A stretch of 64,000 nt of DNA from assembly GCA_025526935.1 (NCBI GenBank), contig JAHLKD010000095.1:124001-188000 (forward strand). Reading direction: 5' to 3'. Both the position numbers and the translations under genes were made by a program. Source of the DNA: Cladochytrium replicatum. Its lineage: Eukaryota; Chytridiomycota; Chytridiomycetes; Cladochytriales; Cladochytriaceae. The notes under the pieces were generated by a model that was not told the DNA's origin, ran no database searches, and saw nothing but the letters and a program-made list of their open reading frames with translations. Of the stretch, positions 1 through 64,000 are shown piece after piece (position 1 is the first letter of the stretch; every line of letters begins with the position of its first letter).

Positions 1-1
1 G

Positions 2-451
2 CGAATCTTTCTGGTCGGCGATGCAGTACACGTGTTCAACCCGCTTGGATCACAGGGGTTGAACCTTGGATTACAAGAAGTTCAGAATCTTGCTTGGAAA
101 CTTGGGCTGGCGTGTCGGGGCGGGACACCGTCCCCCACTAGCTCTGTCCTATTGCTCGAGACATACGGTAGGGAACGCATGCGTGTAGCCGAAAACGCGT
201 TTTCATTGTCGAGTTCCGGCGGCAGTGGCGTGCCGAATCTGTTCTCGATCGATACGTATACGCCTGCCACACCGACGCTGACGACTTCCGTGAACGCGGT
301 CACCTCGATGGCGAACGCTCTGAGCTCGTCGGCCGTCACGAGAGCGTTTAGGGATGTGCTGGTCCCGGTGCTTCTCAAAGTCCCCGCTGCGACGAGCCTG
401 ATTCGACAATCGGTGCTCGGACTCGACCGCCAACGTCGTCACGCCGCCTAA
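2..451 (+). CDS. FAD-dependent monooxygenase, C-terminal fragment
   Basis: The window opens inside this gene. The reading frame from base 2 begins RIFLVGDAVH and continues through PLGSQGLNLGLQEVQNLAWKL. This is the GD(A/S)xH...P.GGQG.N...D..NL.WKL signature of the class A flavoprotein hydroxylases (PheA/TfdB/UbiH-type), where the GD pair contacts the FAD ribityl and pyrophosphate. Such enzymes hydroxylate aromatic or polyketide substrates with NAD(P)H and O2. Only about 150 residues are present and the N-terminal GxGxxG Rossmann motif lies outside the window. The tail after the motif is short, and no thioredoxin-like C-terminal domain is visible, unlike phenol 2-monooxygenase. The stop is TAA at 449-451. 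The substrate cannot be told. Confidence 0.85.
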   Translation, partial: RIFLVGDAVHVFNPLGSQGLNLGLQEVQNLAWKLGLACRGGTPSPTSSVLLLETYGRERMRVAENAFSLSSSGGSGVPNLFSIDTYTPATPTLTTSVNAVTSMANALSSSAVTRAFRDVLVPVLLKVPAATSLIRQSVLGLDRQRRHAA

Positions 452-1139
452 AAAGCAGCATCGCGCGCACCTCGTTCTGGACTCGCACCTCGTGCAACCA
501 ATCATTACCTCCATAGAGAAATTATTGACCACCATTACAATCAATTACGCTGCAGTTTGTACATGCGCAAGAACGATAATGCAGGTCCCCAGTATGTTTG
601 CGACCTAACACATTGCACATTTTTTGCTCTACGTCAACCACATTGGCTTCTGGGACACTGAAGTTTTGCAGTTTCCGAGGACTGGCATGAATATTTTGTT
701 CGGCATGATTTTCTTGGGGGTGTTTGTTGGTCTCCTTGTTGTTTTCCACAATATTTAGTGAAGCACAAGCAAGAAAGTCTGTCGTGGCTGCACATTAAGA
801 ATGTTTGTTGTTGTTGTCCCAACAATGTGGTGAGTACGTTTTCTTGCCCCAGTGATGGTCTGTCTGGTCTGCTGTAAATTTCTTTAGATACAATCTCAAA
901 ATGATGATGTTGCTGCATTACCAACTAATTTGTCCACCCCAGTTTCTTCCACTTCATCCGTTCTAGCCTACTACAAATTGGATGTGTTCTTCCTGCGATT
1001 GTTGGAGGTCATATATGAACTAATAGGGGTAACATAGAATTAATGATAATAGAGTTGGTTCCATCGATTGTCCATATACTGTCTATTCTGCTACAGTTGG
1101 GTTCGTTGTTTCAATCAGTTCTTCTGTTAGTGTTGTTTG
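452..1139. other. intergenic stretch, no supportable gene
   Basis: No open frame here has coding character on either strand. Short minus-strand frames around 522-924 are rich in C, H and Q with no recognisable motif. Base composition becomes AT-rich toward 1,000 and leads into the decayed minus-strand sequence that follows. Confidence 0.5.
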
Positions 1140-2811
1140 TCTTGCAAAATTACCTGATAAGTGGCTGTTATTTCTATAGATTGGCAGTTTTATTTCTGAA
1201 ATTATTACTCAGCGCAAAATTGATAGTTAAGAAGTGTGGGGTCAAAGTGAGATAAGTGTTGATAGTCTGTGTGTGCTGTTTGTGGTAGTCTGCAAAGATG
1301 TTGGGATTCTTGTAATTGACTTGTTGATCATCTGATACATTGTTGCTGAACGAGACATCATTTTTCCACTTCTCCACCCATCCATCAACGCCAACTTCAA
1401 ATATGCCATTGCTCCGTGTGAACCAGACCTTTTGCACTTGCCTTTGAACCAGGCTGCATATTCTTGAGTGAACTTTGCAATTTCAGCCTTTGTGCAGACA
1501 GGTGGAGGAATAAGCTGATGGACTCTAAGGGCTAGTATAATCCATGGCAGATCTGATAGAAATGATTTTTCAACTGTTGCTGCAACACATGAGTAGGAAG
1601 TTGGTTCACATCAGGAAAATCTGAATTTGCACAGAACTAGTATTGACTTTGCAATTGCATCCATCAGCTAAATACTTCTCAATTCTACAAGGGCTAAATC
1701 TCTCTATGGTGCCCAGGGTCTGCCACAAGTCAAATCGTTTATTTGATATGTCAAATTTTATTTGCACTAATTTGTGCGAGTCAAATCGAGGGGAGCTCCT
1801 TTTTTTGCTCAAATGTGATTTGAGCAAATAGGGGTGCCAATTTGTCAAATACAAATGGTACCTACCTATTTGGCAAATAGGCCGCAAGGCTTGGGCAAAT
1901 ATTTGTCAAATATTGTGTGTCGTAATATGTTTCCAGACTCCCCACCCAACATTAATACTCTTACACTCCTGATTCCCCCTTAAACAGTTTGTGCTGTAAC
2001 TTGGACTTTCATTGATTGTTCTTGTAATTTGAGGTAGACATCAAGCAAATGCCAAAAGAAAAAAGGAGGTAAGTAGGAATTTCAGGCTTGTAATGATACT
2101 TGACTTACCTAGGATACAGGTCAAAGAGATCGAAAAAACAACAAAATAAGGGCAACGTCTACAATGAAGAACCAGAGGATATTGATAAAAGTTCATCAAC
2201 ATTCACCCCTTGAAAAAGAGAGGGAAACCCAGAACAACACCCTCAATCGTAAACGACGCAAGTTGAATACTTCACGCAGATCATTGTCAAGCTCAGCACA
2301 AGCAGTTGAGGGTGAGGGGGAGGCTGATAACCAGGGCTATTTTACTGCAGCAGAACCAACTTCTGAACTCGGCATGGCCCAAGATGCTGCCAGAGTCGGG
2401 ACTGACACAAGATTTTCATCGCTGGGTCTCTGGTAAAACCTGATTTAAAGTTATATTCTTAGAACATATTTCTAAATATAATTATTATAATTATTTCAGC
2501 ATATTGATTCTTTCCGAATCTTCATAATATGTATTTATTTCCAACCAATACATATCACCTGCTGGTGCAAAATTAAAATACAAGTATTAAACTTTTGTTT
2601 CTTCCTTTTTTTAGTACATATCTTTTGATGATAAAATGCATAACAAAAAGTTTACTTTTTTTGAACAATGTTATTTATTTACTTTGCACACACAATGCAT
2701 AACAATAAAAAACACCTGAAGTGCCTTACAAGATGGTCATGGAGCAGCACATAGTGAAGCTCGCTCATCATAAGGAAAATCAAGAAAGCAAAACAGAGGA
2801 AGTAACAAATA

Positions 2812-2883
2812 GGTCTAGTAGTTCAGTTGGTTATAGCGACAGCCTTCACTCAAGAGATTGCAGGTTCGAAACCTGCGTGGAGC
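2812..2883 (+). ncRNA. tRNA-like sequence with A and B boxes
   Basis: A 72-nt segment carries an A-box-like TAGTTCAGTTGG and a perfect B box GGTTCGAAACC (2863-2873). The T arm is flawless, GCAGG/TTCGAAA/CCTGC. The acceptor stem pairs at only about 5 of 7 positions and no 5-bp anticodon stem can be drawn, so it is probably not a working tRNA. It lies inside the hAT-like element and may be a captured tRNA gene or the head of a tRNA-derived SINE. Confidence 0.5.
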
Positions 2884-2898
2884 ATTAAAGTTACAAAT

Positions 2899-3189
2899 GT
2901 ATCGGGTGCCAGCCGGGGGTGTGGGTTGGGTAGGAGATCAACTCACAACTTCAGGATGTACGGCCTCAAAAAGTCAGTCACGTGACCGCCATGGTTGGAT
3001 CAAGTACGCATCCGCACCAGCTCGTCAGACTCGATATTCCAATAGCGGTGTATGACTTCCATTAGCCTTGTATGGGGTGCCAGTCGCGCGTGGGTGTGGT
3101 TGAGCAGGAAACCAACTCATAAGTTTGCGAGGTACGGACCTCAAAAAGTCAGTCACGTGACTGCCACAGTAGGATGAAGTACGCATCCT
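2899..3189 (+). repeat. two diverged tandem copies of a ~117-bp unit
   Basis: Unit one (2899-3014) and unit two (3071-3189) share GGGTGCCAG at the start, CTCAAAAAGTCAGTCACGTG near the middle and AAGTACGCATCC at the end. They are separated by about 56 bp. The second unit is also present, inverted, at the right edge of the window (about 63930-64000), so it is part of the hAT-like element family. Confidence 0.7.
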
Positions 3190-5206
3190 TGGCAAATAGT
3201 TATCATTTGGCAAATATTTGACAAATCGAATAGGCAAATATCTATTTGTCAAATATATTTGGGCAAATCAAATATTTGTAAGGCATTTGACGAGTGGTCC
3301 AACAGAATGGTATATCAAATATTTGGCGAGTCAAATGGGGCGTCTGGCATTTGACTGGCGAGTCAAATCAAAGGAAGCCACAAATGGTCACGAGTCAAAT
3401 ATAGCAAAATATTTGACTCGATTTGACTTGTGGCAGACCCTGATGGTGCCAGCAAAGGTGTGAGTACTGCTGAGATTTGTAAAAATAGGTGGATGGGAAT
3501 TCCACTTTGAGCTTGTCAATAACCTGCTGGGACATAAAGTTTCCCAATTCAGTTGTCATATTTTTGAGAAGAACATTCCTTTGCAGATTCCAAAATAGTT
3601 GAATACCAGCAGAAATGAGTCACTAGAGTAATTTGGAGGTGCAACATGCTTTGATAGAGCAGGAAGGTGAAAAATGATAGCATTCTATAAAGTTGGTTCC
3701 TCTTATGCGTATATTGGGGAAGGGATGTATAACGGAATACCATAAACATCGCTCAAACAGCCCTCCTTAATATGGTTGCATGGGTTTTCGACTTAGGTTT
3801 TGGACTTCTCGAAGTGCTGCCTTTCGAAAAAGATGTTCTTCTGTTTTGGCATCAAGAAGATCTCCAAAGTAGTAATCAAAAACACGCTTGAAACGCTTCA
3901 GCAGAATTGAAGGTGCCGGTACAGCTCATCCACAATGGGCCAAGTAGCCTTGTGGAGAATGTCGTCTTCAGATTTTCCTTCTGCACAAAGCATTGTATCA
4001 ACTGCTTCAATGTCCTCTTTGCTAACGGCCCAGGGCCCAGAGTGCATCTCTCAATCTTGCCATAACAGGAAGAAAAGCTCTATCACACTTTTGTGATATT
4101 CACTGATACGGCGCATGGAAGTCATCAAGCCGAAATGGCTAAGTATGAATGACTTTGAATTCTAAGTTGCTGTATCTCACTCATCTAGGGGAAAATTGTC
4201 AGCAACTAAATCACAGCTAGACTTTAATCTTACCTTCAGTCTCGCCATCTTCATCATCACTATTTACGTCAAGGTTGTCACTATCGACTGCCCTGTTACT
4301 GATCTAGCATACTGGACTCTAAGTTGTTCAATAGGCTATAAAGTTCCTCTGAAAAATTCCTAATAGTCCAATTCATTTCTAAATTCCATAGAAGTAAAAC
4401 CACCTTCTGACTAATTCTCAGCAAGTGAGGGAGTTTTTCATCCAGAAAAAATGATCTCCCAGATCATCAGATGGTGATGTGTGAGTTTCAGGAAGTTGCA
4501 AGCTTGTAGCATCCAACATACTCTCTTCACCTTCTCCTTCAGAATGGATAAACTTCTCAGCATCTGTTTGAACTGTCTGCACGTATCTCTCATCCCACAG
4601 AATTGGTTAATTCCTATCTATATGAACTCCAAGCTCCAGTAGCAACGTTCCATTATTTAATCCTGGATATAATACAATTGCACCAGAAACATATACTTCG
4701 GTGAGTAAGATATACCGTCGGCCCCCCCCCCCCCCCCATCTGTCTCTATGCCATATCAACACCGTTTTTCTCCCTGGTGAGGAAAATTGTCCCTTTTGCA
4801 ACACATGTTTGATCGCTACGGGAGAAAGCCCAGGAAGCTCCAACATAATGTTAAATTCTGGACGACTTTTGTGAGTTCAATCAGTGATTTCTGGCAATGG
4901 TTTTATCTCCTGAGCGTGAGAGTTTGTTGTGCTGTTGCTGGGGTTATGCATTGGACAGTTTTTTGTACATGTTTCGTCAGGTTGTCATTGTTTTTGTCTG
5001 TAAGTGTGGGAAAGTGTGGGAAATTTAGTATTACGGAGTCAAACACTAACACCACAGGTATAAATAAATGAGACAGTGGAACCATCAAACAAAATGCTCA
5101 CATACTACATTCTTCCTGGTTGGAAAATTCTAGCCTTGACTTGTTATTAGCCCACAGACACTTTTACAATTTGAGGGCATTGACACCTTCATCATTAACT
5201 GGGCAA

Positions 5207-5880
5207 AGTGACTGAGCCTAGAGCTGTTGAGCGTGCTACAGAACAGCAGGAAATCACCTTACCACTGCTCAGAGAAACTCTTGGTTTTTAACATGTTGTG
5301 GCATATACACACCTGGGAGAACAGGTACTGGGCCAAGAGACGGAACCTGGAGCTGTTGTGCTAGCTACAGTACAGCTAAAAACGCCCTACCGCTGCCAGG
5401 AGAAGCCCTTGGTTTTTAACATTGATCCAGTCGATTTTCCAGACTTGGCAGATGGTGAAGCAATTAGGAACCCCAAGATTACTCTGTGCAGCTGTGTTTC
5501 CTTGCTCGGAAGACTTTTGTAACAATGCAGCCCCTGTCCTTTTTCAACTCCAGTTCCATTTTCGTAGCAAACACTGAGACTGGACTGCACATCTGCATTG
5601 TCCTCATCAGAGAGCAGCCCTTTTTGCACCAATGTGCTGCCTGATTAGTATTGTTCTACACCGGTGTCCAAGCTCGTAGCACACACCGCTGACTCTGTGT
5701 ACCAGAAGACTGCTGGATTCAAATCTTTCTCAACTCCATTTCCACTTTTGTAGCACTCTCGAAGATTTTTCTGTGAATTTGCATTCCCGTTATGCAGGTA
5801 CGAAGATGGGTAGCTGCACTGACTGTGTAGGGTGGCAACTGGTGTGGGGGCCAGTTCTGCAGACAATTTACTGTCATATG
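5207..5880 (-). pseudogene. Sel1-repeat gene remnant
   Basis: Minus-strand frames keep at least two Sel1-like repeat cores: NANSQKNLRECYKSGNGVEK (about 5.8 kb) and ADVQSSLSVCYENGTGVEKG (about 5.56 kb). These match the A..Q..LG.CY..G.GVEKD pattern of the intact Sel1 gene at 40459-42676. The repeats are separated by stops and frame changes, and no start or upstream TIR domain remains. A ~90-bp direct duplication at 5207-5291 and 5330-5420 sits at its 3' end. The GNGVEKD and YTESA wording makes a relationship to the TIR-Sel1 gene likely, but a different Sel1 protein could be the source. Confidence 0.65.
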
Positions 5881-6008
5881 CTGACAAACAAGTTGTTACC
5901 TTTTGCAGCTTTAACTGGGAACTGGAATATTTTATTGTTTTATGAACTGCAAGAGAAAAAACCACACCAGAAAAATGTCTAAATGCATGTAATAACTTCG
6001 TTGACTTC

Positions 6009-7112
6009 TCAAGTGGGGCTTGTCGAGTCAGTGTTGGGTGTAATAATCAATTTGTCCGGGACGAGCTGAAGCAAACACGAATTAGATCTCGAGAAACATC
6101 TACCCATCATGTTCCCACCTTAAAGGTTTTGTTGGCGAACATAATGAACCGCTCGTGCAAGTGCGTTTCATTCTAAATTGCAGTGTGAGGTGACGTTTCT
6201 AGAAAGCAAAACCTGCGCTAACCTCAAACATGTAGAATGCCTCTTTGTGGTGATACCAAGCATGAGCAAATATCCGGTATAGTCTCCTCGCAATGCTCTG
6301 AAAGTGTCGAATCGATGATTCTGGGATTGATATTCTAATTGCCCTACTATTAAGTTCAGCAGGCTCACTTTAAGTTGTGCTCGCACCTGCTCGGAAAGTA
6401 TCGCGTGCTGCACAGAAGTGCTGTTGCACCGTCCAATGTGTGTACAGTGTAATCAATCGCGCAGCACTGAGAAAAGAGAATATTGTAGTGTTTCCAAACC
6501 CACGAACCCAATCCGTGTGCGGAATACCGGCTGTGGTTGTGGATGTGTTGCGCAGAGGAACATCCATTCTTCCGCCTTCATTGAGGGACAAAGCTCTGGT
6601 GTGCATTCAGACTCCAGCAGCAACACCAGTCCATTCAATTCGATGCAGAATTGTCTGAGTTTTTTGAGAAGGAGGCGGATCAAGCGTTTCCATCACGGCG
6701 AGAATTTCAAAGATCCCACACCAGACATCATTAAATATCTGTTCCGTTAGTTTTATCGCTGCCATCATACCGTAGATGTTCGTACTGCCACACATCAGCA
6801 TCCTGGTTTTGTGGTAATTTGACGATATCCGACACGTTCGCAGGATCGGCGCGCACCAGTGACCCAATGTATTGCTGCACCGAGAAGGCCGAATCCATCT
6901 CCTCCAGCGGCGTTGTCGGCCATGGACTCCAATCCTTTACCCATTACGTTCAGAACAAGATCGAACGAACTCCAACAATACTGCAGCCACACCTCTGCCT
7001 TTGTCCCCGATCTATTTCTGTGCAGCGTGCGTGCGTTCGTCTGCACGCCCTCAGTCTTCTGCCTGTTGTCGTCGTCCTGGCCGGGCGACTCGTCGGCGGC
7101 GTCCAGCGACAT
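6009..7112 (-). CDS. MOB4: MOB-like protein phocein (MOB4 family)
   Basis: Seven exons fit in phase: complement(6009-6065, 6119-6172, 6223-6334, 6387-6466, 6528-6654, 6771-6934, 6993-7112), giving 237 residues against about 225 in animals. All introns are 50-116 bp with GT..AG ends. Phocein-specific landmarks appear in order: RNRSGTKAE, then [82 protein letters not shown] and [17 protein letters not shown]. The two Cys and two His zinc ligands of the MOB fold correspond to the CTPELC segment and the HAWYHH segment. MOB4 is a scaffold of STRIPAK phosphatase complexes and links PP2A-striatin with Hippo-type GCK kinases. The start codon lies 18 bp from that of the divergent SWIM gene. Confidence 0.93.
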
Positions 7113-7130
7113 GGGGAAAGTGGCGCGTTT
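7113..7130. promoter_or_regulatory. 18-bp gap between divergent start codons
   Basis: Only 18 bp separate the inferred ATG of MOB4 (minus, 7112) and of the SWIM gene (plus, 7131). If both starts are right, their 5' leaders and promoters must overlap each other's coding exons, because no room exists for a conventional bidirectional promoter. Confidence 0.45.
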
Positions 7131-7621
7131 ATGGAGATTGGGACGGAGGAGCTTGAGGGGTGCTTAAAAAATAAGAAACAGAGAGAAAATGGACTAATGG
7201 AAGTGTTGTAGGCTGCTCTTTGCGTATCCGAAGGATGTGGTGCTGAACGCTGCAAAGATCGTGGACTCTTGTACTGGTAACTCGTTACTCGATAATTTGG
7301 GCGGGGATTTTGAATGAGTGCTTTTTCGCAGTAAGAAAAATAGGACATTCTATCTACGAGGTAGGAGGACGAGATTCGAATCTTCTTAGAACTTATCCAT
7401 TGTCACAGATCCAGCCGCCCGGCCAAACTACGTCGGCGATCATCTGCTTTCCGCTAACCGGTTACTGCGGTTCGTGCGGGTATTCTGGTCTGGTTTCCAT
7501 GCAAGAGAAGGAATCACCGTGTGAACATATACTGGCGGTCATGCTCGCCATACGGATGGAGAGCGTTTCAACTCATCCTGAAGGAAATACTATCATGAAA
7601 CTTGTGCTTCTCTCCAGATGA
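7131..7621 (+). CDS. SWIM-type zinc finger protein, ZSWIM7/SWS1-like
   Basis: Three exons (7131-7159, 7212-7276, 7332-7621) join in phase to 127 residues. Intron 1 has a clear ACTAAT branch site before TAG, and intron 2 is 55 bp. The product runs MEIGTEELEGLLFAYPKD, then GHSIYEVGGRDSNLLRTYPL, then YCGSCGYSGLVSMQEKESP followed by CEHILAVMLA. This is the layout of ZSWIM7: a short helical N-terminus, a GRxxYxVxG strand, then the SWIM Cys-Cys...Cys-x-His with HxLAVxLA. ZSWIM7/SWS1 (Shu2 in fungi) forms the Shu complex with Rad51 paralogues and promotes homologous recombination. The first pair is C-x2-C rather than the canonical C-x-C. A missed intron between 7395 and 7450 would explain the extra, poorly conserved segment there. 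Length (human 140) agrees with the family. Confidence 0.75.
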
Positions 7622-7788
7622 AGCATCGCGAGGACATCATCGTGGACATTGTACATTGCCGTCTTGCTGAATACATTCTGGTGATGCTTGGTAATTCTTT
7701 TGGATACAAACATCAAAGTGAACGAAACACCAAGTCGCAGGAACTTCTGAGAGTTAAACATCTCAATTCTCTTTAACTTAACAACCTT

Positions 7789-8158
7789 TCACAGACCTGC
7801 ATCGACCTGCTTGTAGACAGAATGGATTTCCTTCATCAGCTCAGCTACGTCATGCAAACGCGGCCACTCGCGATCCCTCTTCACAACGCGGGCCTCGGTG
7901 GGGACGTTAAGGGAGAATTTTTATTCTTAATGGGTATAAACGATGTTCTTTTGGTCATCGGTCTTGGTCTGTGAAGGCTTCGTCTGAGATCCTGAACCAT
8001 TCTGCTTCTTCTCCTTGCTTCCTATTATCTTGCCCTGAATACGATAGGTACAAACCAGACATCCCTAAATAAGAGAATGCAAGGGCCTTATACAAAATTC
8101 ATTTATGGGATCAGCTATTGACGTTGATTTGAGCTGAAACTCCAGTGCTTCGTGCCAT
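7789..8158 (-). CDS. small unassigned protein, three exons
   Basis: Three exons, complement(7789-7893, 7942-8064, 8123-8158), keep one frame and give 87 residues. The sequence runs MARSTGVSAQINGCLVCTYR..., a KSKEKK-like basic/Gln/Thr-rich middle, then ARVVKRDREWPRLHDVAELM and a TGA stop. The two introns are 48 and 58 bp with GT..AG borders and a CTTAAC-type branch in the second. The last 35 residues look like an amphipathic helix. I do not recognise the family. It converges on the SWIM gene and lies just downstream of the receptor remnant, but reads as a separate unit. Confidence 0.5.
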
Positions 8159-8169
8159 AATTAAACCCC

Positions 8170-8660
8170 CACCAAAAGACGAATAAAAATACACGAGCGA
8201 AGGTGTCAAACATGCAACATATTCAATCACTCGGAAACCAGGAAAGACATCCAAATCGTCGCTTCCAGGAAAGAAGTTGAAAAATGAGTGCGAAAGGGCA
8301 GATAAACATCAAGAAAAATCATCAAGAATTTGAAGCTAGATGGAAGCTCCGATTTCAATGGCGCCCAATAGTTTTAACTCACAAGAAGGTGGTGGAATAA
8401 GTTAAGTTAATTTATAATGTAAAATGGTGTATTTGACTTGACTGAAGACGCAGGGAAAGAGTCTTCCAGAACTAAAACACTTTTGCGTATTCTCATTCAA
8501 TTGAGGTCCATAATATTCCTCCAATTCTATCAAAGAATCAAGTATGTGAAAGCAAAAAATCTAAAAACACCAATTAGATTCCTTGTGCCCGTTTCTTGTT
8601 AAAGTCCTAGGTAGGCTGGGGCGAACGCTCATCGCTCTATTTCGCCTTATCCCTCCCGCA
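8170..8660. other. AT-rich intergenic stretch
   Basis: No frame longer than about 60 codons has coding character. Many A/T runs are present. It may hold the 3' end of the interrupted receptor gene in unrecognisable form. Confidence 0.4.
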
Positions 8661-8667
8661 CTACGTA

Positions 8668-9475
8668 TCAAGATGATAAGCATCTTACAAAATCTCTAGC
8701 AAATCCACAGCGAACAATGCCCTTCAACATCAAGTTGAACACTTTCTGCATCTTTCGGACTTCTAGAAACATCGAATTCTCGACAAAGAATCCTCGATCC
8801 AGCATGGAGAAATCGAAATTTGCTACCTTTTCCATCTCGACGGTCAGTCGCCGAAGCGGAGTTGTTACGCCAATAATCCCGATTATGATCAGCATGATAC
8901 TCGTGATACCAAAGAACACCCCAAGCGCAATCTACGTGCGTTGTGTGGCATCAATCTTCTCGGAGAAATCTTTGCGAGCGACAGCAGCGACAAAATATAA
9001 TTTGGAGTTCTCAGTTGGGACTTTCAGCGTAGTGGAGGAGAAGAGCCAAAGTTCTCCGGATATTGCGATATTGAATTCCAAAGTTGATTTGAAGTTGCTG
9101 AGGTCGAGAACTGTACCATTACTCATTTTCATCAGTTGGGATGCAAAAGTCGGAATTACGGTGTCGTTTGCATCAGTCCCGCTGACTGAGATCAATATTT
9201 GAATCGGTCAATGACTTTTCTCGGTTTATTGACTCACCAAAATCGGACATGTCAGAGTTGGATATGTTAACAGAGTTGCTAGAGAAAAGACGACCCTGAT
9301 CGTTGTGAAGAAAAATGCGCGAGTTCGTAGTCGGAAGGGGGAATCACAGAGATCCGCGCTTAAGAATAATATTTTTATAAAAAGAAAAGCATCTAAATCT
9401 CATTACGTACCGCCGAGCGACCAAAAATAGCATAGCTGGCACTGAAAGGAGGAGTTCCATTGAATCGCGGTGTGG
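8668..9475 (-). pseudogene. dCache/HAMP receptor gene, 3' half (interrupted)
   Basis: Minus-strand exons encode an extracellular sensor region (PTTNSRIFLHNDQGRLFSSN, then GELWLFSSTTLKVPTENSKL and YFVAAVARKDFSEKIDAT). These are followed by one hydrophobic segment (GITSIMLIIIGIIGV) and a HAMP-like linker (TTPLRRLTVEMEKVANFDFS ... MQKVFNLML). This is the dCache_1-TM-HAMP layout of fungal receptor cyclases and hybrid kinases. One intron is visible (GTGAGTC..CTCAG, about 9185-9240). The frame runs into stops after about 8690 and no catalytic domain follows. At 9471-9475 the exon is cut by a copia retrotransposon; the missing upstream exons resume at 16157. Removing the element joins AICAQP to TPRFNGTPPFSASYAIFG. 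Confidence 0.65.
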
Positions 9476-10156
9476 TGTCGAAGTTTGGTTTGAGGGCGAT
9501 GTGATTTGATCAGTTTTAGTGCTGCTGATCTGGGACTTGCGCTAGAGATAGTCCTCAGGTTGATCTGTGTAGGTGCAGAGTTTCGTGTTTCTCCAATCAC
9601 GCTCTTGCGCCACAGCCACCCGAAATCTCATGTCGCCACAGGCTCTTTGAATTGTGCAAACAATTCAAATATACTGTCGTTTCGGCTTTTATAATTAACC
9701 TGTGGCTATAGATATATGGAAATATCTAATATAAACATTATTCTCTCGAATAGAGAGATATAGATCCCAGTGATCGTTCACAATAACCATTGTGAGCAGA
9801 ACATGAAGATTAGCTATAATCTTGTCTACAATGACATGTTCTCTATGAGAAATAAGTATGTAGTACCTTGCATTAATATCATATGAGATGTACTCGAGTA
9901 TGATATAACTGTCAGCAGCAAACTGATTAGCATCACATTCTTTCTCAAACGCGTGATCACTCTCAGAACTCTACTAGATTCCAATGAGTAAAGGAGGATG
10001 TCTTCATGACCAATAGTTAGAAATGCCAGTTCTTTCATGTAATGTATGATTACGCATGAACTTGTCCCAGACGTCTCTGGTAAGGCTATTTCCCCTCAGT
10101 GTCGGTAGTGGATGAAGACTGGAGTAGCTAGTTCCATATATGTGCATGCATCAACA
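9476..10156 (-). repeat. 3' LTR of copia element
   Basis: This is the 681-bp copy, from TGTCGAAGTTTGG to GCATCAACA in plus orientation. It matches 15475-16151 except for isolated substitutions (for example CATGTCGCC versus CATATCGCC) and a 4-bp insertion in AAATAAGTATGTAG. Confidence 0.95.
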
Positions 10157-10241
10157 CACCCCCGCAGTCAAAGCTGCGGTAGACAATGAGGATATTGGTA
10201 TGAGCGTTGAGTTGCACGTCTGTTTGTTGGTAATGTATGTA

Positions 10242-13200
10242 TTAGTCAACAAGGGTCAAATCAGATTGACGTGTAAGACCAAGTGCGCGTGTGAATTTTG
10301 AGAATAATTTGAATGTCAAGGGTTTTGTGAAAATATCAGCAATATGGTTCTCAGTATCAATATCTCTGAGTTCCTGCTGCTTCTGCTCAATTTGAAGATT
10401 CACAAACTTTTCTCGAACATCCATGTGTTTAGTTCTGTGATCATTAAGCAGGTCATTGGCAATAGACTGTGTAGAGGTATTATCTTGCCAGAGGATCATG
10501 GGCTTACTTTTGGATGAAATACCAATGTTTGCCATGAGGTTTTTCATCCACTTCATCTCACGTGATAATTCATTCAATGCATATAACTCTGCTTCAGTGG
10601 AAGAGCAAGTTATAACCTGTTGCTTTGTAGACTGCCAGCAAACAGCTGCATTGGCAAACATTACAACATATCCTGTCCTGGAATAGCAAGCAGGATCATT
10701 TGCCCAGTCTGCATCAGCATATCCCATAGGGATGTGTTCATTTGATGCAAACTCATATACACCATCAGAATGTACGTTGGGAGTGGGTATGTTGTTGCGT
10801 GTGTAATGCAAACCATAGTCCCATGTTCCCAATAAGTAACGATGCAGGCGAGCTAGTGCCTTTTGTTCGCAAACTCGTGGTTCAACCTGATGTTGTGCCA
10901 AGACATTGACAGCATAAGATGAATCAGGTCTGGTCTTTGTAGCTAGGTACGAGATTTTCATGAGTTCAGAGCGAAAAATAGTTGCATCATTTTTGGATAA
11001 AATAGGCAAGCTTGTTTCATGTTTGTAGTGAGAAGAAATAGGTGTTTTGGCTGGTTTAAGATTGGATTCCCATAATTTCAATCTCTGCAATATTTCCTTT
11101 GCATATTGAGCATTGGTTATGAAATAACCATGAGTAGTTTTGATCAATTGCATTTTCAGAATCCATTTGGCTGTAGAGTGACTTCCGACCTTGAATGAGG
11201 AATTCAAGCCATCCATGAAGTCTTGGTAGCCATTTGGGTCTGGAGAGAAATGAAGAATATCATCTACATGAACAGTAGTGTGTTCACGTATTTTCATAGT
11301 GGAACTGTGAGTAGATGGTTTCATTTGCCAGAAATGACAAGCATCTGAAAGATCACGGATGTATCCCATGTCTTCATATTTTGCCAAGAGGCATTTGTAC
11401 CATTCTCTAGCAGCTTGATGTAAACCATATAAGCTTTTGACAAGATTACAAACTAATGGATTGCCAGATTCGTCAGTCTCTGTAAATCCATGGGGCATTT
11501 CAACATAAACATCTTCCTCAAGTGATGCATTGAGATATGCTCCTGTAATGTCAAATTGATAGATGTGTAATTTGACAATTGCAGCAAGAGCAACTAGTAA
11601 TCGAATTGTAGTGGTTTTCGCCACAGGAGAATAGGTTTTGTCGAAATCCATTCCCTGTATCTGGGAGAACCCTCTAACTACCCATCGTGCCTTGAATCGG
11701 ATGATGTTGCCATCTTCATCAAGTTTGTATGAATAAACCCATTTGCCAGTGAGAAGGTTGTTCCCATTTGGCAAGATGCGTTTGTTCCATGTTCCCAAAT
11801 TGATAAGTTGTTGATTTTCTTCACACATGGCTGCAAGCCAGTATGGCCATTCATCAGGTCGCGACATAGCTTCCTGGACTGTTTTGGGAATACTTCTCAA
11901 GTGTCCTTGAGGTATAGGAACGTCAGGTGTACTCGATTTTGCTTTCTCATTTACATTGACATTGGGGATATTACGTCTCAACAAGGGATGTCTTCGCTGG
12001 GGATGAAATCTGTTTGTTGGAGTAACCATAGGTTGTTTGCCTTTAAGTTTGCGACGTTTGGCTTTGTGTGCAACAAATCCATAATCGTTGTCATCATCTT
12101 CACCAATCCATTGTAAATCTTCCAAATCACTTTGGGAATCATCTTCATTTTGTTCTTGTACGTGTTGTACAGAAAGTGGTACATAAGTGTATTCGTTCAT
12201 GTTTAACGAATGGTTATAGTCGTTGGTGGTATCGTGCTCGTCATCAACATTTGAATCATGTTGGGACATAGGAGTAACACGCATTTGTGAGATATCCATT
12301 CGATGATAAAATCGTTGGTTGGGATCCAACTCCTCATCAGATGAGGTGTTAGCGCTATCATCAGAATCTGAGTCTGTAGTATTGTCATTATCGCTATTCA
12401 TATCAGGTAAATTTGAAATATCAAAATGTTGACCCTGAGGAATAGGATAGTGTTTGGTGAGGTCATTTAAAGTTTGTGATGTTGGGTTTAAGCCAACAAA
12501 TACTCCCTCATGAAAAGTAAAATGAAAATATTCGCTTATGCGTTTGGTATTAAGATTCAAAGCATGAATGATTTTCATATCTTCACCCTTATAACCCAGA
12601 AATAGTCCTAGCTCTGACTTCTCTGATACTTTGCGACTAGACCTTTGTTCTGGAGAAATCCAGAGACTAACCAGGGTACCAAAGGTGTGAATGATTGCCG
12701 GATCAATCAGCTTGTCAAAGTGAACAGTATGTGGTACATTCTTAGTTCTAGAATGGTAAACACAATTTTTGACAGTCGCAGCATAAAGGATGGCAAATTT
12801 GATGAACTGTAAAGTATGTGGAAGACCAGCTGTTTTCAGCATAGACTTGTACATCTCTTTCATTGAACGGACATTCCGTTCAGCAAGACCATTTAGCTCT
12901 TTGACTGATGCAGGTGAAGGATGGGCATGTATGCGTGGTACCTTGTTACTGCACCAAGTCAAGAATTGGTTTGACAATAGTTCTCCAGAATCGGATCTCA
13001 CTTCATAGACGTGAAGTGGCAGAAATCTATTTTCAACATCTGCGATGTGTCTTAGCATACTATCAGAGGCTTCGCTCTTTCGTTGCAAGAAGTAGATTGT
13101 GATGTGAGAACTGTATTCATCTACGATAATCTGCCAGTGACCTATTGTTTTGCCATTTCGGACAATTGGTACTGCATCAGTATGTAGGCGATATAATTTC

Positions 13201-13559
13201 CTCAGTGCTGGACTTAGCGTTGAGTAAATTGGAGTTTGTACAGCCTTAGTCTGATTGCAAATTATGCAGTTCTGTAAAATAGACAAGTTAACAAAATCAA
13301 GTGCATCACTCCTGACTTTGGGCAGTTTCTTTCCCAGAGAATGTAAAGTTTGCAGGATTTTCCGCAAATGTATGTGACCAAATTGCCGGTGTAATCTAGC
13401 TAATTTGTTGATGGTCACAGCTGAAACGTTGTTTACTCCATTATCAGCCATTGTTTGGGAGTATAGACTTAATGTTGCAGATGAAGCTCCGTCTAAAACT
13501 TCACCCCCGTAATTTCTAGTTTTGTTAGAATCTTTTGGGAAAACATTGTTGTCCTTCAC
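10242..13559 (-). CDS. pol: copia integrase-reverse transcriptase-RNase H
   Basis: This long open frame (about 1,105 codons) has no ATG at its start and must be reached by a frame change from the protease. The order is: HHCC zinc-binding region (HRQFGHIHLRK ... CIICNQTKAV); integrase core with the catalytic acidic residues in HTDAVPI, VRSDSGELLS and LNGLAERNVR; a long acidic linker with many D/N/S; reverse transcriptase with FKARWVVRGFSQIQGMDFD and the active-site motif VHVDDIL; RNase H with YADADWANDPACYSRTGY, SSTEAELYAL and WQDNTS; and the terminal NHIADIFTKPL. Catalytic residues look intact, so the enzyme part could be functional if expressed. Confidence 0.93.
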   Translation of the reverse strand: MKDNNVFPKDSNKTRNYGGEVLDGASSATLSLYSQTMADNGVNNVSAVTINKLARLHRQFGHIHLRKILQTLHSLGKKLPKVRSDALDFVNLSILQNCIICNQTKAVQTPIYSTLSPALRKLYRLHTDAVPIVRNGKTIGHWQIIVDEYSSHITIYFLQRKSEASDSMLRHIADVENRFLPLHVYEVRSDSGELLSNQFLTWCSNKVPRIHAHPSPASVKELNGLAERNVRSMKEMYKSMLKTAGLPHTLQFIKFAILYAATVKNCVYHSRTKNVPHTVHFDKLIDPAIIHTFGTLVSLWISPEQRSSRKVSEKSELGLFLGYKGEDMKIIHALNLNTKRISEYFHFTFHEGVFVGLNPTSQTLNDLTKHYPIPQGQHFDISNLPDMNSDNDNTTDSDSDDSANTSSDEELDPNQRFYHRMDISQMRVTPMSQHDSNVDDEHDTTNDYNHSLNMNEYTYVPLSVQHVQEQNEDDSQSDLEDLQWIGEDDDNDYGFVAHKAKRRKLKGKQPMVTPTNRFHPQRRHPLLRRNIPNVNVNEKAKSSTPDVPIPQGHLRSIPKTVQEAMSRPDEWPYWLAAMCEENQQLINLGTWNKRILPNGNNLLTGKWVYSYKLDEDGNIIRFKARWVVRGFSQIQGMDFDKTYSPVAKTTTIRLLVALAAIVKLHIYQFDITGAYLNASLEEDVYVEMPHGFTETDESGNPLVCNLVKSLYGLHQAAREWYKCLLAKYEDMGYIRDLSDACHFWQMKPSTHSSTMKIREHTTVHVDDILHFSPDPNGYQDFMDGLNSSFKVGSHSTAKWILKMQLIKTTHGYFITNAQYAKEILQRLKLWESNLKPAKTPISSHYKHETSLPILSKNDATIFRSELMKISYLATKTRPDSSYAVNVLAQHQVEPRVCEQKALARLHRYLLGTWDYGLHYTRNNIPTPNVHSDGVYEFASNEHIPMGYADADWANDPACYSRTGYVVMFANAAVCWQSTKQQVITCSSTEAELYALNELSREMKWMKNLMANIGISSKSKPMILWQDNTSTQSIANDLLNDHRTKHMDVREKFVNLQIEQKQQELRDIDTENHIADIFTKPLTFKLFSKFTRALGLTRQSDLTLVD

Positions 13560-13570
13560 TGTGTCAAACC

Positions 13571-14212
13571 TTACACCAGACGTGGTTGCTCTTGGGCAGT
13601 GTTTGAAGTGGTACCAGGTAAAACATTCTGTTTGCCAACAGAGAGTGCAGAATTAGAAAGATTCGTCAAAATAGCTGCACCTATTTTGGAAGAGTGTTTG
13701 AGAAATGGATTAGTAGTATCCAAACTTCCATGAAGATAATATAAACCTCCACGTCTTAAACCAATGGTAACACATTGTTCAGTTCCTTTGTTTGACAAAT
13801 AGACTTTGTCTTTGGTGAAACTGACTATATCACCTTCATCCCCGATGATGCTATAGACAGATATAAGTGTATCCTCTAAATCGGGAACAAAAAGTGTATT
13901 TTGAATGTGTTTTATTGAACCATTTGACAAAACAAGTGCAATATCTCCATAGCCTTTAATAGGAATGGGATGATTGTCTGCCAAGTAAACATCTCCTGCA
14001 TCATTAACGTAAAATAAATTCTTGAATGCATGTCTGTCTGGAGTCATCCAAGCAGTAGCACCAGAGTCAATCAAACCAAGAGGTTTGGCATTTACGTGTA
14101 GATTGCAGTTGGTACTCTTCAATGCTTGCTGGAAGGTTCTGATTCCTGAGAATCGATATCCATGTTGTGGGATGTTGAGGAAGAAGCACGAGATGCTTTT
14201 ATCTGTTTCCAT
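13571..14212 (-). CDS. copia aspartic protease region
   Basis: The frame encodes a retropepsin-like domain with the active-site motif LIDSGATAWM and strands ADNHPIPIKGYGDIAL and TLFVPDLEDTLISV, typical of the Ty1/copia protease just upstream of integrase. It overlaps the end of gag by 94 bp in a different frame. It ends at a TAA 12 bp before the integrase frame opens, also in a different frame. Either programmed shifts or two indels are needed for one Gag-Pol polyprotein. Confidence 0.85.
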   Translation of the reverse strand: METDKSISCFFLNIPQHGYRFSGIRTFQQALKSTNCNLHVNAKPLGLIDSGATAWMTPDRHAFKNLFYVNDAGDVYLADNHPIPIKGYGDIALVLSNGSIKHIQNTLFVPDLEDTLISVYSIIGDEGDIVSFTKDKVYLSNKGTEQCVTIGLRRGGLYYLHGSLDTTNPFLKHSSKIGAAILTNLSNSALSVGKQNVLPGTTSNTAQEQPRLV

Positions 14213-15414
14213 TCCTCATCATTCAAACTTTTGGCTAGTTTGCGTTTCCTGCAGAAATTCTGCGTGTGGCCAGATTTGCCACAGAAATCGCAAGAGAATT
14301 TGTTGTTCTTCGCATCCTTTGATTTTGATGCGGCACGATTGTTTGCAGTCCTACTGTTGGCATTTCCTTTATGTGAGGAAGCATGTTTCTCAATCAAATA
14401 TTTGAGTTGTTTACACTCTGCAGAAGAATGAGAAGAGTTGGGATGTAAAACACAAACCTCATGAGCAGCATGAGCTCTCGGTAGTCTTTTGGTCTTTGCT
14501 CGCATGGCTTTGCCTTTGATTTGAGGTGAATCTGAAGGAGTGTAATCGCGAGTTACATCCATTTGAATGATTTCTCTCATCTCAGCAAGTAAGTTCTGCA
14601 TTGTTCTCAGGTAATGGTGTTCTGATTGTATCTTCTGACCAGAATCATCCTCATCATCAAGTAGATCAGGTTCATACTTTGTGAAAGTGTCCATTGAGAT
14701 GTCTCTGAGTAAAATCGAAAAGGATTGTAGATTGATATCAGGTTCACTGATCTTTGAGCAAACTCGAGTGAGAAGTTCGTGAATAACAGCTTCAGCCAGT
14801 TGGGTTGAAAGCTTTTCCTCGGTGAGTTGAATCAGCTCAGCAATGAATGATTTGACTTCAAGTGCATCTTCACCGTTGGAGCAAGCTAGAGCTTTGAAAC
14901 GGTCTTCCCAATGGCGGCTCTCAAAAGTTTTCTGCCGTTTAGCTGCGTAAATTCCGCGTAAAGCAGCAACTCGATCAACGGCATTCTGATGTTTTTGCAC
15001 TAAATTGATGTCGACCTCCGGAAAACAATCGGCAAGACAACTGTTTGCAATGTTGTTGTGTCCTTGAGATCGTTCGTACATCTGTAATTCAGCGCGATAT
15101 GATTGCAATCGTCGATGATTGTCGTTCACAATTGCGTTGTACTCTTTCAACGCTACGTCGTACTCTTTAACGGCATAATCAAAGTCATTTGTTGTGTCGT
15201 ATTCTTCGAGTGCAGATGGTCATTCAGGCCGTTCAGGCTCCTCTTCTTTCACAAAGTCTTCCGGCTTTGGGTAGGGCGGCTTTGTGAGCAAAGTTCCAGC
15301 TTCTCCTTTCGAGTTCGCATAATTCTGAACGATCTTCATGTATTTATCGAACTCCCCAAGCGTTTGCCCAGCGAACGGCCTTGGTTTTCCGTCGCGGGCG
15401 TCGTTCTTAGGCAT
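14119..15414 (-). pseudogene. gag: copia gag with in-frame UGA
   Basis: The first in-frame ATG is at 15414. The frame encodes PRPFAGQTLGEFDKYMKIVQ, then is interrupted by TGA at 15220-15222 and continues in the same frame for more than 340 codons. The distal part has helices typical of copia capsid, then a CCHC knuckle CDFCGKSGHTQNFC and a basic tail. Capsid plus knuckle identify Gag, which packages element RNA. The stop is the only interruption, in a copy whose LTRs are almost identical. Confidence 0.8.
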
Positions 15415-15474
15415 ACTGTAAGCGTTGGAGATCTGGTGTTGATCGGGGGAAGCGCCTTGTGGCAATAACTATTG

Positions 15475-16151
15475 TGTCGAAGTTTGGTTTGAGGGCGATG
15501 TGATTTGATCAGTTTTAGTGCTGCTGATCTGGGACTTGCGCTAGAGATAGTCCTCAGGTTGATCTGTGTAGGTGCAGAGTTTCGTGTTTCTCCAATCACG
15601 CTCTTGCGCCACAGCCACCCGAAATCTCATATCGCCACAGGCTCTTTGAATTGTGCAAACAATTCAAATATACTGTCGTTTCGGCTTTTATAATTAACCT
15701 GTGGCTATAGATATATGGAAATATCTAATATAAACATTATTCTCTCGAATAGAGAGATATAGATCCCAGTGATCGTTCACAATAACCATTGTGAGCAGAA
15801 CATGAAGATTAGCTATAATCTTGTCTACAATGACATGTTCTCTATGAGAAATATGTAGTACCTTGCATTAATATCATACGAGATGTACTCGAGTATGATA
15901 TAACTGTCAGCAGCAAACTGATTAGCATCACATTCTTTCTCAAACGCGTGATCACTCTCAGAACTCTACTAGATTCCAATGAGTAAAGGAGGATGTCTTC
16001 ATGACCAATAGTTAGAAATGCCAGTTCTTTCATGTAATGTATGATTACGCATGAACTTGTCCCAGACGTCTCTGGTAAGGCTATTTCCCCTCAGTGTCGG
16101 TAGTGGATGAAGACTGGAGTAGCTAGTTCCATATATGTGCATGCATCAACA
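15475..16151 (-). repeat. 5' LTR of copia element
   Basis: This 677-bp LTR lies upstream of gag on the minus strand. It ends at 16151 (CA in plus orientation) and is followed by target duplication TGTGG at 16152-16156. It should carry the element promoter; no certain TATA box can be assigned by eye. Confidence 0.93.
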
Positions 16152-16156
16152 TGTGG

Positions 16157-17043
16157 GTTGGGCACAAATAGCTGTAGTTGAATTGGACATCGATCGACAT
16201 TATGTTTCCAATTTGTGGCAACGTTTACGTACCGAATGTCAGCCAAAGTCGTTCAACAATATTTCGCTATTCCATGCTCCAGGAACACATTGAGATAGGG
16301 AACAAACGGTGAAGCCTCTTGCTACACTAGGAGGGGCGATAGTTGATAATGGCACTGGTGATCCTGCAAGTCAAGTGGCAGAATCTAAAGAATAACCAAA
16401 GCAGGCATCCACGCTGCGAAAGTCGCACACGAATACGGAGCGGTAAGGGATCAACGACCACCAGACACAGACACGCAAGTCTTCGGACACATTGGCTGGC
16501 CGAGGAGTGATGTCTTTGGATTGGCAGAATACTGGCGCAAGAATGTAAGAGCCATCAACCTCTTAAACGCATATCTTTAGTCGGCCCAGCCTTTTGCAAG
16601 TCCATGAGGTCTGACATCCAGAGATTGAGCGCATTATCATCGGTGAGGTTGCTTGTTCTGGTAACTATGTCGACGGCTTCAGGATATTCGTAGATCGACA
16701 TTAGCACTCTGGAGTATCCGTTCAGAAGCTGACACCTTTTGTGTCGATTTGGTCCAAGATCACCTTCCCAACAACAAAGATGAACATATTTCTTATGTTT
16801 TCTGAGGAGCTCTTGTACCTTTAGCAGACTACCCGATACAGCCGACATTGACGACGAGCGGGTGGAAACGACCATCACGTTTGACTTAACTGACTCAGTG
16901 TCATTCAAAAGAGCTTTGACATGCAATTGGAGATTTGGCAAGAGACTCGAGACTCCGCGGAACAAAGCAAGGAAGATGTCCTGCGATACCGATAGCAATC
17001 GTGATCTTGCTTTTGTTGATGCCCGCGCTATGTCTCGCCATCA
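16157..17043 (-). pseudogene. dCache/HAMP receptor gene, 5' half (interrupted)
   Basis: These minus-strand segments continue the gene seen at 8668-9475. From the left they read ARGFTVCSLSQCVPGAWNSE, DGSYILAPVFCQSKDITPRP with DLRVCVWWSLIPY, and a 5' segment with SVSQDIFLALFRGVSSLLPN and VHLCCWEGDLGPNRHKRCQL. Spliceable GT..AG borders exist between some segments, for example TTGACTTGCAG at about 16366. A frame change near 16560 and stops elsewhere suggest decay after the copia insertion. A possible ATG lies at about 17043 (MARHSAGINKS). The extracellular Cys- and Trp-rich pieces suit a ligand-binding ectodomain, but the ligand is unknown. Confidence 0.5.
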
Positions 17044-17276
17044 TTCCAGTAAGCATTGAGCTTCCGGATACACCTTACTCTGCATGAGGGGGAACGAATC
17101 ATCTTCGATGGCCCGACCAATGTTCGCTTCTAGTAAACTATTGAAATACTTTGGGAGGTAGAGTGGAATTAGGCGCGTGTTGGGTAAAACAATAGACATC
17201 TACTGATACAACGGGGATAGTGCATAAAAAACAAGTGGAAAAATGTGGAATATGACAGGCTTTCATGTCGATATTC

Positions 17277-20703
<3,427 letters not shown>

Positions 20704-20846
20704 ATCGAAATAAGTTCTTGTGTTTAGCAGCGTTTCTCCTCTCTCCGAGCCAGGAAACACACTCAATCACACCTGTTCGGTTCTGTGATCTCCTGTGATC
20801 TGGCTGTGGCTGTGGCGAGCCCCAATCAGCCAATCACACGCTGGCA
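20704..20846. promoter_or_regulatory. bidirectional promoter region
   Basis: These 143 bp separate the divergent start codons of the Gin4-like kinase and the PfkB kinase. The stretch is rich in GTGAT/ATCAC words (TGTGATCTCCTGTGATCTGG) that could be factor sites. No clear TATA box is seen. Confidence 0.4.
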
Positions 20847-22245
20847 ATGGACCCACACGAACTGACGGTGTTTGTGGTGGGCGCCCTGTACCTGGACGTG
20901 ATCTTGCATGTCGACAGGTGCGTGGATGGCGGTGTGCAGGGAATTGTGCATATAAGCACTTTCTGATGGTCATTGCAGCTTTCCACCGCAGGATTCAAAA
21001 CTGAGGGCAAAAGCAGTCGAGAAGCGTCGAGGGGGCAACTCGGGGAATACCGTGGAGGTTCTCTCGCAATACACAGAAGGTGTACGAAATAGAATTACGG
21101 GCCGTAATATTGGGCTGAGTGTCGAATTTGTGGGTTCGCTGACTGGCAACCCGCCTGGAGGAGCAGGAAGTGCTGATGAGCCGAGCGTGAGGTATTTCTC
21201 AAGGACAGTGGGTATTGAATTCGCTTGAAATTAAGAGTGGGTCTCTGTGTAGTCCTCTGGTCAGTAACTTGGCAAATCTACCAGGTGTTTCTTTGTTGTG
21301 GTCGGTTTTCAGAGGATCAGCTCACAGTGAAGATCCGACATCATGGATAATTTCGACAACAGATCCAGCCAGTCGTACCATAATTAACTACAATCCTTGC
21401 CCAGATCTCACTGCAGAGGAATTCGCTACGCAGATGGGACCCGCTTTGGATGGCAGACGCATCGCAACAACCAACCCAATAGGCGATATGACTAGCCCAA
21501 TTAGTAAAGAAGAGTCGCATGCGAGCACTTGGATTCATTTCGAGGGCCGGAATACCAAGGAGACCATTCGAATGATCGAGTTTCTGGACGCGTTCTATCT
21601 CCACGATGGCTCTGCACGACGCAAGAGCTTTTCGTCTCGGACGCCAACAGGAAACCCCGTACTTTCGGCGTCGACTCCACCGTCCGTTGCGGTGTCCCCG
21701 TCACTCTCAGGTGAAGGGGACTGGGAACTACGCAATTTGATGCTGTCGATAGAGTTTGAGAAGGTTGAGCGAACAGCAGAGGGGATCGAGGAAATTTTGC
21801 CGTATGCCGACGTATGCTTTTTCTCAAAGACTTATGTGGAGGGAAATGGGTTTCCTGGTGCACCGACGGGATTCTTGGACAACGTCCGTCGAAGATGCAA
21901 GAAGGGGTAACTGTTATAATTTTTTTCGAGTTGAAAGGCTTTCTCATAACTTATTGTATCAGTGCGCTTCTGGTCGTGACTTGGGGTGATCAAGGCGCAT
22001 TTGGATTGGTCAACAATCCTAATCGCCCGGCAAAGACTTTTCACTGTACAGGAATACCCCTTGCGTCCAACGAAATCAAGGACACAATCGGAGCGGGCGA
22101 CACATTCATTGCTGGGATGATAGTTGCGTTGGGTGCGATGAGCCTGTCGCCAATTGAAGCAACTACCTATGCATGCCGTCTTGCCAGCGCAAAATGCGCT
22201 CAACAGGGATTCGCTAATGTTCTGCGAAGTGCACACCTCCCGTAG
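20847..22245 (+). CDS. PfkB-family sugar kinase, ketohexokinase-like
   Basis: Four exons (20847-20917, 20979-21186, 21236-21906, 21963-22245) join in phase to 410 residues. The N-terminus VVGALYLDVILHVDSFP with GGNSGNTVEVLSQ is the substrate-side signature of the ribokinase/PfkB family. PTSWIISTTDPASRTIINYN and STWIHFEGRN follow ketohexokinase. DTIGAGDTFIAGMI near the C-terminus carries the anion hole and catalytic Asp. These enzymes phosphorylate a ketose or related sugar with ATP in the cytosol. An insertion of about 80 Ser/Pro-rich residues (about 21600-21740) lengthens it beyond the usual 300. The exact sugar is not determined. Confidence 0.88.
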
Positions 22246-22389
22246 TTGCACTCACTTTTTTTCATGGCATAGCGTTCAAACTGCATTTGCTGCGTTATCT
22301 TATTTTTCCGTGTCGTGTAAACGATCGTGTTCGTTTTAATTGTATCGCTTTTTCGTGCAGAACTTGTTACAGCCATATATGGTGATATT

Positions 22390-25300
22390 ATGGGAGGAGC
22401 AGTGCTGACGGGCGTTGTTGTTTGCACCACAAACCTAACCGAAGCTGAAAAGGTGCGTGGGGGGTTAGAAGACGCATTCATGGCAGTTCTTGATTGTTTA
22501 AATACAGGGGAAAGTGCAGAAAACAGTCACAGAGCTGGACGGCGAATTCAGTCCTCACTTGGTGCCTGATGTAACCCATTTGGTGGCCAAATCAGCTGGG
22601 TCAGCAAAATATCATGTATTTCACACATCCTTTCAGTGGAAACTAGCGCTGAAATGGACTAAGGTGGCCACAAATCTCAGAATACCGGTTGTGAAGTTGA
22701 GTTGGGTTGAGGAAATCTCAGGCAGAAGTTTGGATGAATCTTGGAGTATCGCTGAGCTTTCCGAGGTATGTATCGCTGAGTGGGAGGGTCAAAGAATTGA
22801 ATGGATTGGAGAGCAGATCACGGATAGGCATCGATTACAGCCTTTGGAAGGATGCGTCGTGTGCGTGACAGGGCTGGAGGCAAGTAAGTTGTCCTAAAAC
22901 GTGGCAACAATATTAGTTGGAGCTCATACCACGTCGAAGCGGATCGTGATATGTTTGAGAATCTGGTCAAGAAGAACGGAGGGACGTTCTCCCCTGATCT
23001 CTCCAGGCATTGCACGCACCTTATCGCAAAGATGCCGCAGGGGAAAAAGTACGAGTTTGCAAAGAAATGGGGGATTGAGATCGTAACTGGAGAATGGTTG
23101 ATGAAATCACACGCGGCGGGATGTAAGTAGATGTGTTTTAAGCCAACCAGGAATAGGGTATTGAACCAAAGCTGAACATTCTTTGTCAATGACAGCATAC
23201 ATTCCAACAGATGCTTTCCGATTGAAAGGAGGTATTCCCTCATGAACCTGAAATATTTGTTAACTACTCACTCTGGACATAAGCAAGTCAAGATGTCGAC
23301 CGAACTTTAGCACGAGAGAAAAGCCATGAAATCTCTGCATATTTTGCCCGATGCAGGATCTACATCAGTAGCTCTTTCCCTGATTCCGATACTCGTTCGT
23401 TGCGAGCACTTGTTCGGACGGGTGGAGGCGCACTACCGACGTTGTTTGATCCGCAAATGACTCATGTGATAGCTAATGGTTCCGACTTATCACCAAAGTA
23501 GGGTTGGTTCTCGCTCGGATCATATCCTTGTTTTCTCAAATGCCATACTAGGGACCGACAGATAGTTGAAAAGCTGAGAAATGTTCCGTGTGTTTCCCCC
23601 GCTTGGCTCGAAGAATGCGCTAGAAAGCAACTACTTGTTCCTACGCAGCCGTACGAATTGAAATACAGAATAGGGCCGAGTGTACCCCATTCTGCACCGT
23701 CGGACAGCAGTAAGGAACCGTTCACAAATCCATTCAAAAGGGACCCGCTAAAGGAACAGCCAAGCAATATCGTTCCGAGGTACGAATTTTCGCTCGCTTC
23801 CTTTTTTTTTCTTAGCATGTTGTATTTCTCAGCGGAGCAGATAGTCAGATCCCAATATCCGGCGATTGTAAGCAGATATTCAATGTCGTTCACTACCACT
23901 GATTAAGATAGCCTTCGATTAAACACAGATCCCCCCATATTTGCAAGAAAGAAGTTCTTCTGCTCTGGATTCTCCAAAGAACAAGTCAGTTATGTACGTA
24001 ACAATATCCAACACGGTTGATAAAATGATATCTCTGCAGGAATACGCACTCAAAGAGGCGATCACTGTTCGAGAAGGGGCCTTTAGTGGCAGCCTGCGCG
24101 CTTCTAAATTAGACCCTGAAAGTAACTCGTACTTGATTGTTCCGTTTGGTCCAAAAAGGTAAATGTGTCGACTTTCATCAATCCGAGTCAGCACAACACT
24201 TAATGCACTTTCTGATATCAGCAAGGAAGGCATTTCTCCACCACCTGGCGTCCATATTGTAACAGATGCCTGGCTCGAGTTTTGTAATTTCGTAAGATTG
24301 TCCCAAACTTTCACAAAAAGAGTATTCAACTAACAGCATTTTTTGTCGATTCTAGTATGGAAAGCTTTATGAGGTGAAAGAATCGCCACTCTTCAGCCCC
24401 ATTCCAAGCATCCCAATACCAGGTACAGATCAGGTTGTTAGTTGGTTCCTTTGTTTACGTTTGACAGGGTTCAAATCTTTTGTGATCACATTGACGGGGC
24501 ACTCGGGACCACACAGGCATTACTTGAGGGCGTTTTGTCTGCTTGCGGGTAAGTGTTCGGTCTACATAGATCTGACCAATGGTTGAAATGAACGCTCATA
24601 TTCTCCAGGTGCAAAGTTTACCGACACGCTGACAAAACAGAATACGCACCTAATATCATCCGCGGATGCCATGAATTCACAAAAGTATCGTAGGGCTGTT
24701 GAGTGGCGAATCAAGATCGTGGACGAAGAATGGCTGTTTTCATTCATCCGAGAGAACGTATGTTCAAACGTCCCTTTGGTGCTTGGTCGACATGTTGAAG
24801 CCTTTTTCTTTCCAGAATGTGCAAGCCAAGTTCCACACAAATTTGCCTGATATTCCTACAAACGGTCCCCAACCACAGATTACTGTGAAGACCCAAGTTC
24901 CACAACCTGGGGGTAACGGAGTAAAGCTCCCGGTGTTTCAAGTCGAGGATGCTTTAGAATGCCTGAAGTCGATAGAGCACAATGGTACTGTTTATAAGTG
25001 ATGTGGGGGTGGAAACAAGGACTAAATTTTAGATAATGCAGACGATTCGGAGGTGAACGTTGGAGTCTTCGAGAGAGGATTGCAGAAAGCAGTACAGCAA
25101 GTCAAGCAAGCCCAGGCGGAGCAATTGCTGAGTATTAATAATGCTAAAGCAGAGACAGTAAGTCCAATAAACATTATTTGAAGCTTTTTGGTACATGTTC
25201 TTTTTCGGTACAGGAAAGTGCTTGCCTTTCTGGAGTTGTGATGTGCTTTAATCCGAAGTTAATGGTAGATGTTGTTTGTGTGGTTTGGTTTAGAGAATGT

Positions 25301-27075
25301 TCAACGATTGTATTTCAGGACCGCGAGCAGCACTTGCGAAATATAGCCGTCGTACGAGGTGCCACGATAGTTTCAAGGGTTCAAACAGGGTGCACGCATT
25401 ACGTTCATCATATCCAACCAACACTTGTCGTTGTAACTTCAAGTGTGTTTTCATCCTTGACTTATCTTTTACAGGGCACAAGATTGAACGAGACATTTCG
25501 TGACTTTAAACGAGCGAAGCAGCTCGGTATCTTCATTGTTTCTCCGTGCTGGTTAGAGAAGGTATTTTTGTGAGTCAGGATTTAAACGTTTGGCTCATCC
25601 ATTCTCAAAAATAGTGTAATGAGCTTGGAATTCGAGTGGATGAGAGCGATTACCCCCACACATATGACCCGACCCGTGTTCTTCCTATATCTCTCGAAGA
25701 GCAAACCAATTCCACGGTCTCAGAAAGCAAGGTCGATTCTCCCAGCAAAAGGAGCGAGTTTGTCGCTATAACAGCCCCGGAAAACTCATCAGTTTCGCAT
25801 CGGCCAAGCGGGAGTTCCGTGGGAGGAGGTGGTGGTGGGGAGTCGATCTTGTGGCAGGTGGCTCTACAGACAAATGAGAAGGTTAATGAAAGTTTAAGTG
25901 ACAGTTTTGAGATATTCATCCATCCCGTTTTAGAAACCTATAAGGTGGAGAGGCTCCGTGGTTCAATCCATGGGCATGGGCGGTGTAAACGAGACGACTG
26001 CAGTTGAAGAGCGGGCAGACAGTATCCTGGAGAATAACGAAGGATTTGATGACGATGGCGTTGTGACTTACGAGGATGAGCATGGGATCAGGGAAAAGCG
26101 GAAGCTGCTTCACCAATTGTCGGCGGGGAACAAGCGCATGAGATCCACGGATAGTTTGTCTGAATTCGTAAACCAGCAGAAGCAGAATTCGCGGCCACCG
26201 TCACCTGTTGCAAGATGCTTCATGATCACAGGGATTCCTCAAGCTGATCGGGCAAAGATGGTGAAGAATATCCTTTTCTTGTTGTGCTTTTGGAAGTGAT
26301 TGTTTGAAATGCTTCGCGAGTAGTTCCATAACCGAAACATTTGAATTACTTATCAAGCAGCTAGGTGCGACTGTGCTTGAGTTGGACTGCTGGGACGACC
26401 GGTGTACGCACTTGATTGTCGGGAAACCGAACAGGACCGAGAAGTGCCTGGCAGCAATCGCGTCTGGAGTTTGGTGAGACACCTTTGAGAGAATGTTTGC
26501 GGAAGGGTGAACTCAAAGAGTCATTGCGGTTAGGGTGTTGCGGCCAAGCTATGTGTATGCGAGCGACGATTCCGGATGTTTCGTGGACGAAGACGAGCAT
26601 GAATGGAATGTATCCATCGAAACACCTGCAGAGGATCACCAAACGATTCTGGCTGCGCGTCGATGGCGAACCGCGCTCTCCGACGGGGATTACACGAACA
26701 GTATGAGCACAAAACATAGCTCAGTTCTATGCAATTCTAATGTCAGCTGTTTATTGTGTACAGAGGCTTTCTCAGGCTGGAACATTTTGTTGCTTGTGGA
26801 GGGCAAGAAGCGAGACGGGTACTTGCGGGTGCTCCGCGCAGGCGGTGCTATGGTCACGTATGACGTTCGGTCGGCGAGGGACATTGAGCATGTAGAGGTA
26901 GATCATTCAACATTTCGTTTTTCTTCGACTCACTCCCTGTCATCAATAGCAGCCATTTACGCACTGCATGACGGATGCGACCACGATGGTCAGTGAGGAC
27001 TTGAAGAAACTACTGCGGACATGGGGCACCACTATCTGCGATGTTGGGATAATGGCAGAAGCATTGCTTGGATAA
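22390..27075 (+). CDS. TopBP1/Rad4/Dpb11-like multi-BRCT protein
   Basis: 24 exons can be laid out with consistent phase, starting 22390-22452, 22508-22883, 22940-23122 and ending 26534-26700, 26764-26897, 26950-27075 (about 1,110 residues). Repeated BRCT units occur: DVTHLVAKSAGSAKYHVFHT with LSWVEE; KNGGTFSPDLSRHCTHLIAK with GEWL; a third after VDRTLAREKSHEISAYF; a central one (FKSFVITLTGHSGPHRHYLR ... VDEEWLF); DREQHLRNIAVVRGATIVSR; and a C-terminal pair (CFMITGIPQADRAKM ... CTHLIVG; then WNILLLVEGKKRDGYLRVLR). The arrangement resembles TopBP1, a phosphopeptide-binding scaffold that loads Cdc45-GINS factors at origins and activates ATR/Mec1. The number of BRCTs (at least seven) exceeds that in yeasts. 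The 26261-26357 intron border is the least certain. Confidence 0.87.
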
Positions 27076-27132
27076 ATAATATCCACTCTTGGAAATGCAA
27101 CAGCTAGCAACAAAACAGGTTATAAATACGAT

Positions 27133-29264
27133 TTAGTCGTGTAATTTAATGGTTCCATCCCAGCTGCACGTCAACACTTTGCTCGTTTCGTGTGGATGCC
27201 ACTCGCAACCGATGAGCACACCGTCGTGTGCCTTGTACTTTCGAAGCACTTTGCATGTCTTCCAGTCCTGGGCAAACAAAAAATTGGTGGATGAGATGTA
27301 GTGATCAGATTGATTTTCGAACAACTCACCCAGAACCAAAGCATTCCAGCAGAATCGCCTGACATGACAAATCGACCGTCAGGAGAGAAACCAGGTTTGC
27401 ATGCATAACCTGCAATAAGGTGCCCTCGGAAACCCTTGCTTCGATGCTGTCTGAACCGATCTTTGGCGGAGTACACCACAATCTGATTATCCAGCGACTG
27501 GCAAGCCAACCATTTTTCTTAGCAAGAAAACAGAAGTTAAACTACCCAGATTCATCAAAACTAAACTAATATTAGCTTACTGTCGGGGTGCATCGTCACA
27601 GCGGGCAGAGAATGCATGCTCGGTTCCGCAACGTACTTGATCACCACGGGAATATCAAACTCCCACGCTCGGAGGGTCTTATCGTCCGAAGTCGATATGA
27701 AGCGGCGGTTGTCGTCGACAAAGGTGATCGTGTTGACGGGACCCAGGTGCTGGTCGTACTCCTGTGTAATCTCGCCGGTGGTGACGTCGAACTGGTAGAT
27801 CTTTTTGTCCTGGCATCCGGTCAGGAAGATGTTCTGCTTGTCTTCATCGGGGTTGAAGGTGACGCAGTAGGGGATGCGCTTGGTTGTGAAGCGGGAGATA
27901 CATTGACCTTCAAAGAACAGTAAGTTTTGATTGATTTATCGGGGGATAGATTGTGGCTCACCTGTTTCGGTGTCCCATAGTTTGATCCATTTGTCGAGAC
28001 TTGCAGTCAAGAAACGCTTGCCGTCGTTCGAGAAGCAGATATCGCGTACACCTTTTGTGTGGCCGATGAATGTTCGCAAACAGCGGCGGTCATGATACAC
28101 GTCCCACAACTACGCAAATCGATGAGTTAAAACGATCAGAGTAGGGTTACATCTTTTGCAGACCTTCACTTTTGAATCCATACTTGCACTCAGGAACATG
28201 TGCGCACTGTTTGGGATCAGGCGAATAGCATTAACCCCTTTTGTGTGCCCCGTGTACGTATGAATGCACCGTTTCGGGATGTACGCTTCTTTAATCCCCG
28301 GCTCAGCCAGCAGATCCACGTCCAGATCCGTCGGAACATGCATGTACGTTCTGCCGAGATAGTCCGTTGTGCTTTTACCGTGGAAAATGGTCTTCTCGTT
28401 GCCATCGTCTTCTTCTTCGACCAGCTTAGGAAGATCTGTGGAATTATTGAGAGCTTCGGCGAGCTCTTCCTCTGTGGCGGTGACAGGTGTTGTTTTTACA
28501 GTCTCGCCCTCGTAACCGGCCCACGGTCCCAGGAATCCTTCTGCGTTGCCGGGGTCGCCTTTCTCTTTCCGCTTTTTCGGTTTCATGTTGGTATTTTTGC
28601 GAGCCACGAATATGTCTGGCCCACGCTTTGTGTTAGCACCTATACAGACTTCTGCCAAGAAACACGGAGAAATATACCTGATGGTGCATCCTGTGACATC
28701 CCAACGAACTGTCTCCCATCTCCGTCTGGATCAAGAGAGTAGTTTTTGCTGTGGAAAGTGCGATGGAGTGTGTCGAAAGCATAATCGGCCATACTGTGTT
28801 CCTCGAAATAACCTGGAATAGAACATCCACAGACACAAAGTTTGAAGGTGCAATTTAGCTAACCGATAATCTGAATGTGTTTCGGCTCTTCTGTTGTTAC
28901 CGGTGAGGTGATTTCGTTGGTTCTTTCCCGCTGGTTCGAACGGATTTGCAGGGCCGAGGGTCGGTTGAATCAAGTCGCGATACGGCACATTGTGTGTCAT
29001 CTGCTTGAGTCGTGGATCCAAGACGTGACGACCGACTCCCCCGTCCTAAACGAATTGGATGACCATTTTAGCAATTATCCAGCCTGGAATGAGTTTGCAG
29101 TTTTCACGTACATCAGCAGGGATTGCCGGTGCCAGTTCCATGCTGTTTCTTTTCCAGTCGGCATTATTCTCGTTGTCCGAGTCGTACGCCCCCAGGTCGA
29201 CCTTGTGCACGTCCCCGTCCGAATTCGAATCCGAATCCGAGTCGTATTGGGCGAGAGAATCCAT
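27133..29264 (-). CDS. CDC40: Prp17/Cdc40 WD40 splicing factor
   Basis: Eight exons join in phase to 560 residues: complement(27133-27267, 27330-27517, 27581-27907, 27962-28109, 28164-28615, 28678-28812, 28901-29045, 29112-29264). An acidic N-terminus ([12 protein letters not shown]) leads to [11 protein letters not shown] and [13 protein letters not shown], then [18 protein letters not shown] and [20 protein letters not shown]. The WD repeats end with [20 protein letters not shown]. All match the Cdc40 family, which acts in the second catalytic step of pre-mRNA splicing. The 27133 stop faces the TopBP1-like stop at 27075, so the two genes converge with 57 bp between them. Confidence 0.95.
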
Positions 29265-29528
29265 TGGAGTGGCTGGAAGTGAAAATATCTTTCTTTTCTT
29301 TGTTCTGTTTTAAGAGATTGTCTGTGGATGTACATAGCTGGAAAGTCTGGAGAACCCAATAGTGATCGTCATTGAAAAATTGCAAAAAAAAGAGGAGGAA
29401 TCCAAAAAGAATCAACGAGATCGAACAAAAGCAATGGAAAAACAGAAAAAAAAAGTTCCAGCAGCTGCACCATGCCTTGAACAGTTATTGGAAACTGTCG
29501 CACGCAAGACAACAACGCAAATCAAAGA

Positions 29529-31834
29529 TCACCGGCCTGTAACCTGTCCGACACACGAAGTCCATACAACATATGTCCTGCGTGTCTCCCACTCTTTCAC
29601 CGCTTCCTCGAGAACCTTCTCGTACTCCTCCACAGGAAGCCCGATACTCGTGGCCAGCCACGGCCGCAACCCAATAAACAGCCCAATGACATTTTCGCGG
29701 TTCAACTGCCCGAGCAGCCCCCCCACTGGCCATCCCATCTCCACGGTCCGGAGCTCAGAGTCTACATTCGTCATCGACTTTTTGTTCTTCGTCGATGCCG
29801 TGTGCAGCACACCGTGGGTTTCGAGGTGTTCTTGCAGGAAACGGCCGGTGTTGGTGTAGATCCCGCGGGATCGCAGGGCGCTTGTTAATGCGCCTTCGAG
29901 ACGCTCGAAGATCGGTCCGACGTTTTGGAACGAGTCAAACTAGGTGAGGATAGAAAAGAATGTTAGCACTTTAGAAACTGAAAATCACATGGTTTCAAAA
30001 CCTCCAAAAGTTCGATCCAACCGCCAGGGCGTGTGACACGAACTAATTCTGAGATCACGGAGCACCATTGAGAATCGGGAACGCCAAAGTTGACTAGTCG
30101 CTGGAACACGAAATCAAACTCGTTGTCGTCAACTGTCGAAATTAATCGAGTCATTAGGTCAAGCTGAGCAAGTCAAATCGATATCGCTACATACATGGAA
30201 GTCTTTCTAGCAGGTTTGCGTGTATGAACTGTGTGTTTGGTGGCTGGTCTCCATCTGGGAACGAGTCCGAAGATACATCGATACCAATAAACTTGGAATT
30301 GGGGTACTTTTCCGCCACATCCATCATCCATGCTCCCTCAGCGCAACTGAACAAAACTAATCAGCATTCCTAGATCTCAAAAAAAATCCATGATTTATCA
30401 GGCGTACCCGACATCGAGCACTTTTGCACCGTTCGACAACATCTGATGCACCGGGGCTCTAAACGCGCCTCCAAACACATGCGTCAGAATCGCATGCTGC
30501 TTATTCAACCGATCCTGTTCGACGAAATCCGTCGGCAGCACGTACACGCTCGACTCCTCCGCGGGGTACCGCCTCAGCTTCAACGGGCCGTCCTGCGCGA
30601 AACGGACGTTGGGAGTCAACGGGGATGTGATCGTGGGTTTCCATGAATGTGCTGTGCGGGGGTCGATCGGGAACGCGTGGGTCGATGCCACGATCATCTG
30701 CACGGGCGTTGCGCGGTCGTTGTTGTTGTGGGTGAACTGTTCGGTTTCGGCTAGGGATGTTGCGGAGGGGCGGCGTGAGCCTGGAGGTGTTGGGCGGGCG
30801 TGGTGGGCTCCGGGGGGTGTTGGGGGCCGCGGAGTCGTTTCGAGCATTTGGGGCGGTGGTGGTGGGGTGTGGAATTTGTCTAAGGAGATGGGCGGGGCGC
30901 CGTTGGGGGTTGTTGTTGCGGAGCGAGGGGGTGGTACTGGGGTGGTGTGAGGGACTGCGGTTGTGGCGGTCGAGAGGGCGGGTGTGTTGTCGAAGAATCC
31001 GGTGCCGGTGCCCTCGTGTACGGGAGTTGTTGCTGGGGACGGGGTACGGCGGAAGGGGAGGCCGACGGGCGGGATTGCAGATGCGGATGCGGATGCGCCA
31101 GATGAAACGGGACGGATTGCAGCGAACGGACTCTCTTTCACCGGTCGATAGACAGGCGTAATACTCTGATCCACCTGGTTCTGGAATACCGTTTGCGATA
31201 ATTGCTGCATCTCGGGCGAAGGCGCGCGAGAGTAATTCGATATCCCGTATTCGTCAGGTGTTTTTGCGTGTGGTGGGAACACGTACTGCGACAGCTGCTG
31301 TTGCTGCTGCTCCCGCGCATTCTGAGCGCTCTCATCGCTGATTGAGGCGGCTTCCATATAAGTTCTTGGTGGACCACCGTTAGAACCCATTCGTCTCGAG
31401 TAATAATCTGCCGGGGTCGCTGCCGTAGGCGGGTACTCTGTTGTGCCTGGTTTCGTCCCTCGCCCACTACCAGAGTAATACTCGGACCCTCCTGAACTCA
31501 CAATGTCCCCGCCTGGAGTGACCGCACGAACGTTTCGAGGCAGTGAGCTCACGCGGCTGTCGGGAAAGTATTTCGCCGGCGGCTGCACGCTCCGCGCACG
31601 GAACATCACGGATGCAGATGTATTCGTGGAAGTCGAAAACGACTCTGCAACGTCGAACCCGAAAGCTCCATTTGGCCCCGTGCCACGACTGTTGAAGGTG
31701 GAACCGGATGCATGTGTTGGCCCCGTGCCACGACTGTTGAAGGTGGAACCGGATGCATGTGAAGCATAAAAGTATGCCGGCGTCACCCTCGGATTCTCCT
31801 CCTCCATTTTCGTGCAGCTCGGAAGGTTCCCCAT
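29529..31834 (-). CDS. SAM-dependent methyltransferase with long disordered N-terminus
   Basis: Four exons, complement(29529-29939, 30002-30132, 30195-30346, 30408-31834), give 706 residues in one frame. The C-terminal 250 residues are a class I methyltransferase: motif I VLDVGCAEGAWM spans the first splice junction, then FIGIDVSSDSF, FDDNEFDFVFQRL and LVRVTRPGGWIELLE. This is the type found in LaeA/Tae-like fungal regulators and velvet-interacting methyltransferases. The first 450 residues are Pro/Ser/Thr-rich and apparently disordered. The start chosen gives MGNLPSCTK, a plausible N-myristoylation plus palmitoylation site; an upstream non-ATG frame exists but looks less coding. An exact 45-bp internal duplication (31672-31761) repeats 15 residues. 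The substrate is unknown. Confidence 0.82.
31672..31761 (+). repeat. perfect 45-bp tandem duplication
   Basis: Units 31672-31716 and 31717-31761 are identical and in frame in the methyltransferase gene. They encode two copies of a 15-residue block containing GSTFNSRGTGP. Exact identity implies a very recent duplication. Confidence 0.95.
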
Positions 31835-32652
31835 CGTGTCATGAAACGTATCAGCTAGCGAAAGCCAGTTGTCGGTATGTTTGCTCAGCTCAAGTGCCAA
31901 CAACACACCGCAGGTCCCTGAGAGAGTTTCCGATATATTCACAGCACGCTCGAATGCTTGAAATGGCACGGAAACGCACCGCAAGACGACCGTAGCTCGG
32001 CTAACTCCCCGTTCTGACTGATTGTTGGAACGTTAACTTGGAGGGTGACAAATTTGAAGTTGATTTTGGAGATTTTAAAAAAATAGGAGCTGAAAGAAAT
32101 GTGGGGGGAAATATAATCTATCTCAATCATTGCAACTCATCTGTTATGTTTGTGCAACAGCCGAAAAGGAGCGGCACAGATCGATAACGTCAAAAAGTAC
32201 AAGACAGCTATCAACATTTGTTTACAGCTATCATGACAACTTGATCAAAAAACATTACATTGGATATAGATCATAGCGGGTCATGATGCATTGCACATTG
32301 CAATTGAATTGAACTTGCATCGCACGCTGCGCGCTGCGTTGCATTGCAAACGCTTTCTCGCATTGCACTCTCAGAGCGTAGCTGTGCATTTATAAAATTC
32401 GCTGCACATGTTTGCGGCGTTTTGTGAACCCCCGTTTTGTGAACCCCCTAAACCTTCCCAGCGGTCCGTCACCAATGTCAATGTCCTCGATTCCACCATG
32501 ATCGTAAGGCTCTGAATTGCAAGAAACGAAAGGTACACTTCTTTGTGGCACTGATTTGCGCAGATGATGGGATCTGGCGGTGCACAGCGTTCCTTCTTTC
32601 AATTGTGTTCGTGTATGAGGGTGTATGTAGGTGCGTGTTGGGGTGCGCGTTG

Positions 32653-32654
<2 letters not shown>

Positions 32655-32702
<48 letters not shown>
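32655..32702 (+). repeat. (GT)24 microsatellite
   Basis: There are 24 uninterrupted GT dinucleotides, followed by imperfect GCATGTGTGT repeats to about 32720. Confidence 0.95.
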
Positions 32703-32704
<2 letters not shown>

Positions 32705-33501
32705 ATGTGTGTGTGCATGTGTTTGTTGTTCTTGTCTTAAGCCAGGGTGAATAGCCGTAGTCAGTGTTTTTGTGGGGAGCACAGGTGTTTGCATGTGTTT
32801 TGTGAATGTTTTTGTGAATGTTAACATTCTTTTTACTTTATAATGAAGTGCAGCAGTGACTTAGTCTTTAATGGTGGGTTTTTGATAGATCAGGAACTTC
32901 TTGAGCACCTATAGCTTTCAACTGTGTTGTTCGTGTTTGTTTTCCCATCCTATTGTAGTTGGTGTCCTTCTTGTACACCTGTGCAACCATCTCCTTGTTT
33001 CCAAGTTGCGATTGAATGGCAAAAATGAGTCAACCCCACTTCCGTAACAAATCCAGAACTGAGGGAGACCGGGCACGCAAGAGTTTAACTTTTATTCATG
33101 ACTTCGTTGGATTTTCACTTTTGCCCTTGCAGTTCGCTTTTTCTAAAAGAACTACAGCACATCATCATATTGGTTTGGTGTTTGATCATTGCTATTGAAT
33201 GTGTGTCCCCTCGGCACAGATCGGTTCTCCTACAACGCCATCTATTTGAACAGCTGAGCAACAGCCTAAGCTAGGTAACCTTCCTTTCGTGGTGTTCTTT
33301 GCCCGGGAAACATACGGATATGCTTGCTGGGATCTCTTGAACACAGCAACAATCACAAGAAGTTGGGTGGTTCTGCTCAACAATGATGACCCCAATCGTA
33401 TTACGTGCAGAACAAGGTGCTGTATTATGATGGATGCGCCAGCAAAACCGCGGAAGTGAGAACAAAAGTCCATCGTTTATTTTCATTACAGAACAGAGCG
33501 A

Positions 33502-33573
33502 GCCAGGCATCAGGTCGGAAAAAGGGTCAAGTATGGAACCAGGCATCAGGTCGGAAAAAGGGTCCAGTATGGA
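33502..33573 (+). repeat. two 36-bp tandem units
   Basis: The unit containing CATCAGGTCGGAAAAAGGGT is repeated with a 36-bp period and one substitution (GTCAAG versus GTCCAG). It is noncoding. Confidence 0.85.
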
Positions 33574-33771
33574 ATAAAAGCGTACAGCGAAAAGAGAAAA
33601 AACGACAACGTCAATGGGTTGCGAGAGGGAAGCTTTGCCCCTTAACATCCAAAACCAAAAAAGAAAAAAGGACTTGAAACGAAAAAAATATCACAAAAAA
33701 GCACAAAATGCACATGCATTCTCTCAGGGTGAAAGTAAAAACCGAATATTCAATACCGCCAACATTGTGTC

Positions 33772-35769
33772 TCAACGCATCGCCATGCTCGAGTCCCTCT
33801 GATTCGCATGGCTCGACACCAGCAAGTCCAAAACATGCTGCGGCCCAAACATCAAATCGATCCCAAAACGGCTCTTCAAGAACCCCCTCACTCGCTCCCT
33901 CATCGGTGCAAACCCGCCTCCGCCGGGCTTCGTACCCCTCGTATAGTACATATCCAGCACCTTCACAAAACATGCCCGGATATGCTCGTCGGGCTCCTCG
34001 GCAGCAATCGCTTCCTGCATCTGCGCGTGGAAGTCCGAGGTCAAGTACGCGGAATAGGACGCGTCGAGCAGCAGCAGCGCCTCTGCGATCGGCGCAGAGA
34101 ACACGAAGCGCCGGTCGAGCTCGTAGAGGTCGACGTCGCGGAGGTCCGGGTCGTTCGTCTCGGAGGCGGCAAAAAGCTGGTGTAGCAACACAATGTTTTC
34201 AAAGGCGTTCCGTCGCGCGCGGTCGGATACGTTGATTTCAAAGAGCGCAGAGTCTTTTGCAATGTAGGTCTTGAAGATCGAACGGGCGGTCTTCTCAAGA
34301 GTGGGGTCGGAGGACGGGTTGAAATCTCTGAGTTCGAATTGGTGCACGTCGAGGATGAAGAAGAGGAGCTCGGAGGTGCGAGTTGTGAGGAGCATCGCGA
34401 GGAAGTAGGCGAGGGGGAGGTTGGACCGGAGGAGGGAGGCGAGGGGGAAGGTGTATGATGCGGACTGCTTCGTGATGAAAGTGTTGCGTTTTCCGGCGCC
34501 GTCGCCGATGACGGATGCGAGAAAGCGTTTGTCGGCGGACTTAAGGCGGGAGTGGAGGGATGGTGTGGTGGGGATGGCGGGGAGACGAGGCGCTTGGGAA
34601 CGTTGTGGGGAGGTCTCGAGGTATTGCTGAGCCTTTGACGCACCGGGAACGACCATGTTGACTTCTTCGTCTTCTTCTTCGATGGTGCGACCCAAACCGG
34701 AGCGACCCAGCGCTGGCATTGGTGGAGGTTCGGTTTTTGGCGGTGCTTTCGGACGGTCATACAGAAGCGACATGTGCCGGGTGGGAATCGGAACATTGGA
34801 CTGCTTTGCAGGCACAGCGGGAGCGATCGACGCTGGAGAAGGTGGCGTCCGTGGTGCTGGGTAGGATGGAGGAGAGTTTGCGGCGTTGTTGGAATTGTTT
34901 GTGAAGATTGGAGTGGTATTGGTGAGCCTATTGGGCGAACGAGGAAACATCGACGACGTCCGCGGGTTGAGAGTGACCAGCGGACCCTGGATCGACGTCT
35001 TTCTTGGCGGCAGGTTTACGGCTGGTGCAACGGGCGACACCGGCGACGTAACACTAATCTCGCCATTCCTTTCATTTTCCGGCTCCTCTTTCTTTCTGCC
35101 GACTTTAAAGAAAATATTGTAGTCCGTCTCTCTTCTGGTCGGATACCTCTCCACTGGTGTGCCAGGCCCAGCATTCGGGCCTGTCTCCTTTAATCGTCTG
35201 TACTCCTCATCTTCCTCCCACTCATCCGCTTCCGTTTTCCAAGACGGCGGCGCTTTAACCTCCACTGCTGGCGCAGGAATTCCATTGGCGTCAGGCGCCG
35301 TCCACAAATAGTCGGTATCGTCAAGAACAGTATCTGACGTCGGCAACGGTGCTGCAGAATCAACGGTCACCGTGCTTGCTGTCGGCGCACCACCATAAAA
35401 TGGGTTGACGGAATCCGTAGTGCGCACTGGCGAAACGATGTGGTTTACAGTCTTAAGAGGTGGAAGGTTGGGCTTTTGCGGCTTCTGGGGTACAGGAGGA
35501 GCCGATTCCGGGACAACCTGCTGTAGTGGGTTAAATGTTCTCGTCTGAAGAGGTGGAGGAGAGCCCTGAGCTGCAGTGGCGATGGGAGCATCAGCAGGAG
35601 AATCTTCAAAGTCAGCGAGCACGTCGAGCAGGGCGGTCCTCAGTTCGAGCGTAGAGCGTTTAGCAGTAGCAGATGCAAAGATGTCGTCCTCCTCTATGAG
35701 CGCAGACACAGCAGGGATGGCATTCTCCAAGGCATTCGCATTTTGTACTGCGATGGCATTTGTAGTCAT
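33772..35769 (-). CDS. RGS-domain-like protein, single exon
   Basis: This is an uninterrupted 665-codon frame, unlike its intron-rich neighbours. Residues 1-430 are Pro/Ser/Thr-rich with PxxP-like motifs (SAPPVPQKPQKPNLPPL) and look disordered. Residues about 440-600 read as a helical RGS-like bundle: LPLAYFLAMLLTTRTSELLF, ARSIFKTYIAKDSALFEINV, RRNAFENI and DFHAQMQEAIA, with the IN pair after helix 5 seen in RGS domains. RGS domains accelerate GTP hydrolysis by G-alpha proteins. The distal region (CFVKVLDMYYTRGTKPGGGG) is not typical of the family. Assignment rests on pattern only; another helical domain remains possible. Confidence 0.65.
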   Translation of the reverse strand: MTTNAIAVQNANALENAIPAVSALIEEDDIFASATAKRSTLELRTALLDVLADFEDSPADAPIATAAQGSPPPLQTRTFNPLQQVVPESAPPVPQKPQKPNLPPLKTVNHIVSPVRTTDSVNPFYGGAPTASTVTVDSAAPLPTSDTVLDDTDYLWTAPDANGIPAPAVEVKAPPSWKTEADEWEEDEEYRRLKETGPNAGPGTPVERYPTRRETDYNIFFKVGRKKEEPENERNGEISVTSPVSPVAPAVNLPPRKTSIQGPLVTLNPRTSSMFPRSPNRLTNTTPIFTNNSNNAANSPPSYPAPRTPPSPASIAPAVPAKQSNVPIPTRHMSLLYDRPKAPPKTEPPPMPALGRSGLGRTIEEEDEEVNMVVPGASKAQQYLETSPQRSQAPRLPAIPTTPSLHSRLKSADKRFLASVIGDGAGKRNTFITKQSASYTFPLASLLRSNLPLAYFLAMLLTTRTSELLFFILDVHQFELRDFNPSSDPTLEKTARSIFKTYIAKDSALFEINVSDRARRNAFENIVLLHQLFAASETNDPDLRDVDLYELDRRFVFSAPIAEALLLLDASYSAYLTSDFHAQMQEAIAAEEPDEHIRACFVKVLDMYYTRGTKPGGGGFAPMRERVRGFLKSRFGIDLMFGPQHVLDLLVSSHANQRDSSMAMR

Positions 35770-36150
35770 GGTAAGATGGTAAGGGGAGGGATAGGGTGAT
35801 TATGGATGGTTAGGGTTGGGACTAATGATGGCAATGGGTTGGCAATAACGATTATGGCATTATTGCATCGCACTGGTACTGTTAGTTGGCTAATACTCGT
35901 GTGCTGGCACGCACGCAAAACATATCTCTCGGCATTCACATATGTGAAAACGTCGCACCTGCCTTTCTGGGAAATTCATGCAAGGCATATGTAATTCCCC
36001 GGCACAGTCGTGCTGCACCGTTTAAAAGGATGACCGTTGCACCACTGGGGGCATCACTTAACCAAGCTTCCAAATCGCTCAACAAAGCATTTCAGCGCAT
36101 ATCCGCCAACACACCTTTTTAAACTCTTACCACTTTACACACTGTTCACG
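35770..36150. promoter_or_regulatory. divergent intergenic region
   Basis: These 381 bp lie between the start codons of the RGS-like gene and the secreted-protein gene. No strong ORF occurs. The segment near 36095-36150 (CACACACTGTTCACG before the ATG) is a likely leader of the secreted-protein gene. Confidence 0.4.
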
Positions 36151-36804
36151 ATGTACTACCTCCGCGAGCTCCTCCTGACCTACCTCCTCGCCCTCCCCGT
36201 AACCATTGCTCTCGTAATCCCAATTCACAAGCGTCAGCCCACCAAAACTGCTGCATCGCTCCCCACATCCAATGTCGCCCCAGTCAATGCAACAAATTCG
36301 ACCGTACTGGGAAACAACAGCACCAACTCGACAAACGCTACCACAATCGTGCCCGTTGGCAATGGAACAAACTTGACGGCTTGGGTTCTTGGGAACGTGT
36401 CGGTGCCAGCTGAAAACAGCACGAGTACGGTGAATCTCACGGTGTCACTCCCCACTGCGGCTGCGACACCAACGGAGATCACAACCTCTATTGAATCCCC
36501 AACCACAACAACAACCGAACCGGCACCAGCACCGACTGACTTTGTGCTTATGCCCGTCAAGCGCGATGTCCCGATCTTGCCACCTGCACTCAACGCAACC
36601 ACAAACTCGACGACCTGGATCAACGGCTCAAACTCTACAAACAGCACTATGTTCCCTCTGAACTCGACAAACGTTACGTGGCCACTCAACGCGACTAACC
36701 ACACTGTTCCTGTGAACGCCACAACGACCACAAACACGGTGACGATACCGGAACTCGCCACCACCAAGGTCGTCGTCGCGAACCCATCGGAGACATTGGT
36801 ATAA
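36151..36804 (+). CDS. secreted N-glycosylation-sequon-rich protein
   Basis: The 217-residue protein starts MYYLRELLLTYLLALPVTIA, a clear signal peptide, followed by a dibasic HKRQPTK that could be a Kex2 site. A second KR occurs in MPVKRDVPILPP. The mature part is almost entirely N, T, S, V, A and P and holds about 20 N-x-S/T sequons (for example NATNSTVL, NNSTNSTNAT, NSTNVTWPLNATNHT). It has no cysteines or transmembrane anchor. Such compositions suit a heavily glycosylated cell-wall or matrix protein. The upstream in-frame ATG at 36037 was not chosen because it would bury the signal peptide. Confidence 0.75.
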   Translation: MYYLRELLLTYLLALPVTIALVIPIHKRQPTKTAASLPTSNVAPVNATNSTVLGNNSTNSTNATTIVPVGNGTNLTAWVLGNVSVPAENSTSTVNLTVSLPTAAATPTEITTSIESPTTTTTEPAPAPTDFVLMPVKRDVPILPPALNATTNSTTWINGSNSTNSTMFPLNSTNVTWPLNATNHTVPVNATTTTNTVTIPELATTKVVVANPSETLV

Positions 36805-37069
36805 GCACGGGTGAGCTTAAAAACAGCGAAAATAAGTTCAAAAAAGGCTGATCTTGAAGCAATTCTGCAGATGAAGGTTGGGAGGGAAGCAGTGACACAT
36901 TCAAAACTTTTTATTTCTTGGGTTGCACCTAATTTTTTTTATTCTGTCTTCTTGAATACATACCAGTGTTAAGTAACAACACCATAATACCAGCTTGGGC
37001 ATATCACTGTATTCAGGGAGTTCGTTCTGCCCTTCCACACTTTTTTCGCAAACAATCCGGAATTCCATC

Positions 37070-38624
37070 ATGTCTGCTGTATTTCAATCGTAATGAATCA
37101 CATCCGGCCAATGTAATCAAACTCTCAAATATTCACAGATTCGAAGCACCAGCCTCCATCGATCGTCACACCAGCCGAATTTGCCTCACCGTCCATCACA
37201 GAGCACAATTAGCAAAGAGGCCGCTGGCGCTGACATCGCCGGGGAGGAGTCAGATGTCGAGGCGATCAGCATCCAGGAAGACGCACCGAGGCGTCGAAGG
37301 GCCAAGATCAGAGATCCAGGAAAGGTCAAGGAAGCTGTTGGAGAAAACACGTCGTGTTTGGGTCATAAAAGCGAAGGTGAGGATCAGCATCGTTGGCGCT
37401 CCTGAGAAGCAGGACGACGAGGGGACCCATCTATCTCCCGGAGTCTCCACTTTCATTGTCAACCAGCTTGACGGATCTCCTACCCCTGACCATTTCTTGG
37501 ACCACATGCTTCCACCCCATCCCTCTCTTCGACTTTTTCCTGATCCCGCAAGACGAACATCGACACGAAGATTGTCACTAGATCCCGGCGTGTGCCTAGC
37601 GAGAGACGCTCCACCATCAAGAAATCCGCCCCCCCCTTCATCCGCGTCGACGCCTCCTCCTCCTCCTCCTCCTCCACCACCAAAATGTCATCTTCCCCTC
37701 CTTCGCACGCCGCCAGCACGTGTCCAAACTCACCGGCCGTCACCTCCCCGCAATCGACAATCTCCGTCGTCTCTCCCCCGTCCGAGAAGACCCAACTGAG
37801 GACGAGTACATTGAAGAGGAGATCGAGGACTTTGATGGCTTGCTGGAGGGATACGAGGACATTCCGACGTATATTTACCGCCGGTTGTCATCCGCTCATG
37901 CGTATGGATCAACTCCGGGGGAAATTGCGTAGACACTGGGGTGATGTTCCGCACCGGTTCGCTCCATCGGCATATCCAACGCCCCTTATGGCCCTTGTCT
38001 CTCGCTACGGAGTCTCCACAACTCCCGTCACACTTCAGATAGCACGCATCGGGAGCTCGCCGACGATGAGCTGAACCTTCGCCTTGCGATGACTTTGGAC
38101 GAGGCGAGGGCGGAGTGCCGGCAGGGAGTTGGATCGAGCTCGGTTTCACGAGGTCGAGCGACAGCGTTGCGGACAGAGATAGGAGTACGCTAGGACGTCG
38201 ACGGAACGGGTACAAGTATGAGGACGAGGACGGGGTTTTTCAGCATCCGCACGGAGTTAACCTCTATCCGCGGCGACGCAAATCTGTCATTTTGAACTCG
38301 GTGGACGCTGCAAAGGATGCGGCGGACCGGCACAAGATCGGGCAGCAGTCGGTGTTGATACGAACGACGTCGTGGCTCGGAGCTATCGATCAATGTCGAG
38401 AAAGACGTGGGAAACGAGCCTGATGACGTGGTCACTTTGCTCTCAAGGGTTCTCTGGATGATCCTGGTGATATGGGCTTCGCTTAGCGGAAGGCGATGGC
38501 ACTGCGACCCTTCGAGGAAGCTCTCATCCAAGCGAATACCATCCATGAAATCAGTGCGATCAAGCAGGATGCGGATGTTATTGTTGTCAAGCCAACCAAA
38601 ATGCCAGTGGTGGTCAAAACATGA
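37070..38624 (+). CDS. unassigned multi-exon gene, basic then acidic, mostly disordered
   Basis: A spliced start is plausible: ATG at 37070, intron GTAATG..ATTCACAG, then a basic exon (KTHRGVEGPRSEIQERSRKL ... VWVIKAK). A second intron (about 37380-37551) joins it to TNIDTKIVTRSRRVPSERRS. Downstream coding-looking pieces are DEYIEEEIEDFDGLLEGYED, NLRLAMTLDEARAECRQGV, RRNGYKYEDEDGVFQHPHGV with ILNSVDAAKDAADRHKIG, and PFEEALIQANTIHEISAIKQ ending at TGA 38622-38624. They lie in different frames, so more introns or some decay must exist. No known domain is recognised. Exon borders after 37700 are unresolved. Confidence 0.4.
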
Positions 38625-38848
38625 TATGGTGATTTGTACTGAGAGAGGAACTGATACTTCGCTTGAGTTGAAACAACCGAATGTAAGAACATTACCATGG
38701 CGATCAAACTGAATGTAGATATGTGATCTCATTCAACGTCGCTATGTAGCTTGTTTTGGGCTCCTCCCTTCCGGCAAACAACCATGCGGACTCTCCGCTG
38801 GGCGGCAAGTGGCGGTTTAAAAAATGCATCTTTACGAATCTCTACGAA

Positions 38849-39292
38849 ATGACCGGGCACGGTCAACAACAATTTGATGTGAGCAGGCTGGCATTCATGG
38901 AATGTGCGAACGGCTAACTTTGTGTTGTTCGAAAGGTAATGCTCAGCTATCCATGGGCTGACCAGCACAGGGTATGTGAAATCAATTCCGTACGAAGCTC
39001 ACCATTCTGACCGCAGATTCGATTCATCCAGGTGTTTAAAATCAGAGACAAGCTCCGCGAACGTGGTGCAGGTGTCTGGATCCACGTCGAGTGCATGCAT
39101 GGAAACATTTTCACCGCAATGGCGAACGCGATCCTCAGCAGCACAGTCTTTGTTGCGTGCATCTCCCCGGCTTACGAGAGGAGCGTAAACTCTGCTCGAT
39201 TTCCACAATTCAAGAACTTAAACTCGTCCAAATTTGCTCGCATCAATCATTGCCTTCTCAATGTACTTCAGAGTCAGACCACTGTCGCCTGA
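38849..39292 (+). pseudogene. truncated TIR-domain gene (paralogue of TIR-Sel1)
   Basis: Three exons (38849-38878, 38936-38971, 39032-39292) splice like the first three exons of the neighbouring TIR-Sel1 gene and would give 108 residues. The start MTGHGQQQFD, then VMLSYPWADQHR, then VFKIRDKLRERGAGVWIHVE and ILSSTVFVACISPAYERS, are near-copies of the intact gene. After AYERS the sequence diverges (VNSARFPQFKNLNSSKF), losing the segment that holds the conserved glutamate, and it stops at 39292. No Sel1 repeats follow. It is either a dead duplicate or a TIR-only product without catalytic capacity. Confidence 0.7.
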
Positions 39293-39299
39293 AAGATTG

Positions 39300-39835
39300 A
39301 TTCACGCGTGCCTGCAGCGCTCGCCCCATCCAAAACCCGAGATGTCCATTCGGCTCTAACCGTTCGATTTCCACCACTCGAGCACCGCGACCATGTCACG
39401 GTTGCTTCGGTCAAAACTCTGGTCTCGGTGCACTTCAACGGCCCAGTGCACGAGTACCTCAGCTCCTAACCGCTCGTGAGCCACCACGATAGTCCGTAGC
39501 ACCTGCAGAGTCCATTCATCCCTGCCTACAAGAGTTTAGTCACAGGTCGACTCCATTGGATGGGCCCTGCAAGTTTAGTTTCTGTTAGAGTCTGATCCAG
39601 GCTCTTCCACCACTAAGATTCATAGCGGTGCCGTGTCTGAATGCACCGAACCACTGCCTCCACCAATTGACCGTTCTTGATCGCAGCATCGATGGAATTG
39701 AAGGTGTACGTGAGGGCAAAGGGGCATGCAATTGTCGTAGTCGAGATTCTCGACTTTGCCGTGAGTGTACACGATGCGATGATCCACCACGAACACCACG
39801 ACGACCACCGGTGTCTGAGCCAAACTCGACTTTAC
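39300..39835 (-). pseudogene. ankyrin-type repeat gene remnant
   Basis: The minus strand contains TFNSIDAAIKNGQLVEAVVR followed downstream by HWAVEVHRDQSF and RDMVAVLEWWKSNG. The phrases D.A...G...VLEWW..SG and F.SIDAA..NGQL are the wording of the divergent ankyrin-like repeats abundant in chytrid genomes. Stops and frame changes separate the pieces and no start is visible. It lies between the two TIR copies on the opposite strand. Family assignment is by phrase similarity only. Confidence 0.45.
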
Positions 39836-39843
39836 GAAAATCA

Positions 39844-42676
39844 ATGACGGGGGAAACCGAGGTTGGAGCGGAACAGGCAACGTTGCAGACTTTCGATGTG
39901 GGTGAACAGCAATGGAGATTGCGAGTAGGCGTGTATTTTAACCTGGCAGCCTTGCCTTGCAGGTCATGCTCAGCTATTGTTGGGCCGACCAGCAGAGAGT
40001 GAGCCTTCGGCACTACCTTGATACCCAACATCTTTCAAATGCTGACCATTTCTAGGTCTTTAAAATCAGAGACAAACTCCGCGAACGGGGTCTGCGTGTT
40101 TGGATCGATGTGGAGTTCATGGAGGGCGACATTTTCGACGCTATGCCTACTGCAATCCTCCACAGCTCGGTCTTTGTCGCTTGTATCTCGTCGGCTTACG
40201 CAAAGAGCAAAAACGCAATGCGCGAATTCAAGTTTGCTCACAACAGAGACCGAATCTCGGCCTACATCTTACTCAGCGACGATCCTATCCATTCATCCAT
40301 CGAGTTTCTGATGGGTTCCGCACTTTATCAAAAGTGTTTCAATGACGATGATCTTGATTACAGCGTCGCCGCTGATTTTGTGTTGAGACAGCTTCCTCAA
40401 CAAACGTCAGTTAACTTCAAAATTGCTTATTAATATCCTACTCATTGCTTCAATTTAGTTCGCCAGAAACTGGACGCTCCTACGTGAACTTGAAATCCCA
40501 TGAACTGTATGATGCTCTCGCAATCAATCTCCCAAAGTACTATGACGCACTGAGTGGCGATCCAGCTGCGCAGAATTTCATTGGGAAGCGCTACTATGAC
40601 GGAAATGGAGTTGACCAAGACTATTGTCGTGCAGTACAATGGTTTCAGAAAGCTGTTTTGCAGGAATACTCAGAGAGTCAAAGAAATCTTGCAGAATGCT
40701 ATGAGGAAGGAAATGGGATTGAAAAAGATGCAAGCCTGGCTCTGCAATGGTACAAAAAATCAGCCAATCAGGGCAATGCGAGTGCTCAGAACAAACTTGG
40801 ATGGTATTATCAGACTGGATATTGCGTTGAAAAGGACGTGAGCATAGCTGTGCAATGGTATCAAAAGTCAGCAGAAAATGGAGATGCAGGTGGACAGAAC
40901 AGTCTTGGGTTGTGCTATAGAAATGAATGCGGAGTCAAGAAAGACAAAAGCCTTGCTGCATATTGGTTTGAAGGGTCAGCACTACAGGGCAACATATCTG
41001 CGCAGTTCAATTTTGGATATTGTTTAGAAAAGGGAGAAGGTGTTCAGAAAGACATTAATGAGGCTCTATATTGGTACAGAAAAGCTGCAGATCAGAATGA
41101 TGCTGATGCACAGAATAGACTGGGGTGGTGCTATCAAAGTGGATGCGGTGTTCCGAAAGATCAATGGTTGGCGTTCTACTGGTACCAAAAGGCTGCAGAT
41201 CAGGGCCACGCAGCTGCACAGAACAATATTGGATGGTGTTATCGAACTGGCTTTGGGGTTGAGCTGAATGAAAGTCAGGCAGTGTTTTGGTATCAAAAGT
41301 CTGCAGATAATGGGAATGCAAATGGACAGCACAATCTTGGATGGTGTTACAAAAATGGAATTTGTGCTGAGAAAGATGCAAAAATGGCAGTATATTGGTG
41401 CAGAAAGTCAGCAGAACAGGGAAATGCACCTGCACAGTTTGTTCTTGGATTGTGCTACGAAAATGGGGAAGGGGTTGAGAAGAACATATCTCAAGCAGCA
41501 TCTTGGTACAAATCTTCAGCAGAGCAAGGAGATCCGGATGCACAATTCAAGATTGCAATGTGCTTCACAAAGGGTATTGGAGTTGAGAAAGACGGGAATG
41601 AGGCACTGTATTGGCACAGAAAATCAGCGGATCATGGGAATGCTGCAGCACAAAATAGTATTGGGTGGTGCTATCAAAATGGATTTGGCGTTGAAAAAGA
41701 TTCGATGCAGGCATTTTACTGGTACACAAAATCAGCAGAAAGTGGGTTTCCATCAGCTCAGCGCAATCTTGGATTGTGCTATCAAAAAGGAGATGGGATC
41801 GAGAAAGACTTCACTCAGGCGGTGTATTGGTACAGAAAGTCTGCTGAACAGAATGACGCAGATGCACAAAATAGACTGGGATTGTGCTATCAACATGGAC
41901 ATGGGATTGAGTTAGATAGTGAACAGGCAGTCTATTGGTACAGAAAATCAGCAGAGAAGGGTAATTCAGCTGCACTGGATAGTCTTGGGTGGTGCTACAA
42001 AACTGGATTTGGCGTTGTGAGTGATATGGCAGAAGCAGTAAAGTCTTTCAATATGTCAGCCGAAAAGAATAATGCAAGTGGACAGAACAATCTTGGATTA
42101 TGCTATCAAAGTGGGCTAGGAGTACACAAAAACAAAGAGTATGCAGTAACTTTGTTCAAGAAGTCAGCGGATCAGGGCAATGCACATGGACAATTCAACC
42201 TTGGGTGGTGCTACCAACATCAAGATGGTGTGGAAAAAGACTACGATCATGCAGTATATTGGTACAGAAAGTCAGCCGAGCAAGGACATTGTTATGCTCA
42301 ATATCATCTTGGCTTGTGCTACAAGAAGGGATTGGGAGTTCAGAAAAATGATCTAGAGGCGGTGCAGTGGTACATAAAATCAGCAGAGCAGGGGCATGCT
42401 GGTGCTCAGTGCAAACTCGGGATGTGCTTTCAAACGGGCCATGGTATCGAGAAGGATGCCAAGAAAGCAGTGTTTTGGTTTTTGAAGGCAGCTCATCAAG
42501 GTGAAAAGGGTGCACAATACAAACTGGGAAAGTGCTACGAGCATGGAGATGGAGTAGAGAAGGATGGCGAACAGGCGTGGTATTGGTACCGCAAGTCATT
42601 AGAGGGTGGTCATTCCCGATCAGAGCATTCGCTAATTCTGATGACGTTGCGACGGAGCGGACTCTCTTCCGATTGA
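39844..42676 (+). CDS. TIR domain fused to 19 Sel1-like repeats
   Basis: Four exons (39844-39924, 39963-39998, 40056-40405, 40459-42676) join in phase to 894 residues; introns are 38-57 bp. Residues about 28-150 form a TIR domain: VMLSYCWADQQR, RVWIDVEFMEGDIFDAM, ILHSSVFVACISSAYAKSKN, AMREFKFAHN (Glu96 fits the position of the NADase glutamate of SARM1/plant TIRs) and ISAYILLSD. From about residue 190 there are 19 consecutive 36-residue Sel1-like repeats, for example ADAQNRLGWCYQSGCGVPKD, ending shortly before the stop. Sel1 repeats build superhelical protein-binding scaffolds. There is no signal peptide or membrane segment. TIR domains act in innate immune signalling and NAD+ cleavage in other phyla; the role here is unknown. 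All repeats lie in one exon. Confidence 0.9.
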
Positions 42677-42707
42677 ACTATAGCTAGACAGTATTAATTA
42701 TCACAGC

Positions 42708-42713
42708 AATAAA
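42708..42713 (+). terminator. AATAAA polyadenylation signal
   Basis: An exact AATAAA lies 32 bp after the TIR-Sel1 stop codon, at the usual distance for a 3'-end signal. Confidence 0.6.
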
Positions 42714-42929
42714 CTCCGAATAGCCCTCTAATCTGTCCAATTATCGATTCAACTCCTCTTATCTCAATCCGCGGTTTGTGACGCCAATCAAGCGCCCCCT
42801 TCCCGCGTGTTTGGCACCAAATCGAATCACGGCTTCTTCATCATAATGGCCCACAGGTGATGACGCTTCGCATTGTGCTCCTTGCCATCTGTTAAAGCCT
42901 TTGCTGACGACATCAATCCCTCCAGCGTC

Positions 42930-45900
42930 ATGAGAGCGGAAGCGACCGCTGTTGCCTCAAACGAACCCGACGACTTGTTCGACGATGGCCCTTTTGGCCC
43001 CTTTGTCTCCGGTACTTCGGCTCATCACAGCGCCCTTCAGCCTGGAAACGCTCTGCACCGTCCGAAGAGCAGTCGCTCCCGTCAACCATCTCGAGCATCC
43101 AGTAGTAAACGGCCCCAGAGTCACAAAGATGGCAATGCCGCTGCCCGTTCTGTTCGCAGTGGCTCTGGTCGCTCTTCTGCTTCTTCATCATCCTCATCTT
43201 CTTCACGCTCCTCGTCGTCACGCTCCACTTCGTCGTCCTCATCGTCATCGACCTCTTCTCGATCCCAACCTCGTCGATATCCCACCCCACCTCTCGTTCA
43301 CCCACTCTATGGATACGGTCCAACTATGTCGCAGTTCGACACCGATACTTTTGCGAATGACAACGCTTCTCGGTCTGACATCCCGCCTCTACCTACCAGT
43401 TGGCCACACTGGAGAAAGGAACTCTACCTAACCATCCACCATCCCCGCACTCTCTATGCTCGGATCCTCCGCTTGATTTTCTTGGCTGCAGTTGTTCTCT
43501 CCGTCGTCTCCATCGCACTTTCGACGGTCCCATCTCTCACGGCCGGTTCGAGATACCACAGGGAACTGTTCTTCATCATCGACGCTTTCGCCACAGCCGT
43601 GTTTACAATCGAGTTTGCGCTCCATATGATCGTCGCGCCTACTTGGAGGGATATGATCGGCTGGGGATACTTCATTGATGTTCTTGCGATCCTGCCGACT
43701 TACATTGAGTTGATCTTCTTGGCAGCTCGGAACGAGGACATTGTCGATGGTTTCTCGGGGTATAGCGGTCTCGCAATCCTTAGGGTTCTCCGGCTCGTTC
43801 GTATTGTTTTGATTTTCAAGTTTTTCGCAAAGTCCACAAAGGTAAACAAACTGGATTGCATCATTTGATTCTTGGGGTTCAACATTGCTTTTGTGAATTT
43901 AGCTCCAACTGCTTGGGGAGGCGTTCCGGAACTCGGCGGACGGGATTCTACTCCTCATTTACATCATTCCGCTTCTGGTCGTCTTCTTCGCTTCGCTCGT
44001 GTACTATGCCGAGATTGCCAGCTGTTCATTTTCGGTAAGACAACAATATGCCAACACGCCAGCATTTTTCATTTTGTTGACCATTGATTACTCTCCAAAA
44101 AGGATGGACTGTGGCGGTACCAGCTACCCGACGGCCAACTCGGCGACCCGACCGCCTTCCAAAGCATCCCGGACTGTTTCTGGCTCGTGATCATCACCCT
44201 GACCACGATCGGCTACGGCGACGTGACGCCCAAAACCGTCCAGGGCAAACTCGTCATGGCCGCCGTGGCCGTGACCTCGATCTTTGTCCTCGCTTTCCCG
44301 CTCACGATGATCTCGATGCAGTATTCACATGTCGTCAGACTGTTCGCGCAGAGACGTAGACGCAAAGCTGAGATGCGGGCGGAGGCGAGGCAGAGGGCTG
44401 GGGAGGCAGCGGAGGAGGGTGTTGTGGGGGGTGAAGAAGAAGGGGGTGGTGGAGGGAGGAGAAAGAGGAGGGGTTGGGGGGTGAGGTTTTCGAGGTTTGG
44501 GAGGAGGAACGGTGAAGAGGAGGAGGCACAGAGGAAGAAGATGGAGGCGAGGAAGATGGAGCAGGTTGAGAAGTGGGTGTTGGGGACGGATGGGAAGGGA
44601 GAGGGGCAGAGAGAGAATGAGGCGGGGCCGCATGTCGCGATATATATCGAAGGTGTGGAAGATGTTGTGCCGAAGGTTGAAATGGACGATGGACCCGCAC
44701 TGCAGGCTTCTGGAGATGATGTGGATTTGATTGGCGGAGAATATGAAGTTAAGGTCGATGAAGCCAAATTAAGACAGGAAGGTGATGAAGATAATGTGAC
44801 GGAGTATCGAATTGACAATCCGGTCGTACCTGACAATCGTCGCGTGCCGCGTTTGGAGGAAACCGTATCGGAAGGAACACTCAACGAGGGTCCCGATTCG
44901 CTTGATATTTTCCGTCAGAGTGTTCATGTTGGACCGTCTGCACCATTGATCGTGGTTGGGCCGACTGTTTTTGTAGATCAGGAAGCGATGAGCGCGAACG
45001 ACGAAGAATATCGAGCTGCCGATGGACCGTTGGTGGATGACTTGGTTCATCATCTCGAAAGCTCAGGGACCGAGTACAATGCGGATACTTCGTCCCGGGA
45101 TGATCCTGCAGATGAAATGACATCAAGAGTGGAGCGTACAATGGAACCTGGCAATCAAGATCACGACCATGACAGGACTGCCGAGTCTGAGAACTTGGTG
45201 GCCCTATCTGCCGATCCTGTGGACATTGATGTTCGCCACACAGAGCACCCTGGGTCATCTCTGTTGAGAAAGGCTCGGAGTCAATCTTCGCTTCGCTTGT
45301 CATTGTTGGAAAGATCCATCGTGCGACTCCGTCATCACCGTAGTCACGATGAGACGATCACACGGCGAATTCAGCACGATTCGCTCGAAATCCTTTCCGT
45401 GAGACATTTTCGGGATCGACAAAGCGATAAACACCATGACACTGAACAATGGCAACCGCATGTCCCTCTCCTGCATCAATTTCTCCCAAGTGATGTACAT
45501 CAGGAAGGAGACGCCCAGAACCATCAACAGCATGACGAGCAGGACGGTGCTGCATCTGCTGAAGCGTCGCGTGAGCATCGTCATCGACACCACCACCATC
45601 ACCACCATAGCAGGCACCATGACGATCAATCGGAGAATGGCAGCCACGCTCACAGGCATCATCACGAACATCATCATAGCAGTCATCACGAGGAGCAGTC
45701 TGAAGCCGGAAGCCACTCTCACAGGCGCCATCACCACCGACACCACCATAGCAGCTCGAACCTTGACGTGACGGACAGCCTCTCGCAAACGTCGAGGTCG
45801 CATCGACACCATCATCATCGTCACCATCACCATCACCACCACTCTCGTCAGGACTCGCTGGATCGATCTCATGGTTCACAAGCTCTCGATCCCACAGGGT

Positions 45901-46424
45901 CGGAAACACACTCCCAACAGCACAACGATAACGAACACCCACGGGACCCGAATTGGGAGTCGACGTCTAACGCCGGGACCCACACAACCATCACGCCCAA
46001 ACAGCGGCTCCGGACCACCTTCAACGTTATGAACAGCTTGCTCCACATGTCGTACCCTCCAACAACACACACGCCGCCCGTCGACACGGACGCGGTCTCA
46101 ACGACTACGGCAACACAATCTGTTCGAAGGGTGAGAACGCGCGCGGGGGTGGTGCCGGACCCGTTCCGAAGGCCGACGAGCTCGACGGGCGTGCAGGGTG
46201 CGACGATCGAGTCGATCGAGCTTGCGATGGCAACGTTGCTTGCGGGAGCCGAGGACGGGTCTGAGTTGGCGTTCCCGGATGTCATGAGGATCGGAGTGAG
46301 GGTTGTTGGGTGGGAGCACCAGTATGTTGCGAGGAGTCAGGAGGACGTGCTGATGTTGAAGATGGCGGTGGGGAGTCAGGAGCAATATCGGTTCATCATG
46401 AAGGTTTTGGCTGCGTTGCAGTAG
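42930..46424 (+). CDS. voltage-gated potassium channel (Kv type) with His-rich tail
   Basis: Three exons (42930-43841, 43903-44034, 44103-46424) join in phase to 1,121 residues. A Ser-rich N-terminus precedes six membrane segments: S1 ILRLIFLAAVVLSVVSIAL, S2 LFFIIDAFATAVFTIEFALH, S3 GYFIDVLAILPTYIELIFLA, the S4 voltage sensor LRVLRLVRIVLIFKFF with positive residues every third position, S5 ILLLIYIIPLLVVFFASLVY, the pore TTIGYGDV (about residues 382-389) and S6 LVMAAVAVTSIFVLAFPL. TIGYGD is the K+ selectivity filter. No T1 tetramerisation domain is seen. The 620-residue cytoplasmic tail is charged and contains a long His-rich block (about 45570-45860, HHRHHHHHHHSR). Kv channels are rare in Dikarya but known in zoosporic fungi. 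Confidence 0.93.
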
Positions 46425-46622
46425 AGCACCTATGCTTTTGTGATGTATTTTTTGTCCTTTGCTATGTTTTTTCTTGCTTCCTCATTCCTTTTTTTTGCTT
46501 AATACTGTCTTGCTTGCTGCTGTCGATCATTGTGTACGATAAAACATCATGAATATATTTGTTAAAAAATAGAACGGCCCTTCCCTTCTGTGTGGCTTTC
46601 GTTTCCTGTCACAAACTTTTCG

Positions 46623-47411
46623 ATGGTTCGCAAACTCAAATTCCACGAGCAAAAGCTGCTCAAGAAGGTCGACTTCCTGCAATGGAAGACAGACCCGTCC
46701 ATCAAGGAGAATGAGATCATGAAGAGATACCATCTGCAGCGGAGAGAGGAATACATCAAGTATGTAACAGTCTTCCGTACCAAAAGAGAAGCATCGCTGA
46801 AACTGTGTTTGTCGTGTAGATACAACAAGCTGGGTGGACAGATTCGAAAGCTCGCGAATAAAATCGCACTGCTGAAACCGCAGGACCCTTTCCGTGACGA
46901 GATGACTACAGCCATACTCAACAAACTATCAAACATGGGACTCATCACGGTGCGCAAAGCGTTGTCCGAAGTGGACAAGATTTCTGTGTCCGCCTTTTGC
47001 CGGTACGTCTCGAGCTTTGGGGAAGTTGACCTACTCCTTTGGATGTACTGATGACGGTCTGTGTGGGGGAAACAGGCGACGATTGCCGGTTGTCATGGTG
47101 AGATTAAAGATGGCTCAGACGGTGCGGCAAGCGGTAACTCTGGTCGAGCAAGGACACGTTAGAGTTGGCCCGGATACCATCACGGATCCAGCGTACTTTG
47201 TCACAAGGTGATGTTCATGTGATCGATGAGGGGCTTGAATCTCATTGGTTGTTTAAAAGAACAATGGAGGACTACGTGACTTGGGTGGATTCGTCAAAGA
47301 TCAAGCGCAAGGTTATGGCGTACAACGACAAGGTATTGATGGAAGGTGGATTGTGCCAACCGCAATACTGATCGCTTCGTCCACCAGCTCGACGATTTCG
47401 ACTTGTTGTAG
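46623..47411 (+). CDS. IMP3: U3 snoRNP protein Imp3
   Basis: Five exons (46623-46759, 46820-47002, 47076-47207, 47260-47332, 47388-47411) join in phase to 182 residues, the length of yeast Imp3 (183). The start [20 protein letters not shown], the S4-like RNA-binding part ([40 protein letters not shown]) and the C-terminal DDFDLL are diagnostic. Imp3 bridges U3 snoRNA and the 18S pre-rRNA in the SSU processome in the nucleolus. The last exon is only 24 nt. It starts 198 bp after the Kv channel stop on the same strand. Confidence 0.96.
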
Positions 47412-47993
47412 CATGCATGCTCTTCTGGCTGCATGTTGAGCACACACAAGTTTTCCACTTGTTTCATCATTTTACTTATAAATTTGAGAGGATGGTCATG
47501 GTTGAGGAGATACTGATAAAGAGTTCGCATAAGCACTGGCCATGTGCCTGCTAATTACATGTTTTACATAGAAGAAGCTGATGATTGTCTAATAACGAGG
47601 CAAGACGAAATGATACAACTTGATGGTGGTCGAAGAATACAGAATCGCTTTATACCGAGGGTGTTGATCACCTCCTTAACCGATACACAAGAATGACATT
47701 TGCAAGGCTGAATCTGAACCTACACCGCCGCGTATTTACCACTGATCACTCAGGATGTGTTTGCGAATCCTCTCAACAGGGCCTTCGACGTTCCTGGTCA
47801 CTTCCAGAGCTTTAGCAACGTCCGTTTGCAGCTATTTGACGGTGTCGTTGCCGCTGATTTCCTCACGCACTATCCGACGCACAAGATCCTCCAAAGCGAC
47901 CCAACGGTGGTTCCACCGCTCGCTCCACCCGACACTGACTTAGGGTCGACGCGTTGCACCAGATCAACCTTTCTTGTATCGTGAGGGGAACGC
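47412..47993. other. intergenic, one ambiguous open frame
   Basis: A plus-strand stretch 47754-47981 after a CAG acceptor-like site stays open and reads protein-like (FANPLNRAFDVPGHFQSFSN, GVVAADFLTHYPTHKIL). No partner exons are found, and the antisense frame is broken by a stop. It could be an orphan exon of a lost gene. Confidence 0.3.
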
Positions 47994-50669
47994 CTAACCC
48001 TTTTCCTGAAGCTGCGCTGCGTCGGGATCGAACTCTGACTCAGGCTCAAAGTCCTTCCTCTGCAAGGTACTCGGCGGAAGCTTCAGGAGGGTTAGTTGGC
48101 AAACATGGGCTCGAGTAAGTTGCGCGAGAGGCGTTTGATCAGCTTCTCGTACTTTGTCGTTGACTCGACAACTTTGTCGGATTCGGCGTTCCCCGCCGCG
48201 TCACCGTGCGGAGCGATGGGGAAGAACGCGACGGTCGAGGTTGTTGGGGAACTGACCACGAGCTTGAAGGCGTAGACTTTGCGGGCTGGAACGTCAAGCA
48301 AGTACTATATCTCGAAGGTGAATCCCAAGTACTCGTAGTCCGTTGAAGTTTAATGCTTGATGCAGTTGGCGTTGAGCCATCTTTGTCCTTCTCGATACCG
48401 GACCTCCGACAGCTGCTCCGCACGAAGGACCGCACCGCGGAGAATCTCGGTGGGGATGTAAACTCTGTCCGTCCCAAAATCCACTGAATAGAGGTAATTG
48501 TACCGGAGTTCTTGGACGCTGAGATTTGCCCGTTTCCAGAGATTGGTGTCATCGCAGGTAATGTACAGTAAGTCGCTGCCGCGCGTTGTGTCGTCAAAGC
48601 GTTGCCACTTGTACGATGAGGTTCCTGTCCAGATGTACTCTATCAAGATACCGCATTTGTCGCAGTTGTGATCCTCTAATTCAAAGTCAACATGGATGGG
48701 GAATAGGAAAGTCATCCAAGTTGCGTAGGAGTCACGGTTTCAGGACCTCTGGGGCAGTATTCCACAACACACTTAACGGCGAGAGTTGTGGAGCTGAATG
48801 GATCCACTTGGAACGGAAACAAACTACGCCCGTCGTCGCGTGTGGTGGTACGATCAGCGAGAGTCCATTCCGCACCATTTCCGTCGTTGGACGCCAGAAT
48901 GTCATCGGTGGTGACCGAAAGCTTATAGAATGATTCACCACCGATGATTCCAATACCCTGTCCGAGACATTGGCGATCTCCAATTCCGCCTCGAAGATAT
49001 CCGACTGTGTATCGGCATGCACCTGGTCGGTCTTTTTCAATTTAACTCTGCGCTTTGAGGATGCCCAAGCCTTCGTTGGTTGCTCTCCAAACGATGCCCT
49101 GCTCAGCTCCTCGATCGAGATGACGGAAGCAGTCTTCTTGGGGCCATCGGAAAATGCTCGTGCAGTTGCTGGACTACCACAGGTTCGGGTAGTCCATCCA
49201 ATCTGCAATCAACCAAAAGACTGTCACCGTAGTCTCTGAAAGTAGGTTTTAGCGGTACCTCGACTCCCATCACGAATGGATCTTTATCATCATCGTTAAT
49301 CCATTTGGCTCATGCTGACAATCCTTCGCCGTTTGAATCTTTGAAGAAATCTGCCGAGGACTTGAGCGACTCGATGTCCGAGAAGGAGAACACGAGTTTA
49401 CGATCCTTGGCATGTCCAAAGATATAAATCTTTCCAGCCTCTGTTGGGTCCGTGTTTGGTACAATCCCAACTTCCACGTACGATGCCTTCTCTTTCCAGA
49501 TATAGCGTCGTTCGCTGACACGTACATAACCGTCTGCAAGTAAAGCGGTCAAACTCGAGCTCCCAAAGCCCGTCCCTTTGACACACGTTACTCCCTCGTA
49601 ACTTGTGAACCCAAGCCTGCCTTCCGGAGTGTAGGTAGTCGGTATGCTGCGCGTTTCTGCGAACCCCGCGCTGGTAACCCTCCCCGGGCTGGTCGCAGCA
49701 CGGGAAATTTGCGCCAGCATGTCTGTAACTTGGATACTTGTCAGTTCAAGATTTCATAAAAGGAGTTATACCAAAGATCTTGCTTACTTCCACTTCATGT
49801 GAAACTTGCAAGATCCTTGGCCATTCTCGGATTGCTTAAAGTCTGTCCCGCACTGAACTCAGTACAAAACGGGCTCGGGTCCGAGAACAGCTTGGTCATG
49901 CCACATGGGACGATAGTTGAGCCAAACGTCCTTCGAAAACCTTCAAACCACAATGAACATAAGAACAATTTTCGCATGTTTTGCTTTACCACATACTTTT
50001 CAACAATGGAATTAAGTTTCTCTGAGAGATCTGTAGGATTAACAATAGAACTTACAGCCTAAATAGCTGGGAGACTGTCTCTCGGACCGTTCGCTTCTCT
50101 CCTCAGAGGAGGTATGGAGTGAGCAAGGACGTGTTGAACGCACTGAAGTTTTTGTATCTACCGTCGGCGGAGACGCTTCCTAGAAGCAGCGGAATGAAAT
50201 CGATCTTTCCCTCGTTGAAATTGGTCGAGGGCGAGCTCCTATTCAATCAAAACGTTGTCCGAGCCACCTTCTTCAATGTTGCGCATGGTGGCCAAGTTTG
50301 GTTCAGAGATGATGGGGAGGAAAAGACAGGAGCCCCTCAGTGCTGAGAGACTGGATCATGTAGTCCTCACCCTTCCATTGATGTCAGCTCCATTGTGTAG
50401 ACTGTCCCCAATTGTAGTTTCTGCCTACCTGGCGAAGGTTTTGCCTGGTCCAGAAAGCAGTTCAGAGGGACATCTTTGTCCTCGCCTTTGATGCGACGGA
50501 GCTGAAGCTTGTCAACAATGCGCTCTGCAAAACTCCCTGATACACAAACATTTCAGAATTGCCAAAAAACCTGAATAGTGAAGTTGAAAAACGACTCACC
50601 ATCAGTGCGCACACGATAGGACACAAAGATGTGGTACGACTTCTGTTCTTCAGAGGACAGCGCGAGCAT
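47994..50669 (-). pseudogene. decayed TIR-domain gene
   Basis: The 5' end is clear: exon 50600-50669 (MLALSSEEQKSYHIFVSYRV) and exon 50429-50536 (SFAERIVDKLQLRRIKGEDK, then NCFLDQAKPSP) join in phase. HIFVSYR plus FAERIVDKL plus FLD is a TIR domain start of the plant/SARM kind. Downstream TIR-like pieces follow: SCLFLPIISEPNLATM, SDNVLIE, ELALDQFQRGK and IDFIPLLLGS. They lie in three frames with a TAG inside the LIE-ELAL helix. Further pieces are LSEKLNSIVEKYVV, a 137-codon open block (TTYTPEGRLGFTSYEGVTCV ... SYVEVGIVPNTDPTEAGK), TGA at about 49312, ASVISIEELSRASFGE and a C-terminal EPESEFDPDAAQLQEKG ending at 47994. Multiple frameshifts argue for a pseudogene. The region after the TIR is unassigned and differs from Sel1. 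Confidence 0.6.
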
Positions 50670-50913
50670 TGTGGATGTTGCTTGTGGTTGTAATCAAGAG
50701 ACACTTGTATGCGTATGTCCACAGTGCAGCCATATTACATCATTAGAAATAACGTTGGGGCAGAGTGCCATGACCCAAAAAAGAGAGGTGGACTTGTGCT
50801 TCCAACCACCAGAATGCTACAACCAACCAAGTTCATATTTTCTTAAAAAATAAGCTCCTCAGTACCGCCACTTCAGGGCAACGACCGACAAAACCGACGA
50901 TCAGCCGATCGCA

Positions 50914-53900
50914 ATGGCGGACACGCTAAAGATCACAAAGGTATGACAAGATTTAAATGTAGAATACGACCCAGAGGGGTGCATTCGGAATCTGGAAGTT
51001 AATCTCTTGGTGCATTCGATCCAGGTGAACTATGTTCGTCTCGAAAAAGGACGTTCTCCGCCTCAAACAGGCACACTCCACCTGTTGGCACATCACTTGC
51101 TGTTCATTCCCGCAGATTCTGACCAGGAAATATGGGTACGATGGCTCGATGGTGAGGATTGTGTCGTTTGTTGACAAAACACAAAAAATGGTTTGCAGTT
51201 CAGCTATTCCACAATCCACACAATAGACCGCAAGGTTGCAACAGCACAAGGATACCCTATCTACATGTACACGCGCAGCTTCTTGGCCGTGAAGGTTTTC
51301 ATTCCGGGGGAACAGGATGCATCGGACGTGTTCTCGAGTTTGGAAAGGCTCATGAATATCAGTGCGAACCAGAAGAGTGATGCCAGTTCTGCGAATAATT
51401 CTTTTTCTTACAGCGTCTATTGATCAGCTTTACGCCTGTCACTACAAACCACCAACTCCGTTCACATCCAACGACCATTACTCGCTCTATGATCCCAATG
51501 AAGAATTCCGAAGGCTTGGTGTTGGTACAAAGACTGATGCGTGGAGATTCACAAAGATCAATAGTGGCTATGAGGTGTGTCCCAAGACACGTAACTATAT
51601 TTTGTTTAACGGACGTTTATGTCAGTTCTCGTCGACGTACCCGCAAGTTTTGGTTGTTCCTTCACGGATAAGTGACAACGTGCTGAAATACGTTGCAAAG
51701 TTTCGGAGCAAGGGCAGGATACCCGTGTTGAGTTATTTGCATGGCAAAAACATGGTTAGAAGTACCTTCTTGTGCGATCGATGTGTATTTATCTGATAGT
51801 TGTAGGTCTCTATAACGAGATCGAGTCAGCCCATGGTTGGGCTGAAGAACTCACGCTCGATTCAGGACGAAAAGCTGATCGAGGCGATTTTCGAATCGGC
51901 AGAGGCCTTTGTAAAGCCAGCCACTCAGCAGAATATGATCATCGATGCACGACCAACTGCGAACGCGATGGCGCAAATGGCCATGGGTGCAGGAGTAGAA
52001 AGCTCCGATCATTATGGTGACTGCAAAATTGTGTTTGGGGGAATCGAGAATATCCACGTAGTCCGTGACAGCATGAGCCGCCTCGTTGATGGTACGTTTT
52101 CTAACTTTGCGCTATGCATTAAATTGCTAATTAACCAATTGAATGTCAGCTATAGTGTCTGCAGACAACAAGCTAGTATCTCGGAAGGAGCTCGACCGAT
52201 CAGGGTGGCTGAAGCATGTCAAAACATTGGTTGACTCGACGTACCTGATTGTCAAGAGTGTTGACCTAATGAACAACCATGTGCTCGTACATTGCAGGTA
52301 CGGTGAAAGAGATATCGATCTCCAGTGTGTGTCGTATTACTATTAACCGCGCTTAACTCAGTGATGGTTGGGATCGAACCGCTCAGCTTTGCTCTTTGGC
52401 TGCCATGTGTCTGGACCCATTCTACCGCACAATTAGGGGCTTTGAGATTCTTGTTGAGAAGGAATGGGTCTCGTTTGGACACAAATTTTGTGATCGTTGT
52501 GGACACCTTTCTCGCGATCGTCGCTACGCAGACTCGGGAGCATCGGGGAAATCACACGAACTACATAATTCATCTTCATCCACCTCAATGAGACATCAAT
52601 TACAGGCGGCCTCCAAATCCGTATCAAAGTCTTTTACATCGGCTGCGAAGAGTCTCCTTGCAACTAACGCTCCAACCAACACAGTCCAAAGCGCTTCAGT
52701 TGGAAGTGCTGATTACTTCTCCTCTTCGTCATCATACTCCTCCGAGCGAAACCCTGCCGGAAGTGGATTGCAATACACGCCTTTCAGCTCATCCACTGGA
52801 CTAGCTTCGTCTGAAACATCCACCACAAACAACCTTGCACCAAAAGAAGTTTCCCCAGTTTTCACACAATTCCTCGACTGCGTTTATCAACTCTGGGTGC
52901 AGTTCCCAACCCACTTTGAGTTTTCTGAACGCTTTCTGATCCAGCTCAACCATCACCTGTACTCGTGCCAGTTTGGAAACTTCTTGTTCAACTGCGAGCG
53001 TGAGCGACGCAACTTTGTGCTCAAGAAGAACGTAGCGGCGGAGGAGGAACATGTTCATGCCCACGGTCGGCCAGCTGGGGTTATTAAAGTGCCAATGGAG
53101 GAGTGCACGTACTCTATTTGGGACTGGTTCAACTCGAGCAGGGAGGAATTTTTGAACCCGTTGTATCAGAGCCCTGAAGAGCGGGAAGCGCAGGCGGGGA
53201 ATGTGGTGGTTGGATCTGGAGGAGGGAGCGTGAGGTACGACGGCACGCCGGGGTCGGTGAGCGCGGACCAGCGGATCATGTTCCCCGACTCGTCGAACTT
53301 GCGATATTGGGCAGGGTTGTTTATGCGTGGCGATGACGAGTTGAACTCGCTCGAGCCGCTTGTTACCGGTGGCGCTCAGCCGCAACCGTCGGAGACATCG
53401 TCGTCGGCGGGAGCTGCGGTGGGTGCTGGAAGCCCACAGATTCCGATGAGCGGAGGGTTTGAAGATCAGCCGCTGAGCGCGGTGAGTTCGGGACGCACGA
53501 CGCTTCCGCGGAAAACGTCGAGTAGCTCTCTTGGAACGAATGGGTCGACTCCGAGTGCGGACACGATGCAGCAGCAGCATCATAGGACGCGCACGACGTC
53601 AAACAACACGACGTACTCGACTTTGGAGGGCCCGACTGGTGTGGATGGAGCTGCTGTGGTGACGAACCTGAAGCGCGGGTTCCTGGACGGGATCAATTCG
53701 ATCTCGGCTTGGGGAAGCGCGGCGTGGAATGGTGTGGGAGGAAACGGAGGGGATGAAGGGTGCTTGAAGAAGACAGAGGAGCTTAAGGGGATTAATTGGA
53801 CGCGGAAAGCTGACGATGATGGAGGAGGATGGAGGAGCGGAGAGGAGGAGAGGAGAGGGTCGCATTTGCGAGGTGGGCAAGGACCGACGTGGGGTGGACA

Positions 53901-54315
53901 GGGTGACTCAGAGATGGGAAGTCGGTGGGGTAGTGGTCTTGCGGATAACGGCAGTCACGGTATAGAGGCGCAGGTTGAAGAAGCGTTCAATGAACAGTTA
54001 TTGGTTCCTGTGAATGCTGCTGTTGCGAGTGCAACGATGGAGGTGGCCATGGAGGCTCTGGACTTGGACACGGATGGTGCTCCAAAGCGACGATCGAGAT
54101 TGAGTCGTGAGACAGATGCTGTGGCTGCGGTTGGCACACAAGAAACTCCCACCGGAGTGGGGGAGAAACCCATCGATCCACTCGGCGTTGGAGATGTCGC
54201 ACATCACCAAACACCGCCATCCCCATATGGGAAACGACAAGCCGCACAGAAAAGGGAACCAATCCCACCTGCTGCAGCGTCGCCGTTGCCGCACCCGTTG
54301 TGGGAGCCAGAATGA
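50914..54315 (+). CDS. myotubularin-related phosphoinositide 3-phosphatase
   Basis: Eight exons (50914-50940, 51025-51135, 51199-51361, 51414-51574, 51626-51754, 51806-52091, 52150-52297, 52362-54315) join in phase to 992 residues. A PH-GRAM domain (VNYVRLEKGRSPPQTGTLHL ... RSFLAVKVFIP) is followed by the phosphatase core: NEEFRRLGV, TYPQVLVVPS, RSSQPMVG, GIENIHVVRDS and the catalytic P-loop HCSDGWDRTAQ, an intact Cys-x5-Arg. QFLDCVYQLWVQFPTHFEFS and YSCQFGNFLFN continue the fold. The last 300 residues are low-complexity. It removes the 3-phosphate from PI3P and PI(3,5)P2 on endosomes and vacuoles (Ymr1/MTMR6-8 class). The active site spans the exon 7-8 junction. A Ser-rich insert of about 100 residues lies after the P-loop. 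Confidence 0.94.
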
Positions 54316-54355
54316 AATGTGAGGTGTTGGGGAAGTGTAATGCAGAATACGACCC

Positions 54356-54374
54356 AATAAATGCTTGAAATAAA
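54356..54374 (+). terminator. tandem AATAAA signals
   Basis: Two AATAAA hexamers (54356-54361 and 54369-54374) lie 40-60 bp after the myotubularin stop and likely direct cleavage and polyadenylation. Confidence 0.6.
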
Positions 54375-54389
54375 ATGAGGTCTTCGCAA

Positions 54390-55510
54390 TGCTACGCCAA
54401 TGTCATTGTGCAGTGGTGGGGCTTGGCACCTCTCGCCGATCCCGGCATCGCAAACCGAACCCGCGGAACGGCCTGGCACAGAACCGAAAGCAACAGATCC
54501 TTGCCATGAATGGGTCTCGCCGCATTACCACTTGTTCTCATACTTTTCAGCAATAGAAGCCAGCATGCTCGCACTGAGACCAATTTCTGGAACCGGCGCA
54601 CAGAACTTCCCCAGTTAGTAAGAATGGATGGACCGCAACTTTCCCCTGCTTCACTCTTACTCTCGAGCTCCAACTGAAGCGCGACTGCCCCATCTCAGAC
54701 CGGTGCAATCCTCCCCGAGAACCTTCGCTCGACGATAGGTGTGATTGATAGTCAGGCAGCACATAATTGCGTACCCATTCTTATGATGCTCTCTGCGTTC
54801 TTCCAATTGAATCCCTTACCCTCGAGATACTACTGTGAATTCACGCTAACGGCTCAAGAAGCAAACCATCGAGGGAGCCAGGCGCTTTTGGTGTGCGAAG
54901 AAACCTTCAACTGTCACATCCCCGCACCAGCACAAACACTCTGCTTTCACACCGCCAGCACCCCACGTAAAGAAAAATCGTTGCGCGGAAGCTTCTCGTC
55001 ATAGAACAGCAACGTAAGCCGGAGGAGAGCATCTTCAAGATGGCGGAGTGGGTCGGATTGGGCAGAGACTGATCTGCCACCGTGCTGAATCTTCGCCGTG
55101 ACCGCAGCGCGTTTCGCCTATGAATTGGGAAGGGACATCCACCGACAGAGGCTAGAGATCGCCGGTGTCCTGCTATCCGTCACAACTCAATCTCTCGCAA
55201 AAAATCCTTCCTACTCGTCAACTTCACTTGATAGACTCGCTGCTGGGCTGGAATTCTTCATGTGTTTGGACAGCGACTTCACGTCACTCGGCCACAACAA
55301 CATCTACTTACTGCCAAGGGGAATGAGCATTGAGTTCGAAAACTATACATGCTATGCACCTTTGAGAACGACCTTGTCTTCCGACGATGGCCGGGGGAAG
55401 CCTCTCTTGAAAAGGTTGGGGTTCTAGTGACCTGTTACAATGGACTGCCAAGACGTCAGATAACAACAAAGGCTCGACTTTGACGCTGACGTGACATTTA
55501 CGGAATGAAC
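54390..55510 (-). pseudogene. decayed coding sequence, unassigned
   Basis: Minus-strand fragments have coding character but change frame repeatedly: HVSVKVEPLLLSDVLAVHCN, LRHLEDALLRLTLLFYDEKL with PRNDFSLRGVLAV, EGKGFNWKNAESIIRMGTQL, EWVRNYVLPDYQSHLSSSEG and FCAPVPEIGLSASMLASIAE. GT..AG borders could join a few but not all. I do not recognise the protein. A plus-strand frame at 55098-55427 is open too but has no partner exons and looks like its shadow. Confidence 0.35.
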
Positions 55511-55988
55511 GATAGATCAAATATGCCTATCCGCGGGTTCCAGGGCGGCAACTTGACTAGCACGTTGGCTGGAGGCGGACGGATGAGCTCAGGACTCGAA
55601 AGGTCATGGGGACACGAAGTGCTGTTACGGACAGCACACCAACAAATGTGTTGCCGAAAGCTGTGGGAGCCTCTCTCGAGCAGCACTCACGAGAACAATA
55701 AGATGATTCCTGCTCTTATCTGCTTCGTGTTGGAATTCTGGAAAAATGCAACCATAAAGGAAAGAAATGAGGAACTGGAACAAGCATCGACCATTTGCTA
55801 CAATCTGTTCTGGGGAGGTGAGTTCGGTTGAAAGCTGTTCGGGAATTTTGTTTTTTGAGAGTGCGATAGAAATCCATTGGATTCTAACAAACTAACAAAC
55901 TGCACGATGACTGGTGGGTTCGCTACTTGAACACGCCAGGGTTATTGCATTCCGAACAGTGCTTCGGCTCTGACGCTGTCGTGGTGTG
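55511..55988. other. intergenic, no supportable gene
   Basis: A plus-strand frame at 55505-55831 is open for 108 codons but shows no domain and no splice partners. AT content rises toward 55,900. Confidence 0.35.
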
Positions 55989-56675
55989 CGCCGCAAATAG
56001 AAAGAGATTTGTGGAAAGAGTTGCGAGAATGGGATTTCCTTTCTTTTGTTTAGAACTTAACTAATTTTTGATTTGTTTAGAATTTGGATAATTCTTGATT
56101 TGTATGTTAATCGCACGCTAAGAAAATAGAACACGTGACCACAGATCTAACTACGCGTTGCAAATAGCAACAGATCATCCTAGACAGACCACTGAGTGAC
56201 CTGAAGACGATTTCAGAAGCAGTATGTTGGTTCGCTTGCGCCCAGTGTTCGGACTTAGCCTTGCGGATTGCTGTAGAAGAAAGGACAGTTACTTGAAGGT
56301 TATTTTACTTTCAGGAGACAGATTGTAATGCGCCGCAAATGTAGCATAGAAAGAGATTTGTGGAAAGAGTTGGGAGAATGGGATTTCCTTTCTTTTGTTT
56401 AGAATTCAATTAATTTTTGATTTGTTTAGAATTTAATTAATTTTTGATTTGTTCAGATTTATGTTAATATTCTTAGAAAATAGAACACGTGACCATAGAT
56501 CTAAGAGCGTGTTGCAAATAGCATCAGATCATCGTAGACAGACTACCGAGTGACCTGAAGACGATTTCAGAAGCAGTAGGTTGGTTCACTTGCTCCCAGT
56601 GTTCCGACTTAGCCTTGCGGATTGCTGTAGAGGCAAGGACAGTTACTTGAAGGTTATTTTACTTTCAGGAGACAG
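55989..56675 (+). repeat. tandem duplication of a ~0.34-kb noncoding unit
   Basis: Copy one, 55989-56321, and copy two, 56330-56675, both begin GCGCCGCAAAT and end ACTTTCAGGAGACAG. They share long blocks such as AGAAAGAGATTTGTGGAAAG and GTGACCTGAAGACGATTTCA. They differ by scattered substitutions and an expansion of a TTTGATTTGTTTAGAATT motif in the second. Neither is coding. Confidence 0.9.
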
Positions 56676-57096
56676 GTCGACAACACTCGAATCAATGCCA
56701 CTCAATGCCATGTTTTAAAATTTTATAATCGATCGACTTATCGCTATGGACGACTGTTCCAAATCCGGAAAGGGGTGTGCGGTACGGCAGTAATTAATGT
56801 CTCAGGATGTCTTTGATAGTAGAATGGGTGGTGAATAGGAGCTTTGAAGCTTGATATCGGTCATTGTGGAAATGCCCGGTGTAGATTGCTTGTATTAGCA
56901 AAAAAGCTGTGTGATTCTCCAAAAGCATGTCCAGAATGGAAACCACCAACTTGCAGTCAAGCGCACATAATGAGCTAAATTTCAACCAATTTTCATTGTA
57001 TTAGTCCCCTGTTTCTAATGACTACCACTATAGTTCTCGACTCAGTATGAAAGCCTCCTTGCCCCATTATTCCTAGGGGCGGCGCCAAAAGCATCT
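56676..57096. promoter_or_regulatory. upstream region of the C2H2 gene
   Basis: No open frame of note. It should contain the promoter of the C2H2 gene at 57097; no motif can be assigned. Confidence 0.3.
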
Positions 57097-58008
57097 ATGC
57101 ACCAAAATTACAATGAAGTTGGCGGTCTTCCACTTCCCACTCCAACAGACCTCCCCACACCTCCCCAGATTCTCTCAGCTCCTGCTCTTCCGCCGGGGCA
57201 GATATTATCAAACTTTCTCGGAGTGTCGACTGGAAATATGCAAAGCGTCGATGGACTTGGAGAAGGAGAAAAGGGACAGCCAGCGATCAGCTTAGCAAAT
57301 CATCAGCCTTCTGGGATTTCGCGACAGTCGTCTGTTCGGATCATTCCACTTGGGGTTGTTGCAAATATTTACAATGGCTCCAAAAACAAAGCATCAGCTC
57401 TGTATGGGGCGTCTTCGAGCGTTGAAGGTCATCCACAATCACAGCCGGACGCCTTTCAAGCAACACAAGCGGCCACAATATTTCCTGCGCTCGTCAACTC
57501 CTCTGTTGCTCATACTGCCACATCATCGTCAGTATTAGAATCCCCCTCTTCTACTTCTCAACAAGCCGGAATTTCTGAAGTCAACTCCCATATGCCGCTC
57601 ATGGAGCGGTCATCGACTCCACGGGGACGTTCTCGCGAAGCTCGGACAACAAGTTCCGTTGTTCATCGTAGTACTTCACGGAAAGCTGCTGAAACTGCCA
57701 AGTCCCAAAAAGACGCCATTTCCTCCGCTGTTTCCGAAGCATCGGCCATTGAGGACATGAGTGCATGGAAGGAACACATGCTCAGATGGGCTGCCAAGAG
57801 TCGAGTTTGTTTCGTTCCCGAATGTAACCACCCGCACACGAAAGGCTCGAACTTTAAAGGTGAACCAAATCGCGCTCTGTTCTTTCTGAATGAAATTCAC
57901 CAACCTCTTTTGGTAGTCCACGTTATGCGTCATGTTGGTGCACGATTTAACCATGACTGGGCATCGTTTCGACGAGCCATCGAAGGTGGTGACCTCGAGT
58001 TCAAATAA
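57097..58008 (+). CDS. C2H2-like zinc finger protein, disordered N-terminus
   Basis: Two exons (57097-57859, 57917-58008) join in phase to 284 residues; the 57-bp intron GTGAACC..TTTTGGTAG happens to be open in frame. Splicing creates a compact finger: RVCFVPECNHPHTKGSNF followed by KVHVMRHVG, that is Cys-x4-Cys ... His-x3-His with the usual Phe. Without splicing the second half would be 19 residues away. Residues 1-230 are Pro/Ser/Thr/Gln-rich with SRSTSRKAA-like basic Ser patches, typical of a regulatory region. The tail RFNHDWASFRRAIEGGDLEF is repeated in a broken paralogue at 59090-59685. It is probably nuclear and DNA-binding; the target is unknown. Confidence 0.7.
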   Translation: MHQNYNEVGGLPLPTPTDLPTPPQILSAPALPPGQILSNFLGVSTGNMQSVDGLGEGEKGQPAISLANHQPSGISRQSSVRIIPLGVVANIYNGSKNKASALYGASSSVEGHPQSQPDAFQATQAATIFPALVNSSVAHTATSSSVLESPSSTSQQAGISEVNSHMPLMERSSTPRGRSREARTTSSVVHRSTSRKAAETAKSQKDAISSAVSEASAIEDMSAWKEHMLRWAAKSRVCFVPECNHPHTKGSNFKGEPNRALFFLNEIHQPLLVVHVMRHVGARFNHDWASFRRAIEGGDLEFK

Positions 58009-59070
58009 GAATTGTGAAAGATATACGGTTTTAAACTGCAGCTGTCATGTGCGAAATTCGAATGATGAGTCCATTTGCAAGCCTGTGCATTTGTCTCCGC
58101 TTGGTTTTTGGATGCCCTTCCTTCAGCACAGCTACAAACTCCCTCCTTCCCACGAGACCGAGCATTTTTACTATGCAAGAAGTTAAGGTTGCTCCATGCC
58201 GATCCCCTCAGATCGATCCCTTCAGGTTTACCGCTTTCGCCTTTAATCCGATCGACCGATCTCCATGGAATGTCCGAGATCTAGTGACTTTCGGGTACTC
58301 CTTACCTCTACCGGCAAGTTGGAATGTGGGATTCCGAAACACCTTTGCTAAGCTAACTACATCGCCGATGGATCGGATATTCCTTGAGTTTAGTGAAAGA
58401 CGGTACGAGACTCTCTTGTTCGGCCCGTTACGTCCAATAGTCACAAACGTCTGGGCTCATGAACACTTCTCATCATCCCCGCTCATCAGGTGTCCGTTCC
58501 GGAGATTGCCGGTGAGGTATTCGATTAGTGATCGCGCATTCGGCGCGCATTGCTTCTGATTCGCAAGACAAGGCCCTTTAGGTCGAAATACTACTGGAAA
58601 ACGCTCTGGTTGGATATCTTGTGGCGTGTCTAGTTCGCTACTCTTCCCCTGGAATGGAAGTTGACGCGCTGTTCCACCCGACACAAGCACAACCTCTGCA
58701 CAGGTACAAACGACGCCCACCCCCCTCCGAACCAACCTTCTGTCAAACGTGCACTCTTCACAAATGTGCCACAAATCTATACACACGTGACCACGTTCCT
58801 CTCGAGTGGAGACGCACCCGTTCATCTTCTCGAGACACAACATCCGCCCTCCGTTTCAACAGCCAAATGACCATATCCACCTTGCCCTTACCGAATAGGA
58901 CCCCGAACAGCGGGCCGGGAAACTCTCCGGCGATCCCGGCCACTACCCTGACCCACACCTTGAGCATCTTCACCAACCCTCTGTCCGTATCTTTCCGCCA
59001 GGGGTCGCCGCAAACATCATTTGGGGCGCAATCAACGGTTAAGCCAAAGGAGGATTGCTGGAACATCAGA
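58009..59070 (-). pseudogene. unassigned minus-strand coding remnant
   Basis: One minus frame stays open from 58843 to 58208 except for a single stop at about 58457, with SSELDTPQDIQPERFPVVFR, KQCAPNARSLIEYLTGNLRN and SYRLSLNSRNIRSIGDVVSL. Another frame upstream (59066-58758) reads GLVKMLKVWVRVVAGIAGEF and GKGKVDMVIWLLKRRADVV. No domain is recognised and no start-to-stop model works, so these are listed as a remnant between the two C2H2 copies. Confidence 0.3.
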
Positions 59071-59089
59071 CGTAGCCGGTGTTGGAAAA

Positions 59090-59685
59090 AGGTTCACCTC
59101 AGTTAATACCAACCAGCGTCGTTAACCTCAGCGAGCTCTTCGAATCTCCCTCAAAATCCGCACGCCATCAGCCCAACATGCTTTCGAGCCCAGGCATCGT
59201 GGGACTTCCGGCTGTTGCATTTCAGACATCAAAGTTCTTCTCATTCGAGCACGGCAGCTTCTTCGCCTCCAGTCCCTCTCTCGCTAAGCTGTGATTCACA
59301 ACAAGCAGTAGTTTCTCGCAGTCCGATCGTCCATCGACTTCGCGCGGGCGAACTCGCGAAGCTCGCACGTCGACATCATCTATAGTGAGACGGAGCACTT
59401 GTGCGCGACAGAGACCGGTCCGGTGGAAGCTGCCGATATTCGGGGTATACCAACCTGGATAGAGGACACGCTCAGATCGGCAGCGAAGAACCGAATGTGG
59501 TTCATATATGAGTGCACAAACTTTAGAGTTCTGTCAGCTTTGGCACAGCACAAGCACTGTAGAGAATGTCATCTTACAAGCTTCTTCTATTCAGTTCATA
59601 TAATGCGACAACGTGAGCGCACGATTCCACCAAGATTGGGGCAAATTTCGACAAACAATCAAGGGGGGTGAGCTGGAGTTTTGAT
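59090..59685 (+). pseudogene. broken paralogue of the C2H2 gene
   Basis: Pieces match the gene at 57097 in order: RPSTSRGRTREARTSTSSIV (versus STPRGRSREARTTSSVV), WIEDTLRSAAKNRMWFIYEC (versus WKEHMLRWAAKSRVCFVPEC) and ARFHQDWGKFRQTIKGGELE (versus ARFNHDWASFRRAIEGGDLE). They are in different frames with stops between them. The first zinc-ligand Cys is replaced by Trp. It is a dead tandem duplicate about 1.1 kb downstream. Confidence 0.75.
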
Positions 59686-59689
59686 GATA

Positions 59690-60134
59690 GCTGCGTACAA
59701 CCGGAGAACAGATAATGTAGGGTGAAGAATGCTCACCCTTTTCTACACGCATTCAGACTGGATTGGCAGCTAGGGCAAATTGTTTCCCCCAGCTAGGATG
59801 GTCGCTATTTCAGTAACTTCTGTCTCCCACAAATTGCAATGAAACACATGGCTGTCTCCCACACTAACAGCGCGACGCTCGAACCTTTCCCTGGGTTTTG
59901 TTCTTGTTTGTCCAACCTTGAATGTATGTACCAACGTTACTCCACAACAAAATACAAATACATGTGAGTCGCAAGGCTAAAAACAGATCTTAACCAAAGC
60001 CGCACGAACCGCATGTATGTTATGCAAGCATTCGACAGATTCTAACACTTTCGACATGAGTGGCCAATACAGATCTGTGACCAACACCTGTAACCTCTCC
60101 TTTTATCCCTACCGGTGTAGAATGTGCGCAAACC
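59690..60134. other. intergenic, nothing recognised
   Basis: About 0.44 kb between the C2H2 pseudogene and the 3' end of the membrane-protein gene, with no open frame of coding character. Confidence 0.4.
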
Positions 60135-61043
60135 TTACTTCGACCCACTCTCATGCTTGAGCATTATAACGCCTCCACCTGAACCCCCCGAACCTTGGTT
60201 CGACTGTCTCTGGACGTCGGGTTCGCTCTGACTTGAATTTACCACTGTAGCGGCGTCGAAGTTGGTCATCGTTGGCGGCATGTAATAGTACGGTTGATGC
60301 TGATGCTGCGGTGGGAACATGTTGGGATCCGCAAACATTGGCTGTGGCTCGAAATGCGGTGGTGGGGGGTAGGGATGCATGGGGGGTGGTGGTTGAGAAA
60401 GTGGAGTGTAGAGGGTACCGGCGTGTTGATTGGACGCTGAAGATTTTCTTCGACGAAGTGAGAAGAGCACTGCGAAGGCGACTGCGAAAGCCAGAACAAT
60501 TGCACCGACAACAATACCAGCCACCGCGGCGACGGAAAGACCGGCTGATCCGGTATCGAGGTCAACTGATGGCGACGATGTGGAAGAGATTTGGAGGAGA
60601 GATGTGGAATAGGGCGATACCACCCAGCGAACAGCGAACGAGACTGACGAACAATTTTCTGCGACGGTTGTAGCAGTTCCATCAATGGTGGTTGCATAAC
60701 GGCCGCATTTGACTAATACAGAGCAGTTGTGAGATTCAGGGAAGGTGAGCGTGGTCGATAGCGATGTGAATGGTGGGGCAACGTAAAAGTACGTCTTCGG
60801 GTCGCCTTGACCTGCCAAAAAAAAAAATCATGATTTTGGTTGGGGCTTTTGCATGCGCATTGACGCACCTGTTACCCATGAGGAGTAGTCTTGAGCATCG
60901 AGAATCCAAAGAGATGGTCTTCCCTGGGCAGCAGCGATGGTGACATCGATTTCGGCAACGCCAGCGGGGATGGTTGCAGAGGTGCGGGTGTGGACCGTGA
61001 GTTTCAGGAACGAAGTACTTCCTCGCCAGGCAGTGGTGGCCAT
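60135..61043 (-). CDS. single-pass membrane protein with Pro/Tyr-rich cytoplasmic tail
   Basis: Two exons, complement(60135-60811, 60869-61043), join in phase to 283 residues. The N-terminal 130 residues are a beta-rich ectodomain (LTVHTRTSATIPAGVAEIDV, TFPESHNCSVLVKCGRYATT). One membrane segment, SVAAVAGIVVGAIVLAFAVA, is followed by LRRRK, which sets the topology out-to-in. The tail is proline-rich (PPPPMHPYPPPPHFEPQP, QHQHQPYYYMPP) and could bind WW or SH3 domains. No classical cleavable signal peptide is seen. Layout resembles fungal type I sensor/Axl2-like proteins, but the ectodomain is not identified. Confidence 0.7.
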
Positions 61044-61525
61044 CGTTCACAACGAATACGACGTTCCTTTGTTTTAGTTGCGAATTTTTATCAGCTTTGA
61101 TATCAAAGACAACACAGGCAGACCGTGGGAACGGGAGCGGGAATATTTGTGGGAGTGGACGAGTGATAATGTTGTGATTGGGGCCTCGTGAGAGTTTGAA
61201 GAGACCAGTGAAATATGCTCCTTTTTGTTATGATGTATTTACCAAGACCCACTTGCCCTTTTATAACAGAACACCGGAAAAACATTCAATCGATCCGAAC
61301 TGCAAACAGAAACAAATAGCAAGCCAAATAATGATCAAGACAAGCCAAAAGACGTTTCGCATGAAATTGTGGAAATCAAACAAAGTTAGCCACAATAATA
61401 TTACACCAGCCACCAATTTCTCCAACAAGGCCCCGCTCAAAACGAATTTGGATTGAGTGAAGCAAAGAAAATGTTGAAGGTTCCCAACAAAACTCTGATA
61501 AAAACAGACATGTCCCCAACACTAC
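61044..61525. other. AT-rich stretch, possible copia 3' LTR remnant
   Basis: No coding frame. The minus strand just after the copia pol stop reads TAGTGTTGGGGACATG, which could be the TG start of an LTR, but no second LTR is in the window to confirm it. Confidence 0.3.
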
Positions 61526-63686
61526 CTAAACCGGGTGCAAGCCATTCCTAAGGTGAGTGAACAAATCCTTCCCCAAAGGCTTTGTCAAGATATCTGCCAA
61601 GTTCTCTCCATTCGAACATTAACAGGCTCCGCAATGTTCTCCGCTATAGCCTCCCGGACAAACTGTAGTCGGATTTCCACGTGTTTGGTTCTTCCTCGCT
61701 CAGTCAGGTTGTGCAAATATGCAATGCACGCTTGATTGTCTTCGAAGATGGTGAACGCCTTCTTCAGTGCAAAATTGAGCTCTCCGAGAAACATCTTGAG
61801 CCAGATCGCTTCCTGTGTCGCCCCTGCAAATGCGTAAAATTCCGTCTCCATGGTCGACAGTGCTGGGGACCGCTGCAGCTGCGACTTCCAGACAATCGGT
61901 CCACCGTTAGGCAGAAACACGTAGCCAGTTGTGCCATGTCTTGTAGTCGCATCCGCTCCAGGACCGCTTGCATCGCTATAGCCTGTGATCTGCAGACCGC
62001 CAGCCCCGCTGAATTCGATTCCTAGGTGCTTGGTGCTGACCAAGTATCGCAGAACTTTTTACCGCCTTCACGTCCTCTGCGCATGGATCCTCGAGGTGCC
62101 GTGAGGCTTCCATGATAGCGTGGGCGATATCAGGTCTGGTGCCTAACATCAACAACATCAACGCTCCTACTGCTTCCCGATATGGATACTCGCCCTTGGC
62201 AATTGGTGTACGTCGTCCATCTCGTTGCTCTTCCGGCGTTGCCACTGGGTTCGCCTCGTCCATCTTGAATTTCTTTAAGATCTTTTCGACGTATGTGGTC
62301 TGATCCAACCGCAGGCTTCCACCACCACCGCGAGTTATTCGCATTCCTAAGTAACTCTCGGCATCCTCCTCCTCGCTGATTGCAAACGCTGCCCGTAAGA
62401 TCTCAAAAACCTTTTCAACCATTGCCAGCGGTCCTGCCACTAGTGCATTATCTACAAACACCGCAACTAGCGCCGAGCTCGCCAGGTTCTCATTCCACAG
62501 GACGTAGACGCACGAGTTGCTTCGTAAGCGCCGCAGCCCAGATTTTTGCATTTTCTCATCAAACTCCCGATTCCACTCCATCGCCGACTGCCGCAGACCG
62601 TAGCGAGCCCTTGAAACCAAGTATACCTTGCCCGTTCTGTTGCCTTTGACCTCCGGCGGAAATTCCACATACACTTTGTGTTTCAGCAGCGCGTTGAGGT
62701 AAGCTGTCCATACATCTCCCTTCTTTAGTTTCCATCTGAAGGTTGCGGCTAGCGCGCAAATCAGTCTGAGGGTGACAAAGTCAAGCACTTGCACAAACGT
62801 TTCATCAAAGTCCACTCCTGCGCACTGCGAGAATCCTTTGGCGACAAGTCGAGCCTTAAACCAGTCGTGTTGCCCATCTGCATGAACCTTTCTCCTCAGG
62901 ACCCACTTGCACCCCACAGCCCGCTCTTCAGGTGGTAGATCGACTATCTAGAACACTCCCATCGCGGCAAGTGCGGCAATTTCAAGCTGCATCGCCTCGA
63001 TCCACTCCGCCCGGAAAGGTGATGCCATCGCTTTGTCTAAGGTTGGTGCCTCGGGTTCGCTGTCCACAGCTTCCAGCGCTACATCGCTCCGCGTACCAAT
63101 GAGGTCGTCCACAGTAACGTCCTCAGGTCCTTCTAAATCGGCCAAATATCCAAAGTCCCTCGGTGCAGGAACTCCTAAAATTTCCCTCAACGACGGTAAA
63201 GGTGTCCGTGGCCAGGCTTCCCAACCCGGCAGTACATCAAACACTTTCGCACTGTTGAACAAAGCTCCGCGAGTGAAGCTGTTTTCCAAGAATCGGGCAT
63301 GGTGTGATGTGATGACTCGCCCAGTATCCCACTGGTAAAACATCCACGCCCAAACCTTATCCATTCCAATGAAGATCATTCGCCAGGCTCGATCTCCCAT
63401 ATTCACATCATGCATACTTGCCGGGATCAGTACGTACGCATCACAGCCGAAGACCCGGACTCGACTTACGTTTGGTTTCTTTCCGTACCAGCACGCGTAG
63501 GGCGTTATTCCTTGCTGGGACTTCTTCGGCAAACAGTTTGAGATAATGATCGAGTACTTCATCGCGTATTCCCAGAACTGCTCCGGTAGGTTTGCGTGAT
63601 GAAGCATACATCAAGCGCGCGTCAGAATCGCTCTGTTTGTGCGTTCTGCTACTCCGTTGTGCTGGGGAGTGTACGGCTCTGTCGAC
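61526..63686 (-). pseudogene. pol: dead Ty1/copia pol fragment
   Basis: From 5' to 3' on the minus strand: integrase core STEPYTPQHNGVAERTNR, a stop, then CMLHHANLPEQFW ... GCDAYVLIPASM; a TAG inside GVF-IVDLPPEERAVGCKW; reverse transcriptase FKARLVAKGFSQCAGVDFDE ... AVFVDNALVAG; a frameshift near 62010; RNase H ITGYSDASGPGADATTRHGT ... STMETEFYAFAGA; another frameshift near 61610; and ENLADILTKPLGKDL to the stop at 61526. In the reverse transcriptase active site the second Asp of YVDD is Asn (FVDN), so the copy was catalytically dead even without stops. It is a different lineage from the element at 9476-16151 and is cut upstream by a hAT-like insertion at 63687. Confidence 0.9.
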
Positions 63687-64000
63687 CAGGGTCTGCCACG
63701 AGTCAAATCGAGTCAAATATTTTGCTATATTTGACTCGTGACCATTTGTGGCTTCCTTTGATTGGCTCGCCAGTCAAATGCCAGACGCCCCATTTGACTC
63801 GCCAAATATTTGATATACCATTCTGTTGGACCCCTCGTCAAATGCCTTACAAATATTCGATTTGCCCAAATATATTTGACAAATAGATATTTGCCTATTC
63901 GATTTGTCAAATATTTGCCAAATGATAACTATTTGCCAAGGATGCGTACTTCATCCTACTGTGGCAGTCACGTGACTGACTTTTTGAGGTCCGTACCTCG
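63687..64000. mobile_element. hAT-like element, second copy (left end only)
   Basis: It begins CAGGGTCTGCCACGAGTC, the same terminal repeat as the 1714-3442 element with one change. It then follows the reverse complement of that element's right half through the TCAAAT-rich array to the CTCAAAAAGTCAGTCACGTG-type repeat at the window edge. It is inserted next to the integrase codons for STEPYTPQHNG. The expected 8-bp duplication is CTGTCGAC (63679-63686); its partner lies outside the window. Confidence 0.85.

Follow-up and report, generated by a model that had tools for sequence, protein, structure and literature searches.

The locus described here lies in a window of 64,000 nt from Cladochytrium replicatum (C95:124001-188000, in an assembly of 50.5 Mb on 198 contigs) and consists of one intact gene at window positions 39844-42676 (+), whose four exons encode a TIR_2 domain followed by 19 Sel1 repeats. 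Exon 1 (39844-39897, 18 codons from a predicted start codon) encodes a short N-terminus that ends with the Phe-Asp of TIR box 1, and after intron 1 (39898-39962; 65 nt, GT...AG) comes an exon of 36 nt (39963-39998) that carries box 1, VMLSYCWADQQR. Intron 2 (39999-40055; 57 nt, GT...AG) separates this from exon 3 (40056-40405), which supplies the remainder of the TIR domain, with the Pfam TIR_2 match and with Glu87 inside the motif KNAMREFKFA. Intron 3 (40406-40458; 53 nt, phase 2) falls at the TIR/Sel1 joint, and exon 4 (40459-42676) holds a linker, the 19 repeats of 36 residues and the stop codon. The initial annotation had placed a TIR domain directly before a Sel1 array at this position and Pfam searches of its 894-aa model bear this out (TIR_2, 59.5 bits; Sel1, PF08238, 605 bits and E = 1.6e-188, with 18 stretches over the cut-off on their own). 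One revision concerns the first 5' splice site. Because the Phe-Asp codon pair, then GT, closes exon 1 in all five TIR-Sel1 paralogues, we moved this site to GAT/GTGGGT, after 39897 and not 39924, and the TIR_2 score of the gene rose from 59.5 to 63.3 bits. With exon 1 ending at 39897 the protein is therefore 885 aa long and Glu96 of the earlier model becomes Glu87: the glutamate is present in the catalytic segment as claimed and its number is not the one given.

The assembly contains five TIR-Sel1 genes, with 19 (the window gene, C95), 16 (C88), 10 (C141), 6 (C13) and 2 (C123) repeats, and the repeat spacing in the four paralogues' arrays is also 36 residues. TIR_2 (PF13676) exceeds its curated cut-off of 28 bits in every one of them (63.3 bits for C95; 60.4 to 67.7 for the other four). 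A doubt that attached to the initial annotation was whether the TIR exons are joined to the Sel1 exon, and the paralogues argue that they are: (i) introns 1 and 2 are in phase 0 in all five models; (ii) in each of the five genes the second exon measures exactly 36 nt and includes TIR box 1, either as VMLSYCWADQQR or in a variant form; (iii) four of the genes have an intron at the joint, in every case of phase 2 and with the frame kept; and (iv) C13 (L030, 4281-3067, minus strand) has no need of a junction intron, most of its TIR domain and all six Sel1 repeats sharing one open frame of 405 codons (433-aa model; TIR_2, 63.7 bits; Sel1, 215 bits). Because most of the TIR domain and all of the Sel1 array stand in a single exon in C13, this gene supports the fusion without RNA. 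Judged by comparison of the paralogues, which is good but indirect evidence, the fusion is real.

Individual members of the family have features of their own. C88 reads WINLVRTDDN instead of WIDVEFMEGD, a change in the stretch after box 1; it is perhaps altered in function, and some family members may be inactive. The C123 paralogue (L032, 4306-5647) has, besides its two repeats, a Pro-rich linker and a WW domain in frame upstream of the TIR domain. The C13 model starts with MGANAS, which we take to resemble an N-myristoylation signal and which would suggest membrane attachment of this one paralogue. No membrane span is obvious by hydropathy in the five models, in which the 19-residue value never exceeds 1.75, and no hydrophobic N-terminus was found in the models that include a start codon (four, C123 being the exception), where the TIR domain begins within 30 residues of the protein start. 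In a tree of 19 TIRs, with 3 of 16 branches starred as supported, a single clade for the five TIR-Sel1 genes was not rejected (AU p 0.131), and C126, a TIR with no Sel1 match nearby, grouped with C141 and C123.

When the family profile A2 was compared with solved structures, the first matches were enzymatic TIRs, namely Cat1 (1.6e-11), Roq1 (3.4e-7) and bacterial TIRs (1.7e-6 to 2.1e-5, the last value being that of AbTIR), with C. elegans tir-1 at 7e-5 and SARM1 at 7.8e-4. Two SEFIR proteins (1.4e-4 and 1.7e-4) stand above SARM1 and a non-enzymatic receptor TIR, the TLR15/TLR2 entry (2.8e-3), not far below it, so similarity alone is no proof of an enzyme; TLR1 (0.19) and MyD88 (0.35-0.54) come far lower. 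The initial annotation had located the catalytic glutamate by motif position, and five profile alignments agree, setting the Glu of the family on a Glu of Cat1, Roq1 (two alignments) and two bacterial TIRs, residues that we presume to be catalytic. It is kept in every aligned TIR row, that is, in 8 of 8 (A1), 12 of 12 (A2) and 19 of 19 (tree alignment), these 19 having been selected from at least 79 TIR places in the genome.

The five TIR-Sel1 proteins read NAM(R/Q)E where Roq1 reads WCLEE, which puts Ala where plant TIRs have Cys, three residues before the Glu. Cys occupies that position in several other TIRs of the genome, including those of two NLRs (L047 and L048). PMC9153377 describes the catalytic Glu of plant TIRs and gives the neighboring Cys a role in plant TIR 2',3'-cNMP synthetases, a residue that the five TIR-Sel1 proteins do not share with those enzymes. 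Over 76 codons of the TIR domain, the window gene and C13 show a difference of 0.76 at synonymous and 0.14 at non-synonymous sites; purifying selection is thus acting on the domain. Pfam searches of the whole 894-aa first model found no NTPase (NB-ARC, NACHT or NPHP3_N) between TIR and repeats at E up to 1, and no ARM or SAM domain. Modelling exon 3 of the TIR by itself with AlphaFold2 gave an uninformative structure (pLDDT 42).

With regard to the Sel1 array, a profile built from its own repeats counts 19, every one exactly 36 residues long (19 of 19) and all in one exon, just as first described; Sel1 proteins in the PDB match it with E-values down to 7.7e-116. The accompanying view of very alike repeats, recently expanded and under diversifying change, did not survive closer comparison. 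Identity averages 46% for amino acids (28-67%) and 59% for nucleotides (maximum 72%) when all 171 pairs of repeats are compared, and Tandem Repeats Finder picks up part of the array only (3.8 copies, 67% matches). Uncorrected pS between repeats averages 0.70 and exceeds 0.5 in 160 of the 171 pairs; given that synonymous sites are near saturation, the array is by this measure old. Mean pairwise pN of the repeats (0.34) is below pS, as in the TIR comparison of C95 with C13, and thus pairwise pN/pS, judged within one genome and with synonymous sites near saturation, gives no sign of diversifying selection on the array. Between the window gene and C13, best matches are reciprocal for repeats 1 and 2, and C88 repeat 1 has its best match in repeat 1 of the window gene; the best match lies inside the same gene for 14 of 19 repeats in the window gene, 13 of 16 in C88, 6 of 10 in C141 and 3 of 6 in C13 (C123 left out). 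We infer from this pattern that the C95, C13 and C88 arrays share an old start and that their interiors grew mostly gene by gene, long ago. In a modest way such separate growth agrees with the idea of an expansion, though not with a recent one, and it carries no sign of diversification.

The initial annotation also reported further TIR and Sel1 relics within the window, and both kinds are there. A TIR frame at 39011-39289 (+) lies directly upstream of the intact gene in the same orientation (E = 3.3e-23; 75% nucleotide identity over 177 nt) and is without the Glu, reading VNSARFPQFK against KNAMREFKFA in the intact gene; decayed Sel1 repeats in several frames occupy about 5379-6046 (-). Elsewhere, a frame-broken, decayed Sel1 array lies about 15 kb from the intact C88 gene. 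A genome DNA search found no near copy of the window gene, the other 14 matches being 65-75% identical. RVT_2 reverse transcriptase frames flank the gene, one about 26 kb off at 10245-13652 (-) and the other about 19 kb off at 61979-62947 (-). Another Sel1 gene, which has no TIR, occurs on two contigs in very similar copies (L050 on C24 and L051 on C9), and their close similarity implies that some loci are represented in the assembly by recent duplicates or by both haplotypes.

Of 79 TIR places (a lower bound, 71 + 8 from two genome searches), 6 are followed by a same-strand Sel1 match no more than 5 kb downstream, these being the five genes and the window TIR relic. A TIR lies within 1.5 kb upstream of 36 of the 59 NPHP3_N matches in the genome; these NLR-type genes form a large family, many of them on contigs C61, C63 and C80. 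In one of them (L047, on C61) a domain scan gave NPHP3_N-WD40, and a TIR shares that reading frame; judged by eye, its WD40 repeats and those of L048 (C80) show a striking likeness. HET matches number 19 in this genome, in keeping with a fungus. Four further TIR frames belong to putative gene models: beside a VIT domain (38 bits) on C98 (L041), a weak, below cut-off galactose-binding-like match on C126 (L045), a second TIR on C56 (L042) and a likely membrane span, judged by eye, on C16 (L038). Taken together, the relics and the many TIR-NLR genes suggest birth-and-death evolution.

Our preferred reading, which we consider evenly poised between right and wrong, is that the TIR-Sel1 protein is a cytosolic, NTPase-free, one-component receptor in which the Sel1 array is the sensor and the TIR domain the NAD-consuming effector. 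The array would fold into a long superhelix and recognize a ligand, either a protein or a peptide, from the organism itself or from outside; ligand-driven clustering would join the N-terminal TIR domains into a composite active site; and the clustered TIRs would consume NAD+ via Glu87 and so kill the cell or halt its growth. TIR effectors act in this way in other systems, but here the NTPase switch that an NLR has would play no part. Every step, from the binding of a ligand through clustering and NAD cleavage to cell death, is predicted. Clustering by ligand is the simplest mechanism because no NTPase and no obvious membrane span were found. The immune or self-recognition role put forward in the initial annotation may be considered more plausible because there are many TIR-NLR genes in the same genome. 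Counting against this reading are the Ala in place of the plant Cys, the altered stretch of C88, the receptor and SEFIR matches near SARM1 and the lack of a sign of diversifying selection on the array; Sel1 proteins also act in secretion, ERAD and cell-wall pathways. In its support stand the shared exon plan of the five paralogues, the invariant Glu, the enzymatic TIRs at the head of the profile matches, purifying selection on the TIR domain and the many NPHP3_N matches with a TIR upstream. In addition, other lineages combine Sel1 repeats with death effectors of other kinds, as cited below, and TIR NADases need their TIRs to be brought together (PMC9153377).

A second scenario, which we think unlikely, is that the protein is a non-enzymatic adaptor, its TIR domain docking onto other TIR proteins (e.g. 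the TIR-NLRs of this genome) and its Sel1 array recruiting partners, and thus a signalling scaffold. Possible partners are plentiful among the TIR-NLR genes, C88 has kept an open frame with the stretch after box 1 changed, a receptor TIR (TLR15/TLR2) was matched at 2.8e-3, and Sel1-like repeats are termed adaptors for complex assembly in PMC7145615. However, an adaptor accounts poorly for a Glu kept in 19 of 19 aligned TIR rows and for best profile matches that are enzymatic TIRs, with TLR1 and MyD88 far below. Rather improbable, in our estimation, is that the TIR domain is an enzyme of ordinary signalling or stress control, making for example a cyclic ADP-ribose-like messenger, and has no part in immunity or self-recognition; this would be consistent with a conserved TIR domain and with the lack of a sign of diversifying selection, and no observation ties TIR-Sel1 to non-self, but copies seem to have been born and lost, to judge by the relics near C88 and in the window, and such turnover is commoner for conflict genes. 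Finally, some bacteria use TIR and Sel1 proteins to manipulate hosts, and LpnE and LceB are among the proteins whose fold matches the Sel1 exon, yet it is very improbable that a parasitic fungus exports the protein, or directs it at a host, as an effector acting on host NAD or TIR signalling, as the four models with a start codon have no hydrophobic N-terminus and begin their TIR within 30 residues of the start.

Several Sel1 proteins of the group that includes SEL1L, HcpC, LpnE and LceB are secreted or lumenal; they share the Sel1 repeats with our family and have no TIR domain. The known TIR NADases (Cat1, the Roq1 and RPP1 TIRs, AbTIR, other bacterial TIRs and SARM1/tir-1) are like the putative TIR-Sel1 enzyme in profile (A2 E-values of 1.6e-11 to 7.8e-4) and in the Glu of the catalytic column, which in these enzymes belongs to helix C, whereas its partner is a Sel1 array and no NB-ARC, SAVED, SAM or ARM was found. 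SARM1, in particular, has ARM and SAM before a C-terminal TIR, while TIR-Sel1 has, by Pfam, neither of these and an N-terminal TIR. The central NB-ARC, NACHT or NPHP3_N that defines NLR/STAND receptors is missing from the Pfam results for TIR-Sel1. Fungal NLRs, which combine a HET, TIR-like or other effector with an NTPase and WD40 or TPR repeats, are similar in having an N-terminal effector and C-terminal superstructure-forming repeats; they differ in the NTPase, and the Sel1 repeats are old whereas the WD40 repeats of L047 and L048 are very alike by eye.

There is precedent for death effectors that carry Sel1 repeats. Sel1 occurs in 40 putative prokaryotic metacaspases (6.0%; PMC3501461), on MLKL-like proteins of Glomeromycotina (PMC8778642) and with a Sir2 effector in Avs5 (PMC12931631); the effector fold is a different one in each, and Avs5 has a STAND NTPase. 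Other papers report NB genes with Sel1-like repeats in an alga (PMC7145615), mention TIR NLRs for Chytridiomycota and TIR-like effectors for Pezizomycotina (PMC9815663) and, in a review, credit fungi with a TIR-like HET domain (PMC9153377). We found no report of a TIR-Sel1 fusion in the open-access literature, in so far as its text was consulted, in keeping with the initial view of an undescribed combination. What is new here is that a superstructure-forming repeat array carries a TIR effector and no NLR switch, the effector-plus-repeat plan itself being known.

We tentatively suggest, while holding it to be doubtful at present, that TIR-Sel1 proteins represent an NTPase-free class of TIR receptor in a fungus, in which the Sel1 superhelix alone would sense the ligand and set TIR clustering, beside TIR-NLRs and HET proteins in one genome, and in which evolution would act on the number of repeats (2 to 19). 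Since both NPHP3_N-WD40 and Sel1 carriers of TIR domains occur here together with HET proteins, this genome lends itself to the question of NAD+ cleavage by fungal TIRs, and equally to the question of whether repeats suffice to activate a TIR. The five paralogues, with 2 to 19 repeats, provide a natural series on array length versus activation. If NTPase-free TIR-Sel1 receptors do exist, the effector-plus-repeat receptor plan would work without the NLR switch.
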